From contig NC_083571.1 of the NCBI RefSeq assembly GCF_027579695.1, positions 47,156,890-47,220,889 of the forward strand: a stretch of DNA of 64,000 nucleotides, read 5' to 3'. A program made the position numbers and the translations under genes. The stretch is from Neoarius graeffei. Lineage: Eukaryota; Chordata; Actinopteri; Siluriformes; Ariidae. Positions within the stretch are counted from its first letter, which is position 1, and each line of letters begins with the position of its first letter. Below are positions 1 to 64,000 of the stretch, one piece after another. The notes under the pieces were generated by a model that was not told the origin of the DNA, ran no database searches, and was given only the letters and a program-made list of their open reading frames with translations.

Positions 1-240
1 GATGCATGAAAGACACAAACATAGCACAAAGCAAGTTTTGTTTGTTTTTTTTAATTAAAATAAACTTCATTTTCATGTTTGAAAAGCTACCGCAAAACAA
101 AATGTAGTTTTTGGTCTTGGTCGAAATAAAGAGCTTCATTTGCTTAGTTTTTTCTGGCTTTTTTCCACTAATTGTTGATTGTTTACTGACCGAACTTTAT
201 TTTGAAGAATGTGTCACACAATGTTTGTGCTTCGATTACG

Positions 241-345
241 TTACAGGCATTTACCAGACGCTCTTATCCAGAGTGCCGTACAACAAGTGCAAAAGTCAGG
301 TACATGAAGTATTGATCATCTAGACATGAAATGAATAAGTGACAG
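241..345 (+). repeat. fragment of a common fish interspersed repeat
   Basis: The stretch TTTACCAGACGCTCTTATCC resembles a widely dispersed teleost repeat core (CAGACGCCCTTATCCAGAG type). No ends are defined. The rest of 1-695 is cox15 intron with no exon recognised. Confidence 0.4.
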
Positions 346-695
346 AATAACAGAGTGTACTACTCTGTTGAAGTAACAACACTCAGCAAACAGCCAAGGA
401 AACAAACCAACCATACAAATGAGCTGACAAAGTACAACCAAAGAGAGAAAAATAAAACCCCCAATGGCTAACACGGAGTCACCATGACCAGGCGAGACAG
501 TCCACAGCCTGGGTTGGTCAGGACCGCCAAGACAGCTATGCGATACATGCTTCTCTTTAATTTTACTGTTATTCAATTTAATTACAATTTGAAAACAAAA
601 AAGTCTCACAGTTAACATTAGCTTTTGTTTACTGTTGGCTAATTTCTGAGCGAGGAATCTCTTTAAGCCACAGTGCAGTACTCAGTTGTACTCAC

Positions 696-850
696 CAGTA
701 TGCGGTGGTCAAACTGGACGGTGGTGGGGTTCTCAAAAATATTCTTCACTGTTGGGGAGAAGGTGAGAAGATCATCCGGGATCCAGTATTCACCCATTTT
801 TGGGAAAGAGTTATACACTAATCCAGCGTCAAGGCCGGCGACAAAGGCTC
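696..850 (-). CDS. cox15: cox15 exon 7 (last one in the window)
   Basis: The exon is 155 nt, from acceptor TTCTTCTCAG to donor ATACTG|GTGAGT. It encodes [20 protein letters not shown], then [13 protein letters not shown] and VQFDHRIL with conserved H323. About 85-90 further residues are expected on exons to the left of the window. Confidence 0.95.
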
Positions 851-3800
851 CTGAGAAGAAAGATCACATAACGTCACATCACGTCCTCATCCATAACACT
901 CCGATTTTACAGCACTGCGATTATGAAAATGTTGAAATGCTCATTTCCAAATCAATTAGCAACAGAAAGAATATTCAAAAGGTCGGTATGAATGCGCTAG
1001 AAGAAAAGTTACGGTTTCTATATCTATGTCATCTTATCTGCTATAGTGTCTTGCAAAAGTATTCATCCCCCCCTTTGTGCTGGTCGTGTTTTGTCGCATT
1101 ACAAGCTGGAATTAAAATGGATTTTTGGGGGGTTAGCACCATTTGATTTACACAACGTGCCTACCGCTTTAAATGTGCCAACTGTTGTTTTATTGTGACA
1201 CAAACAGTAATTAATGAAAACAGAAATCTAGAGTGTGCATAAGTATTCACCCCCCAAAGTCAATATTTTGCTGCAATTACAGCTATAAGTCTCTTGGGGT
1301 ACGTCTCTATTAGCTTAGCACATCTAACCACTGTGATTTTTACCCATTCCTCAAGGCAAAACTGTTCCAACTCCTTCAAGTGAGATGGGTTGCGTTGGTG
1401 TACAGCAATCTTCAAGTTATGCCAAAGATTCTCAATTGGATTGAGGTCTGGGCTTTGATTAGGCCATTCCAAGACATTTAAATGTTTCCCTTTAAACCAC
1501 TCCAGTGTCGCTTCAGCAGTATGTTTAGGGTCATTGTCCTGCTGGAACGTGAACCTTCATCCCAGTCTCAAACCTCTGGCCGACTCAAACAGGTTTTCCT
1601 CCAGAATTGCCCTGTATTTAGTGCCATCCATCTTTCCTTCAGTCCTGACCAGCTTTCCTGTCCCTGCAGATGAAAAATATCCCCACAGCATGATGCTGCC
1701 ACCACCATGCTTCACAGTCGGAATGGTGTTCTCAGGGTGTTGGGTTTGTACCACACATGGCATTTCCCATGATGGCCAAAAAGATCAATTTTAGTCTCAT
1801 TTGACCAGAGAATCATCTTCCATGTGTTTGGGGAGTCTGCTACATGTTGTTGGGCAAACTCCAAATGTGTTTTCTGGCCACTCTTCCATAAAGCCCCACT
1901 CTGTGGAGTGTACGGCTGAAAGTGGTCCTATGGACAGATACTCCCATCTCTGCTGTGGATCTTTGCAGCTCCTTCAGTGTTATCTTTGGTGTCTTTGTTG
2001 CATCTCTGATTAATGCCCTCCTTGCCCGGTCTGTGAGTTTTGGTGGGCAGCCTTCTCTTGTCAGGTTTGTAGTGGTGCCATATTCTTTCCATTCTGCTAT
2101 AATGGATTTAATGGTGCTCCCTAGGATATTCAAAGTTTGGGATGTTTTTTTTATAACCCAACCCTGATCTATACTTCACAACTTTGTCTCTGACCTGTTT
2201 GGAGGCTCCTTGGTTTTCATGTTGCTTGCTTAGTAGTGTTGCAGAGTCAGGGTCCTTCCAGAACAGGTTGATTTATACAGACATCATGTGACAGATCATG
2301 TGACAGATCATGTGACAGATCATGTGACAGATCATGTGACAGATCATGTGACAGATCATGTGACAGATCATGTGACAGATCATGTGACAGATCATGTGAC
2401 AGATCATGTGACACTTTGATTGCACACAGGTGGATCTTAATCAACTAATTATGTGACTTATGAAGTGAATTGTTTGGACCAGCTCTTAATATTCATCTTC
2501 ATTATTGTTTTTATCACAATAAAAAAATTGCCCTTTCAAAGTTGTAGGCATGTTGAGTAAATCAAATTGTACTAACCCTCCAAAAATCCATTTTAATTCC
2601 AGCTTGTAATGCGACAAAACAGGACAAACACCAAGGGGGGTGAATACTTTTGCAAGAGACTGTATAAACTATAGGCTTAAAGTAGATTATTTTTTACTTT
2701 TATGGAACTGGGCTGATTTCTTTCTAGTTTAGACTGCACAGCTTTTCTGTTTACCATGCTTGCTATTCAGAGAATTTACTTTCTAGTATAGTTCGAATAA
2801 CTTAAGTGCCTCTACTCACCTGAGAGAGCTGTGAGAAACACCAACACCCCTGTCCCCTTGGCGAACCTCCTGAGCTGCACAATATATCTGGTGTCAGGAA
2901 GCTATGAAAAGAAAACGTTTTTGCAATAGCTAGTTATTTCAGGATATCAGGATGACTGTGATTTATGTACCGGTATAACACTGTGTGTGCGTGTGTACCC
3001 TGTTCACAGGAAGCAGTAGTGTAAGACCTGTCCAAAGACTACCGCAGTACAGAAGAAGAGCTGAACCGAGATGAGACGCCAATCTGTATTGACTGACACG
3101 AGGAACATCATACGACTCTGGCTTCTCCTCCAGTCCACTCTTTACCATGTACCAACCAAGCAAACCCTAGGAGTAAACAGAAATACCCACTTAACCCACA
3201 AAGTGGGATGAAAAATTAGGTGTAATCTCTAGGAATGCACGGATACCAACACACCATACTCATTTCACTTATACTCATTAGAAATGTTCTGAAACCAATA
3301 CCTGATAATAGTATGCAACATAATCTGAATGCATTCTGCTACACATCTTTTCATCTTTGTAATCTGGGTGCATTTCACAATTCGGTATCAGAATTGATGA
3401 GTACTACATAATGTACTTGTAGTCAATCTGAACAAAATGGTACCAATTCAGCCTCCCGAGTAATAGCCATAAACCAGATCCTCAAATATAGTGTTATCCT
3501 GGAAATCATTGTCAAAACAGTGTAGGCATTAAATAAATTATTAATATAAACTGTTAACTGAAGGTAGGTTTGAGAGGTTTTATAAAACAAACAAACAAAC
3601 AAACAAACCAAATGTAGAAATACTGTTTTCTCCAAGTAAATATGATATGCAGAGGCTGTTTGTACTGGGGTGAAAGTAGAAATTAATAGCAAAGCCCCAT
3701 ATTCAAGAGAATATGGTAATGCGTCGACCTGATTTTTGATGGCTTTGACCATACAACGTGTGTGTTGTCATCAGCTGTCCATCGCTAGCGATGATGACTG

Positions 3801-5037
3801 CTTCATTAGGATGCGCAGAAACACAGATGGGCCGTGAGGCCCGCACCAGAGCGACAGAGTCCCCGCAGTGACAACATGAAAGGCCCGGCCAAACCGCCAT
3901 GGAATGTCTGGCCTCATGAGCTCTCGCATACTATTCTCCTCTCCTAATGAAGTGCCTTGCACAGTAAGGTAAGACAAACGATATCGTGCCCCCATCGTGT
4001 TGTCTCTCTGGACCTCCAGACCTGATGCAAAGTGGTGCACAAAAGTGCCACAGACCTGACGGGTATGGAAGTTGCCCTGCAGTGACAACTAACCTGCTGA
4101 GTGATGCCATCCGTTGGCCATCTGAGTGGCTCTTTCGCATGCCATCTGGTGGTGCGTCATTGATCCTGTTGGGTCCATCTGCCACACTACACCAAAAAGT
4201 GCCCTGCTGCCAGCGCCTTATTCGTGATATACTATTTAACACATAGCTGGAACCCAGGCAGGTGCTACCACTCTGGGTCAGAGCAGACCTGGGAGCAATG
4301 GTGATTCAAGGGTAACTCCACTTTCCCCCAATACTCAAGTCCTTCCGGACCAGAGACTCACCACTGGTTGCAGTTTAAAGTCATACCCAGGACTAAAGGC
4401 CAATTTATGCTGACAACCCAGTCCTCGCAGACGGCGCCGCAGATAGCGTCTGCGTAGCCCCCCCACCTTCGCAGACGCTCTGCGCGCACCTCCCAAAAAT
4501 TGTGACCACCGCAGAAGCCTCGCAGACAAGAGGGCTCTGATTGGTCCACTCTACATCCGCTGTACACGCACTTCCGCTTCCCTACTTTCCCGGTTTGGTT
4601 TGTTTTCACTACCGCCATTTTTAAAAACACGAGCGAAGATGGAGCAGCACAAAGAGCGGTTGATTGAGGAAGTACGTACATCTATACGACTCCAGTTCTA
4701 GTCATTATAAGTAACCGGAGGATAAACACTCCACTAACCACACCCACCAACTTCGTGACTTCGCGCCCCCTTGCATTGTGGCGGTGAATAACATCGCGCA
4801 CGCCTATTACTCTCCGCTCAACGATAAATTACAACTGTCTGCGAAAAGCTATCTGCGAAAGCCTTGTCGCAAGAGCATGCAGAGGCCTTAAACGTACATG
4901 TACCACCACAGGGAACCTGACCATAAGTGCAAGGCAACATATTTCAAACACTTGACCACCAGATAACGAAATTTGTACCTTTATTTACATACAATAGATG
5001 GGTTTTTAATCCAGTGCTTATTTTTAATTTGCTTTAA

Positions 5038-5083
<46 letters not shown>

Positions 5084-8000
5084 GGATCATTTACTCACAC
5101 ATTTTACAGAAAATATTCACCAGTTTCATACAAAACTAGTTAAAACAGTTTCAGTAGTCCACTAGCTTGTTGGACAGTTGACAGTTTCTGTCACGTAAGG
5201 GCAATAAATGGATTTAATTGCAGGAAGAGTTTTACTGAGAGCACGCTAGCAAACAGATCCGAAACATAGACAAAGGCAGAGTCGAAAAACAGGCAGTGGT
5301 TGAGTGAGGCACAGACAGGATATCAGAGGTAATATAATACTCACAGTCCAAAAACACAAACAGGGTCAAAACCAGAAAAGCGACACAAAATACAAGGCTT
5401 TTGCAAAGTCTGTGTTACTGAGAGTCCTTATAGGTCTGCACTGTGATTGAGCTCTAAATCAGGAACAGGTGCATGGTAATTAGTCCGAATAGCGTGCAAA
5501 CACTTTGCAATCTGCAGCTGCATTCCAAGCTCCAGTGCACGTGGATGTGACAGATGTAACCAGACAACTGGTTGACATATCAGGTTTAATATTGGATGGT
5601 AACTATACAGTACTGATGTAAAGTGAAAGCCCTGGTTCACTGCTGCCCACCAGGCATCCGAAAGAGTCACACCATAATAAATATCGTGGTGTTGTTTCTG
5701 GCTCATGGCATGCGGTGTCAAAGAAAGGAATAAATATGCATTCATAACTGCGATGTGCATCTCATTACTGTATCACTGTCACAAGACAATGCAGCAATTT
5801 ACTGACATGATACACATGACACTACACAATTTGATGGTTCATACAGTATATTATAATAATAGATTAGATAAAACTTTATTGAGCCCTTTGGGAGGGTTCC
5901 CTCAGGGAAATTAAGATTCCAGCAGCATCACTACAGATAAACAGAATAGAAATAGAGAAAAACGTCGAGATAAATTAAATTCAAGTATTTACAGATACAA
6001 ATATAAAAAGAATAAGACATGGGGAAGAGAGGAAGGGGGGGGGAGAGAGAGAGAGAGAGGAGGAAGAAACAAAACAAAAAACCCACAGGCAAAAGGGGGG
6101 GCAGTAGGAGAGATATTGCACATTGTCCGGTATTGCTTATTGTCAGGCAAGGCTACTGCTCCTTCCCGTCCTCTGTCCTCATGTTACCCCCCCCAGAGAG
6201 GAGTTGGACAGTCTGATGGCGTGAGCAACAAAGGAGTTTTTGAGTCTGTTCGTCCTGCACTTGGGAAGGAGCATTCTGTCACTGAACAGGCTCCTCTGGT
6301 TGCTGATGACGGTGTGCAGAGGGTGACTGGCATCGTCCATGATGTTCAATAGTTTGTGCATAGACCTCTTCTCCACCACCAGAGTCCAGCTTCATGCCGA
6401 CCACAGAGCCGGCCCACCTGATCAGTTTGTCCAGCCTGGATGTGCTCCCCCCCACCCACCACACCACGGTGTAAAACAGGACACTGGCGACCACAGACTG
6501 ATAGAACATCCACAGGAGTTTCCTGCAGATGTTAAAGGACCGCAGCCTCCTAAGGAAGTACAGCCTGCTCTATCCCTTCCTGTATAAGTGGTTGGTGTTG
6601 CAAGTCCAGTCCAGCTTGCTGTCCAGCCACAGCCCGAGGTACTTGTAGGAATCCACAGCCTGCACCTCGACTCTCTCGATCAGAACTGGTCGTGACCTTG
6701 GTCTGGACCTCCCAAAGTCAATGACCAGCTCCTTGGTCTTCGAAGTGTTGAGCTGCAGATGATTCCTGTTGCAATATTATAATATTCTATTCAGCTTGAT
6801 TTTGTGTCCTTGCAAATATTTTACACCTACACTCATCAGGAACTCCGCTTTTAGGCACTGCATATATTATAACTTTAATCATTGGCAGGTATACACGATA
6901 GCTTTCTAGTTCCCATGGCTATATGTTTACAGAATAATAGAGTCTAGATTTAGCTACCTTGTGCTGTCAAGCGATTAAAATATTTAATCGCGATTAATGT
7001 CGTGACTGTCATCGTTAACTCGCGATTAATCGCAATTTAATCGCACATTTTTGTCACAGGGCGGCATGGTGGTGTAGTGGTTAGCGCTGTCGCCTCACAG
7101 CAAGAAGGTCCTGGGTTCGAGCCCCGGGGCCGGCGAGGGCCTTTCTGTGCGGAGTTTGCATGTTCTCCCCGTGTCCGCGTGGGTTTCCTCCGGGTGCTCC
7201 GGTTTCCCCCACAGTCCAAAGACATGCAGGTTAGGTTAACTGGTGACTCTAAATTGACCGTAGGTGTGAATGTGAGTGTGAATGATTGTCTGTGTCTATG
7301 TGTCAGCCCTGTGATGACCTGGCGACTTGTCCAGGGTGTACCCCGCCTTTCGCCCGTAGTCAGCTGGGATAGGCTCCAGCTCGCCTGCGACCCTGTAGAA
7401 GGATAAAGCGGCTAGAGATAATGAGATGAGATTTTTGTCACATGAAAAAACATTGTAATTCTCTTATCAGCATAAAAAAGTGAATGGGCTTGCTTTGTAC
7501 CAATATTTTTTTTTTTTTTATTGCAGAGCATAACACGTCTTGTCACAGCCACTGACATCCATAACTTCCATATTAGATGAGAAAACCAAGGGATGAAAAA
7601 TAAAGTGCATATCACTGTGAAAATAAAAAAATGTTTTATTTTACTCATTAGTTTCTTTTGAAGAGAAGTATTTGCCATAAAAGAAGAAAAAAAAAAAACA
7701 AAAATAAAAACGTTCATCATACGTTCAAAAACGTTCATCATAGTGTGGCACTGTATTATCTAATTCTCACTGCTTATAACTCTACACCTCCCCGGTGGAG
7801 ATGAGCTGGGAGACTGAAGACTGAAGGAACAGTATTGAAAAGTATTTTTCCAGTCTCACCTGTGAAAGGTAATCCCATGTGATCTCGTTTGGACGGTAAA
7901 CCTGTTGGTACAGTTAAACGCAGCACATGAATGAGGCATCTTTATTAGACGGTTGAAGAATCTCCACTTTGCCCCATCCAATATGGCGGCGAGGATGTTT

Positions 8001-11000
8001 ATATGTCTATGCCTTTCTCCATCACTCACACGTACTCTTATTGAAGCAGTGCGCGACAAGCCTCAACAGGAACTACGGGTGACTCGCAGGGCCAAATTAG
8101 AATTTGCGTTAACGGCACTAATTTTTTTTAGCCGCGTTAACTTTGACAGCACTAATATATATATATATATTTTCACACTAATGAGCCAGACTAATACGGT
8201 ATTAGCCTGCTAGTGATGTTACCCCCTTTTCCTCAAAATCGTGAGTGGTCAAATCTGATGCTAAAAATGCACACAAGTTTTCATACTCCTCAATTTCATC
8301 TTTGGTGTATCTGGACTCTGTGTGTAAATTTAAGTGTAACATTTTAACAAGCTGCTTGATTTACGGTTAAATAGTTTATATTTAAAAAAAAAACAAAACA
8401 AAACAGTATCATTATAGTAAGTATAGTGGCATTAGTTTATGATAAATTGAACCTTGGACTAAAGTGTAGGTAATGGGGTTTAGTGTAAATGTGAATCAGA
8501 GCCACAGACATGGATCTCATCAGTTTATTGAGTAACAGGTGCACGTGTTTGTACGTAGCATCTTGTAAACACATGCTGTGGGTAATTCAAAGACATCTGC
8601 ATCACTATGTTTTTTGATGTTATTATGCAAAACTAAAATGACAACACAGACGCAATTTGATCCATTCTGATTTTTTCAGCATTTTTGAATTGTTGAACTG
8701 AACTAAGGGTTTGCTCTTCTATATTTCCTTCATGAAGAGGATTTAAAGCTACAATAAATCTGGCCCATTTTAATCCTGAAATGCATAAAAAGCTGCCTAT
8801 GAAGAGCTCACATACCTTTCTGCAGATGAATTTGGAAAAGGGGTCAATTTTCTACCCAATTGGGAGTCAGCTTAAACCAGTGTTTCTCAGACTTTTTCAG
8901 ACCAAGGACCACTTTGTCCCCCCAAAAAAAAAAAATAATAATAATAATAATAATAATTTCAGGGACCACCTGTCAACACCCGTGCATGTGCAGTCACCGT
9001 GCAGGTGACTGTTGCCTAGAGAGGAGAGGCGGAATAAGAGCACGTGCACACTACAAGTTTTATGTGGTGCAAATTCAGATGCAGAACGCTTTTTAAATAA
9101 TAAATAATAATGATGATGAAATTAGGCGGCACGGTGGTGTAGTGGTTAGCGCTGTTGCCTCACAGCAAGAAGGTCCTGGGTTCGAGCCCCGTGGCCGGCG
9201 AGGGCCTTTCTGTGCGGAGTTTGCATGTTCTCCCCGTGTCCGCGTGGGTTTCCTCCGGGTGCTCCGGTTTCCCCCACAGTCCAAAGACATGCAGGTTAGG
9301 TTAACTGGTGACTCTAAATTGACCATAGGTGTGAATGTGAGTGTGAATGGTTGTCTGTGTCAGCCCTGTGATGACCTGGCGACTTGTCCAGGGTGTACCC
9401 CGCCTTTCGTCCGTAGTCAGCTGGGATAGGCTCCAGCTTGCCTGCGACCCTGTAGAACAGGATAAAGCGGCTAGAGATAATGAGATGAGATGAAATTACA
9501 GGCCCGTTTGATTGCCGTTAAAAACAAGATTGGATAAATTTAACTTTCTAATAATGTTACAAAGCATACGCTAGCTTATCTTGAAAACGCTGACTACATT
9601 TGTAGATCACCTCACGGACCACTTGAGGTCTCTTGCGGACCACCAGTGGTCCGCGGACCACACTCTGCGAAACACTGGCTTTAAAAAAAAAAAAAACACA
9701 CACTCTTATGTAATTGTCTTTTAAATTGCAACAATTTCAAACAAACAAAAAAAAACCCTTTACAAAAGGTGCCAAAATTGCCAAGAAGAAAAGTCAACAC
9801 AGACAACTCAAACTAATGCATGTCAGTGGGCAGGATGCTCTACACAAGAACACATAATGATAGACCTATTTGTAATGGGGAGACATGGTTCAGACTATTT
9901 TGTTCAGCACTCATCCAGGTCTTGGAGTGGGCATCTAGGGTCAACGGTGTGCACAAAAAAAAAAAAAAAAAAAAGAAGCGGAGGATGAGGTAAAGCAAGG
10001 CCTTTCGATGAGATGAATCAAGAATGAGGCTCCTTGTTGAGATTTTCTTCAGAACAGTTAAAGTGCAGTCGCAATCTATTCTCTGTCACCTTTGGTCACT
10101 GTGCTTATTTCACACTAGCTGCCTGATGTTTTGTTAAGCCTTAGCTACCTGCACTACCAAGTGTAATGATACCAAAGTAATTGTTGTTAAAGGGGAACAG
10201 AGGGCAATATATAGAGTAAATATAACAATAAAACACACATTAACGAACCTTATTCAAGACTTACAAAAGTTTTTTGTTCTAAGGTTGGAAAGTTATAGTG
10301 TTTTGAAAGTAGCTCGAGCAAACTATTTCCGCAGTTTGAACAGCCCGCCATGATATTAATTTTATCCAATCAGAATGCACGTTCATTTTCTCGGCGTAAC
10401 ACTCATGACGTATGTATGTGCCCAGTTGTGTTGGCTCATTGAGGTTGGGAATAGCACGTGTGAAATACCTGTTTCTGCCTCTTGCGACGATTTCGCAAGT
10501 CCATGGATGGCGCCTATCTCATTGCAGCAAATAAATTCTGCTGGACTCGTGAGCAACTCCACGTTACATTTTCCGCACGAGCACCACGCCGTGTCACCTG
10601 CACGCAGACGCTCTGCCCCACGCTCGCCATGCCCATGGTCAGCATCAGTCTCATCCAGGCCCGGCGCCGTGGGGGGGCGAAAGGGGGCGTTGCCCCTTCG
10701 TGGCTACAGCCCCACCCCCTCAACGGAGACTCAGATCACTTAATTTTCTTCTTAATTGTTATTGTGGGTGTATGTGTGAAATGTTGACACAGCCGCGCAC
10801 ACACAGACTTGTGATAAGGACAAGGGGAGGGGTCGTGCTGGCGGGGGTTTTACATGTAGTCTGCACTTAAAAGTGCACTGTCTCTGCAATATGCAGTCAG
10901 TTTACGGGAGTAGTCTTTCCCCCACCGAATTAAATGAATTCAGTCACAATATTGTGAATCCATTTTCTTTCTTTGTAGGCTAAGTTTATCTCCGTTTATG

Positions 11001-13242
11001 TTGGTGTATGTGTTCATATATGGTCCGCTTTGTGCGCAAATAGCGCAAGAATGTGTCGTTGACGTCACCCCCCATTCAGCGGGGGTGAAAATTCATCACT
11101 TCAGAGTGTTTTGTCCCCTACACGCCTAAACTGGGATTGCGGATTAAGTGGTTAGCGTTGACTCGGTGCGAGTCAGGAAGGCTATTACTGGTGCAGCCGC
11201 GGGGTCTGTTGATTTTTTTTTAAATTATGATTTTGGCCGCCGAGCCAAGTACCTTAGACTTGCATTGACGTTTTGTTTTCATGCCGCGGAGCTATTTGTA
11301 TGTATTTTAAATGTAAAGGACTTGCCTGTAGGTTTGTGTGTGTTGTTTTATGTTTGGCATCTTTCCGGTTGTCTGTGAGAAAATTGGAGGGGAGGGTTAA
11401 CAGGTGGGCACGGGGGTTGATAAAGCGCAACTGCCCTGGTAATATGCCACATGATTTTCCCGGACTAAAGCAACCTTCGGGGCCGTGGTTTTGTGGTTGG
11501 CGCAGTTAATTGTTTGAAACACGTTGTCAGACCGCCATCACTACTACACACTATATGAAAAATATTTGCCCCCTTGCGATTTCTAATTGCCCCCTTAGTA
11601 AACTGTTCCTGGCGCCAGGCCTGGTCTCATCCTCGCCGTCATCCGAGCTTTCTTCTCTTATTTCATCACCAGAGTCGAGAGTACCTCTCCTAGGTTCAAA
11701 CTGGTACCCTTCTAAGCCATAGCCTGCTTGCAGTGTGTCTTGCGGGATCTCTTCGTATGATTCGACAGAGCTGTCGCTTTCACTTGATGCGCCCGACGCC
11801 ATGATTACACGCTTATCTCCTCTATTTCGGAGAGTTCCGCTAGTGCAGTGGGTAGCGCTGATGTCACGGTCTTTTAAAAATGGCGACTCTTGTGCGGTTT
11901 AGCGTATAAAGTATTATATTTACAATTACCAAGATATTTCGTTGTTTTCTAGTATATAAATTTGATAGAATACTTAAGAATACGTTACTTTGTCACATCA
12001 GCAACTGTATATATTATATTTGGTACCCCTTTAAACCAGTGCCATGTTTAACTTGAGCACTGAGGGCTCACGTCTCGGAGTTAACATCTAATACCCTGTC
12101 CACACTAGGGATTTTGTACCAATACGATACTACTTTTGTACCGCAACACCTGTCCACACTAGCAACTATACCGGTACTGTAGCGATATAACTATCGGTAC
12201 GAAACCCACAAATGTATGGGTTTCGTACCGGTACAGTATCGGTACTGTAGCGCTTCGCTGTAGTGTGGACAGATGAAGCGGCTCTGTATCGATACAAATA
12301 TAATGCGCATGTGCAATGAACCATTCCTACTTCTTCTGGGTTATTCATACAATACAATACGCACGTGCTTTCCAGCTGTAAATAAAACGTCAAAATGGCT
12401 CAAAACGACCATGGAGCTACATGGAGCAAAGACGAAGTTCTGTGTTTGTTGGAGCTTTGGGGAGACGAGCGATGCCAGGAACAGGTGGAACAGGAGATTC
12501 GTTTTCTTTCTCAACTGCCTCACGCGTTTTATACGATTTGACTGAATAAATGACCACCAGAAATACAGACTGTACATTGACAACAAAAAGCACACACACG
12601 TTGTTTCATCCGCCATATTCTCGGAAGGAAGTTACTCGGTAACCACGGAAACATTTCGCGCACGCGCATTTCAACTACCGTGAAAGAAAACCGCAAACAT
12701 TTCTCGCTAGTGTGGACAGATGCACTAAACTGTACCGGTATACTTTGTATCGATACAGTTATACCACTATCGTACCGGTATATATGTGAACACAGCCTAA
12801 GTTAATGTACACCGTGGTCATCACTCCTGAGTCAGAGATGGAGTGGCCAATGAAGTCAGCTACATCCTATAAGCGAGCGGTTGAAGTCTAAGGCCCTGTC
12901 CACATGGCAACAGATTCAGGTGAATCTGATAAAATTGTTTATCGTTTCGGCCTGGCGTCCACACGGCACTGGCGTTTTGGGTGCCCCAAACGAAACCTTT
13001 TGAGAACGGGTTCCAGAGTGGAAAAATCTGGCAACGGCCCCGTTGCGAAGTCATCTGGATGAGTAGAACGGATTTGTTTACGATGACATCACAACCACAT
13101 GACTGTCAGTGCTTCACGCCGGATAGAAGTGTAACGAACTCGATGCGTGTTGTCAACAAATCCTATAACTTGGTTCATGAAACGCGCTTACAGAATATTT
13201 TCACTGTGAATATTTATTGTGTAATGGTGCGAAGTGACAGAC

Positions 13243-13287
<45 letters not shown>

Positions 13288-16200
13288 AAATAGCCCTTAG
13301 GGCAGAGTCTTTAGTCCAAACACTGCGGAAGCAGTACCAAACCGCGCACCACCCGTGCGCTTTCCAAAAACAAAAACAATCCCGCCAGCAAAAATAGGGG
13401 GGTAAAAAAAAGGAGCGATCTCACCTCTTCAGATGTTGGTTTAAGTCCGACAATACATTCCTCAAAAAGGGCGTAGAAGAACAAAGTAATCCATCAACGT
13501 GTAGCATTCAATTTATTCCGGACCATTAAAGAATTCTGGAGGATATCAGAATGTTGGCGTACCGGCTTCCATCTACCCCCGTTCATTCCTCTTTCCGCGT
13601 CTTTCATTTTACGCTACTGATTAATAATCAAAACTTTATGTGGCTGATGCTACAGAAGAAGGGGTTTATGTGCATGCGTCTACTTCTTCTATTGTTCTGG
13701 TGTCTCCGATGGGACCGTCTTACAGCGCACGTAGAGGTGTGGCATGTGTATTGCATCGTTTTCAGCAAGCGTTGCGTTGCCATATGTACCTGAAATTTTA
13801 CTGATCCGTTGCCCGTGTGGACGCGATATTTAAAAAAAAAAAAAAAATCTCGTTGCCGTTGTCGTGTGGATGTAGCCTAAGGTACTCCTTGACCATCAAT
13901 CAAAGACAAAGGCACCACTGCAGTCACCCTCTGCTCTGCCAGTGACTCATCTCCATCAGCCATCAAGCTTTTTATGGTACTGGGTTCCAATTTTATTCAT
14001 TTACAGCACACTCGGTGGTACAAGAAGATCCCCAACAGCCCACCTAGTTTATACAACTACAGTGTTTCCCACACATTGACGAGACTATGGCGGCCCGCCA
14101 TAGTCTAATTTGGGCCGCCATAGTCTCAGTCCGCGCCCGCCCGCCTGCACACACGGCGACACTGACGCACCCGGCCTGACATTGCGTGCGTTGCCTATCT
14201 GAGACAGCGTGAGGAGACAACTCTGATAAGCTACATCCTGTCTGCATCTACATAAGGCAAGTTTATACAACTTTATGTAGCCTTTGACACGATTGAGGTG
14301 GTGACATTTAGGCTACGCTATTGTGCTTTATAGGCGTATGGAGAGCGCATTGATGGATGACGTTAAGTGTATTGTTTCAGTAACTTTGTTTACTTTGTCC
14401 ATTTCGTGCTGGCAAACCTACTTTTTCTGTAAGGCAACAGTAGGCTATTTTGAGGCAATATTAGTTAGCCCTACGTAGTTATCTAATTCGTCAAATTAAC
14501 TTTATCATCCTACCAGGATCAGGTCGTTTCCAAATTCACCAGCGAAGTGCTTCCCGCTTGACATTATATGTGCGCAGTCTATCCAAGTGATGGAGACGTG
14601 AAGTGACAGCAGTGATAAACTAATCTAGGTCTGCATGTACATGTTAAAAGGGAAAAGTAGTCTATTCTAACAGAGAGCGAACTTCGATGCCACTTTTGAG
14701 AATTAGTGCTAGTAGCCTTAACACAATTTGTTACTGGGGAGACGGAAGACATTTAAATTATTTTTAGCCTTTTCTAATAGACTACCTTCTAAAGGTGAAG
14801 CTATTAGGCCACATAATTAAGGGAATGTAATGTTATGGCCCTTTTCCACTACCCTTTTTCAGCTCACTTCAGCTCGCTTCAGCCCGACACGGCTCGCGTT
14901 TCGACTACCAAAAAACAGCACGACTCGGCTCGCTTCAGCCCTGCTTAGCCCCTAAAACTCGCACCGTTTTGGAGTAGGGCTGAAGCGAGCCAAACCGTGC
15001 CGAGTGGGGCTAGGGGCGTGAGCAGACACTCCCCTGTGCACTGATTGGTGAGGAGGAGTGTCCTCACATGCCCACACACGCCCCGCGAGCACGCTGGGAT
15101 CTGTAAACACCGTAAACCCGGAAGAAGAAGAATTACGAATTACGAGAATTATGAAGCCTTAGGCGCCTCGCCTCATCTATACGCTCTTGCCAGTATCTGT
15201 TGGCGTTGTCGGTGACAACAAGCCACAGCACCAAGACCAGCAACACTAACGACTCCATGTCCTCCATGTTTATTGTTTACTATTCGGGTCGTGAGACTAC
15301 CGCTAAAAAGGTCACTGATGTCACTGTTTGCGCTGCTTAACAACATCACGTAACGTCCACCCACTTTCGCTAACTCCACCCAATGTGTCCACCCACTTCC
15401 AGCCAGCACGGTTCAGCGCGGTTGTAGTCGAAATGCATCTCCAACAGCCACGCTCAGCTCGACTCAGCACGGCACGGCTCAGCCTGACTCAGCCGCGTTT
15501 GTAGTGGAAAAGCGGCATTAGTTACCTACTTAATTAAATTAACTTCTTGACTCGAGTTTGATCATTTTCAAATTTACTGATGAGTGCTTCTCCACTAACG
15601 TAGGCCTTAATGCAACGCGTTGAATGTCAGGTGACAATGTCAGCCTTACTGTAGACGCTACAGCTGTAACAGAAAATCTCCGATCCTTATTAAACTGATG
15701 CTAAATTTGTTTTATTAATTCAGATCATGAGCATTTTGAATTATTTCAAAAAGAGGAATCGAAATTCACCTCAGAATGAAGAGGTAGTGACTGAGGCAGG
15801 CCTAACATCAACTGCTTGCTGTCTTTGTCAGGATGTCAAATACCCTGTCCACACTAGGGATTTTGTACCGATACGATACTACTTTCGTACCGCAACACCC
15901 GTCCACACTAGCAACTATACCGGTACTGTAGTGGTATAACTGTATCAGTATGAAACCCACAAATGTATGGGTTTCGTACCGGTACAGTATCGGTACTGTA
16001 GCGCTTCGCTGTAGTGTGGACAGATGAAGCGGTTCTGTATCGATACAAATATAATGCGCAAAGTCACACGCCTCAATCAATGTCTTTGCTGAATAAAATA
16101 GTGAAGAACAGAGATTCGTTTGTTTCTTTCTCAACTGCCTCGCGCGTTTTATACGATTCGGCTGAATAAATGACCACCAGAAATACAGACTGTACATTGA

Positions 16201-19200
16201 CAACAAAAAGCACACACACGTTGTTTCATCCGCCATATTCTCGGAAGGAAGTTACTCGGTAACCACGGAAACATTTCGCGCATGCGCATTTCAACTACCG
16301 TGAAAGAAAACCGCAAACATTTCTCGCTAGTGTGGACAGATGCACTAAACTGTACCGGTATACTTTGTATCGATACAGTTATACCACTTTCGTACCGGTA
16401 TAAGTGTGAACACATCAAAATTGGTATAACACTCCTAGCAAGTGAGTGCGATGAATGGGGGCAGATATACCCATTACTCAGCCACTTAGCAGCGATTGCC
16501 CTTGTTGTGCCGGTGTCGAGCGTGAATTGTGAAAAAGAGACTTTTCCACAATGAACAGGGTAAGGACATCTGCAGGCAAACCAGTGATGTGAATTTCAAT
16601 TTACATTTACCCATTGTTTTTATGCTCAAATCCCATCTAAGTTCAAGCTCACTTTCACTTCATTAAATATTTCAGAGTGAGCTCTACAATCACGTGACTC
16701 ATTGTAGTAACAAGTTGTTTGCCATTTTAGGTCAAAACAGACCTTCGGAACAGACTGCAAGGAGAGCACCTGGCCGCCTGCTTGAGGATTTCCATTAACG
16801 GGCCACAACCAGAAGATATAAAATTATGAAAGGGCACTCGAACGCTTTCTCAAAGCCAAGAAAAATCAAATGCACAAGTGCAGGGTGTGGTCTTTGTAAA
16901 TAGGGCAGGCATTTGTCAGGGTCACTTTTGACATACAGCAGAGCTAGAAGTCCTTGTTTTGTAGGACTTTTTGTAGGAATTCAGGGTGTGAAGTATTGTA
17001 GGATTTTTGGTTTGGTTGCTATCTGTAATATGTTCTTCTTGTAGGACTGCCCTCTGTAGCAACATGCTAAAATAAAATACAAGGTGCATAACCAATACCA
17101 ACGAATTTGTTCTTTGTTAGTCTTAGTTTAGTAGTATTAGTAGGCTAAACAACCCCCGCGCACCCTTGCAATTCAACCGGACACATGCACCATGCGCTAA
17201 ACAACCCCCCGCGCACCCCTGCAATTCAACTGGACACGCACGCCACGCCCCCCCCATAGTCTCCAAAATTTCTGTGGGAAACACTGAACTAAAAAGCTGA
17301 ATGAACATCCTCCAAGAGTAGCGATTCCATATTTTTTGCCAGGGGTTGTATTCACACACACACACTCAAGTGTGTGTATAAGCGACTTGCACACAGCACT
17401 ACAGCGCAGCTCCTTGGAACTTGCATCTTACACACACACGCAACCTTTATTTGGATCATCTGTGACCATGAACTTACAACCACACATTGAACAGATTTTC
17501 TCTTAAAAGCACTCCCAACATAATTAATTGGAGACAAATAGTTATTAATATACTGATAAGACAATTTTATACTTTGGATTTTTAAGACTATTGATAGACG
17601 TTGTGCCACAGTACTATGGAAGTGTGAACGAGTGTGTGATTGGGCATTAATCTACTTCAGTTATTATTGTTGATAAGTCCTTCTAGATTTTTCTTTCCAA
17701 TGTCATTTTAATATTTAAAAATGGTATTTTACTATGCAAACATATTTAAAATAATTTCATAACTATTGAAACAAACATTTAATGATTAAGTAATAGCTAA
17801 CTAAATTGTCATTCATCATTAAATATTCTTAAATTTGTACTGATAAGCTTTAGTTTGTCGTCATTTTGGGTTTTCCTATCCAGGAAGTAGAGAGGCATCT
17901 CTTCATAGCACATACCTCCACAGAGCTACAGTATTATCATCTACATGTACACATTTTAGTAGCAGGGTTACGAGCCCCTCCGGTTTCCCCCACAGTCCAA
18001 AGACATGCAGGTTAGGTTAACTGGTGACTCTAAGGCTACGTTTACATTAGACCGTATCTGTCTCGTTTTCTTCGCGGATGCACTGTCCGTTTACATTAAA
18101 CCGCCTGGAAACGCTGGGACATGGGAATCCGCCAGCGTCCACGTATTCAATCCAGATCGTGTCAGCTCCGGTGCTGTGTAAACATTGAGAATACGCGGAT
18201 ACGCTGTGCTGAGCTCTAGCTGGCGTCTCATTGGACAACGTCACTGTGACATCCACCTTCCTGATTCGCTGGCGTTGGTCATGTGACGTGACTGCTGAAA
18301 AACGGTGCGGACTTCCGCCTTGTATCACCTTTCATTAAAGAGCATAAAAGTATGAAAATACTGCAAATACTGATGCAAATACGGCCCATTGTGTAGTTAT
18401 GATTGTCTTTAGGCTTGCCATCCTTCCACTTGCAAGTGGTAAGTGATATGCGCTGGGATCTCACACACAGCGGCTCAGTCCCGAATCACAGCTTGTTCAC
18501 TTCACTCGTGCGCTGTGTGAGCTGCGCAGGGCCGGAGTGCGCACCCTCCAGAGGGCACTCGCTGTTCAGGGCAGAGTGATTTGGAGCGCAGGATGCCTGC
18601 GGAGCTGAGCGTATCCATGTATTGGTATTGCTGTGTGCACGCAAATCGTGTATTGGTGTTGCTGTGTGCACACTAATCGTTTTAAAAACGTTAATCTGAT
18701 GATCCGCTGATACGGTCTAATGTAAACATGGGCTAAATTGACCGTAGGTGTGAATGTGAGTGTGAATGGTTGTCTGTGTCTATGTGTCAGCCCTGTGATG
18801 ACCTGGCGACTTGTCCAGGGTGTACCCCGCCTTTCACCCGTAGTCAGCTGGGATAGGCTCCAGTTTGCCTGCGACCCTGTAGAACAGGATAAAGTGGCTA
18901 CAGATAATGGATGGATGGGTTACGAGCCCACTTCTGTTACCCCCCCGTTTCTTCTTTCCTCAAATTTTTATAGCCTGTTGAATGCTTTCCTTTTATTCTG
19001 CACTCATTTCTACATAACTTCAATGAATAAGGCAATGGACTACATGTTTTTCACAATATAACTCATATTAATGCTACCCAACCTCACTAACAATGAGATT
19101 TTATGATGGGGGGGACAAGATAGCAAAAGACTTGTACACACAAATGACAATTTGCAAACTTACAGCTTCAATACACGTACTAGCTACAATTAAGCATAAC

Positions 19201-22200
19201 CATGTTAGCTGTGGGTACAAAGAACAAATGATGGTGCATATTATCCCCTTGCATTCTGCACAAGACACTGCTAACTGCCATTCAGCAGCTTCTGTTCATG
19301 TTTGGTCAAGCTAGTCTTATATGAGTCTTACTGTATATATAAAACTAAAAAGTTTCAGAATAGGACTTTTTGTTACTATACCTGGAAGAAAACGAAGCCA
19401 CACAGGCCCAGCACACGAGCCTTCATTGACCGGTTGAAGTAACCTTTCTTCCAGAAATACATGGTGGGCAAGATGTAAGCCAACCCCACTAGCCTTCCCC
19501 ACATACGGTGCGCCCACTCCATGTAGAAGATGAACTTAAACTCAGTAAGGGTCATGTCATGGTTCATTCTGTTGGAAATGAAGGTAGTGTACATGATAAA
19601 CGTGAACTGATATTAGGAATAACAAGGAACCAATAGCAACATGTTTGTGTTCGGTTTCTCAGATGTTCATCATTACCAAAAAAATATAAACCTATGTCCT
19701 ATGTATTTCTATTTCATTGTATTTTGAGAAACAGGTCAAGATTCTGTGTTGGAGTGAGCAGGATTGGTCAAGATTGTCTGCAGGAGCAGGTGGGATTCGT
19801 CACGAGTGTTTTCAGGAGTGGGCCTGACTTGTCAAGTGTGTATAAGGGAGAGTGATGGATTGACAAGATTGGCCAAGAGTGTCTGGCTTGGGGGGGGGGG
19901 GGGGGGGGTGCTGCTGCTGATCAAGATTGTCTGTAGAAGATTGGGCAAAAGTGCTTGTAGGAATGGGTGGGATTAGTCAAGAGTGTCTGGCTGAGTGGGG
20001 GTATTGCTCATGAATGTCTGTGGAAGATTGGTCAAGAGTGCTTATAGGAGCAGGTGGGATTGGTCAAGAGTGTCTGCAGGAGAGGAAGGAATTGGGCAAG
20101 AGTCTTTACAGGAACAGGAGGGATTGGTCAAAAGGGTCTGTTGGAGAGCGCGCCATTATTCAAGAGTGCACAGACGATCAGTTGGGATTGGTCAAGAGTG
20201 TCTGCAGGAGTAGTGTGATTGGTTATGCGGACCATATAGGGGAGTATGAGGGATTGGTCAAGAGTGTGGAAGTAGGTGGGATTGGAGTGTTTGGGGTAGT
20301 GAAGGATATTGATCAAGTGTGTCTACAGAAACAGGACGGACTGGTCAAGAGTGTCTGCAGGAGTTGGCCAAAATCGTCTGTAACAGTGGGCTGGATTAGT
20401 CAAGAGTACCTGCAGGTGTGGGCAGGACTGGTCAAGAATTATTGCAAGAGCAAGTTGGATTGGTTAAGAGTGTCTGTGGGACTGGGAAAAACTGGTCAAT
20501 AGCATCTGTGACAACACAAGGGACTGGTCAAGAGTGTTTGCAGGAGAGGGAAGGATTGGTCAAGAGTGTATGGGGTGGTGGGGATATTTATCGACAGCAT
20601 TTGTGGTAGCAAGTCTGATTGGTGAAGAACGACTGTGGGAGTGGGAGGGATTAGTCAAGAAATTCTATGAAAGTGAGGGGGACTGGTCAAGATCGTGTGA
20701 GGGAGCGGATAGGGTTGATCAAGAGTGTCTGCTCATTACCTCCAACCTCTTGTATCCTGTGACCTGACCACCATCACTTAAAACTTATTTTAATTTTCTT
20801 CTATTATGTTGATTTTGCCTTAATATAAAAATAAAATTGCTAAAACTGAAGCACATTTTCCTTTTCACAATGAAAAAACAGGTATTACAAACATTACCAC
20901 CCAATTAAATAGTTAAATATAAATTTGTTAAAAAAAAAAAAAATGGAGTAAGCATTAGTGTGGGTACCCACAGGAGAAAAATCAGACTCACATTTTAAAC
21001 TCAGGAAACTGTTGGTATTTAGAGAACTCTGCCTCCCACTCAGCCTGTGTCTGAGGCGGCTTCATCTCTTTCACCAAGTGCCAGTCCACCATGGAGAGGC
21101 CCGACTCGGTCAGTCTGGATAAACAAATCAGCTTCAGTTGCACACAAAGCACATTTTAACAGATTTTGTAAGGAACCACTGTACCAACTGCAGTGCCTCT
21201 GGCACAGCTGAGAGTATAGGACCTGGTTTAAAGGGAAAAATAGCAATTGATCTTCTGATCAGAATTTTAATGACTGAATTTTCCACATAGAATTAAGGAA
21301 TGGTAAAGCTTATGTATATGACAAAAGAGCCTTAAATGTTTAAAAGGTGAAATGCCTTAAACTTCCATGTGACTTATTGTTAAATAAAGAGGGTTTTTTT
21401 TAGTATGCATTTTATATGTTGCTATGGCACCCAGCTTGGACATCAAAAACACATTTATATCTGTGTTTCTAGGTCGGCTTTTTATAATAATAGCAACATT
21501 ATGATTACCTAGCAGGGTTCTCCAGAAAAAAAAATTAAAGTAGTCGGCTAAAATGAATAAAAAGTAGTAGGCAGCTCTGGAATTTGCCAAAGGTACGCTA
21601 ATGCTAGGGAGGTCTGGGAGCATGCCCCCCCAAGAAAACTTTGAAAATTTACCTGCCTTCTGGTGCATTCTCAGCTAATACATGACTAACCATTTCCCTG
21701 TAAAATACTTGCAAAACATGTATGAAATTTCCCTCCAGATGGGTGCATGCACGCTTGGCTTTCTCAGTTACCCTCTGTAGTATGCTGCCTGGCTCTATAA
21801 CATAACTACATACGTGGTCATGTGGTCCGGCTAAGCCAATCAATCAGAGCGCGAGAATCGATCAACAAATATGGCGTTGCTCCCAGTCATGATGGAATCC
21901 GAATCAAAGACAATTTCATGGTGGAATAATTGGATTTGCTGCAAATTATGGGCAGCGAAGACGATTTTAAAAAAAACAAAACAAAACAAAAAAAACCTTG
22001 AACATTGAAAGGCAAGTTGAGTTTTTTCTGGGATTGAGTAGTCAGCGCAGACCGTCTGTGTAGGCGGAGAAAACTGCTAGTTGCCAGCACTTCTGGACAT
22101 CTCTGTCTAGGTATGTAACAATTCACACAAATCGAATTACCCATAATGTTTTTGAAAGAAAAAATTAGATGAAAAGTTTTATTGCCAAAAAAAAAGCATT

Positions 22201-25200
22201 TATTTTCCCATTATCTTATTTTGCCTCTGTCCCAACTTATTTGAGTGTGTTGCAGGCTCAACACAAGAAATTCTAACTTCGTTTATATTTACAAAAATAC
22301 TACTGAAAATATTTTTTGTACTATTGTCAGTTACAAGCAAACAAAAAACAAAAAACCCAGATTTTTGTTTTTATTGTATTTTGGAAAATATCACAACTTT
22401 CCTGGAAATACGATTTGTATGGAAATAGGGCCTCAGATGACATTCCATGGTTCGAGTGCATTTACAGCCAAAGGCCAGTTCTGGTCCATTACAAAGGAAC
22501 AACCATATGAAAACGGAATGGCTCAGTTCAAAGAATTTAAAATATAGATACTCTGACAAAATATCTTCCATTTCACGGGACAATTTAAGATGCATGACCT
22601 GGGATGTCACCAAATTGTTGCAGATTGATTTTCGAATATCACTAACATTAAAAAAAAAAAAAAAAAAAAAAAAAAGGACACTCTACTTGGCACAGAGGAT
22701 TCCAGGAAGGACGAACCGTCCCCTTTTTTCAAGCCTGTGGTCCGAATACCAATGGGCACAAATTTTACATTAAACAAAGTGTGTGTTACTCAACTCTGAA
22801 TAGAACCCAACAGACAATAACTTTAATAAGGCACCTTTGCTGGGCATCTGCAACATATAGTGTCTTGCAAAAGTATTCATCCCCTTTGGTGTTTGTCCTG
22901 TTTTGTCGCATTACAAGCTGAAATTAAAATGGATTTTTGGAGGGTTAGTACCATTTAATTTACACAACATGCCTACCACTTTAAAGGTACAAATTGCTGT
23001 TTTATTATGACACAAACAATAATTAAGATGAAAAAAAACCCAGAAATCTGGAGTGTGCATAGGTTTCCACCCTAAAAGTCAATACTTTGTATAGCCACCT
23101 TTTGCTGCAATTACAGCTATAAGTCTCTTGGGGTATGTCTCTATTAGCTTAGCACATCTAGCCACTGGGATTTTTGCCCATTCCTCAAGGCAAAACTGCT
23201 CCAGCTCCTTCAAGTGAGATGGGTTGCGTTGGTGTACAGCAATCTTCAAGTTATGCCACAGATTCTCAATTGGACCGAGTTCTGGGCTTTGACTAGGCCA
23301 AGACATTTAAATGATTCCCTTTAAACCACTCCAGTGTAGCTTTAGCAATATGTTTAAGGCTGTTGTCCTGCTGGAACGTGAACCTTCGTCCCAGTCTCAA
23401 ACCTCTGGCCGAGTCAAACAGGTTTTCCTCCAGAATTGCCCTGTATTTAATGCCATCCATCTTTCCTTCAGTCCTGACCAGCTTTCCTGTCCCTGCAGAT
23501 GAAAAATATCCCCACAGCATGATGCTGCCACCACCATGCTTCACTGTAGGAATGGTGTTCTCAGGGTGTTGGGTTTGCGCCACACATGGCATTTCCCATG
23601 ATGGCCAAAAAAAAAAAAATCAATTTTAGTCTCATTTGACCAGAGAATCTTCTTCCATGTGTTTGGGGAGTCTGCTACAGGCTGCTGGGCAAACTCCAAA
23701 CGTGTTCTCAACCCTTGTGTGGTGTTCATATTTTTGTTACTCAGCCAGTGTTTGTGGGTCTGGTGGACCCGCTGCATTTTGGTGCTTTAAATTTAACACA
23801 AACAATTTTACATGAAATGCTTAACAGATGTTTACTTCACCCCAATTACAAGCAATATACGAGCAGCATACATGGTTTTAAAAAAAAAAAAAAAAAAAAA
23901 AAACACACTATACGAGGGTTAAGCAATGACTTTTTCTGGCCACTCTTCCATAAAGCCCCACTCTGTGGAGTGTACGGCTGAAAGTGGTCCTATGGACAGA
24001 TACTCCCATCTCTGCTGTGGATCTTTGCAGCTCCTTCAGTGTCATCTTTGGTGTCTTTGTTGCATCTCTGATTAATGCCCTCCTTGCCCGGTCTGTGAGT
24101 TTTGGTGGACGGCCTTCTCGTCAGGTTTGTAGTGGTGCCATATTCTTTCCATTTTGCTATAATGGATTGAATGGTGCTCCCTGGGATATTCAAAGTTTGG
24201 GATATTTTTTATAACCCAACCCTGATCTATACTTCACAACTTTGTCTCTGACCTGTTTGGAGGCTCCTTGGTTTTCATGTTGCTTGCTTAGTAGTGTTGC
24301 AGAGTCAGGGTCCTTCCAGAACAGGTTGATTTATACAGACATCATGTGACACTGATTGCACACAGGTAGATCTTAATCAACTAATTATGTGACTTATGAA
24401 GTGAATTGGTTGGAGCAGCTCTTATTTAGGGGTTTCATACAAAAGGGGGTGAATACCTATGCACACTCCAGATTTCTGGTTTTTTTTTCCCAAATCCTAA
24501 TTACTGTTTGTGTCACAATAAAAAACAATTTTCACCTTTAAAGTGGTCGGCGTGTTGTGTAAACCATATGGTGCTAACCCTCCAAAAATCCATTTTAATT
24601 CCATCTTGTAATGCAAAAAACAGGACAAACACCAAGGGGGATGAATATTCCGTTTTCTCTTTACACCTTGGCTTTCCATGTCTAGTTACAGCCTCTGGCT
24701 GTGTCTGATATACTGGACACACACCTTGCATCCACAAAAGGCTGTACACCAGTTTTCCAAGTGAAAGCAAACTTTTGAACAACATAGCTCAATTAGATTT
24801 CCAGAGCAAGACACAGTCACTGTATTCACATCTGTAAAAGTTCTGTCACTGATGAGTATTGATGAATTTAGAAGAAGCAGCCTCTGTCACATGTACACTC
24901 AAGCACAGACTTAAGCACACAGTGAAATTCCTCCTCTGCATTTAACCCATCTGAAGCAGTGAACATTAGGGCTGTAACGATATGCGTATCGAAATCGAGA
25001 TACGCAGAGCCACGATCCGTATCGCGATACAAGAAGGCAGAATCGCGGTACACCCTTTCAAACTTCTCCTCAGCCCAAAAACAGAGGCGCTTCCAAACTT
25101 CAATTTATGAATACTTTACTTTTTATTTAAATTACATTTTAAACTTACTTAAATTACTTTTATTTTTTTATATCTATTAGTAAGTCGTTTTTTCGCCGAC

Positions 25201-28200
25201 CTGTGACAATCTTCTGCGAGTCACGCAACGTCCACACTCGCCACTGGCAGAGCATTCATTTCTTTTAAGCGGTCGCCATTCTGGTTGCGACGCGGGGAGC
25301 GAATCTGTAAACAAGCAGCTCATTGGCTGGCTAGGTGTGCCACAAGCCAATCACAATCACTTGACCGGAAAGGCATGCAGTGTTGCCAGATTGGGCGGGT
25401 TTAGGTGCTTTTTGGCTGGTTTTGAACATATTTTGGGGTGGAAAACGTTAGCAATATCTGGCAACACTGAAGGCATGTCTGCTTGGGCGGAAGCCTTCTG
25501 CGGCAGTTACATTTTGACACGCGAGCAATGTTTCACCATAAAAATTCTGTAATTTCCATCTGTTTTCCGCGATCACAGAAAATCATTGGCCCTATGAGAG
25601 TGAGACAGTGAGAGAGCCCCCCCCCAAAAAAAAATCTTGACGGATTTACACGATTTGGAAAAATGACTTTTTCAGAACCGAAAAAAACAGAGCTTCCGGC
25701 TCAACAGTATTATTTTGAGAAATAAAACAAACAATCTTTGGATATACATTTGTTCATTTTTGCATACATATTACTCATTCTCTGCAGTGGTCTGAATTAT
25801 TTGTTATTAAATAGTTAATGTAATTAAGTAAATGTTAATAAGTCAAATTTACTACTTTAAAAAAAACTTTTTAAAAAAAAAATCGTGGGCGTATCGAATC
25901 GTGGGTCAAAAATCGCGATACGAATCGAATCATGAGTTGGGTGTATCGTTACAGCCCCAGTGAACATGCACACAGAAGTGAGCAATGTGCACACACATAC
26001 GGTATACCCAGAGCAGTGGGCAGCTGTGCTATAGCACCTGGGGAGCAGTTGGGAGTTAGATGCCTTGCTCAAGGGCACTTCAGCCATGATACAGTGGGAG
26101 GGGAAAGTGCTGTTCATTCACTTAACTCCCTTCACATTTTTCCTGCCGGTCCCGGGAATCGAACTAGTGACCCTTCAGGCCATGGCTGCCTACATTTACA
26201 CTACATACATTTTTTGTGTTTGTGTGTGAGAGAATCTATACTTCTTGATGTTTATTAATGTTATGGAAATACTCATGTTGTATAGAAAACATTATATGAA
26301 CACTTTCACAAGTTTAATACAAGTAATATGCATAGTTTTGGGTGGCACGGTGGTGGAGTGGTTAGCATGGTTGCTTCACAGCAAGAAGGTCCGGGTTCGA
26401 GCCCAGCGGCCGGCGAGGGCCTTTCTGTGCGGAATTTGCATGTTCTCCCCGTGTCTGTGTGGGTTTCCCCTGGGTGCTTCGGTTTCCCCCACAGTCCAAA
26501 GACATGCGGTTAGGTTAATATGGGACGGCCTTAGGCTGAGGTGTGCTTGAGCGAGGCACTGAACTCCCAACTGCTCCCCGGGCGCTGTTAGCATGTTTGC
26601 CCACTGCTCTGGGTATGTGTGTGTGTTCATTGCTCACGTGTGTTCACTGCTTCAGATGGGTTAAATGCAGAGAGGAATTTCACAAGTGTGTGATGGATAA
26701 AAGTTGTGCTTTCTTTCTTTTTCTTTTAGTATGCCATGTTGAACAGTTCTCGCTCGCTCACTCAGTGTGTGTGTCTGTCTACAGTAGGGAAAAACACACA
26801 AACACTGCAGATCAGGACCACACCAGGACTAGGGTTTGGAACCACCACTTACATCAATTAAACTGTAGTGAAACTCAAGGCATTTAGGTCATGATGTATT
26901 GGTTTCCAATATTTCTGACCTGGTTACTCCTCCCAGAACAACCGCGCCCAAAACGAGGCCACTGCAGCCCACCAGCCAGCGCCCCACAATCCGATCTGAT
27001 GCTGCACTGGGGAGTGCTTTGGAGGAACTCTGTGCAGATACAGTCTGTCCCACCGCTGTGTTCTGCCCTCTCTGATACAGCCATTGTCTCAAAGGTGTGG
27101 GCTGAAATAAAAAGCACACACAAGCAGAGTCAACAACAGCAATGTACAGGAGGAGGCTTTAGTATCTGGGCAATCAATCAGAAACACAAATCAGTAATCA
27201 ATGCAACTTTCTGCCATATTAGCTGCTCTTTACAAAGAGGGTATTTTTACCATCTCACAGTTCCTGACCTCGGGTTACTACGGCTATGCTAAATTGCCCC
27301 GAAGTGAAAATGAGTGAGTGAGATGTGTGTGTATGGTGCTCTGTGATGGCCTGGTGTCCCATTCAGAATGTATTCCCGCCTCCCACCCAGTGTTTCCCAG
27401 CATAAGCTCCAGATCGATCATGGTTACTTAAAGGGACATATTTAAACCCCGCCCCCAACAACTCATTTTCAGTTCTTGTATGCATGCATTTGGGTATCTG
27501 GAGCGCTGACCAACCCACAAACTCTGAAATAATGCTACGTTCACACTGCAAGGCTTAATGCTCAATTCCGATTTTTTTGTGAAATCCGATTTTTTTGTGA
27601 GGTCGTTCACATTAACAAATATGCGACTTGTATGTGATCCTCAGTATGAACGAAAAGCGACCTAAAAGTGTTCCGCATGCGCATTGCAGGATACGACGAC
27701 GTCACACGCAGTGAGCATGGCCAGTGTTTACGGAAGTAAAACCGCCCGGTTGCGGTATGACTCATCCAATCTAGCTTGAATAGCTGTATCCCCCCAAATG
27801 GAAATCAGCTCCCTAACCTCTGCGTCCTTCCATTGAGAAGATTCAGAACCTTCACAGCCCGAAGCGTCCCTCGCATTGATGTCATGCGCAGGGGCGCAGA
27901 TACGTTTTTTGAACTGGGGGGGACAAAGCTGCCAGCAAACCAACCCCAACCCCGATATGCCTGTCAAACTTGTTGTTAGTAACCATAGCAACCAAGCTCG
28001 AGCTCGAACCTGTGCAGTCTGCGCAGCTCAACCAACCGAATATCAGTCTTTGTTTTATGTGAGTTGTTGCAACTATATGTATACACTGCTGTGCACCTCA
28101 ATAAACCGAATGGTAATTAGTCTTTTGATTTTTCCGTGAGGTTTGCCTTATGCAAAGAAAGACAGCATAGACGTTTTTTCCTCCCTATAAGAAGGGGGGA

Positions 28201-30359
28201 CCGAACGAGGTGAATTTAAATATGACTCGTCCCACCCTCTATCTGCGCCCGTGATTATGCGCCATGTTGTTGTAACTTTTTTGAGAGACCCGCCGCCTAC
28301 TTCAGCGCAGAATAGTGACGTTTGTGGCTTGTTGATGACGTGCAAGTCGGATGAATGCGACCTGGCGGTTCAGACTGAAGTCGCATATGAAAAGAGCGGA
28401 TAGGAATCGGAATTAGCACCACATATCCAAACGGCCTGGGTCGGATTTGAAAAAATCGGATCTGTGTCGTTCATATTGTCAATAAAAGATCGGATACAGG
28501 TCACATATGGGCGAAAAGATCGGATTTGAGTCACTTCAGCCTGCAGTGTGAACGTAGCCAAAGACACTCATGAAAAACATGAACTTCAGCAAGCTGTTCA
28601 GATTCGCCTCCTCTTTTCTATGTCACAAGCTCATTAGAATGATCCCACCCCCTCATCCAAGTGACCGTCTCCACTCATGGCTTGAAAATTGCCTTTGTGA
28701 ATGAATATTCATGAGGAAAGTGCTCTCTGATTGGCTGATGAAAGAGGGGTGCGGGGTGAGCAGGGGCTTATTATTTAAAAGAACAGGCACACGCCTCGGT
28801 TGTTTTGAACAGGGCTGTTTAGACAAGATGAGAAGGGAGCTGTGGTACTTTATCCTTGTGGTATTTGTATAGGTAATCGTATGGGGTCGAATAAAATTAA
28901 GGATTAATTTCACAAGTGATTTCGAAGTTTTGCGACTCGGGCAATTTCAAAACTTTGAAATCACAATTGATCCTTAATTTTACGAGGAACCATATGATTA
29001 CTTGTTTATAATCCATAGGGCCAAATTCATACTTCGGAAGCCATTCAAGTTCACAACATTTGTCATTCACGTTTTCTGAACCAATCAGGGCGCAAGACTA
29101 TCTTGCACGTTTGAATCGGTTTCTAAAGCGTCTTTAATCATGACACGGCGACACGACACGAGGACTGCATTTCCACAGAATATCATCTTGTTTTGTCAGG
29201 CTTTTGGACTTGTTTGGCTTTTTACCCATTCCAACGAACTAGCCAAAAGCATTTCAGAAATACGGCCCTGTGTTAAGGAAAAAAAAGCCCTCCTTGACTA
29301 ACCAATCAGAATAGAGTAATTTGGCTCTATGTATTATAATGACCAAAGACAACATGTCACAGACATTTCATTAAGACCTCAGGGAACTGTGTCAACTTGT
29401 GGGAAAAGGGTATGTCACCTTTAAAGGATGGATAGACAGACATGCTTGGTAAGTGCTTTTCAAGGCTACTGGATTTTATAAAAGGGGAAAAAAAAAAAGC
29501 ATCTCCCATCCATCCATCATCTGTAGCCACTTTATCCTGTTCTACAGGGTCGCATGCAAGCTGGAGCCTATCCCAGCTGACTACGGGCGAAAGGCGGGGT
29601 ACACCCTGGACAAGTCGCCAGGTCATCACAGGGCTGACACATAGACACAGACAACCATTCACACTCACATTCACACCTACGGTCAATTTAGAGTCACCAG
29701 TTAACCTAACCTGCATGTCTTTGGACTGTGGGGGAAACCGGAGCACCCGGAGGAAACCCACGCGGACACGGGGAGAACATGCAAACTCCGCACAGAAAGG
29801 CCCTCGCTGGATCCTGGACTCGAACCCAGGACCTTCTTTCTGTGAGGCGACAGCGCCAACCACTACACCACCGTGCCACCCCACAGCATATCCCCTTCGG
29901 ACATAACGTGTGCAATTGTACACATGAAGTTCCATAGTATTTTTCCTTGTGTCCGAAGGGGATAGGGGATATGAATAGCTCCTGTGCTTTATTTTAAACA
30001 TTTTATAACCCAGCATTGTAGGTCCTCCTCAGTGAAGATAAAGTGGACAGATAGATAATGTAGTGAATATTGTTCCGTGCAGTGGGTTACGAATCGTCTG
30101 CTTGCTTGGTCAGCTGGGATCCTATGGGGGGGGGGGGGGTGTCACAATGATGAATGAGGCAGAGGGGGGCAGATGGGCTAGTCAATAATGTGCACCCGTA
30201 TAGTCAGGCGGTATTTGTTGAGGAGAGTTTCTCAAGAACAACTACATCGACCCATCAGTGCAGAAGGGAGGGATCCCTGGATGAGACGAGAGGCGGAATA
30301 AGAGCACGTGCACACTACAAGTTTTATGTGGTGCAAATTCAGATGCAGAACGCTTTTTA

Positions 30360-30394
<35 letters not shown>

Positions 30395-32369
30395 AATTAG
30401 GCGGCACGGTGGTGTAGTGGTTAGATATTACAGGCCCGTTTGATTGCCGTTAAAAACAAGATTGGATAAATTTAACTTTCTAATAATGTTACAAAGCATA
30501 CGCTAGCTTACAGTATCTTGAAAACGCTGACTACATTTGTAGATCATCTCACGGACCACTTGAGGTCTCTCGCGGACCACCAGTGGTCCACGGACCACAC
30601 TTTGCAAAACACTGCTCTAGAACCTGGATATACCTTTCAGCATTCAGGGCTCGAAATTCGTACATTTTTTCGCCAGCCAGCCAGACTAGTTACCTTCCAA
30701 AGTAACTAGCCAAACAGAAAATCAACTCGCCAAAATTTGTTCATGTATGAATTTTACTCAGGGGTGAAAGTAACTTTTATTTGCACCTCAGGACTGTGCA
30801 CCTTACACACTGCACATACACCAAGTCTGTGCACCTACCTTACCTTGCAATACTTCATAAATGTGTAATATTTTATTTTATAATGTGACTCTCTCTGTGC
30901 AATAATTTATATGTGCAATGAGCAATACCTCACTCCATCATGTGTAACACAACACATACACCTCAGGACTGTGCCCCTTACCCCCCTTACACCCCCCCTC
31001 TCTCTACACGCTGTTTGCACTGTTATTGGAGATGCTTTAGGTGGGGTTTACATTAGACCGTATCAGCGGATCATCAGATTAACGTTTTTAAAAAGATCTG
31101 CTGCTTCTTCCTACCCCTTTTCCATCAAATCAGTTCCAGGGCTGGTTCGGGGCCAGTGCTGGTGCACAACTCGTTCAACTTGCGAGCCAGCTGAGAACCA
31201 GCTTGCTTTTCCATCGCTCGCGGTGCTAAGAGAAGACACGTCATTACGTTGCTGTATACGTCAGTTACATCGCTGTATACGTCATTACATCGCTGTATAC
31301 GTCAGTTACGTCGCTACGTTTGCATACACCTTGGCGCAAATATCGAAGCAAAAACAACACGGAAGAAGCAGCAGCAACAACAATAATAATAATAATAATA
31401 ATAATGGATGACTTCGCGTTTGTACAGCTGCTGCTTCTCGTCGCTTAAAAATGGCGATCTTTCGCGGTCTTATTGTTGTCGGTCTTAACAACTCCACCCC
31501 CCGCTGACATAAGCGGTTCTTTCCTCTGGCCCAGCAGAGAGTTGGTGCTAGCCTGGAACCGGTTTTTCTGGCCCCAGAGCCAGTTCTTTGTCAGTGGAAA
31601 CAGAAAACCCGGTTCCAAACTAAGCACTGGCCCCGAACCAGCCCTGGAACTGCTTTGGTGGAAAAGGGGCATCTGTGTTGTTTTTGCTTCGATATTCGCG
31701 CCAAGGTTTATGCAAATGTAGCGACGTAACTGACGTACACAGTGACGTAATGACATGGCACCACGAGCTATGGAAAAGCAAACTGGTTCTCATCTGGCTC
31801 GCAAGTTGAACGAGTTGCGAACCAGTACCAGCACCGAACCAGCCCTGGAACTGATTTGGTGGAAAAGGGGTATGTGAGGGTGACATGATGTCAGATGCTG
31901 AAGGGGGGGCAGGGGGGTGTTCATATTTTTATATACAGTTATATTATCAATAGAATGTTATTGTAATACCTCCTCCCTATACCTCAAAAGATCTGTTCCT
32001 TATACCTTTTTTTTGAACTGGTTTATAGTTGAACATCTCATGAGCTCCACATTCAAACTGTTCCATAGCTTTACTCCACAAACAGAAATACTGAACATTT
32101 TTAACGTTGTCCTAGCACTGCGAGTTTTACATTTCAATTTCCCCCTAAAATTATAGCTCCCTCTCTATCCGAGAACACTGCTTGGATATTCCTTGGTACT
32201 TTATAATTCCTTACTTTGTACATTATTAAGGCAGAAAGTGATGCTTTCACATTTTATAGAAATCATATAAAGAATATAAAATTCTTACGTGGGTCTGTTG
32301 AAATCCTTTCCCTGCGTTCCTGTAGCCGCACCGGACTACATGCCTCAGCGAGAGAAGCAGCATAACCAT
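696..32369 (-). CDS. cox15: cox15, heme A synthase (cytochrome c oxidase assembly), 7 exons seen, 3' end off window
   Basis: COX15 is a multi-pass inner mitochondrial membrane protein that converts heme O to heme A for cytochrome c oxidase. I joined exons 32369-32289, 27101-26920, 21114-20992, 19568-19382, 3166-2999, 2901-2820 and 850-696. Every junction has AG/GT sites and compatible phase, giving 978 nt and 326 residues. Visible family features are a basic presequence (1-27), a first membrane helix near 69-84 followed by [17 protein letters not shown], the heme-ligand-type histidines H149 (AHRMWGR), H223 (ASHLGS) and H323 (FDHRIL), and the [10 protein letters not shown] loop (286-295). The final part, which carries the fourth conserved histidine (THQSG region), must lie left of position 691, because nothing between 1 and 690 encodes it. 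Introns are 5.2, 5.8, 1.4, 16.2, 0.1 and 2.0 kb. No frameshift or stop was seen, so this looks like a working gene. Confidence 0.95.
1260..2220 (-). pseudogene. Tc1-like transposase, broken
   Basis: Homology runs on the minus strand from the N-terminal paired-type DNA-binding part ([19 protein letters not shown], near 2100) to the C-terminal [11 protein letters not shown] and end (1260). Lesions include a lost A near 1865-1875 that shifts frame after RVARK and a CGA-to-TGA stop near 1558-1560, just before [11 protein letters not shown]. The first catalytic Asp (expected WSDETK) reads WSNETK. The second Asp (QQDND) and the Glu (PIENLW) are still readable across frames. It cannot make active enzyme. 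Confidence 0.85.
2283..2412 (+). repeat. 12-bp minisatellite, 11 copies
   Basis: The unit ATCATGTGACAG repeats 11 times with almost no divergence. Sister copy B of the same transposon has a single ATCATGTGAC at this spot (about 24340), so the array arose by local expansion after insertion. The minus-strand open frame through it (SHDL repeats) is a by-product. Confidence 0.95.
2820..2901 (-). CDS. cox15: cox15 exon 6
   Basis: The exon is 82 nt, from acceptor TTTTCATAG to donor CTCTCAG|GTGAGT. It encodes [20 protein letters not shown] and then VFLTALSG, the conserved QLRRF loop and following helix. It is too short for a standard open-frame cut-off. The intron to exon 5 is only 97 bp. Confidence 0.93.
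2999..3166 (-). CDS. cox15: cox15 exon 5
   Basis: The exon is 168 nt (56 codons), encoding [20 protein letters not shown] and then [20 protein letters not shown], with conserved H223. I chose the donor AACAGG|GTACAC because it keeps phase 0 and gives LLLPVNR-LPDTR, the expected spacing to exon 6. An upstream CCT|GTGAAC would remove three residues. Confidence 0.94.
3167..4393. other. cox15 intron 4, right part before the first MITE
   Basis: A (CAAA)n run lies at 3588-3609. The stretch 3720-4330 is GC-richer than its surroundings and looks like an old repeat, but I could not assign a family. No exon is recognised. Confidence 0.5.
4397..4888 (+). mobile_element. Harbinger-like non-autonomous element, TAA target duplication
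   Basis: The ends are inverted (AGGCCAATTTATGCTGACAA against AGGCCTCTGCATGCTC on the other strand) and flanked by TAA at 4394-4396 and 4889-4891. Subterminal TCTGCGAAAG/CTTTCGCAGA motifs recur inside. It retains the start of a gene (next entry). Confidence 0.75.
4639..4671 (+). pseudogene. first exon of a Harbinger-type MADF/Myb-like accessory gene (remnant)
   Basis: The ATG at 4639 opens [11 protein letters not shown] and runs straight into a GTACGT donor in phase 0. This resembles the start of MADF-domain proteins (L-I-x-x-V/EV-R near the N-terminus) that autonomous PIF/Harbinger elements encode beside their transposase. Only 11 codons remain, so the family call is tentative. Confidence 0.4.
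5039..5083 (+). repeat. (AAT)n microsatellite, about 15 units
   Basis: A perfect AAT run. The surrounding stretch 4892-5867 is intronic with no recognised exon or element. Confidence 0.95.
5868..6768 (-). pseudogene. non-LTR retrotransposon (LINE) 3' end: RT C-terminus and 3' UTR
   Basis: Read on the minus strand it encodes [34 protein letters not shown], then [20 protein letters not shown] and [20 protein letters not shown], the region downstream of the RT catalytic core in L2-like LINEs. There is at least one in-frame stop (after HLYRKG) and frame changes. The 3' end is TTTCCCTGAGGGAACCCTCC followed by an AATAAAG tail. It is 5' truncated at about 6768, as is usual for LINE insertions. Confidence 0.75.
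7059..7430 (+). mobile_element. tRNA-derived SINE, full length, 12-bp target duplication
   Basis: The head GGCGGCATGGTGGTGTAGTG carries pol III A- and B-box-like sequence (TAGTGGTTAG and GGTTCGAGCCC). A core and a GATAATGAGATGAG tail follow. The flanks repeat ATTTTTGTCACA exactly (7047-7058 and 7431-7442). This is the type A 3' region described under the SINE finding. Confidence 0.92.
7860..7939 (-). pseudogene. THAP-domain first exon inside a transposon remnant
   Basis: ATG at 7939 begins [20 protein letters not shown] and continues HGITFHR, with the C-x4-C start of a THAP zinc finger (CAAFNC). The exon ends at a perfect donor, CACAG|GTGAGACTG, after 80 nt. No downstream THAP exon was found nearby, so this is a stranded exon. 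An almost identical exon sits at 62001-62080 in an unrelated element. Confidence 0.7.
8153..8877. other. cox15 intron 4, no feature recognised
   Basis: A short (AT)n run at 8155-8170, then AT-rich sequence without a supported gene or element. Confidence 0.6.
8878..9677 (+). mobile_element. hAT-type MITE containing a SINE
   Basis: The termini are CAGTGTTTCTCA on the left and TGCGAAACACTG on the right. The flanking 8-mers GCTTAAAC and GCTTTAAA are similar, as expected for an aged hAT 8-bp duplication. The stretch GGACCACCAGTGGTCCGCGG is itself palindromic. An (AAT)n run at about 8935-8957 and the SINE at 9125 lie inside. A second, deleted copy is at 30284-30614. Confidence 0.78.
9125..9489 (+). 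mobile_element. tRNA-derived SINE, type A, inside a hAT MITE
   Basis: The same head, core and tail as 7059-7430, flanked by ATGAAATTA on both sides (9116-9124 and 9490-9498). It inserted into an hAT copy that later (or an ancestor of which) amplified, because the copy at 30400 still has the first bases of this SINE at the same spot. Confidence 0.9.
10191..12030 (-). mobile_element. TTAA-flanked DNA transposon derivative (Kolobok- or piggyBac-like)
   Basis: TTAA at 10187-10190 is followed by AGGGGAAC; the right end reads GTACCCCT then TTAA (12031-12034). The TTAA target and short AGGGG-type termini fit Kolobok or piggyBac. The 1.84-kb interior is CpG-rich compared with the intron around it and keeps a possible first exon on the minus strand. 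No transposase core is present. Confidence 0.65.
11551..11802 (-). pseudogene. stranded acidic N-terminal ORF inside the TTAA element
   Basis: ATG at 11802 opens [20 protein letters not shown], then [12 protein letters not shown] and a Ser/Asp/Glu-rich stretch ([17 protein letters not shown] near residues 43-59). The acidic composition and the GYQFEPRR-like patch recall N-termini of fish transposon-derived proteins annotated as P2X7-like, but this is from general memory and weak. The start lies close to the right terminus, as for a first exon. Confidence 0.3.
12092..12797 (+). mobile_element. Harbinger-like derivative carrying a Myb/SANT first exon, TAA duplication
   Basis: The left end is TACCCTGTCCACACTAGGG and the right end GTGAACACAGCC, between TAA (12089-12091) and TAA (12798-12800). 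The sub-ends contain repeated ACCGGTAC and TATCGATACA palindromes. A sister copy is at 15841-16416. Confidence 0.75.
12395..12541 (+). pseudogene. Myb/SANT-like DNA-binding domain start (Harbinger accessory protein remnant)
   Basis: A 48-codon frame opens [20 protein letters not shown] and continues [16 protein letters not shown]. The W-S-x-x-E-v-x-x-L-l-x-l-W spacing is that of the Myb/SANT-like domain (Myb_DNA-bind_4 type) in the second protein of PIF/Harbinger transposons. The reading then runs into non-homologous sequence and stops at 12541, so this is only the domain's first half left after internal deletion. Confidence 0.6.
12892..13877 (+). mobile_element. Harbinger-like element, GGCCCTGTCCACA family, TAA duplication
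   Basis: The ends are GGCCCTGTCCACATGGCAAC and, inverted, GGCTACATCCACACGACAAC, with TAA at 12889-12891 and 13878-13880. It includes a (GA)n run (13246-13283). The interior differs from sister copy 61386-62391 in the middle, where that copy has a THAP exon. Confidence 0.82.
14836..15517 (-). mobile_element. Harbinger-like MITE, TGGCCCTTTTCCACTAC family, TTA duplication
   Basis: The termini are TGGCCCTTTTCCACTACC and, inverted, TGCCGCTTTTCCACTACA, between TTA at 14833-14835 and 15518-15520. Alternating CAGCTCGCTTCAGCCC-type repeats fill both arms. On the minus strand a conserved leader ORF starts at 15267 ([20 protein letters not shown]). Other full copies are at 40917 and 52896. Confidence 0.88.
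15727..15840 (+). pseudogene. hAT transposase N-terminal remnant
   Basis: After an acceptor-like TTTATTAATTCAG, ATG at 15727 opens [19 protein letters not shown]. The M-S-x-L-x-x-F-F/YF-K opening is typical of hAT-derived proteins of the ZNF862/KIAA1586 type. The frame is cut by a Harbinger-like MITE at 15841. Confidence 0.5.
15841..16416 (+). mobile_element. Harbinger-like derivative, second copy of the TACCCTGTCCACAC family
   Basis: The ends match 12092-12797. The flanks read AAA on the left (15838-15840) and AAA on the right (16417-16419), consistent with a 3-bp duplication. It is shorter than its sister and has lost the Myb/SANT start. Confidence 0.7.
16417..16600 (+). pseudogene. hAT transposase C-terminal (dimerization) remnant
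   Basis: The frame reads [20 protein letters not shown] and [14 protein letters not shown], the hallmark of the hAT C-terminal dimerization region. After NCE, two extra bases shift the frame; the next frame continues DFSTMNR. A pseudogene piece belonging to element 14060-17286. Confidence 0.7.
17287..17964. other. cox15 intron 4, no feature recognised
   Basis: AT-rich sequence with a short (CA)n at about 17357; no exon or defined element seen. Confidence 0.6.
17978..18916 (+). mobile_element. 5'-truncated type A SINE, split by a Harbinger-like MITE
   Basis: The SINE starts mid-core (CTCCGGTTTCCCCCACAG) and is flanked by the 13-bp duplication GGGTTACGAGCCC (17965-17977 and 18917-18929). That shows the truncation happened during insertion. 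The MITE 18034-18733 sits inside it at a TAA. Confidence 0.9.
18034..18733 (+). mobile_element. Harbinger-like MITE, GGCTACGTTTACATTAGACC family, TAA duplication
   Basis: The termini are inverted (GGCTACGTTTACATTAGACC against GCCCATGTTTACATTAGACC), with TAA at 18031-18033 and 18734-18736. The original SINE reads CTCTAAATTG at this position, so the insertion is exact. A truncated copy is at 31040-31100. Confidence 0.88.
19382..19568 (-). CDS. cox15: cox15 exon 4
   Basis: The exon is 187 nt, from acceptor CATTTCCAACAG to donor TTCCAG|GTATAG. It encodes [20 protein letters not shown] and continues [14 protein letters not shown], with H149 the first conserved heme-ligand histidine. Two membrane helices follow. 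It ends in phase 0 after FVFFQ. Confidence 0.95.
19735..20740 (+). repeat. degenerate minisatellite in cox15 intron 3, about 1 kb
   Basis: Around 25 units of about 33-48 bp share GATTGGTCAAGAGTGTCTGC plus AGGAG. Units vary in length and sequence, so the array is old. The array keeps long plus-strand open frames (LVKSVCR-type repeats) by chance of composition. It includes a poly-G run at 19890-19908. Confidence 0.9.
20992..21114 (-). CDS. cox15: cox15 exon 3
   Basis: The exon is 123 nt, from acceptor TTTATCCAG to donor AAAAT|GTGAGTC. It encodes [20 protein letters not shown] and then [18 protein letters not shown], one of the most conserved soluble loops of the family, so it anchors the gene identification. 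Confidence 0.95.
21115..22855. other. cox15 intron 2, left part
   Basis: Poly-A tracts (e.g. 22651-22675) suggest old retroposon ends, but no family could be assigned. No exon recognised. Confidence 0.5.
23079..24290 (-). pseudogene. Tc1-like transposase copy B, broken
   Basis: Fragments in several frames cover the DNA-binding part ([20 protein letters not shown]), [20 protein letters not shown] and [20 protein letters not shown]. The first catalytic Asp again reads Asn (ILWSNETKI). A poly-A expansion gives DFFFFGHH and a frame change, and an inserted element splits the gene. In the second Asp region QQDNS replaces QQDND, but that Asp remains. Confidence 0.8.
23712..23917 (+). mobile_element. 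small TTAA-type MITE nested in Tc1 copy B
   Basis: CCCTTGTGTGGTG at the left is inverted at the right as CTATACGAGGG. The right flank is TTAA and the left TCAA, a probable mutated TTAA duplication (piggyBac-like). It holds a poly-A tract of more than 20 bases. Copy A lacks this segment, which proves insertion. Confidence 0.6.
24966..25958 (+). mobile_element. hAT-like element with exact 8-bp duplication AGTGAACA
   Basis: The termini are AGGGCTGTAACGATA and, inverted, GGGGCTGTAACGATACAC. AGTGAACA is repeated at 24958-24965 and 25959-25966. Subterminal ATCGCGATAC palindromes lie near both ends. No transposase remains; a 92-bp MITE is nested inside. Confidence 0.88.
25378..25469 (+). mobile_element. 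92-bp hAT MITE with exact 8-bp duplication AAGGCATG
   Basis: CAGTGTTGCCAGAT and ATCTGGCAACACTG are perfect inverted ends, and AAGGCATG repeats at 25370-25377 and 25470-25477. It is nested in the hAT element above. Another copy at 58451-60146 is interrupted by a Tc1 element. Confidence 0.93.
26340..26725 (+). mobile_element. tRNA-derived SINE, type B tail
   Basis: The head GGTGGCACGGTGGTGGAGTG and core are shared with type A. The 3' part is the other kind (GGCTGAGGTGTGCTTGAGCG ... ACTGCTTCAGATGGGTTAAA). It sits 0.2 kb from cox15 exon 2. Confidence 0.88.
26920..27101 (-). CDS. cox15: cox15 exon 2
   Basis: The acceptor TTTTTATTTCAG precedes 182 nt that end ...GTAACCAG|GTCAGAA (phase 2). The exon encodes residues 28-88: a variable matrix segment, then the conserved [14 protein letters not shown] start of the first membrane helix and GGVTR. 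Human COX15 has the same arrangement around its first helix. Confidence 0.93.
27533..28559 (-). mobile_element. Harbinger-like derivative carrying a Myb/SANT exon
   Basis: The inverted ends are TGCTACGTTCACACTGCAAG and GGCTACGTTCACACTGCAGG. The flanks TAA (27530-27532) and AAA (28560-28562) fit a mutated TAA duplication. An uninserted homologue of the target exists at about 39695-39715 (CTGAAATAAGACAC). Lies in cox15 intron 1. Confidence 0.75.
27728..27860 (-). pseudogene. Myb/SANT-like domain remnant in the Harbinger-like element
   Basis: The minus strand reads [20 protein letters not shown] and then [14 protein letters not shown], matching the Myb/SANT-like consensus (W-x-x-E-v-x-x-L-I-x-I-W). 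No in-frame ATG precedes it closely, and the frame ends at a stop at 27728. It is probably a decayed exon of the element's second protein. Confidence 0.65.
28869..29010. repeat. fold-back inverted repeat, about 140 bp
   Basis: GTAATCGTATGG at the left pairs with CCATATGATTAC at the right, and TAAAATTAAGGATTAATTTC pairs with a near-inverse on the other side. Probably a small MITE. 28560-28868 and 29011-29505 show no other supported feature. Confidence 0.65.
29508..29882 (-). mobile_element. tRNA-derived SINE, type A, minus strand
   Basis: A full-length copy in reverse: tail CCACTTTATCCTGTTCTACA at the left, head ending CCACTACACCACCGTGCCAC at the right. It produces a long open frame on each strand that is not a gene. 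Confidence 0.92.
29890..29962. repeat. short palindrome CCCCTTCGGACA ... TGTCCGAAGGGG
   Basis: Inverted arms at about 29893-29904 and 29950-29961, next to the SINE head. Probably a mini-MITE terminus pair about 70 bp apart. Confidence 0.6.
30284..30614 (+). mobile_element. deleted second copy of the hAT MITE, with a SINE stub
   Basis: It matches 9023-9677 but at 30400-30424 holds only the first bases of the SINE (GGCGGCACGGTGGTGTAGTG) before jumping back to hAT sequence. The left terminus is missing; the right is CAAAACACTG. It includes an (AAT)n run at 30361-30392. Confidence 0.8.
30760..31039 (+). repeat. LINE 3'-UTR-like stretch
   Basis: Text such as GCACCTCAGGACTGTGCACC and short CCTTACACACTGCACATAC repeats resembles an L2-like LINE 3' UTR, and rest of such sequence (inverse of 38850-38890) reappears at 31874-31920. 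No coding part. Boundaries are approximate. Confidence 0.35.
31040..31100 (-). mobile_element. truncated copy of the GGCTACGTTTACATTAGACC MITE
   Basis: It matches the right end of 18034-18733 in inverse (TTTACATTAGACCGTATCAG, GCGGATCATCAGATTAACG) and breaks off where the next MITE begins. Confidence 0.75.
31109..31876 (+). mobile_element. Harbinger-like MITE pair, TACCCCTTTTCCACCAAA family
   Basis: It starts TACCCCTTTTCCATCAAATC and ends GATTTGGTGGAAAAGGGGTA, with an additional internal terminus GGTGGAAAAGGGGCA at about 31655-31670. A second partial copy is therefore joined to, or nested in, the first. Contains (AAT)n at 31380-31404. Related pair at 53698-54668. Confidence 0.7.
31877..32288. 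other. cox15 intron 1, start
   Basis: Begins with a LINE 3' UTR fragment in inverse (31874-31920) and continues as AT-rich intron up to the exon 1 donor. Confidence 0.5.
32289..32369 (-). CDS. cox15: cox15 exon 1 (coding part)
   Basis: This exon encodes 27 residues beginning [18 protein letters not shown], rich in Arg and hydrophobic residues and lacking acids, as expected of a mitochondrial presequence. The donor is CCCAC|GTAAGAA and leaves phase 0, which matches exon 2. The start at 32369 is the first ATG in the frame; a second in-frame ATG follows two codons later and could also be used. The homology of this exon is weaker than that of the later exons, so the call rests on phase, donor, promoter context and presequence character. 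Confidence 0.75.
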
Positions 32370-32410
32370 CACAGCATGTGTCCTTTTACATAAACTCACT
32401 GAGAGCTTCT

Positions 32411-32480
32411 TCACTGAAGCGCCATGTTGCTTTACACTTCCGGGTTCAACTTTGACCTCCAACTACGTCATAACAGCGCG
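32411..32480 (-). promoter_or_regulatory. cox15 promoter / 5' UTR with ETS, DR1 and CRE-like motifs and a small uORF
   Basis: On the minus strand, just upstream of the cox15 start, lie TGACGTA (32470-32464, CRE-like), AGGTCAAAGTTGA (32458-32446, a DR1 nuclear-receptor-type site) and CCGGAAGT (32443-32436, the ETS/GABP core). This combination is common at nuclear genes for mitochondrial proteins. A four-codon upstream frame (ATGGCGCTTCAG then TGA, 32425-32411) precedes the main ATG. Motifs are read by eye; no binding is shown. Confidence 0.55.
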
Positions 32481-32737
32481 CAGGAAAACGCAGAAACACT
32501 AACATTTCCTTTTTTATTATTTATTTACACATTTTTTAAAAACATTTTACTTATTTAAAAATAAACTTTCCTCTAGCAGGGTTGACCATAGGCTTAATCC
32601 TAAATGACTCCCATATTAATATACAGCGCCCTATAGAGTGACCAGAAGCCCTTTATTCATATTTTCTATTGAGGTATTTCACCTGACGTCACAGGGTCAC
32701 GTGACGCCCCGGTGTCCACCATTTTGGACGGCAAGCT

Positions 32738-33172
32738 AGCTAATGTCAACAACATAGTAGCTGGTATGTTACTGTAGCAATATTTACGTTCAGTCATTTG
32801 GATGACTGTTAAAACCTTTCAGTCTCAAGTTTTTCCTTTACTGGATTTACTAGTTTACTGAGCTAGCGCGCGATGGCTCCGGGCTCGGCCGGAGAGCGCG
32901 CGATGGCTCCGGGCTCGGCCGGAGAGCGCGCGATGGCTCCGGGCTCGGCCGGAGAGCGCGCGATGGCTCCGGGCTCGGCCGGAGAGCGCGCGATGGCTCC
33001 GGGCTCGGCCGGAGAGCGCGCGATGGCTCCGGGCTCGGCCGGAGAGCGCGCGATGGCTCAGTAAACTAGTAAATCCAGTAAAGGAAAAACTTGAGACTGA
33101 TAGTCATCCAAATGACTGAACGTAAACATTGCTACAGTAACATACCAGCTACTATGTTGTTGACATTAGCTA
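32738..33172. repeat. long inverted repeat with a minisatellite in its loop
   Basis: The left arm (about 32738-32862, AGCTAATGTCAACAACATAG ... TTTACTAGTTTACTGAGC) is almost exactly inverted in the right arm (about 33054-33172). The arms are about 120 bp; the loop is the 30-bp repeat array. Confidence 0.93.
32867..33060 (+). repeat. 30-bp GC-rich minisatellite, 6 perfect units
   Basis: The unit GCGCGCGATGGCTCCGGGCT plus CGGCCGGAGA repeats six times without change. Its length, a multiple of three, gives an open frame of (MAPGSAGERA)n, which is not a gene. The identity between units shows recent expansion or homogenization. Confidence 0.95.
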
Positions 33173-33360
33173 GTGCTAACAGCTAGTTGCTAATACACTG
33201 CTACAACTACACCGACCCTAATAATACAGTTCTTGGTCATTGCCTGGTAACAGCAATTTATAACGGGCCATGTCTCAACAGACTAAGAAGTTATTTCAAT
33301 GACATTTAATAACATTTTGTTTATCCTGAGGCCCGAAAGTAAATGAAAATGTGAACAAAC

Positions 33361-33708
33361 CTTAGCTGTAATCAGATGAAGACCACCGGCTCCAGGGACG
33401 ACCCGCTGATGTAGGCATGTTACCCAGCCTGACACAAAATATTTGTAGGCATCCAAACTCTTATACGCTTTCAGATCAATACCTGTGTATGGCGATGGGT
33501 TTTTAACGACGTAGGTATACAGATCATGTGGGCCGAAGTCAGGTAAAGACGAGGGCTTCGTGTACTTCCGTACGTCAGTGAGCAATCCTGGTGGAAGCAG
33601 GTAAGCGTCGTTCTCTAAGCCTGCTAACCTCAATTTTTGCAAATACCTCTCCCTCTGCTCGCCCTGTAAATGCCCTACGTCGCTGGATAGTGAAGGTGTT
33701 TTCTGCAT
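33361..33708 (-). pseudogene. first exon of a YqaJ/SWIM-associated transposon protein
   Basis: From ATG at 33708 the frame reads MQKTPSLSSDVGHLQGEQRE, RYLQKLRLAGLENDAYLLPP, then YVVKNPSPYTGIDLKAYKSL and FVSGW to HLITAK, ending at the donor AAG|GTTTGT. The YTG-x-D-x-KAYKSL-x-A-x-x-x-FVSGW block is typical of fish proteins that carry a SWIM zinc finger and a YqaJ-like nuclease (ISL2EU second ORF). The nuclease part is absent. The frame stays open upstream to 33840, so a longer start is possible. Confidence 0.6.
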
Positions 33709-33879
33709 CTCGCTCCTTTTTCTTTTATGTTTTTCGTTTGTCGCCTTCCTCGCATTCAAACTGATTCGAGCCGTGCCGTCCAAAATGGCAGCGTCACATG
33801 ACTTGGTCACGTGAGTGAAATACCTCAATAGTACACACATATAGGGAGGTTAATCCCAAATCAGTCAGACTGAATTCAT

Positions 33880-34140
33880 GTTCAAACTGTTAATGTTATA
33901 ATCACGTAACCTGTTGTCGCACAAATGAGGATGGGTTCCCTTTCGAGTCTGGTTCCTCTCAACGTTTCTTCCTCATGTCGTCTGAGGGAGTTTTTCCTTG
34001 CCACGGTCTCCACAGGCATGCTCGTTGGGGATAGATTAGGGATAAAATTAGCTCATGTTTAAAGTCGTTCAAATTCTGTAAAGCTGCTTTGTGACAATGT
34101 TTATTGTTAAAAGCGCTATACAAATAAACTTGACTTGACA
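33880..34140 (+). repeat. retroposon 3' end (tail AAACTTGACTTGA)
   Basis: TTCCTCATGTCGTCTGAGGG, AGTTTTTCCTTGCCACGG and the end GCGCTATACAAATAAACTTG form a dispersed fish repeat. An inverse copy, much longer and interrupted, is at 52523-54955. Confidence 0.7.
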
Positions 34141-34240
34141 GACCGTCGTGACTTGGACGCTAATGCGAATCCAAAACAATAAGCTGGTAGTTAGTCAGTA
34201 AATAAATGCATTCATTTACAGTATTTTATATAGCACTCAG

Positions 34241-34526
34241 ACATGTGTGTGCAGTCACATCAATATGTTTTTCAAAATCAAAATTAGGCGTTTTTCTTGC
34301 TTTGAAATATATTATTTACCAGCTGGGAGGTCCGTATCGTGAAATACCGTGACCGAGGTCTTGAAAAGTACTGACTGAGGCCCTCTGGGCCGAGGTCAGT
34401 ATTCAAAGCCGAGGTCACGGTATTTCACCATACAGACCGACCTTAAGCTGGTAAATAATATATTTCAAAGCAAGAAAAACGCCTAATTTTATTTTGAAAA
34501 ACATATTGATGTAACTGCACACATGG
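34241..34526. repeat. large near-perfect palindrome (arms about 135 bp)
   Basis: From CATGTGTGTGCAGTCACATC the sequence reads inward to GGCCCTCTGGGCC at about 34379-34391 and back out to GTAACTGCACACATG. ATTATTTACCAGCTGGGAGG pairs with ...AGCTGGTAAATAAT. There is almost no loop, so the DNA or RNA can form one long hairpin. A SINE lies directly beside it. Confidence 0.93.
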
Positions 34527-34529
34527 TGT

Positions 34530-34909
34530 GCAGCACGGTGGTGTAGTGGTTAGCACGGTCGCCTCACAGCAAGAAGGTTCCGGGTTCGAGCCCAGCGGCC
34601 GGCGAGGGCCTTTCTGTGTGGAGTTTGCATGTTCTCCCCGTGTCTGCGTGGGTTTCCTCCGGGTGCTCCGGTTTCCCCCACAATCCAAAGACATGCAGTT
34701 AGGTTGACGTGGGGCGGCCTTGGGCTGAGGTGCCCTTGAGCAAGGTACCTGACCCCTGACTGCTCCCCGGGCGCTCTGGTGTGGCTGCCCACTGCTCTGA
34801 GTGTGTGCGTGTGTTCACTGCTTCAGATGGGTTAAATGCAGAGGATGAATTTCACTGTGCTTGAAGTGTGCATGTGACAAATAAAGGTTTCTTCTTCTTT
34901 CTTTCTTTC
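34530..34909 (+). mobile_element. tRNA-derived SINE, type B tail
   Basis: The head GCAGCACGGTGGTGTAGTGG and the tail TTCAGATGGGTTAAATGCAG are followed by a (TTCTT)n/(TTTC)n end. Confidence 0.9.
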
Positions 34910-34989
34910 AATAATATAGTTTGTTTTTTTTTAACCAAATTCTAACAGAAAACAAGAGCGCCCGAAAGGGAAAACCGAACCAAGCCGCC

Positions 34990-35760
34990 ATTTTGAATCC
35001 TCATTCATGGCTGTAATGCAAATGGCTTCCTCCTCGGTATACAAGTGCACTTCCATGGCAGGGAAAAAAAAAACAACAACAACTACATTTTGGCGCCTGT
35101 GTAGTCCCCTATTTATACAAATAGTCATTCAGGATTCAGCCATGAATTTGCTCAGTGTTTTTGCTTGACCAAAGTTATACAGTATTATGACCTTTATATT
35201 GCATAAATAAAGCCATTTGGTGAAACTTTAAACCAGTACAATCTCTTCTTCAAAGTTTTTTACCTAACGTAATATGTATTAGGATAACATGGTCCAAAAT
35301 GGGTCTCATTAACTAATGAGATCAAACTGTTAGCAAGTTAGAGGTTTTTAGCTTTCTCCTGAAGTGTTTTATTTCTTCTTCCTCAGGGTAGTAAAACTCA
35401 CTTTCGCTGTGAACACTGTCGTTATCGCTATCCATGCTGTAATATTAATGCTATTTTGACTCCTCATTCACGGCTGTAATGCAAATGGCTTCCTCCTTGG
35501 TATACAAGTGCACTTCCATGGCAGGAAAAAAAAAATACATTTTGCCGCCTATGTAGTCTCCTATTTATACAAATAGGAGTCATTCGGGATTCAGCCATGT
35601 TTTTGCTCGGCGTTAGCAAGTTAGAGGTTTTTAGCTTTCTCCTGAAATGTCTTCTTTTATTTCTTCTTCCTCAGGGTAGTAAAACTCACTTTCGCTGTGA
35701 AGACTGTCGTTATCGCTATCCATGCTGTAAAATTAATGCTATTCTCCTGAGAAATGCTGG
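34990..35760 (+). repeat. tandem segmental duplication (about 0.28-kb units)
   Basis: The block CTGTAATGCAAATGGCTTCC to TTCAGCCATG occurs at about 34990-35145 and 35455-35605. The block GTTAGCAAGTTAGAGGTTTT to TCCATGCTGTAA occurs at about 35330-35450 and 35612-35730. The order shows a tandem duplication with later small changes, including an inserted AGG (AATAGGAGTCAT). Confidence 0.85.
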
Positions 35761-35943
35761 CAAAAATGTAAGATTTTTGATACTTATAAATCTTATAAAA
35801 AAAGATAAATGTTGACAAAAAAATTCTACTATGTTATGAACGAGCGAGTCGCCAGAGGTCCGTAACTGGGGTCCGCACCATAGGATACGGTCCCGCTCAC
35901 CAGCCAATCAGAGCGCAGGATTTGGACCGAGAAAAAAAAATAT

Positions 35944-36304
35944 TATTCATCCATTATCTGTAACCACTTATCCTGTTCTACAGGGTCGCAGGCAAGCTGG
36001 AGCCTATCCCAGCTGACTATGGGCGAGAGGCGGGGTACACCCTGGACAAGTCACCAGGTCATCACAGGGCTGAGACAGAGACAAACAACCATTCACACTC
36101 ACATTCACACCTACGGTCAATTTGGAGCCACCAATTAGCCTAACCTGCATGTCTTTGGACTGTGGGGGAAACCGGAGCACCCACACAGACATGGGGAGAA
36201 CATGCAAACTCTGCACAGAAAGGCCCTCGCCGGCCGCTGGGCTCGAACCCAGCACCTTCTTGCTGTGAGGCAACAGTGCTAACCACTACACCACCGTGCC
36301 GCTC
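35944..36304 (-). mobile_element. tRNA-derived SINE, type A, minus strand, internal gap
   Basis: Tail at the left (CCACTTATCCTGTTCTACAG), head at the right (CACTACACCACCGTGCCG). A short core segment is missing near 36180 relative to other copies. An (ATT)n run follows. Confidence 0.9.
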
Positions 36305-36344
36305 CTATTATTATTATTATTATTACTGCTACAACAACATTCTT

Positions 36345-36469
36345 AAACCTGTATGGTAGTCAAAAGAAATATCATAATATTTACTGATACACAGTACTGT
36401 GTCAAGAAATACTGCAGAACCAAGATGCTTTCAAAAGTCTACCATTGTTACTTAAAGGGCACACAGAGG
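36345..36469 (+). repeat. unclassified repeat, copy 1
   Basis: AACCTGTATGGTAGTCAAAA through ATTGTTACTTAAAGGGCACA. A second copy (37795-37835 plus 39541-39630) is split by a LINE. Confidence 0.75.
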
Positions 36470-37763
36470 GGCAGCTACAATTATCGACACCTTAACGATC
36501 TTTCGGCCACTGCAAAAGTAGAAAAGACTTTCAGTACTTAAATTGTACATGAATAATTACTCAAACTTCCACGGGGGGTTGATTCCTTAGCGTATCAGAT
36601 CACATGACGCTGTTCTACAATTATTGACACCTTTGTCCACAGTTATTGACATCCAGATTATTTAAAAATAAAAAAGTATGTGGTATCAAGTTAACAAAAC
36701 AGTTTTCGTTTAAAATTTGTTTTACATAGACATTTAGTACTAAATATCTTTTATATAAATATATCGATGTTGGTGTTTACGTAAATGAGGAAGTAATTCT
36801 GTTTGTGAACAAATGAACTGATGTTTAATGTGTCAAATCCTTTTGTTCCACTTTCTACCCACTTTCTAAATATTTTCATAGATCACATTTTGTTCATCAT
36901 TTGTTGTTTGTGTTAATTTCTAGTTTTGTAGTTTACCAATAAACATCAGGCAATTGACATTGTAACCGCATGGAAATCCAGGTCAAAGGTCGCATGTCAT
37001 TCCTCGAACCAAAATATAAAATGTCTACCGATATTGTAATACATGGTGGATATTTACAACAAACTAAAAAACAAAACAAAACTGAATGCAATAGAAAAAT
37101 CTGAATATTTAAAGCATGTAATTTTTTTTATATGCTAGGAATTTAATTCTGATCTAATTCTATTTATTGCAATAGGATTCCAAATACTCTAAACATTCCA
37201 TTCTGTTATGGATCAGAAAAAAAAATTATAAATCACAGCACTTTTATTTTTTGAAAGTACTTCACCTACTTCAATGTTGCACAAAGATAGTTACATAACA
37301 GTTGTAAATGTCACTTAATTCCACAGGGTGTCTATAATGGTGGACACCGGTGAAAGTGATCACTATTATCGACACCTCACGTGATTCTCAAATGCGCATT
37401 TAGATACAAAATGGGGACTGTCAAATGAAAGAGTAAGAAACAAAGTAGGTTTCGACAAGGAGATCATGAAATATTAGTGAATTTGATCAGTAAAAACATG
37501 TCCATGATCTTTCCACCATGGTTACCTGCGATGATAGCGTCCGGATTTTCCTCAAATTGCTGATTGTGCTGAAAAAAATTCCATCTCAGGTAATGAGCTG
37601 TGTCATCAGACGACAAAATCAAAGGGCGAGGGGGCAGGGTCTTCTGGTTGATTAATTAACCAATAATAACTGTTGTACCTGAAACTCACCTTTGTAAAAT
37701 TATTTTTATTGGTAAATCTGAAAAGGTGCTGGTAATTATGGACTGTCAATAATTGTACCTGCC
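36470..37763 (+). mobile_element. unclassified DNA element, GGCAGSTACAATTAT termini
   Basis: GGCAGCTACAATTATCGACA at the left is inverted at the right (TGTCAATAATTGTACCTGCC). The motif ATTATCGACACC or ATTATTGACACC recurs at 36479, about 36620 and about 37368. No coding remnant; no clear target duplication. Confidence 0.55.
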
Positions 37764-37840
37764 ACTCTATTATTACATTTTAACAGGCCATTATTAAACC
37801 TGTATGGTAGTCAAGAGAAATTATATCCTAATCGTATGTC

Positions 37841-38869
37841 AGAATGCTGTTCATAGACTTTAGCTCAGCATTCAACACAATCATTCCTCAGCAGCTCATT
37901 CACAAACTGGACCAGCTAGGACTCAACACCTCCCTGTGCAACTGGCTGCTGGATTTCCTGACGTGGAGACCACAGACTGTACAGGTCGGCAGCAACTCCT
38001 CCAGCACCATCACACTAAACACGGGGGCCCCCAAGGATGTGTGCTAAGCCCCCTCCTCTTCACTTTGCTGACCCATGACTGCACACCAACATCCAGCTCA
38101 AATATCTTCATTAAGTTTGCGGATGACACGACTGTGGTGGGTCTCATCAACAACGGCAATGAGACAATCTACAGGAGTGAGGTGAGCCGCTTGGCCATGT
38201 GGTGCAAGGACAACAATCTCCGTCTGAACATGGAGAAGACGAAGGAGATTGTTGTGGACTTCAGGAGAGAGTACACCCAGCATGCTCCACTATCTATCTA
38301 TCGACGGTGCTGCAGTGGAGAGGGTGAGCAGCACCAAGTTTCTGGGTGTGCACATCTCTGAAGACCTGTCCTGGAGCAACAACACTGCATCACTGGCCAA
38401 AAAAGCCCAACAGCGTCTGTACTTCCTCCGCAAACTGAGGAGAGCAAGAGTCCCAGCCCCCATCATGCACACATTCTACAGAGGCACCATCAAGAAGATC
38501 CTGACCAGCTGCATCACCATGTGGTACGGCGCCTGCACCATGTCCTGCTGCAAGACTCTGCAGCGCATCTTGAGAGCAGCTGAGAAGATCATTGGTGTCT
38601 CTCTCCCTTCTCTAATGGATATCTATAACTCCCGCCTCACCCGCAAAGCCATCAGGATTGCAGGTGACCCCACCCACCCATCTCACAGCCTCTTCAGCCT
38701 GCTGCCGTCGGGGAGGAGACTGCGGAGTCTCCGGGCCAAAACCAGCAGGCTCAAGAACAGTTTCTTTCACCAGGCGGTCAGGAGGCTCAACTTCCTCCCT
38801 GTTCTGCCCCTCCTCCCCCCTCTGCCCCCTGCCACAGATTCTGCTCGCACACCCCCCTTCAGCATCTGA
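37841..38869 (+). pseudogene. LINE ORF2 C-terminal half, two frameshifts
   Basis: Frame 1 has RT motif [21 protein letters not shown] base lost in the C-run at about 38030 (GAPQGC now GAPKDVC-stop) shifts frame. Frame 2 carries [11 protein letters not shown] and the catalytic FADDTTVVG. A second shift in the CTATCTATCTATC tract (about 38291) leads to frame 3, with STKFLGVHISEDLSW and GRRLRSLRAKTSRLKNSFFH. It stops at 38869 after PPFSI. Confidence 0.85.
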
Positions 38870-39099
38870 CATGTCATCCTCACAGTTCCCCCCCCCCCAA
38901 CACACACACACACACACATATACATACATCTCATCGTTCATTAACACACTGAACTCAGGGTCCGCGCATCTCACTTTACCTCGCTCATTTGCACTACCTC
39001 ATCTTAACAGCTGCTAGTTTGTTTATTCTGCTTATTTCATGTTTCATGTTTCCCTGCTATACCTCAAGTGCCCTTGACTGTTTGGTTATTTGTACCAAT

Positions 39100-39415
39100 T
39101 TGTGTGTGTGTGTGTATGAGTGTTTAGTCTAGTTAATATCTAGAGTGTTTATACTGTTTATATTGTCTGTTTGAGTGTTTAGTCTGTCTTGTTGTTATCT
39201 AGTGTTTATACTGTTTATTTATACTGTTTATATTGTTTGAGTGTTTAGTCTAGTTCATATCTAGAGTGTTTTATACTGTTTATATTGTCTGAGTGTTTAG
39301 TCTGTCTTGTTCTTATCTAGTGTTTATACTGTTTATTTATTCTGTTTATATTGTTTGAGTGTTTAGTCTGTCTAGTTCCTATCTAGAGTGTTTATACTGT
39401 TTATATTGCTTGTTT
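39100..39415 (+). repeat. minisatellite in the LINE 3' UTR
   Basis: About five units of 50-75 bp built from GAGTGTTTAGTCTGTCTTG, ATCTAGTGTTTATACTG and TTTATATTGTTTGAG. Confidence 0.85.
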
Positions 39416-39744
39416 TTTCAATTATTCTATTTTTATTTATTGCATTGGCAGTTTGCACTGTCGGTCAGAGAGGACTGATATTTCATCTGTGCTGTATGTC
39501 GAGCATGTATAGCATATTTGACAATAAAGTTGACTTGACTTAATACACAGTACTGTGCAAAGAAATACTGCAGAGCCAAGACACCTTCCAAAGTCTACCA
39601 TTGTTACTTAAAGGGCACATATTTTTTAAAAAAAGGCACTTTTTCAGTGCTTGTGCACATACATTTGGGTATCTAGAGCCTACCAACCTACAAACTCTGA
39701 AATAAGACACCCAGTCAGTGTGTTTTGTGCTGCCTATTTCAGAA

Positions 39745-40250
39745 AACGTGCTTCCCTGTTCCATCTGGAGGATGCTGGAAGCAGTGTGAGGGTCATGTTT
39801 TTCAACTTCTCCAGTGCTTTCAACACGATTCAGCTATCTCTGCTCAGGGGGAAGCTAGAAGGAGCTGGAGTTGACTGTCACCTGGCTGCATGGACCATCG
39901 ACTACTTCACTAACAGACCACAGTATGTCAGACTGTGTGTCTGACATAGTATTCTGCAGCACAGGAGTCCCCCAGGGTACAGTACTCTCCCCTTTCCTCT
40001 TTACCCTGTACACCTCGGACTTCAGATACAACACGCATACCTGCCATCTCCAGAAGTTCTCTGATGATACAGCCATTGTTGAATATGTGTCAGAGGGGAA
40101 CGAACAGGAATGCAGGTGTGTCAGCTGGTGTGAAAATAACAACCTCCACATAAATGCCAGGAAGACAAGGCAGTTAGTGATCAATTTCCACAGGAGAGCA
40201 CCACAGAGTCCACCAGTGAACATCCTGGGTATGGACATTGAGATTGTGAC
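39745..40250 (+). pseudogene. second LINE reverse transcriptase fragment
   Basis: [40 protein letters not shown] and LQKFSDDTAIVEYVS are RT motifs A, B' and the catalytic YADD-type box (FSDD). A frame change lies at about 39940 (PQYVRL then DCVSDIVF). It is a different subfamily from the copy at 37836. A reversed SINE head (40255-40285) abuts its end. Confidence 0.8.
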
Positions 40251-40386
40251 ACCACTGTGCCACTACACCACCGTGCCACCCCCTTCTTCATGTCTTGCTA
40301 ACATAATTCTTGTGTACAATTATGTTCATAGCATAATAATAATTTAATTAATTATATCGTTCCATTTACATACAATGATCAAATGA

Positions 40387-40712
40387 TGGGTGGCACGGTG
40401 GTGTAGTGGTTAGCACGGTCGCCTCACAACAAGAAGGTTCCGGGTTTGAACCCAGCGGGCGGCGAGGGCCTTTCTGTGTGGAGTTTCCATGTTCTCCCCG
40501 TGTCTGCTTGGGTTTCCTCCGGGTGCTCCAGTTTCCCCCACGGTCAGGCTAATATGGGACAGCCTTGGGCTGAGGTGCCCTTGAGCGAGGCACCGAACTC
40601 CCAACTGCTCCCCGTGGCTGCCCACTGCTCTGCGTATGTGTGTGTGTTCACTGCTTCAGATGGGTTAAATGCAGAGAGGAAATTTCACAAGTGTGTGATG
40701 AATAAAGTTGTA
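40387..40712 (+). mobile_element. tRNA-derived SINE, type B tail
   Basis: GGTGGCACGGTGGTGTAGTG to GAAATTTCACAAGTGTGTG; a short segment is missing after CCCCACGGTC. Confidence 0.88.
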
Positions 40713-40720
40713 GGTTCTGG

Positions 40721-41726
40721 GTGGCTGACCCAGTGGTTAGCACGGTCGCCTCACAGCAAGAAGGTCTGGGTTGGGGGCGTTGTGGTTCAGGTGGATACCA
40801 TAAATCCGGGTGTTCCAGTTTCCCCCCACAGTCCAAAGACATGCAGGTTAGGTTAACTGGTGACTCTAAATTGACCGTGGGTGTGAATGTGAGTGTGAAT
40901 GGTTGTCTGTGTCTATTGCTGCTTTTCCACTACCAACGCGGCTGAGTCGGGCTGAGCCATGCCGTGCTGAGTTGGGCTGAGTCGAGCTGAGTGGGGCTGT
41001 TGGCGTTGCATTTCGACTACAACCGCGCTGAACCGTGCTGGCTGGAAGTGGGTGGACACATTGGGTGGAGTTAGCGAAAGTGGGTGGACGTCAGGTGATG
41101 TCGTTAGGCGGCGCAAACAGTGACATCAGTGAGCTTTTAAGCGGTAGTCTCACAACCCGGATAGTAAACAATAAACATGGAGGACATGGAGCCGTTAGTG
41201 TTGCTGGTCTTGGTGCTGTGGCTTGTTGTCACCGACAACGCCAACAGATACTGGCAAGAGCGTATAGATGAGGCGAGGCGCATAAGGCTTCATAATTCTC
41301 GTAATTCTTCTTCTTCCGGGTTTACGGTGTTTACAGATCCCAGCGTGCTCACGGGGCGTGTGTGGGCATGTGAGGACACTCCTCCTCACCAATCAGTGCA
41401 CAGGGGAGTGTCTCCTCACGCCCCAGCCTCACTCAGCTCGGTTTGGCTCGCTTCAGCCCCACTCCAAAACCGTGCGAGTTTTGGGGGCTGAGCAGGGCTG
41501 AAGCGAGCTGAGTCGTGCTGTTCTTAGATAGTCGAAACGCGAGCTGTGTCGGGCTGAAGCGAGCTGAAAAAGGGTAGTGGAAAAGGGCCATATGTGTCAG
41601 CCCTGTGATGACCTGGCGACTTGTCCAGGGTGTACCCCGCCTTTCGCCCGTAGTCAGCTGGGATAGGTTCCAGCTTGCCTGCGACCCTGTAGGACAGGAT
41701 AAAGCGGCTAGAGATGATGAGATGAG
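40721..41726 (+). mobile_element. degenerate type A SINE, split by a Harbinger-like MITE
   Basis: The head is altered (GGTGGCTGACCCAGTGGTTA), then the usual type A core and tail. MITE 40917-41590 sits at a TAT in GTCTATGTGTCAG. Confidence 0.87.
40917..41590 (-). mobile_element. Harbinger-like MITE, TGGCCCTTTTCCACTAC family, TAT duplication
   Basis: In reverse relative to 14836 and 52896. Flanked by TAT (40914-40916 and 41591-41593). Its leader ORF starts at 41177 ([20 protein letters not shown], then [15 protein letters not shown]) and is preserved nearly residue for residue in all three copies. Confidence 0.9.
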
Positions 41727-41999
41727 ATGGGGGTAAAGTTGAGAAAATAAGTTGAGGGGGAAAAAAGTCAGGAGATACTTTTCCGGATACGACCCCAGCT
41801 AGCATGTATATAGTGGACCACTGGTGGCTTTTGGACGGCAAGCCGTCGGTGGTATGCCAGCCGTGGTCCGAAGTCGGGCCGCTGCCTAGCACAAATCACA
41901 GCTCGGGGCGTGAGTGGCTTTTGGTTGGCGCCCCGCGATGGTGCGCGAGGATTCGAATCCACTGCGCAAGACAGTGGCGGCTCGCCATCCTTGGACCGC

Positions 42000-42061
42000 T
42001 GAAGGACCGCTACCCATAGACGACAACGGACGGAAGAACCAGCCACAACTTAATAGGACTA
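42000..42061 (+). promoter_or_regulatory. likely noncoding first exon and donor of the element's transcript
   Basis: AATAGGACTAG|GTAAGTACA at 42050-42070 is a strong donor just inside the GC-rich left end. The next good acceptor before the transposase ATG is TTTTCCCTTTACAG (ends 44111). The exon start is a guess. Confidence 0.45.
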
Positions 42062-42439
42062 GGTAAGTACACCATCTTCTTATCTCTTCTAAAATTATCA
42101 TATACAAAAACTATAGTAAACGTAATGCTAGCCTACACTTCAAAACTTCGTGAACTGTTGTGGTATGACGTTTCTGACAGCAAGACAGAGACAAACTCAT
42201 TCATTAGGACTCGTTCAGAAAACGGACATGATGGCTTACCAATTTGACATAATTAGCCAACGAAGGATAAATAAAGTAGCCTACATATCACCCTCGTATA
42301 TGCACCTGGGGTGAAGTGTTTTTATTCACATATGAGAAAGGGGGGAAATTACTTTGGCTATCCGAAAGTGTACTCGCCTGTATTAAGACACCCTCTGCCC
42401 CTTGGCTGTGCCTAGAAATTCTATCCATGAAACTTTACT

Positions 42440-43200
42440 TAATTACACTAAACTTCACCTCAATAATGGTAACCTCTACCTCAGTAACTCTCCTTTACCT
42501 CAGTAAAGGCTAAACTTTACCTCATTATTGCTAACCTTTATGAAATAACACTTTTTTTGCCTCAGTAACACTAACATTTACCTCAGTAATGCTGTGTTAT
42601 CTTAATGCTAACTTTTATTTAATAACACTAATTTTTACCTCAGTAACACTAACCTTTACTCAATAACACCATTTACCTCAGTAATGCTAAGTGTTATCTT
42701 AATGCTAACCTTTATTTAATAACACTAATTTTTACCTCAGTAACACTAACCTTTACTCAATAACACCAACATTTACCTCAGTAATGCTTAATAATGCTAA
42801 CCTTTATTTAATAACACTAACTTTTACCTCAGTAACACTAACCTTTACTCAATAACACCAACATTTACCTCAGTAATGCTTAATAATGCTAACCTTTATT
42901 TAATAACACTAACTTTTACCTCAGTAACACTAACCTTTACTCAATAACACCAACATTTACCTCAGTAATGCTAAGTGTTATCTTAATAATGCTAACCTTT
43001 ATTTAATAACACTAACTTTTACCTCAGTAACACTAACCTTTACTCAATAACACCAACATTTACCTCAGTAATGCTAAGTGTTATCTTAATAATGCTAACC
43101 TTTATTTAATAACACTAATTTTTACCTCAGTAACACTAACCTTTACTCAATAACACCAACATTTACCTCAGTAACGCTAATCTCTAATTTATTAACACTA
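42440..43200 (+). repeat. AT-rich minisatellite in the transposon's 5' intron
   Basis: About six higher-order units of 92-103 bp (starts of AACCTTTACT at 42651, 42748, 42840, 42932, 43035 and 43138). Each is built from TAACACTAACNTTTACCTCAG-like submotifs of about 20-25 bp. Confidence 0.92.
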
Positions 43201-43992
43201 AACTTACTAATTCTTCATTACCCTAACTGACAATCAGTTTTGCATGTAGATTGATGTAGCCTTTGCTAGGCAAACCTGTCCGACTTTTTAAAAATGAAGG
43301 CAACTTTATTGGTTAATAGATGACAGATGGGGTTTAACATTTGTCCTGTGACAAAAAAAAAAGTTTCAGGTCAGCACAGCAACTTTCCTCGCCTTGGCTG
43401 TCCATGGTTGTTAGCCTAGCTATCATAGCTATCGCCCCGATATTGTTTTGTTTCTGGAGTTCATGTCTGCATCCGCTGGTGTTTTGAGGCAGCTACTGCA
43501 ACTGATGTGTAGACAACATCGGGGTTCCCGCGGGGTCTTAAAAACCCTTAAAACATTGAATTGAAGCGTTTGGAAATGATACAAATGCCAGCCAGTGTCA
43601 GTGTATTGCCAGCAGTGATTTGTTCTACAGGCTACTAGACGTGAACGAGTATAAAATTATAAAGAAGGAAGAACAGGACTAGGCATGTAAACCTGTTCAC
43701 TTTACCACAGAAATTTTAAGGAATAATAGGGCTGTGACTTTACTCACTCCTTACACCAACTCTTCTTCAATGTCGTGCACCGAAATATCACAGTATCACA
43801 GTATCAATATTTCAGGTAGGCCTTCTTCTACCGGCAGTTATGCAGTAAGCTGTAACCAAAACACGACATATGTATTTGACAGAATTTAAAATATACGCCA
43901 CTCAACATGATCCCAAATGCTGATTCACATATTTAATGTTTATGAACGTAGTAAAAAGAAACGTATAAAAAACATTTTGTGAACCTAGGTGA

Positions 43993-44008
43993 TGAGAGAG
44001 AGAGAGAG

Positions 44009-44051
<43 letters not shown>
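43993..44051 (+). repeat. (GA)n microsatellite
   Basis: A GA run with a GTGTGTGTGA interruption, just upstream of the putative acceptor. Confidence 0.95.
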
Positions 44052-44054
<3 letters not shown>

Positions 44055-44180
44055 TTGATGCAGCTTTGTAATAAGACAGATGGTGATATGTTGTCTCTTT
44101 TCCCTTTACAGGTCACCAAGAGTACAAGTCTGTAAGGTAATTTGGGGTAATTTAAGGTAATAGGCAACACTTGTGGCGCA

Positions 44181-46268
44181 ATGTCTAGTTACTGGAGTAA
44201 GAGAAGAAGGATTGCTAAAGGCGTTGAATCAGACTTACTGAGTATAGGCCTAACTTCTTCAGCAGAGTGTGGGGGGGAAGGGGTGTCATATGAAGTGACT
44301 GAGGTCCAATTTACTCATGGGGGCAGTGGGGTAGAACCCCTACCAGGACATAGTGCCCATTCAGGACAGAGCAGTGGTGGAGTTAGTGAGCAGGTCCATT
44401 CAGGACAGAGCAGTGGTGGAGTGAGTGAGCAGGTCCATTCAGGACAGAGCAGTGGTGGAGTGAGTGAGGATGAACAGTCCAGTGAACATGCACATGACAG
44501 TGATGGCAGTGAGGAAATCTGTTCTTCAGGCGAAGACACACGAAGTCACCTTGCTCAATGGGCAGTTAGGAGAAGGATAAGCCATGCTGCTTTGGCAGAT
44601 TTATTATCTTTTCTCTCTGGAAAATTGCATGGCTTGCCAAAAAATCCTAGAACGTTACTAAAAACAAAAACCACGTATCATGTTAAAAATATTTCAGGCG
44701 GTAGCTACTATCATTTTGGCTTCGATCATGGCATTTCCTCTCATCTTGCTAACAAAAAAACTCCTTTGACTTGCCCGTCTTTAACAATCCAAGTGAACAT
44801 AGATGGCCTGCCCCTCTATAAAAGCTCAAATGCACAGTTCTGGCCTATTTTAGGGCTCATTGAGTGTTTTGAGAATCGGGTACAGACAAACAGGGAGCCA
44901 TTTGTTATCGGGATCTACTTTGGAAATCAGAAACCTACAACACTAGAGTTTCTAGATGAGTTTGTCAGTGACGCACGTGTTCTTGAGAGAGATGGCTTTT
45001 TTTACCAGGGTGCTTCTATCGCTATAGCATTGTCAGCAGTGGTCTGTGACGCGCCTGCACGGGCATTTATCCGAAGGTCAAAGGGACACACTGGGTTCTA
45101 CAGTTGTCACAAATGCCATCAAAAGGGAGTGACATACCAAGGAAGAATGACCTTTCCACAATCAGATGCACCACCTAGACTGGACAGTGAAACATTTGAT
45201 GAGTTTAGTGATGAGCAGCATTTCACAGGATTTAGTCCATTCAATCTTTTGTCAGTTGGAATAGTCACACAGTTTCCTCATGACTATATGCATGTGGTGT
45301 GCTTAGGGGTAGTGCGGAAACTGTTATACTTCTGGATGAGGAAGCCATTGCACACTCGAGTAGGTACAGCTGTCGTGCAGGAGGTGTCAACTACGCTTTT
45401 GGGTTATCGCTCATATTTCCCCATTGAATTCAACCGGAAGCCCCGAACTCTTACTGATTTTGAGAGGTGGAAAGCTACTGAGCTTCGCTCATTCCTGCTA
45501 TACACTGGGCCAGCTTGCTTAAAGGGCAGAGTACCAGCAGCAATTTACAACAACTTCATGTTGCTGTCTGTGGCCATGACCATTTTACTTAGTGTATCTT
45601 TAGTGGGAGATTATGCTGACTATGCACACAGTCTACTCTTGGCATTTGTGAAACACTGCAACCAACTGTATGGTAGGGAGTACATTGGGTACAATATGCA
45701 TGCCTTACTCCACCTCAGTGAGGAAACAAAGACATATGGAGCGTTAGACAACGTATCCTGCTTCCCTTTCGAAAATTTCCTCGGCCAGCTAAAAACAACG
45801 ATCCGGAAACCCAACAAGCCCCTAGAGCAGGTCATTCGTCGCTTGTCTGAAAAAAGGTTTAAGTCCAGTGAGTGTCTAAGTATCGAGTCAGGCCTAACAA
45901 TGGAACATTACAGTGGCCCTGTACCACCGCATCTTACTGCCATAAAACAATTTAAAAGAATGCATGTTCAGAGGGTCATCATTCAGGTCTCAACAAGTGA
46001 CAGTTGTGTGGAGTTAGCGGGGGGAAGGATAGTGGTCATCGAAAACATCATAGTTGACAACAAGGCAGAAGTGCACATAGTGTTTAGGTCCTTCTCAAAG
46101 CTCTGCAACCTCTTTGACTACCCACTCGAGTCATCTGAAGTTGGCATCTACCATCTGTCTGCCCTGACACCTCAACTGCATCACACTCTAGCTGCACACA
46201 TAGAGAGAAAATATGTCCTCCTTCCAGTTAAGGATGGCTTTGCTGGGCTACCAATGTTGCATCAGTAG
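44181..46268 (+). CDS. CMC/EnSpm-like DDE transposase, 695 aa, open
   Basis: It would cut and paste the surrounding element by recognising its termini in the nucleus. From ATG 44181 there are 695 codons without a stop. An N-terminal low-complexity part holds three 13-residue repeats (HSGQSSGGVSEQV, about residues 60-96) and acidic stretches. A conserved core follows: VNIDGLPLYKSSNAQFWPIL (D208), a CHKCH knuckle (309-313), PHDYMHVVCLGVVRKLLYFW (D368) and CFPFENFLGQLKTTIRKP (E531). D208, D368 and E531 are my candidates for the DDE triad, by position relative to the CMC superfamily. The ATG lies 70 bp after acceptor 44111, so the gene probably has a 5' noncoding exon. No homology search was possible; the family call rests on motif memory. 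Confidence 0.8.
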   Translation: MSSYWSKRRRIAKGVESDLLSIGLTSSAECGGEGVSYEVTEVQFTHGGSGVEPLPGHSAHSGQSSGGVSEQVHSGQSSGGVSEQVHSGQSSGGVSEDEQSSEHAHDSDGSEEICSSGEDTRSHLAQWAVRRRISHAALADLLSFLSGKLHGLPKNPRTLLKTKTTYHVKNISGGSYYHFGFDHGISSHLANKKTPLTCPSLTIQVNIDGLPLYKSSNAQFWPILGLIECFENRVQTNREPFVIGIYFGNQKPTTLEFLDEFVSDARVLERDGFFYQGASIAIALSAVVCDAPARAFIRRSKGHTGFYSCHKCHQKGVTYQGRMTFPQSDAPPRLDSETFDEFSDEQHFTGFSPFNLLSVGIVTQFPHDYMHVVCLGVVRKLLYFWMRKPLHTRVGTAVVQEVSTTLLGYRSYFPIEFNRKPRTLTDFERWKATELRSFLLYTGPACLKGRVPAAIYNNFMLLSVAMTILLSVSLVGDYADYAHSLLLAFVKHCNQLYGREYIGYNMHALLHLSEETKTYGALDNVSCFPFENFLGQLKTTIRKPNKPLEQVIRRLSEKRFKSSECLSIESGLTMEHYSGPVPPHLTAIKQFKRMHVQRVIIQVSTSDSCVELAGGRIVVIENIIVDNKAEVHIVFRSFSKLCNLFDYPLESSEVGIYHLSALTPQLHHTLAAHIERKYVLLPVKDGFAGLPMLHQ
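44358..44468 (+). repeat. 39-bp in-frame repeat, 3 copies, in the transposase
   Basis: CATTCAGGACAGAGCAGTGG plus TGGAGTGAGTGAGCAGGTC repeats with one change, giving HSGQSSGGVSEQV twice and HSGQSSGGVSEDE. Length polymorphism is likely. Confidence 0.95.
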
Positions 46269-46432
46269 GATTGCTGTTTTTTATGTTGGTGTAAGTGTTC
46301 AAATCACAATTTTGTTCAGGTGATATATTCAGGTTTCCCATCTCATTTAGGAAATGCTGTAGCTGTAGGAATTGATTATTAAGATGCCTTGGCAAGCCCA
46401 CTTAAGTGTAACTATTTCTTCTTTCCACAGAA

Positions 46433-49400
46433 ATGTATGTAGTCGTTTCCTTCCCCGCGGAGGGCTTGTTTTTTGTGGTGCCTGTTTCATGGCTCATAGA
46501 AGATAAATGTTACTGGCCTCCCTTTAAAACGCTGGACAAGGTAAAAAAGGCTGCCCTACAAAATGAAACCCCTGACCCCAACTGTTGGACACTTCATCCA
46601 GTTGAGGTGCTTAAAGTTAAAGGTAGGCTCGGTTGTATATTTAAATATCATAATGCAGCATTTTGATTTGGGAGAAAAGGAGACAATTCAACTATTTGAA
46701 TTTTGCTTGTTTGCTATTGTTGTTTTTTTTTATGTAGACACATACGAAAAGGCCCACGGCCACTACCTTAAAGCAAAAAGAGGAGAGAAGCTGGAGACAG
46801 ATGAGGAGACCATGAAAAGAAAAAGAAAGTAAGATAATATTTGCATCATACTAGTCACTAATATATAAACGGAGGTAGATTGACTGAATTACATAGGCAG
46901 CATGTGATCTAGACAGGTTTGACACAATCTACCAAATAACTACTGAATTACTCACAAATATATCAAAATATGCATAAATACTAAGTCAACTCAATCAATA
47001 CAACAATATTTAATTACTTTGGTCATTTATGCAAAGAAATACTGGATTCGCTTAGATGAGGTAACAAACTTCTCAAAGTGAGGTGAAGCTGAATCATGGC
47101 ATCTGAGTAAGTAACCAACATGCAGGAGCCTCCTGTTCGATGTTCTACATCGACCTACATTGCTTGGCAGACATGAGGTCATATCCTGAAACTAGAAATA
47201 TCAACATAAGGGTTCTTCAAGGTGAACTAAGGAAGTGGACTATATAAACCAGACTACTTGTCTGGTTTATATAGCCTTTTCTATATTTTTAACTAACCAT
47301 AAATATTATTTGTACCAATGATATTGCCCTCAATGTCACATTCTTTAACATTTTGTAACTTGTGTAATCTCTAGGCCAAACATGAAATTCATCCAATCCA
47401 GTGATGAAGAAGATGACTGTCCCTATTTCCCTCCGGCTCCAAAAATTCGGCGACTGCCAGAGAAAATTTCTGTACCAAATTCAGGTTAGTGATATCTCTG
47501 AAAAGAAATTCATTTTTCTTTTTTCATGGTCTCTGTTACTTTTCATTTTGTGTTGCCTTACATTTCATGCACCCACATTTGACACAGGCCTTCTGCATAT
47601 CTTCCTTTGTTTATTTTTTATGTTGCATTTGGACAAAAGTGTCAGTTAAGTATAATGTCATACCATTGCATTAAGTGTAATCATAGCATTGTATCATCTC
47701 ACTAAACACGCCTTTTCATTTCCAATCTATTCAACAGAGTTTACCAGCCAGGCACCACAGGTCCCAACCACCACCACCCTGCCTCTACCACCACCACCAC
47801 AACTCCCACCTCTACCACCACTACCACAGCGCCCACCCAGCCATGAAGGTAAATGGGTCAATGTCATTGTCAATGTCATTTATTGTGCTCTGATATCAGG
47901 TGGTACAACCACTGCTAATGCTCATAAATTAATTAGTAATTGGTAATTAATGTACTGCAATGAATATGCTTCTTAGATAACCATTTAAGTCTTAATCTCT
48001 TTCAAACAGTGTACAGTCAATCACACAGAACCCCTTCAGTCACCAGGACCAGTACTTACCCTGCAGGTAATATTGGCCACTGTGTACTTAGTACCATGAT
48101 TTGGTCTTCTAATTACCATGAATACTTGTATATCATGTGTCTTTTCACTCTGTTTGCAGTGTTGTCCAACCAAGCAGCCAGTCCCCCGTTGGAAACCTCA
48201 CATCTTTTTCTGACATCCAGCCATGGAGGTATACACATAATACATTGGCTATTGAAAGTCTACACCCCTGTTCAAATGCCAGGTGTTCATGATGTAAAAA
48301 AAAATGACAAAAAGAAACTATTTAACGTCATGACAACCTGGCACTTGAACAGGGGTATGTAAACTCATATGTGTACTTTATAAGTTGCTTTGGGTTTGGA
48401 CAAAAGTTGCAGTAATAATCAATAATAATCATTGCCGTAATAATCTCACTAAACACGCCTTTTCATTTCCAATCTGTTCAACAGAGTTTACCAGTCAGGC
48501 ACCACAGCTCCCCACCACCACCACCCTGCCTCTACCACCACCATCACCTCTACCCCACTACCACAGCTTCCAACGATTTCACCTCTGCCAGCACCACCAC
48601 AGCTTCCATCGAAGTCACCTCTTTTTCGAACATCCAGCCATGGAGGTAAATACATAATACAGTGCCTATTGAAAATGTACACACCCCTGTTCAAATGCCA
48701 GGTGTTCATGATGTAAAAAAATGACAAAAAAGACAAACTATTTTATGTCATGAACCTGGCATTTGAACAGGGGTATGTAAACTTATCATACCCACTGTAC
48801 ACTGCGTTCCAAATTATTATGCAAATGACATTTTTCACTGGTTTTCCTAAATAAATAACTAGATGACAAGTCATCATAATTTTCAAGTCATCAACCGTTA
48901 GAGTACAAAGCAAATATTTTTGAACGAACCTTCCAATGATAACGGTATTTTTTTAAAAATTGAAAAACTGAAAATGCACTGTTCCAAATTATTATGCAAA
49001 GCAGAGTTTCAAAAGATGTTGTTCTTGTAAAGAACTGAAAATGGCCATTTATGAAATTTGAAGCATTAGCAGGTGATAATTACTGGAATCAAAACCTAGT
49101 TCAATCAAAAAATCTTACAGTTCAAGTTGCATTACTGGATGTGTAGCTGATTCAGAGCGCACACAGGTTTGTGCAGATAAAGGCACATTAAGAAAGGTTC
49201 TTCCAGATAAATACATCAGAACAAGAGAGTAAATGATAAAATACTATTACAAAGCAACAAACAAGTCACTTTTGAAGCTGCGAGTTGGAAGGTTCGTTCA
49301 AAAACATTTGCTTTGTACTCTAACGGTTGATGACTTGGAAAATTATGATGACTTGTCATTTAGTTATTTATTTTGGAAAACCAGTGAAAAATGTCATTTG

Positions 49401-51237
49401 CATAATAATTTGGAACGCAGTGTATGTTACTTTGTTCATTTTCTATTTTATAAGTTGCTTTGGACAAAAGTATCAGTTAAGTATAATGCCATAACATTGC
49501 ATTCAGTGTAATCATAGCATTGCACCATCTCACTATTTACTAACCACATTTCCAATCTGTTCAACAGAGTTTACCAGTCAGGCACAGCATCATCCATCAA
49601 ATCAGCAAATCAGCATCCAGCAAGGTAGAACTGAATTATCATTTATCTGGCACCAATATTAAAGGAGAAGCAGACTAACCCCTTAAGATACAGCCCCTGT
49701 TATAAATTAGCCGAATAGCTGTTACCAGAATGGCAATGACCAAGTCGTAATGTATTACTAAAGGCCCTATGCACTGTCATAGTGGTACTATGGCAGTAAA
49801 GTTTTTCTCAGTGGCCATTACAGCGTCCTTTTGGTGGAATGGCGTGTGTTAAGGGGCTATGAAAGTTTTGTTTGTTTTTGTTTTGAGAAGGACACCATAC
49901 ATTCATCCTTGATTATGTCAATTTCAGTAACACAGATGTTGATGTTGTTTGAAAGCTGTGTAAATGGAAACTAAGTATCTGAATTACTACATCTATACTT
50001 ATACCATTTCTAATCTGTTGTCTTTGATTCATAGATTTTTGCAGACTTGTTCTGCAGCACCTCCGGACGATTGAGGAGGAGGTTAAGGAGGTTAAGCAGC
50101 AGGTGGCTGCAAATACGGCCATTCTGCAGAAGCTAGGGGGTGCTGGTGTGGCAGACCTTTGCCTCGTCCAGGAAACCAACATGCCCCTCAGTAACCTGGA
50201 GGAACTGGAGGAGCTGGAGAGGCAGCTTGGGTCTGACATTGACCTGAAAAACCAACTGGTAAGTCTGGATTTTAAAATGTTGCAATATGAATTTGAAGGC
50301 ATACAAGTCTTAACCTGGCTCTCGTGATGAATGTTGCTCTGAGTTGCTCCACAAACATTTATCTGTAACTATGGCCGTAGTGCGCTTAGCCAAAGTTCCT
50401 GTCTTAAAATACCGTCTCTGGCTTAGCTCTCCAAATGTTTTATTAAAAATCCTTGCACATGATTGGAAAAAACACTTGTCTGACAATTAAAGCACTACTG
50501 TAACATTTCTGGAAATGAGTTCATTTTACACCTCTCCCTGAATTAAGTGATTTGTCGACAATGTTACATCTATGAAAGCCCTGCGAGCCGGATTGGTCAG
50601 GCTGCCTGGGTAAATCTGAAAATCCACCCAGATCCACGAGTAGCTCATAAAGCTGTGCGGAAACACACAGATCTGGCGAGAGCCAGGTGATCCCACTGAT
50701 TGAGCATTGCTAAAATTGATCCCATTCCCAAGGGGAGCGATGTGTGCACAATAAATCATATATATGTTTCCAATTTTCAACATCATACCCACTGTATTTG
50801 AAGGTTACAGATGAACTATCAAACAGCTAAGATGTTTGACTGAATGTTATGCCATTGTAATTTTGGTCTTTGTATTCCAGGTGAACATACTTGCTGTTTT
50901 GGGGGGGAAAACCACCAAAGACGCGGTGAAGAGGATGTTGGGCCGTATTTTGAGGAAGTCCCTGGCGCTTCAAATAAATTGGACTGGTGCTGGAGGAAAG
51001 GTGGCGTTCAAGTCTTTACACCTGAAGAATGTGTTACACAGTAAGCTAAAAAAAAAAACTTTTTTTTTTTACATTTTGAATCATTATTGTGAAGTATTTA
51101 CAACCCCTGGCAAAAGCATTTTTTTCTTACTTACTCCTTGTTTTACAACAGGAGCTGTTAGGAGAGTGGTGCACACAGCAACAGAAGAGGACCTGCAAAA
51201 AGAAGTTGCGAAGTACCTAAAGGGGGCAGCTGACTGA
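46433..51237 (+). CDS. DUF4806-type second protein of the EnSpm-like element (10-11 exons, about 384 aa)
   Basis: Exons with matching phases: 46433-46622, 46738-46828, 47375-47484, 47738-47848, 48010-48066, 48160-48228, 49568-49624, 50035-50258, 50881-51040 and 51152-51237 (stop TGA). The N-terminus MYVVVSFPAEGLFFVVPVSW and LIEDKCYWPPFK, with TYEKAHGHYLKAKR, is the opening common to DUF4806 proteins. The middle (130-228) is Pro/Thr/Ser-rich and encoded by duplicated exons. A heptad-rich helix (HLRTIEEEVKEVKQQVAANT, 237-256) precedes the DUF4806 region (about 279-365: NLEELEELERQL, VLGGKTTKDAVKRMLGRIL, WTGAGGKVAFKSLHLKNVLH). By analogy with CACTA elements it may bind subterminal repeats; the function is unproven. 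Exon 48485-48645 is left out because it breaks the frame. Confidence 0.75.
48241..48370. mobile_element. palindromic MITE copy 1 in an intron
   Basis: CACCCCTGTTCAAATGCCAG is inverted at the right (CTGGCACTTGAACAGGGGTA). The ends lie near TA. A second copy is at 48660-48797; each follows the same exon end (CATCCAGCCATGGAG|GT). Confidence 0.75.
48485..48645 (+). pseudogene. duplicated proline-rich exon with a frameshift (cassette exon)
   Basis: It starts like exon 47738 (acceptor TTCAACAG, then AGTTTACCAGTCAGGCACCA) and ends like exon 48160 (CATCCAGCCATGGAG|GTA). Relative to the parent exons, one A is missing at CTACCCCACTACC (about 48554-48562). It therefore enters in phase 1 and leaves in phase 0, while the next exon (49568) needs phase 1. 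Inclusion would shift the downstream frame; skipping restores it. Confidence 0.75.
48660..48797. mobile_element. palindromic MITE copy 2, TA-flanked
   Basis: CAGTGCCTATTGAAAATGTA on the left and the inverse CAGTGGGTATGATAAG at the right, with TA on both sides (48658-48659 and 48798-48799). The right TA is shared with the next element. Confidence 0.8.
48800..49422. mobile_element. Tc1/mariner-type non-autonomous element with long inverted repeats
   Basis: CACTGCGTTCCAAATTATTA at the left is inverted at the right end, and the arms match for about 135 bp (to GAACGAACCTTCCAA). TA flanks both ends. There is no transposase inside, only AT-rich filler. Confidence 0.88.
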
Positions 51238-51770
51238 GAGGGAGGGAGAAAAGACAGGCAGAAAAAAGTGGGCAATGGGGAGATGGGGAATATTTGAACT
51301 AGTCATTTTATATTTATGTATTATATATTTATTATAAATTGTTCATATTTATTTATTTACTTACTTCAAACTGTAAAAACATAAAAAAAATATTGAACCT
51401 GGCTGATCTTTAAATGTGACGTTGTTAATTGTTATTTATTTGTTTGTTTATTTATTTATTTAAAACCGTAGACACATTGAAAAAACAAAAATGTATTGAA
51501 CCTGGCTGGTCTTTAAATGTGATATTATAAATTATTAATTGTTATTTAGTTATTTATTTATTCATATAAAAACCGTTAACACATTAAAAATAAACAAAAT
51601 GTATTGAACCTTATGTGTGGTCAGTCTGTGGGATAATATGTTTACATGTATACATTTATATTAATTTAGATCATAAATTGAATTCCATTTATATTCATTT
51701 TAATGCCTTGTTTGAATTATATGGCCATAATAAGGCTATTAAAAAAATGGTGGGTAACAATCGGTAAAAA

Positions 51771-51926
51771 GGCGGCCCTTTATCTGAAACCGCTTTTGAG
51801 CCGCCGGCGGACCGCCAAAGAACCGATGAGCAAAACGCCAGTGGGCCACTGGTGGGAGCCGCCGTTGGACCGACAACTCTGCCACTGGTGGGCCGCCAGT
51901 GGGCCACTGACCTATTGCTATCTGGG
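51771..51926 (-). repeat. right terminal and subterminal repeats of the EnSpm-like element
   Basis: CCGCCAGTGGGCCACTG, GCCACTGGTGGG and related CCACTGGYGG units recur five times or so in 150 bp. They mirror the left end (41812-41850). Confidence 0.75.
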
Positions 51927-52522
51927 ACAGTTTAACACACAAGCCAAATACACGCGATGTGAGTGGTAAGATGGCGGCCAGATGGCTTCAGTATGAGCTC
52001 AGTGATCCGCCATTGCTGGGGGGAGAGAAAACAACAACCGGAAATGACGCAACTCGCATGGCTCTGGTTAAAACACTTGGACTCTGATGTGAAGCCAAAA
52101 CAGTAAGAAGGTAATCAAAAGACAGCGAAATTAAAGCAGTGGTTACTATTAGAGAAAATCATCCGTCTTTAAAACAGAAAGACACTTTATGAAAGTTTAA
52201 AGCACACTGTAAAATCTGTATGTAACTGTTCATGACGTTTCACCGCAGCTGCGTGAAACTGTTGTTGTTGGCTAACGGACTCGACAGCTAACGATAAACA
52301 GAGCGGCTTGGGGAGTTTCTTTCGACACTTTATTTCATATTTCCGTCCAGAATTTCACTGTAACTTCGAGCGGTACTGAATGTGTAACGCAGGGAGAGAA
52401 TGAACGCAAAGAAACTTCATGGTTTCAATTAGGCAGAAGTACGAAATGACGTATGTCGCATAGTGAATCTGGTGCGCATGCGCCGTTGGCGGAAAGGTGA
52501 CTTGCTATAAATGGCTGAAAGT
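51927..52522. other. flanking sequence right of the EnSpm-like element
   Basis: GC-richer sequence with ATGGCGG and CGGAAATGACGC motifs that could be a remnant promoter, but no exon could be attached. Nothing else is recognised. Confidence 0.4.
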
Positions 52523-52895
52523 CAAGTTTATTTGTATAGCGCTTTTAACAATAAACATTGTCGCAAAGCAGCTTGACAGAATTTGAACGACTTAAAACAT
52601 GAGCTAATTTTGTCCCTAATCTATCCCCAATGAGCAAGCCTGTGGCAAGGAAAAACTCCCTCAGACGACATGAGGAAGAAACCTCGAGAGGAACCAGACT
52701 CGAAAGGGGACCCATCCTCATTTGGGCAACAACAGACAGCATGACTATAATATTAACAGTTTTAACAAGAAGTCAGTTTCGTTGATGTTATAACTCTTCA
52801 TTGATGTATACTTGAGTGCAAAACTGTTCATGACAACTGCAGTCCTAAAGTTAGAAAGTCAACTGTAGTCCTCAGCCATAAAAGCATTACTATAA

Positions 52896-53524
52896 TGGCC
52901 CTTTTCCACTACCCTTTTTCAGCTCACTTCAGCCCGACACGGCTCGCGTTTCGACTACCTTAGAGCAGCATGACTCAGCTCGCTTCAGCCCTACTCAGCA
53001 CCCAAAACTCGCACGGTTTTGGAGTGGGGCTGAAGCGAGCCAAACCGAGCCGAGTGAGGCTGGGGGCGAGCAGACACTCCCCTGTACACTGATTGGTGAG
53101 GAGGAGTGTCCTCACACGCCCACACACGCCCCGCGAGCACGCTGGGATCTGTAAACAGCGTAAACCCGGAAGAAGAAGAATTACGAGAATTTCTGAAGCC
53201 TTATGCACCTCGCCTCATCTATACGCTCTTGCCAGTATCTGTTGGCGTTGTCGGTGACAACAAACCACAGCATCAAGACCAGCAACACTAACGACTCCAT
53301 GTCCTCCATGTTTATTGTTTACTATCCGGGTCGTGAGACTACCGCTTAAAAGCTCACTGATGTCACTGTTTGCGCCGCCTAACGACATCACGTGACGTCC
53401 ACCCACTTTCGCTAACTCCACCCAATGTGTCCACCCACTTCCAGCCAGCACGGTTCAGCGCGGTTGTAGTCGAAATGCAACTCCAACAGCCCAACTCAGC
53501 CGCGTTGGTAGTGGAAAAGCGGCA
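52896..53524 (-). mobile_element. Harbinger-like MITE, TGGCCCTTTTCCACTAC family, TAA duplication
   Basis: Flanked by TAA (52893-52895 and 53525-53527). Leader ORF on the minus strand from 53309. Same structure as 14836 and 40917. Confidence 0.9.
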
Positions 53525-53697
53525 TAAGTGTCCAGAGCGTCCTCCAGGTGTGACTTTCAACTGTCCACATGGGGCCGTCCTCCACAGGAGCGATGCGATG
53601 AGACTCCAGCCAGACACAGGGCACCAGGCTGGATCAGGCAGGTCCGAGGAGCAGAAGAGGTCAGCGTCTCGATCCCAGGACCAACATGTAACTCACC

Positions 53698-54668
53698 CCT
53701 TTTCCGCCAAAGCAGTTCCAGGGCTGGTTCGGGGCCAGTGCTTAGTTTGGAACCGGGTTTTCTGTTTCCACTGACAAAGGACTGGCTCTGGGGCTAGAAA
53801 AACCGGTTCCAGGTTAGCACCAACTCTCTGCTGGGCCAGAGGAAAGAACCGCTTATGTCAGCGGGGGGTGGAGTCGTTAAGACTGACAACAATAACAAGA
53901 CCGCGAAAGATCACCATTTAAGCGACGAGAAGCGGCAGCTGTACAAACGCGAAGTCATCCATTATTATTGTTGTTGTTGTGGCTGCTGCTGCTTCTTCTG
54001 TGTTGTTTTTGCTTCGATGTTCGCGCCAAGGTTTATGCAAACGTAGCAATGTAACTGACATATACAGCGACGTAATGACGTGGCTTCCCTTAGCACCGCG
54101 AGCTATGGAAAAGCAAACTGGCTCTCAGCTGGCTCGCAAGTTGAACGAGTTGTGAACCAGCACCAGCCCCGAACCAGCCCTGGAACTGATTTGGTGGAAA
54201 AGGGGTACTTGCGAACCAGCTGAGAACCAGTTTGCTTTTCCATAGCTCGGGGTGCTAAGGGGAGCCATGTCATTACGTCGCTGTATACATCAGTTACAGC
54301 GCTGCATTTGCATAAACCTTGGCACGAACATCGAAGCAGCAACAACACGGAGAAGAAGAAGCAGCAGCAACAACAACAACAATAATGGATGACTGCTGCT
54401 TTACTGTGTCCATGATATCTCGTCACTTATTTAAAAATGGCGCCCTCTCGCGGTCTTGCTATTGTTGTTGGTCTTAACAACTCCGCCCCCCCTGCTGACA
54501 TAAGCAGTTCTTTCCTCCATCCAGCCCAGCAAAGAGTTGGTGCTAGCCTGGAACCGTTTTTTTTTCTGGCCCAGAGCCAGTTCTTTGTCAGTGGAAACAG
54601 AAAACCCGGTTCCAAACTAAGCACTGGCCCCGAACCAGCCCTGGAACTGCTTTGGTGGAAAAGGGCTA
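53698..54668 (+). mobile_element. Harbinger-like MITE pair, CCCCTTTTCCACCAAA family, head to head
   Basis: The first copy runs to GATTTGGTGGAAAAGGGGTA (about 54213). A second partial copy in inverse follows at once (GCGAACCAGCTGAGAACCAG) and ends GGTGGAAAAGGGC (about 54668). Similar to 31109-31876. Confidence 0.72.
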
Positions 54669-55003
54669 TAAGAGGGACAGATTTGGGGGGAGAAAACACA
54701 GGTTGTTAGGTATCCCCAATGTTACCTGAATAAGTAGGAACAGTATACATATTGCACTGAGTACAAGCAGGGACTCCTGCAAAACTAACTATGACAGCAT
54801 AACTAAAAGGGGAGAGCCAGAAGGTCACACAGGCATGAGGGAGCCCCGGGACATAAAGCAGCAGCCACTACACCGTCAACAAACTCAAGTGGGGGACTGA
54901 CAGCATCCATACGTACATCCCAGCAAGACTCCACAGGTGAAATGGGTATTTTAAAAAAAAAGTCAGGCATCAGTCAGTTAAACGCTGATATTCTTAAATT
55001 GTG

Positions 55004-56794
55004 TGGAGGTGGACAAAATCCCCAACGTCATTATTTAAGTCAAAGTACAGATCCCGCTGGTCAGATGTTACTCCGATACAAGTGAAAGTTGTCCAGTCAA
55101 ATTTTTACTGAAGTTAAAGTACTTGCTTTTCAAAATACTTAAGTATTAAAAGTAAATTTTCTGTCAACGCATCGTTGTATTATTGCCACAACGCTTACAA
55201 AACCTAATGCCTCTGAAGCCACCGACTGGATTTACAAAATGAGCGCATGCTGTGCCATCATGGTGGTTTAACGTTAAGCTAGCTAGTCAGTGAAACTCCA
55301 CCCGACATGCTTGCAAACTCTTTTCAAATTCAAAATCATATTGAGTTGCTAACGTTACTAGAAAAGAAAGATTTCTACGTTGTTTATGTAGCAAGATTAT
55401 GCGAAAACAGATTTCTGAAAGGACTTCAGATACGTTAACGTTATTCATGGTAGCGTAACTCCGTTTTTACATGCGAACCAACTGTGTCCAAGTTAACTAG
55501 CTATGCGTTAACATTAGCCGTGGACAAGGCGATGGCAACTTGGCGGGAAATCCATTGAAAGTGTTACGGCTGCGGTGTAGGGGGTGTTTTTTTTTTTTTT
55601 TTTTATGTCTCTCTCCAGGTACCACCCTCCACTGTTGCTGTGAGTGGTTAGCTGCGCTGGCGCTTAATTGTTCACTGGAAGCGGCTGTTTTAATAGACCT
55701 GGGGAAACCTACGGACGGGGCCGTTGGCCACGCCCAAGGAGTACACAGCTGGTCGTCAGGCCGATTGTGGATGCTGTGTGCGTGCGTGCGCAATTTAACC
55801 CTGTATTACAGAGATTACTCTGTGTGTGTTTTTTGGTGTTGGATTACAGCAGTTATGCTGTGTGGATAATTGAAATCTGATTTCAGATAACAGCGATTAC
55901 GCTGTGTGTGTGTGTGTGTGTGTGTGTGCTAATATTGGTGTCGCGGTGCCCCTAGGTGCGCAACCTTGACTTCATAGGGACTGGTTTTGGGTTTTGCTTT
56001 CCGTTTTGTTGTGCTCCTTTATCTTTTTTGTTTTATAAATAAACTCACGTATTTCCGTTTCCCCTCTATTTTGTTGTTTCTTCTTCTCTCGGTTGACGTA
56101 CTTTGTTACCTCGCCCGTTCCCTGGACTTAATCCTCGGGGACGTAACAGAAAGTCATTTGACTAACCAGACTGCATAGCTATTGCAACGTTATCGCTAGC
56201 TCTAAAAGCACAGACAACTTCATTACAAGCTTTCTCTTGGAATAAAACGTTTATATACCTCAATATGCTTCTGCAGGTTGGACGGCGAGTTTTTGTAGGC
56301 CGTGATGTGGTTCGTTTTCGGCAAACAAAGCAACCATTTAAAACGAAACGAGTCTTTAATTCTTTCAGAAAACTGAAACATGGGTTCATGGGCCCTGGGT
56401 GCGTGCATTTTCCAGAAGAACCGCCTCCTTCCATTCTGTCATCAACTGATTGTGTTAAATAACGCTGCTAAGAAATCATTGAACTTGATTTTATACAGTC
56501 TATGGACGTGACGTGACCCGAGTGATTACTGATCAGCTGTCTCAGTGTCACCTGCGAAAAAACCATCACGTTTTAGAAAAGAAAAGAAAAAAAATCCACT
56601 TTCAAAGCCGTTTCATAGTAATGAGGACCTTGACAGAAATGTAGTGGAGTGAAAAATACGATATTTACCTTTCAAATGTAGTGAAGTTAGTCATAAGTTT
56701 CCAAAAAAATAATACTCAAGTAAAGTACAGATACTCAAAAAGTGTACTTAAGTACAGTACTCAAGTAAATGTACTTTGTTACTGTCCACCTCTG
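55004..56794 (+). mobile_element. hAT-like element with GAGGTGGACA termini
   Basis: GGAGGTGGACAAAATC at the left and TGTCCACCTCTG at the right. The subterminal ACTTAAGTA/TACTTGAGTA repeats typical of one teleost hAT group lie at both ends. The interior 55250-56570 has a poly-T and (TG)n and possible decayed exons, but no transposase block was recognised. Confidence 0.65.
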
Positions 56795-57058
56795 TGTGTC
56801 TGTGGGGGGGTATTAAAAAAGAACTAACACTAAAATTTATCACAAAATGAAAATATCACATATAAAAGGATCGAATATGATTCCCAAAACCCCACTTTGA
56901 GAACCATGGACTTGAACTACCAGTTTATTATTCATCAGTTCAACGTAAATAATAATAATAATCTTTCTGGCAAAGTGCAACATATTTCTCAACTAAAGCA
57001 TGGTTTCATTTTCTATGTTTCTCTAACAGTTGCTCTGAGAGTAGTTCTGGCTGTAATA

Positions 57059-57856
57059 CAGTGTCTTGCAAAAGTATTCATCCCCCTTGGTGTTTGTCCT
57101 GTTTTGTCGCTTTACAAGCTGCAATTAAAATGGATTTTGGGGGGTTAGTACAATTTGATTTACACAACATGCCTACCACTTTAAAGGGGAAAATTGTTTT
57201 ATTGTGACACAAACAATAATTAAGAGGAAAAAAACAGAAATCTGGAGTGTGCGTAGGTATTCACCCCCTGAAGTGAATACTTTGTAGAGCCACCTTTTGC
57301 TGCAATCACAGCTGCTAGTCTCTTGGGGTATGTCTCTATTAGCTTAGCACATCTAGCCACTGGGATTTTTGCCCATTCCTCAAGGCAAGACTGCTCCAAC
57401 TCCTTCAAGTTAGATGGGTTGCGTTGGTGTACAGCAATCTTCAAGTTATGCCACAGATTCTCAATTGGTTTGAGGTCTGAGCTTTGACTAGGCCATTCCA
57501 AGACATTTAAATGTTTCCCTTTAAACCACTCCAGTGTAGCTTTAGCAATATGTCATGGAGTCATTGTTCTGCTAGACCGTGAACCTTCATCCCAGTCTCA
57601 AACCACTGGCTGACTCAAACATGTTTTCCTTCAGAATTGCCCTGTATTTAGTGCCATCCATCTTTCCTTCAGTCCTGACCAGCTTTCCTGTCCCTGCAGA
57701 TGAAAAACATCCCCACAGCATGATGCTACCACCACCATGCTTCACTGTAGGAATGGTGTTCTCAGGGTGTTGGGTTTGTGCCACACATGGCATTTCCCAT
57801 GATAGCCAAAAAGTTCAATTTTAGTCTCATTTGAGCAGAGAATCTTCCATGTGTCG
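57059..57856 (-). mobile_element. Tc1-like copy C, 5' transposase half replaced
   Basis: The left end CAGTGTCTTGCAAAAGTATT is next to TA (57057-57058). On the minus strand the C-terminal transposase parts [20 protein letters not shown] and [20 protein letters not shown] are readable, in two frames. Homology stops at about 57850, where a different Tc1 family begins. Confidence 0.8.
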
Positions 57857-58491
57857 CCTTCCTGAGTGGTATGATGGCTGTGTGCTCCCATGGTGTTTAT
57901 ACTTGCATATTATTGTTTGAACAGATGAACATGGGACCTTCAGGCATCTGGAAATTGTACCCAAGGATGAACCAGACTCGTGAAGAGCCACAGTTCTTTT
58001 TCTGATGTCTTGGTTGATTTCTTTTTGATTTTCCCATGTCATGAAAAGAGGCCCTTGTGTTTGAAGGTGTGCCTCCAGTGAACTCAAATGATGTCAGTTA
58101 GCCTATCAGAAGCTTCAAATGCCAAAATATCATCATGTGGAATGCTCCAAGCTGTTTAAAGTCACAGTCAACTTAGTCAGGGATGAGAATTTTCCGCCGA
58201 TTGGCGGATTTCCGACTTTTTCAGACCAAAATGATCGTTTTTGAGATCTATGTAAATCCATTGAGAAATTTTTTTTGGGGGGGGGTTATGATTAACGATC
58301 TGTGGTCACCTTATAATGCAGACATCCCAAGTCTCCCGGAAGTTCCAGGAGTCTTCTGCATATTGATAGAAGCGAGCAAGAGCATGCGTGCGCAACATTA
58401 AGGTCTGCATCACGCATCTTAGAATGTGCGCGCGCGAGGGAGACTGTGTGCAGTGTTGCCAGATACTGCTGACGTTTTCCAGCCCAACATA

Positions 58492-60094
58492 CAGTGGGGC
58501 AAAAAAGTATTTAGTCAGTCACCAATTGTGCAAGTTCTCCCACTCAAAAAGATGAGAGAGGCCTGTAATTTTCATCATAGGTATACCTCAACTATGAGAG
58601 ACAAAATGAGGAAAAAAAATCCAGAAAATCACATTGTCTGATTTTTAAATAATTTATTTGCAAATTATGGTGGAAAATAAGTATTTGGTCAATAACAAAA
58701 GTTCATCTCAATACTTTTTTATATACCCTTTGTTGGCAATGACAGAGGTCGAACGTTTTCTGTAAGTCTTCACAAGGTTTTCACACACTGTTGCTGGTAT
58801 TTTGGCCCATTCCTCCATGCAGATCTCCTCTAGAGCAGTGATGTTTTGGGGCTGTCGCTGGGCAACATGGACTTTCAACTCCCTCCAAAGATTTTCTATG
58901 GGGTTGAGACCTGGAGACTGGCTAGGCCACTCCAGGACCTTGAAATGCTTCTTACGAAGCCACTCCTTCGTTGCCCGGGCAGTGTGTTTGGGATCATTGT
59001 CATGCTGAAAGACCCAGCCACATTTCATCTTCAATGCCCTTGCTGATGGAAGGAGGTTTTCACTCAAAAGCTCACGATACATGGCCCCATTCATTCTTTC
59101 CTTTACACGGATCAGTCGTCCTGGTCCCTTTGCAGAAAAACAGCCCCAAAGCATGATGTTTCCACCCCCATGCTTCACAGTAGGTATGGTGTTCTTTGGA
59201 TGCAACTCAGCATTCTTTCTCCTCCAAACATGACAAGTTGAGTTTTTACCAAAAAGTTCTATTTTGGTTTCATCTGACCATATGACATTCTCCCAATCCT
59301 CTTCTGGATCATCCAAATGCTCTCTAGCAAACTTCAGATGGACCTGGACATGTACTGGCTTAAGCAGGGGGACACGTCTGGCACTGCAGGATTTGAGTCC
59401 CTGGTGATGTAGTGTGTTACTGATAGTAGCCTTTGTTACTTTGGTCCCAGCTCTCTGCAGGTCATTCACTAGGTCCCCCCGTGTGGTTCTGGGATTTTTG
59501 CTCACCGTTCTTGTGATCATTTTGACCCCACGGGGTGAGATCTTGCGTGGAGTCCCAGATCGAGGGAGATTATCAGTGGTCTTGTATGTCTTCCATTTTC
59601 TAATAATTGCTCCCACAGTTGATTTCTTCACACCAAGCTGCTTACCTATTGCAGATTCAGTCTTCCCAGCCTGGTGCAGGTCTACAATTTTGTTTCTGGT
59701 GTCCTTTGACAGCTCTTTGGTCTTGGCCGTAGTGGAGTTTGGAGTGTGACTGTTTGAGGTTGTGGACAGGTGTCTTTTATACTGATAACGAGTTCAAACA
59801 GGTGCCATTAATACAGGTAACAAGTGGAGGACAGACGAGCCTCTTAAAGAAGAAGTTACAGGTCTGTGAGAGCCAGAAATCTTGCTTGTTTGTAGGTGAC
59901 CAAATACTTATTTTACCGAGGAATTTACCAATTAATTCATTAAAAATCCTACAATGTGATTTCCTGGATTCTTTCCCCCCATTCTGTCTCTCATAGTTGA
60001 AGTGTACCTATGATGAAAATTACAGGCCTCTCATCTTTTTAAGTGGGAGAACTTGCACAACTGGTGGCTGACTAAATACTTTTTTGCCCCACTG
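58492..60094 (-). mobile_element. complete Tc1 transposon, about 1.6 kb, long inverted repeats
   Basis: CAGTGGGGCAAAAAAGTATT is inverted at the right end, and the arms match for about 200 bp. TA flanks both sides (58490-58491 and 60095-60096). The inner AAATAAGTATTTGGTC is repeated inverted as an inner repeat. It is among the best preserved elements here. Confidence 0.95.
58708..59730 (-). pseudogene. Tc1 transposase, full frame open but start codon ATG changed to ACG
   Basis: The frame runs from 59730 (ACG, where the family start is expected: ACG GCC AAG ACC AAA GAG) to a stop at 58708 with no interruption, about 340 codons. Present are the paired-type HTH pair ([20 protein letters not shown] and [14 protein letters not shown]), the nuclear-signal-like [10 protein letters not shown], and all three catalytic residues in [24 protein letters not shown] and [10 protein letters not shown]-to-G change precedes the last motif (SPGLNPIEN). 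Translation could start only at internal codons, removing most of the first helix-turn-helix, so it is probably inactive by a single base. Confidence 0.88.
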
Positions 60095-61385
60095 TATGTT
60101 CAAAACCCGCCAAAATGCACTTAAAACCACCCAATCTGGCAACACTGCCTGTGTGCCTGTTCATGTAGCACATGCCAGACAAAGAGCATCTTGATTGAGT
60201 TACTCAGCAAAATAAGCCAATCAGCTTTCAGTGTGGGCGGGCTTTTATCTCTTTTCTCGAGGACTGGAGTTAAGTGCAGCCTACAGGATCGGCATGGCAG
60301 AGAGAGAGAGTGCGTGCCCCAAAAAATATATATCAATTACATGTCATATATAAGTGTGTATCTTTTATAAATGGGGTTAGCTTATCTAATGTAGCATGTT
60401 GGGGAGAATCATAGTATCTCATCTATATTTCTGATGAAATTTTAGGTATGATACCGTGTATAACTCTCCTACTTATTGCTCATTTCATAGGGGGACGGAA
60501 TTGTTGGCATGTGCCGCGCGGGAGCGTCTGCCCAAACTTTAGGCTGAGATGAACTTATAGTTTTTGATTTAAAAAAAAATTCCAATATGTAATGCCCATT
60601 GTACATGCCTGTTCTTTAATTCAAAATCACCATCTCGATCTTCAAATTGACCTTATGGTATATGCATTACATTACACAACATCCTGTCCAGATAAAACCT
60701 AGTTAGTCCACACAACAGTTGAAAGGGAAGTGATAAGTGATGTTGAATGTTGCCTGCTTAATATGCAAGACCTCCTGCGACCATGATAACATCAGAAGAA
60801 AGCTTAAGAGAATTATATGACAGAACTTTTTTCTGGTTTGCACTTCATTTTAAAGGATTAGAGTATTCAAAGACATGAATAGCAAAAATGCAGAAATATA
60901 CTGTAGAGCTCGTTTATATTAAAAGGTGCATTGATTTTTTTGAAATCATCAAATGTGAATTGATTAAAAACAAGTCTCTTGTACCATATTAATCATTTTC
61001 ACCTGGGAGTCCACCAAGAAGGGGAATTTATTTCCAAATACATTGCAACTTTTTGCTGATAAAATTAATGATTTTGGGGGAAAAAAAATAGCCAAAAATC
61101 ATTAGCCCCATGGGCCCCGCCCCCCCCCCCCGGGCCCCGCCCCGGTTTTTTCAGACTTTTAAAATATTTTTCATTCTCATCCCTGATTTATGGGTCTATT
61201 GTTCCAAAACCTAAAAGGTTGCACTGAACATGCTGAAAAAGTCAAACAAGGTGGGATATGATATTTTAGAAAGAACACTTGTCATGATACAAAAGTTTAA
61301 TTTGATGGCATGTTGAATTGGGATATCAACTTCGAGAAAAATACATATATTTCATTGCTAAAATTAATGGGTTTTGGGTGTTTAA

Positions 61386-61728
61386 GGCCCTGTCCACACG
61401 GCAACGGATTCAGGTGAATCCGATACAATTGTTTATCGTTTCGGCCTGGCGTCCACACGGCACCAGCGTTTTGGGTGCCCCAAAATGCAATCTTTTGAGA
61501 ACGGGTTCCAGAGTGGAAAGATCTGGCAACGTTGCCGTTGCGAAGTCGTCTGGATGAGTAGAACGGATTTGTTTACGATGACGTCACAACCACGACTGTG
61601 AGTGCTTCACGCCGGGTAGAAGTGTAACGAACTCGATGCGAGTTGTCAACAAATCCTATAACTTGGTTCATGAAACGCGCTTACAAAATATTTTCACTGT
61701 GAATATTTATTGTGTAATGGTGCAAAGT

Positions 61729-61761
<33 letters not shown>

Positions 61762-62391
61762 GCCCTTAGGGCAGAGTCAATCCCGCCAGCAAAAATAGGG
61801 AAAAAAAGGCGCGATCTCACCTCTTCAGATTTTGGTTTAAGTCCTACAATACATTCCTCAAAAAAAGGGCGTAGAAGAACAAATTAATCCATCACCGTGT
61901 AGCATTCAATTTATTCCGGACCATTAAAGACGCCGCCTTCCACGTAGAATCATACGTCATCCTCGCCGCCATATTGGATGGGTCAAAGCGGAGAATAAAG
62001 ATGCCTCATTCATGTGCTGCGTTTAACTGTACCAACAGGTTTGCCGTCCAAACGAGATCACATGGGATTACCTTTCACAGGTGAGACTGGAAAAATACTT
62101 TTCATTGTATTTGGTCATTATAATGTAATTTTACGAACAGATTTTTCTGACTTTGTGGCTAATATGAAGTCTCGCGCATAATAGTTTATGCGCATGCGTC
62201 CTTACTTCTATTGTTCTGGTGTCTCCGAAGGGACCGTCTTACAGCGCCCCTAGAGGTGTGGCATGTGTATTGCATCGTTTTCAGCAAGTGTTTTGTTGCC
62301 ATATGGACCTGATATTTTACTGATCGTTGCCCATTTGGACGCGATATTTTTTTAAATAACATCTCGTTGCCGTTGTCGTGTGGATGTAGCC
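61386..62391 (+). mobile_element. Harbinger-like element, GGCCCTGTCCACA family, carrying a THAP exon
   Basis: GGCCCTGTCCACACGGCAAC and the inverse GGCTACATCCACACGACAAC, with TAA at 61383-61385 and 62392-62394. It includes (GA)n (61727-61757). It differs from 12892-13877 by a central segment that matches 7850-8000. Confidence 0.87.
62001..62080 (+). pseudogene. THAP-domain first exon, second copy
   Basis: ATG at 62001 begins [20 protein letters not shown], then HGITFHR, ending CACAG|GTGAGACTGG. It differs from 7939-7860 at only one residue (A for T). The upstream CGCCGCCATATTGGATGGG is also shared, so promoter and exon travel together. Confidence 0.7.
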
Positions 62392-62705
62392 TAAATCGCC
62401 AAAATCCATCAGCTTCCCCCTGGTCCCTCACCGAGACATTGCCCCTGGACCCCACTGGGGACCTGCGGGCTGCCCCCCCCCCTGCTACTTTTCAGATTTT
62501 TTTCTCAACATGCACTCTCATCCCTGCTTAGTGTTTGTAAACTTCTGACTTTGAAAGTAATTAAAAATTCTCTCTCCAATTATTCTGACATTTTACAAAT
62601 AAATCCTAACTGACCTAAAACAGGAAAACTTTCCTCAATTTTACTGTCAGACACAGAGAAAAAAGCTTGTGTGTCTTTTTCTAAACTGTATATAAACTTC
62701 TGGTT

Positions 62706-63505
62706 GCAACTATAACTTGTATATAGCTTGCAGCATTTATTGCGCAAGGTGGCCCACTTTAGATTGTTCCTTCTGGACTAGACGGGGCCGGAGTGAGCTA
62801 CGGTGTCCTTGACGGTCTCGTTTACTGATTCTAGTGAAATGTACAGGAGACGTTTGTAGTTCTAAGAGAGGGAGGAGTGCAAGTCTGGTACTGCCGATGA
62901 GCCCGGAGAGTTTAGAGAGAGAAAATTTTGTCGACTGTTTCAATGCTGTTTCAAGTGTGTATTGGCATTCTGTCATAGTGGCGTACACTGATCACCTATG
63001 ACATAAAACCACTGACAGTTGCAGTGAATAACACTGATGATTTTGCTACACTGGCATCTGTGGGATGCGTTATGGCCGAAGTACACTTCTGTGAGCACGA
63101 TGTAAATTTCAGCACAGTCTGCACGAACTATCCATGTCGTAGGGCTGGACCCAGATATTCAACTATTCAGGTATTTGTTTATTGTGTAGGTCTTCAGGGT
63201 TTGAATTTTGGGATTTGGATATCCATTATGTTTTTATTTTTTTCAATTTAGTGTTATTTATATCCTCCTGAGAACCAACCCATAGACTTGTGTCCTCTGT
63301 AGTTGACATTTATTTTACGTGCACACCCTCTTACTCTTTCAAGCTATTCACTTGAATCCTGGTGCCTCGTAAAGAGTACATCCTGGGCTTTCCAATGATA
63401 TATCATGTGACTAGGAGGGTTGCTGGGAAATTCCTAGTAAGGAAATCACAACAAAAGAGAAAATTGAGAGACACAGTTTTTTTCTTGTTTCCCAGGAGGA
63501 TATAG
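62706..63505. other. no supported gene
   Basis: A short minus-strand frame at 62737-62988 has no recognised family. The rest is AT-rich without defined elements. Confidence 0.5.
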
Positions 63506-63512
63506 TACTTGG

Positions 63513-63870
63513 GGCGTTCAAGTGGTTAGCACTGTTGCCTCACAGCAAGAAGGTTCTGGGTTCGAGACCAGCGGCTGACAGGGGCCTTTGTGCGGAGTAT
63601 GCATGTTCTCCCGGTGTCTGCTTGGGTTTCCTCCGGGTGCTCCGGTTTCCCCCACAGTCCAAAGACATGCAGGTTAGGTTAATTGGTGGCTTTAAATTGA
63701 CCGTAGGTGTGAATGTGAGTGTGAATGGTTGTCTGTGTCTGTGTTTCAGCCCTGCGATGACCTGGTGACTTGTCCAGGGTGTACCCCGCCTTTCGCCCGT
63801 AGTCAGCTGGGATAGGCTCCAGCTTGCCCGCGACCCTGCACAGGATAAGTGGTTACGGATAATGGATAGG
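63513..63870 (+). mobile_element. tRNA-derived SINE, type A
   Basis: A divergent head (GGGGCGTTCAAGTGGTTAGC), the standard core, and the tail GATAAGTGGTTACGGATAAT. Confidence 0.88.
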
Positions 63871-64000
63871 TGGATAGAATCGCTGTCCTGAATCATCCGA
63901 AGCGCATAAAATCCGTGTGCCATCTTGCAACACGTTTTACCTCCAAATAGCCTAAACTATGGCTGACAGATTTTATCCTGTTTACGGTGGACGTTCCCAC

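Follow-up and report, generated by a model that had tools for sequence, protein, structure and literature searches.

Canonical CACTA transposons are defined by features that include a 3-bp target duplication (PMC4158355), and in the plant element Spm alternative splicing of one transcript and binding of the TnpA protein within the element's ends have been described (PMC8195511). The wider CMC (CACTA-Mirage-Chapaev), or CMCT, clade has been characterized by two motifs, C(2)C and H(3-4)H, located between the second D and the E of the transposase, by target site duplications (TSDs) of 2-5 bp and by ends that read 5'-CA..TG-3' "in most cases". In Harbinger (Nuwa), a transposase works with a separate Myb/SANT DNA-binding protein (PMC12730594). 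DUF4806 was reported as a subtype of BEN-type DNA-binding domain (PMC11075544); annotated zebrafish, Hydra and beetle genes have been reported to contain it, with reported expansions that include zebrafish chromosome 4.

The element described here lies in a window of 64 kb, which is the whole stretch of DNA that was analysed. Like plant CACTA/En-Spm elements, it carries two genes on one strand with a splice acceptor ahead of each, in a layout that would be compatible with Spm-like alternative splicing of one transcript, and its second protein is likewise expected to bind within the ends, which for this element is a prediction. It differs from them in its CCCAG ends and 2-bp TSD, against CACTA ends and 3 bp in plants, and in that gene 1 is without Transposase_21 while gene 2 encodes DUF4806 and not Transposase_24. 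The two-protein logic is shared with Harbinger (Nuwa), the separate DNA-binding protein being predicted for the focal element, whereas Harbinger belongs to another superfamily, makes a 3-bp TSD and has Myb/SANT in place of DUF4806. With zebrafish CMC-EnSpm elements, for which PMC4746887 tabulates a 4.69% share of the genome, the comparison covers abundance, CMC elements being abundant in a teleost.

Element boundaries and terminal structure

41794..51926, + strand, whole element, 10,133 bp, delimited by its copies and TSDs
41794..41828, + strand, left terminal inverted repeat: 11-bp end, 7-bp spacer without match, 17-bp inner block
51892..51926, - strand, right terminal inverted repeat, mirroring the left one
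41812..41822, no strand, palindrome AGTGGNCCACT, left end, 18 bp in
51898..51908, no strand, palindrome AGTGGNCCACT, right end, 18 bp in
51840..51850, no strand, third palindrome AGTGGNCCACT, inner part of the right end

The element starts at 41794 with CCCAGCTAGCA and, read as the reverse complement from 51926, with CCCAGATAGCA (10/11 identical), and the inner block AGTGGNCCACTGGYGGC follows at the same 18-bp offset in each end (15/17 identical). The palindrome AGTGGNCCACT occurs only three times in the 64-kb window, always inside the ends of the element. When the two 300-bp ends were aligned locally, the score of 47 barely exceeded the highest of 200 shuffles, 45; the ends are proven by genomic copies rather than by this alignment.

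Copies in the genome and recent movement

An end of the element was found at 21 loci of the same genome, and both ends were found at 17. In 15 copies the CCCAG…CTGGG ends are complete, and every one of these lies between matching 2-bp pairs, for which the chance is 1 in 16 per copy; the duplications have no fixed sequence (AC at 41792-41793 and 51927-51928 in the window copy), and the match extends over 3 bp in only one of the 15 (the C15 copy, all T). The matching termini and AC flanks of the original prediction, as well as the copies with identical ends and 2-3 bp duplications that it had called for, were thus recovered. Two of the 15, at C1:114.94 and C1:115.2 Mb, have common flanks, and one of this pair therefore arose by segmental duplication. 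When the window copy was compared with 17 others over the right-hand 1.5 kb, 12 of them showed no more than eight base differences, and movement is therefore recent. The element is a real DNA transposon that was mobile recently.

The first 34 bases of the element matched exactly at 18 places in the genome including the window, all of them within the 21 loci, which rules out abundant short derivatives with the exact left end. A 31-base end pattern with up to three mismatches gave 57 matches, compared with seven for its reversed control. Three short relatives (399, 466 and 838 bp) have the same 11-bp ends, each with matching 2-bp flanks. In addition, at one transposase fragment (C24:58.85 Mb) neither end was detected.

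Gene 1 encodes a DDE-type transposase

44181..46268, + strand, gene 1, DDE-type transposase, single exon, 695 codons; acceptor CTTTACAG at 44104-44111
44357..44468, + strand, tandem repeat of 39-bp (13-aa) units in the N-terminal part of the transposase

The 695 codons of gene 1 (44181-46265) contain no stop. The frame is fully open in 12 copies, while a 13th is short of its first residues only, and stop-to-stop frames range from 692 to 757 aa among copies that are about 100% identical. The view that readable autonomous copies are uncommon does not hold for the transposase in this genome; the integrity of gene 2 was checked in three copies, namely the window copy and those on C7 and C28. By motif, the putative catalytic residues are the D in NIDG (206-209), the D in CDAPAR (289-294) and the E in FPFEN (528-532), and these landmarks are conserved in the same order between the focal and the sister transposase, which are 37% identical. 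Between CDAPAR and FPFEN lie a C(2)C motif (CHKC, 309-312) and an H(3)H motif (HALLH, 507-511), with CERC and HNLCH as the counterparts in the sister.

The Pfam matches of the transposase, DUF5483 (E 0.00086) and DUF4218 (E 0.0085), were all under the cut-off, and Transposase_21, the TnpD type, was absent among matches up to E 1. DUF4218 is associated with plant CACTA transposases. The sister transposase gave zero Pfam matches, and no relatives of the focal transposase were found by sequence among solved structures up to E 1.

The earlier label "EnSpm/CACTA-like" therefore has to be divided. In the strict sense it fails, because the ends are CCCAG...CTGGG and not CACTA...TAGTG, and the duplication is 2 bp and not 3 bp in the 15 complete copies. 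In the wider sense of the CMC clade it is probably right, since the transposase bears both motifs, C(2)C and H(3)H, and the clade's TSD range of 2-5 bp includes the 2 bp seen here. The 5'-CC..GG-3' ends depart from the usual 5'-CA..TG-3', which is not disqualifying since the latter holds only "in most cases"; the placement is by motifs and TSD length.

Gene 2 encodes a DUF4806 protein

46433..51237, + strand, gene 2, predicted, spliced with GT/AG junctions; ATG at 46433, stop at 51235-51237
Exons A-D, + strand, predicted: A 46433-46622, B 46738-46828, C 47375-47484, D 47738-47848
Exons E-H, + strand, predicted: E 48010-48066, F 48160-48228, G 48485-48645 (optional), H 49568-49624
Exons I-K, + strand, predicted: I 50035-50258, J 50881-51040, K 51152-51237
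48485..48645, + strand, exon G, 161 bp in the window copy, 162 bp in the C7 and C28 copies
50172..51024, + strand, DUF4806 domain in exons I and J, covering residues 275-351 of the 384-aa model
48798..49424, no strand, nested palindromic element, about 627 bp long and bounded by TA on both sides, in intron G-H

Without exon G, the gene 2 model is uninterrupted over 384 aa; inclusion of exon G breaks the frame of the window copy, and reading through needs this exon to be skipped. The C7 copy also contains the nested element of about 627 bp, and C28 contains at least most of it. The predicted protein matches DUF4806 (Pfam PF16064) with 45.1 bits against a curated cut-off of 25 (E 1.3e-11), and Transposase_24, the TnpA domain, was not among its Pfam matches up to E 1. 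Five matches to solved structures were obtained (E at least 0.11), none of which is named as a BEN protein. The product of gene 2 is likely to be a DNA-binding partner protein. A search of the genome with the Pfam DUF4806 profile gave no matches, and it was uninformative because its 14 control genomes gave none either.

The two genes travel together

Of the 77 transposase match rows, 63 were used for counting gene pairs; of the 14 excluded, 13 were short rows (N-terminal or repeat) and one was the C18 copy's second row. A stretch next to the window element (L013) was likewise left aside. Among the sister transposases listed, which are 38-42% identical, a DUF4806 exon lies downstream on the same strand in 27 of 44, where chance would give about 0.0004 per transposase, and the gene pair is therefore a lineage trait. 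No DUF4806 match within 12 kb downstream was found for 17 of the 44 sister and 4 of the 19 close transposases, both lists comprising top-scoring candidates only. Between the focal and the sister gene 2, the first exon is 37% and the DUF4806 exon 41% identical. When exon I was searched (107 of 2370 candidates scored), 17 matches were listed plus an 18th split in two (C28); all of them, including that on C7 with the right end only, are at end-bearing loci, and among them the genes were not found bounded by other ends. The outcome named as refuting the original prediction was thus not obtained. At two loci of the sister family (L059 and L060), the alignment breaks where nested insertions seem to sit.

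What is observed, then, is an element with exact ends and target duplications that has multiplied recently, whose transposase frame is intact and whose transposase is accompanied by a DUF4806 gene, as it is in many sisters. The near-intact two-gene transposon of the original prediction is borne out, along with its open 695-codon transposase, a second gene that can be spliced into about 384 residues, and the DUF4806 domain in the second protein.

Expression layout and proposed mechanism

42061..42068, + strand, splice-donor-like AG/GTAAGT, end of a putative 5' leader exon
42448..43180, + strand, minisatellite of about 103-bp units in the 5' intron, absent in the C28 copy
46269..46430, + strand, intergenic stretch of 162 bp, ending in a pyrimidine-rich acceptor
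51589..51594, + strand, AATAAA, candidate common poly(A) signal 3' of gene 2

Of 20 left-end loci that were inspected, 18 contain the 15-base context of the leader donor. Between the genes (46269..46430), seven poly(A) hexamers were sought and none was found; the focal and the sister elements alike have an acceptor ahead of each ATG and lack a poly(A) hexamer in the intergenic stretch. Together with the palindromes near both ends, this two-gene layout makes a division of labour like that of TnpA and TnpD plausible by analogy.

The element is probably an autonomous CMC cut-and-paste transposon with CCCAGNTAGCA ends that works with two proteins, one of them a DUF4806 end-binder. The DDE transposase would cut at the 11-bp ends, while the DUF4806 protein, a BEN-type partner, would bind the palindromes, which lie 18 bp from either terminus, and might join the ends or mark them for the transposase, as TnpA does in Spm. 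A single promoter in the left end might give rise to a common leader exon that is alternatively spliced to yield both proteins, and a single poly(A) site close to the right terminus could serve both transcripts. Points against this model are the sub-threshold Pfam matches of the transposase, the need to skip exon G in gene 2 of the window copy, and the sister and close transposases for which no DUF4806 match was found. It is conceivable, if slightly doubtful, that a widespread branch of animal CMC elements with CCCAGNTAGCA ends and a 2-bp TSD combines a transposase with a BEN-type DUF4806 end-binder encoded by one alternatively spliced transcript.

Alternative explanations

The same transposon could also rely on its transposase alone, with the DUF4806 protein regulating the element's own promoter or acting as an anti-silencing chromatin factor. 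In favour of such a regulator, the GC-rich left end (0.62 over the first 150 bp) may house promoter and palindrome together; however, the palindromes are mirrored in both ends, and the right end, which is distant from the putative leader exon, has two of them, and end recognition therefore fits better than promoter control, leaving the regulator an unlikely reading. Co-variation of the palindrome, counted over the three base pairs adjoining the GGNCC core in families with CCCAG ends other than the focal one, was not significant (26/66 complementary, where shuffles gave 19.8; the observed value was reached in 321 of 5000 shuffles), and since the flanks of the core lack clear palindromy across these families, a general dimer site becomes less likely, which counts against the end-binding model.

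Gene 2 might otherwise be a captured host gene, a passenger without a role for the element, as the reported DUF4806 genes annotated in zebrafish, Hydra and a beetle could suggest. Against this stand the shared order and strand of the pair in the 27 of 44 listed sisters and the relatedness of both the first and the DUF4806 exon to those of the sister; an isolated capture is ruled out by the 27 sister pairs, and a passenger of any kind is very improbable. That the ends belong to unrelated repeats, and that the stretch is a chance composite or segmental duplication, draws on the common flanks of the two C1 copies, yet both ends occur together at 17 loci whose flanks differ except in that pair, and the 15 complete copies with matching 2-bp flanks refute a composite, so that this explanation has next to no likelihood. 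The two-protein transposon with a DUF4806 end-binder thus stays the preferred reading.

Significance for DUF4806 and animal CMC transposons

An association of DUF4806 with a CMC transposon was not found in the literature covered, which included few subscription journals and had Repbase and Dfam outside its scope. In this genome, DUF4806 accompanies a CMC transposase in several families. DUF4806, which is named for its unknown function, thereby gains a home and a testable job beside the CMC transposase, and because the family is young, with many near-identical full-length copies and exact ends, a two-protein mechanism of animal CMC elements can be tested directly. If true, the pair would be an animal counterpart of TnpD and TnpA with an unrelated DNA-binding domain. 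Moreover, transposon genes offer a simple candidate explanation for the DUF4806 expansions of zebrafish chromosome 4, Hydra and a beetle, in which case many of the lineage-specific DUF4806 "genes" reported from fish, Hydra and insects would belong to, or derive from, such transposons.

Ends and genomic copies of the element

The window (C3:47156890-47220889 in the 2.34-Gb genome of 38 contigs) carries the following features, and contig labels such as C3 also name the copies located there.

41794-51926, two-gene element with AC on each side
42061-42068, putative splice donor AG/GTAAGT
42448-43180, minisatellite filling the 5' intron, missing from the C28 copy
46433-51237, exons A-K of gene 2, with GT/AG borders
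48798-49424, nested 627-bp palindromic element in a gene-2 intron, with TA at each end
51589, AATAAA

Read base by base, the left end begins CCCAGCTAGCA and the right end, reversed, begins CCCAGATAGCA, and the matching termini with AC flanks of the original prediction were thereby read directly. A 7-bp unmatched spacer separates this outer match from an inner block, which has the same offset in the two ends and 15 of its 17 positions identical. Within the 64-kb window the AGTGGNCCACT palindrome has three occurrences, one at 18 bp from each end of the element and a further one in the right end. The outermost 120 bp on both sides together contain five instances of the 7-mer CCACTGG or its complement, against none in the interior of the element; in 20,000 shuffles the mean was 0.05, and no shuffle reached five.

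Genome searches returned 20 places for the first 300 bp (21 rows, with C6 split in two pieces) and 18 for the last 300 bp; together these make 21 places, 17 with both ends, three with the left only and one (C7) with the right only. Complete CCCAG...CTGGG ends are present in 15 of the 17 two-ended copies, and, in line with the 2-3 bp duplications expected around full-length copies with identical ends, all 15 are flanked by identical 2-bp pairs (TA, AC, AT, TG, GA, TG, AA, TT, GT, GA, TC, AA, AC, TT, TA), the sequence of which is not fixed across copies. A 3-bp match was seen in only one of the 15 (C15, in a run of T). The copies at C1:114.94 and C1:115.2 Mb (both GA) have longer flanks in common and are therefore counted as a single insertion, so that 14 of the 15 are independent. 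The other two two-ended copies have altered ends. The right end of C28 is changed in its final two bases, and CA follows it, matching the CA of the left flank; C6 has lost the outermost bases of its left end, and its flanks are not confidently readable. About 195 bp of the 5' part of the C28 copy (C28:3810730-3833592) is present twice, about 4 kb apart. In addition, C24:58.85 Mb bears a transposase fragment, where neither end was matched in the two 300-bp searches.

The pattern CCCAGNTAGCA-N10-GGNCC, with the last base not T, has 65 exact genome matches (reversed control, 0), of which 35 are ends of this family and 30 are others. Three short elements of 399, 466 and 838 bp (loci L061, L062 and L063), with two facing CCCAGATAGCA ends and AA on either side, are non-autonomous relatives belonging to other families, and thus a wider group is defined by its ends and the 2-bp duplication. 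Conservation of the inner palindrome in other families did not reach significance: 26 of the 66 flanking pairs are complementary, vs 19.8 in shuffles, with 321 of 5000 shuffles equally high.

Transposase and age of the family

Gene 1 of the window copy is an uninterrupted frame of 695 codons, open as first proposed. Among the best 64 of 689 candidates scored, at least 19 places were listed at 96-100% identity, and 12 of these 19 hold a full-length single open frame, ten of them in two rows split at an internal 13-aa repeat; a 13th copy (C5:109.9) matches without the first 28 residues. The stop-to-stop frames of the 12 span 692-757 aa, with lengths that differ mostly by 13-aa steps, indicating that repeat number varies between otherwise nearly identical copies. 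At the DNA level, a 39-bp repeat at 44357-44468 varies in number among copies otherwise about 100% identical. Pfam gave only sub-threshold matches for the gene 1 protein and none for a sister transposase, and the order of NIDGLPLYKSS, CDAPAR, CxxC, HxxxH and FPFEN is conserved in the alignment of the two.

Seventeen other copies were compared with the window copy over the right-hand 1.5 kb: 12 show 0 to 8 base differences (C15 none in 1,500), three show 12 to 22, C25 shows 73 and C28 shows 89. With the window copy included, the 16 closer copies differ from one another by 0.66% on average per pair. The family therefore multiplied recently.

Gene 2 and its DUF4806 protein

The product of gene 2 matches DUF4806 at 45.1 bits against a Pfam cut-off of 25. 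The predicted spliced frame of about 384 residues is recovered when exon G is skipped (384 aa, open), and the frame breaks when this exon is included; exon G is 162 bp long in C7 and C28 and 161 bp in the window, and thus "near-intact" stands as a description, with intactness not certain. The C28 copy has an additional frame break within exon I. Translations of exons D, G and H start similarly, and the middle of the gene has probably been enlarged via internal duplication. The nested 627-bp element is also found in the C7 copy and, at least largely, in C28, so its insertion probably preceded the spread of the family.

With the best 107 of 2370 candidates scored, the 78-aa exon I match was listed at no fewer than 17 places, and C28 adds an 18th, where the match is broken into two pieces. 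Every one of these places bears the element's own ends (C7, right end only), and no listed match set the genes between different ends. Exon D alone gave one stray match on C28, about 28 kb from the copy there.

Gene pair in sister families

Apart from the 19 close places, the transposase search listed at least 44 sister transposases (38-42% identical), and in 38 of these the matched part contains no stop. At L059, the locus of one sister copy, the transposase is followed on the same strand by a first exon 37% identical to that of gene 2 and by a DUF4806 exon with 41% identity. A search with this DUF4806 exon, scoring the best 150 of 316 candidates, listed at least 147 genome matches. Such an exon lies downstream, on the same strand and within 12 kb, of 27 of the 44 sister transposases (at 1.9-4.4 kb) and of 15 of the 19 close ones. 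Because both lists hold top-scored candidates only, the lack of a listed partner for 17 of the 44 does not show that one is absent. The chance expectation is about 0.0004 per transposase, and no listed transposase, sister or close, has an opposite-strand DUF4806 exon within 15 kb. Many of the 147 exon matches have no transposase in the transposase list. From the coordinates of listed matches, four sister copies (L059 and three more, on C18 and C26) have an extra same-strand DUF4806 exon on the upstream side, at 1.9-3.2 kb from the transposase match. L059 also has, on its left side, 18 tandemly arrayed GCCCANNTGGGC copies.

Proposed transcript layout

The 15-base context of the donor was found in 18 of 20 left-end loci examined, and in the focal element as well as a sister element each ATG is immediately preceded by a splice acceptor. 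None of seven poly(A) hexamers sought occurs in the 162 bp between the focal genes, nor any of four sought between the sister genes; the AATAAA lies past gene 2. This layout suits a single alternatively spliced transcript, in which a putative leader exon closed by the donor would be joined to one gene or the other. PMC8195511 describes plant Spm as making a single transcript alternatively spliced to its genes, a scheme that the splice sites of the window element fit. Judged from these sequence signals, production of both proteins from one spliced transcript is slightly favored.

Insertion places and assignment

With the segmental pair taken as one, 7 pairs among 20 places lie less than 4 Mb apart, and half of the 20 insertions lie within 10 Mb of a chromosome end (p 0.013). 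In an approximate randomization, with the 58 ends dealt at random and each insertion kept at its distance from the chromosome end, the 7 pairs within 4 Mb were reached in 4 of 20,000 trials; the corresponding fractions were 0.003 for a 1-Mb limit and 0.0027 for a 2-Mb limit, all distance limits having been set after the data were seen. The clusters above expectation, allowing for chromosome-end distance, are as follows.

C1:115-119 Mb
C23:5.1-6.0 Mb
C5:107.8-109.9 Mb

Local hopping is one reading of this clustering, and regional preference is another.

The window element is a genuine and young transposon that belongs to the CMC clade broadly defined, and canonical CACTA identity was rejected for it. 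The element very likely moves, or recently moved, by cut-and-paste, and its DUF4806 protein is likely a DNA-binding partner required for, or aiding, transposition.
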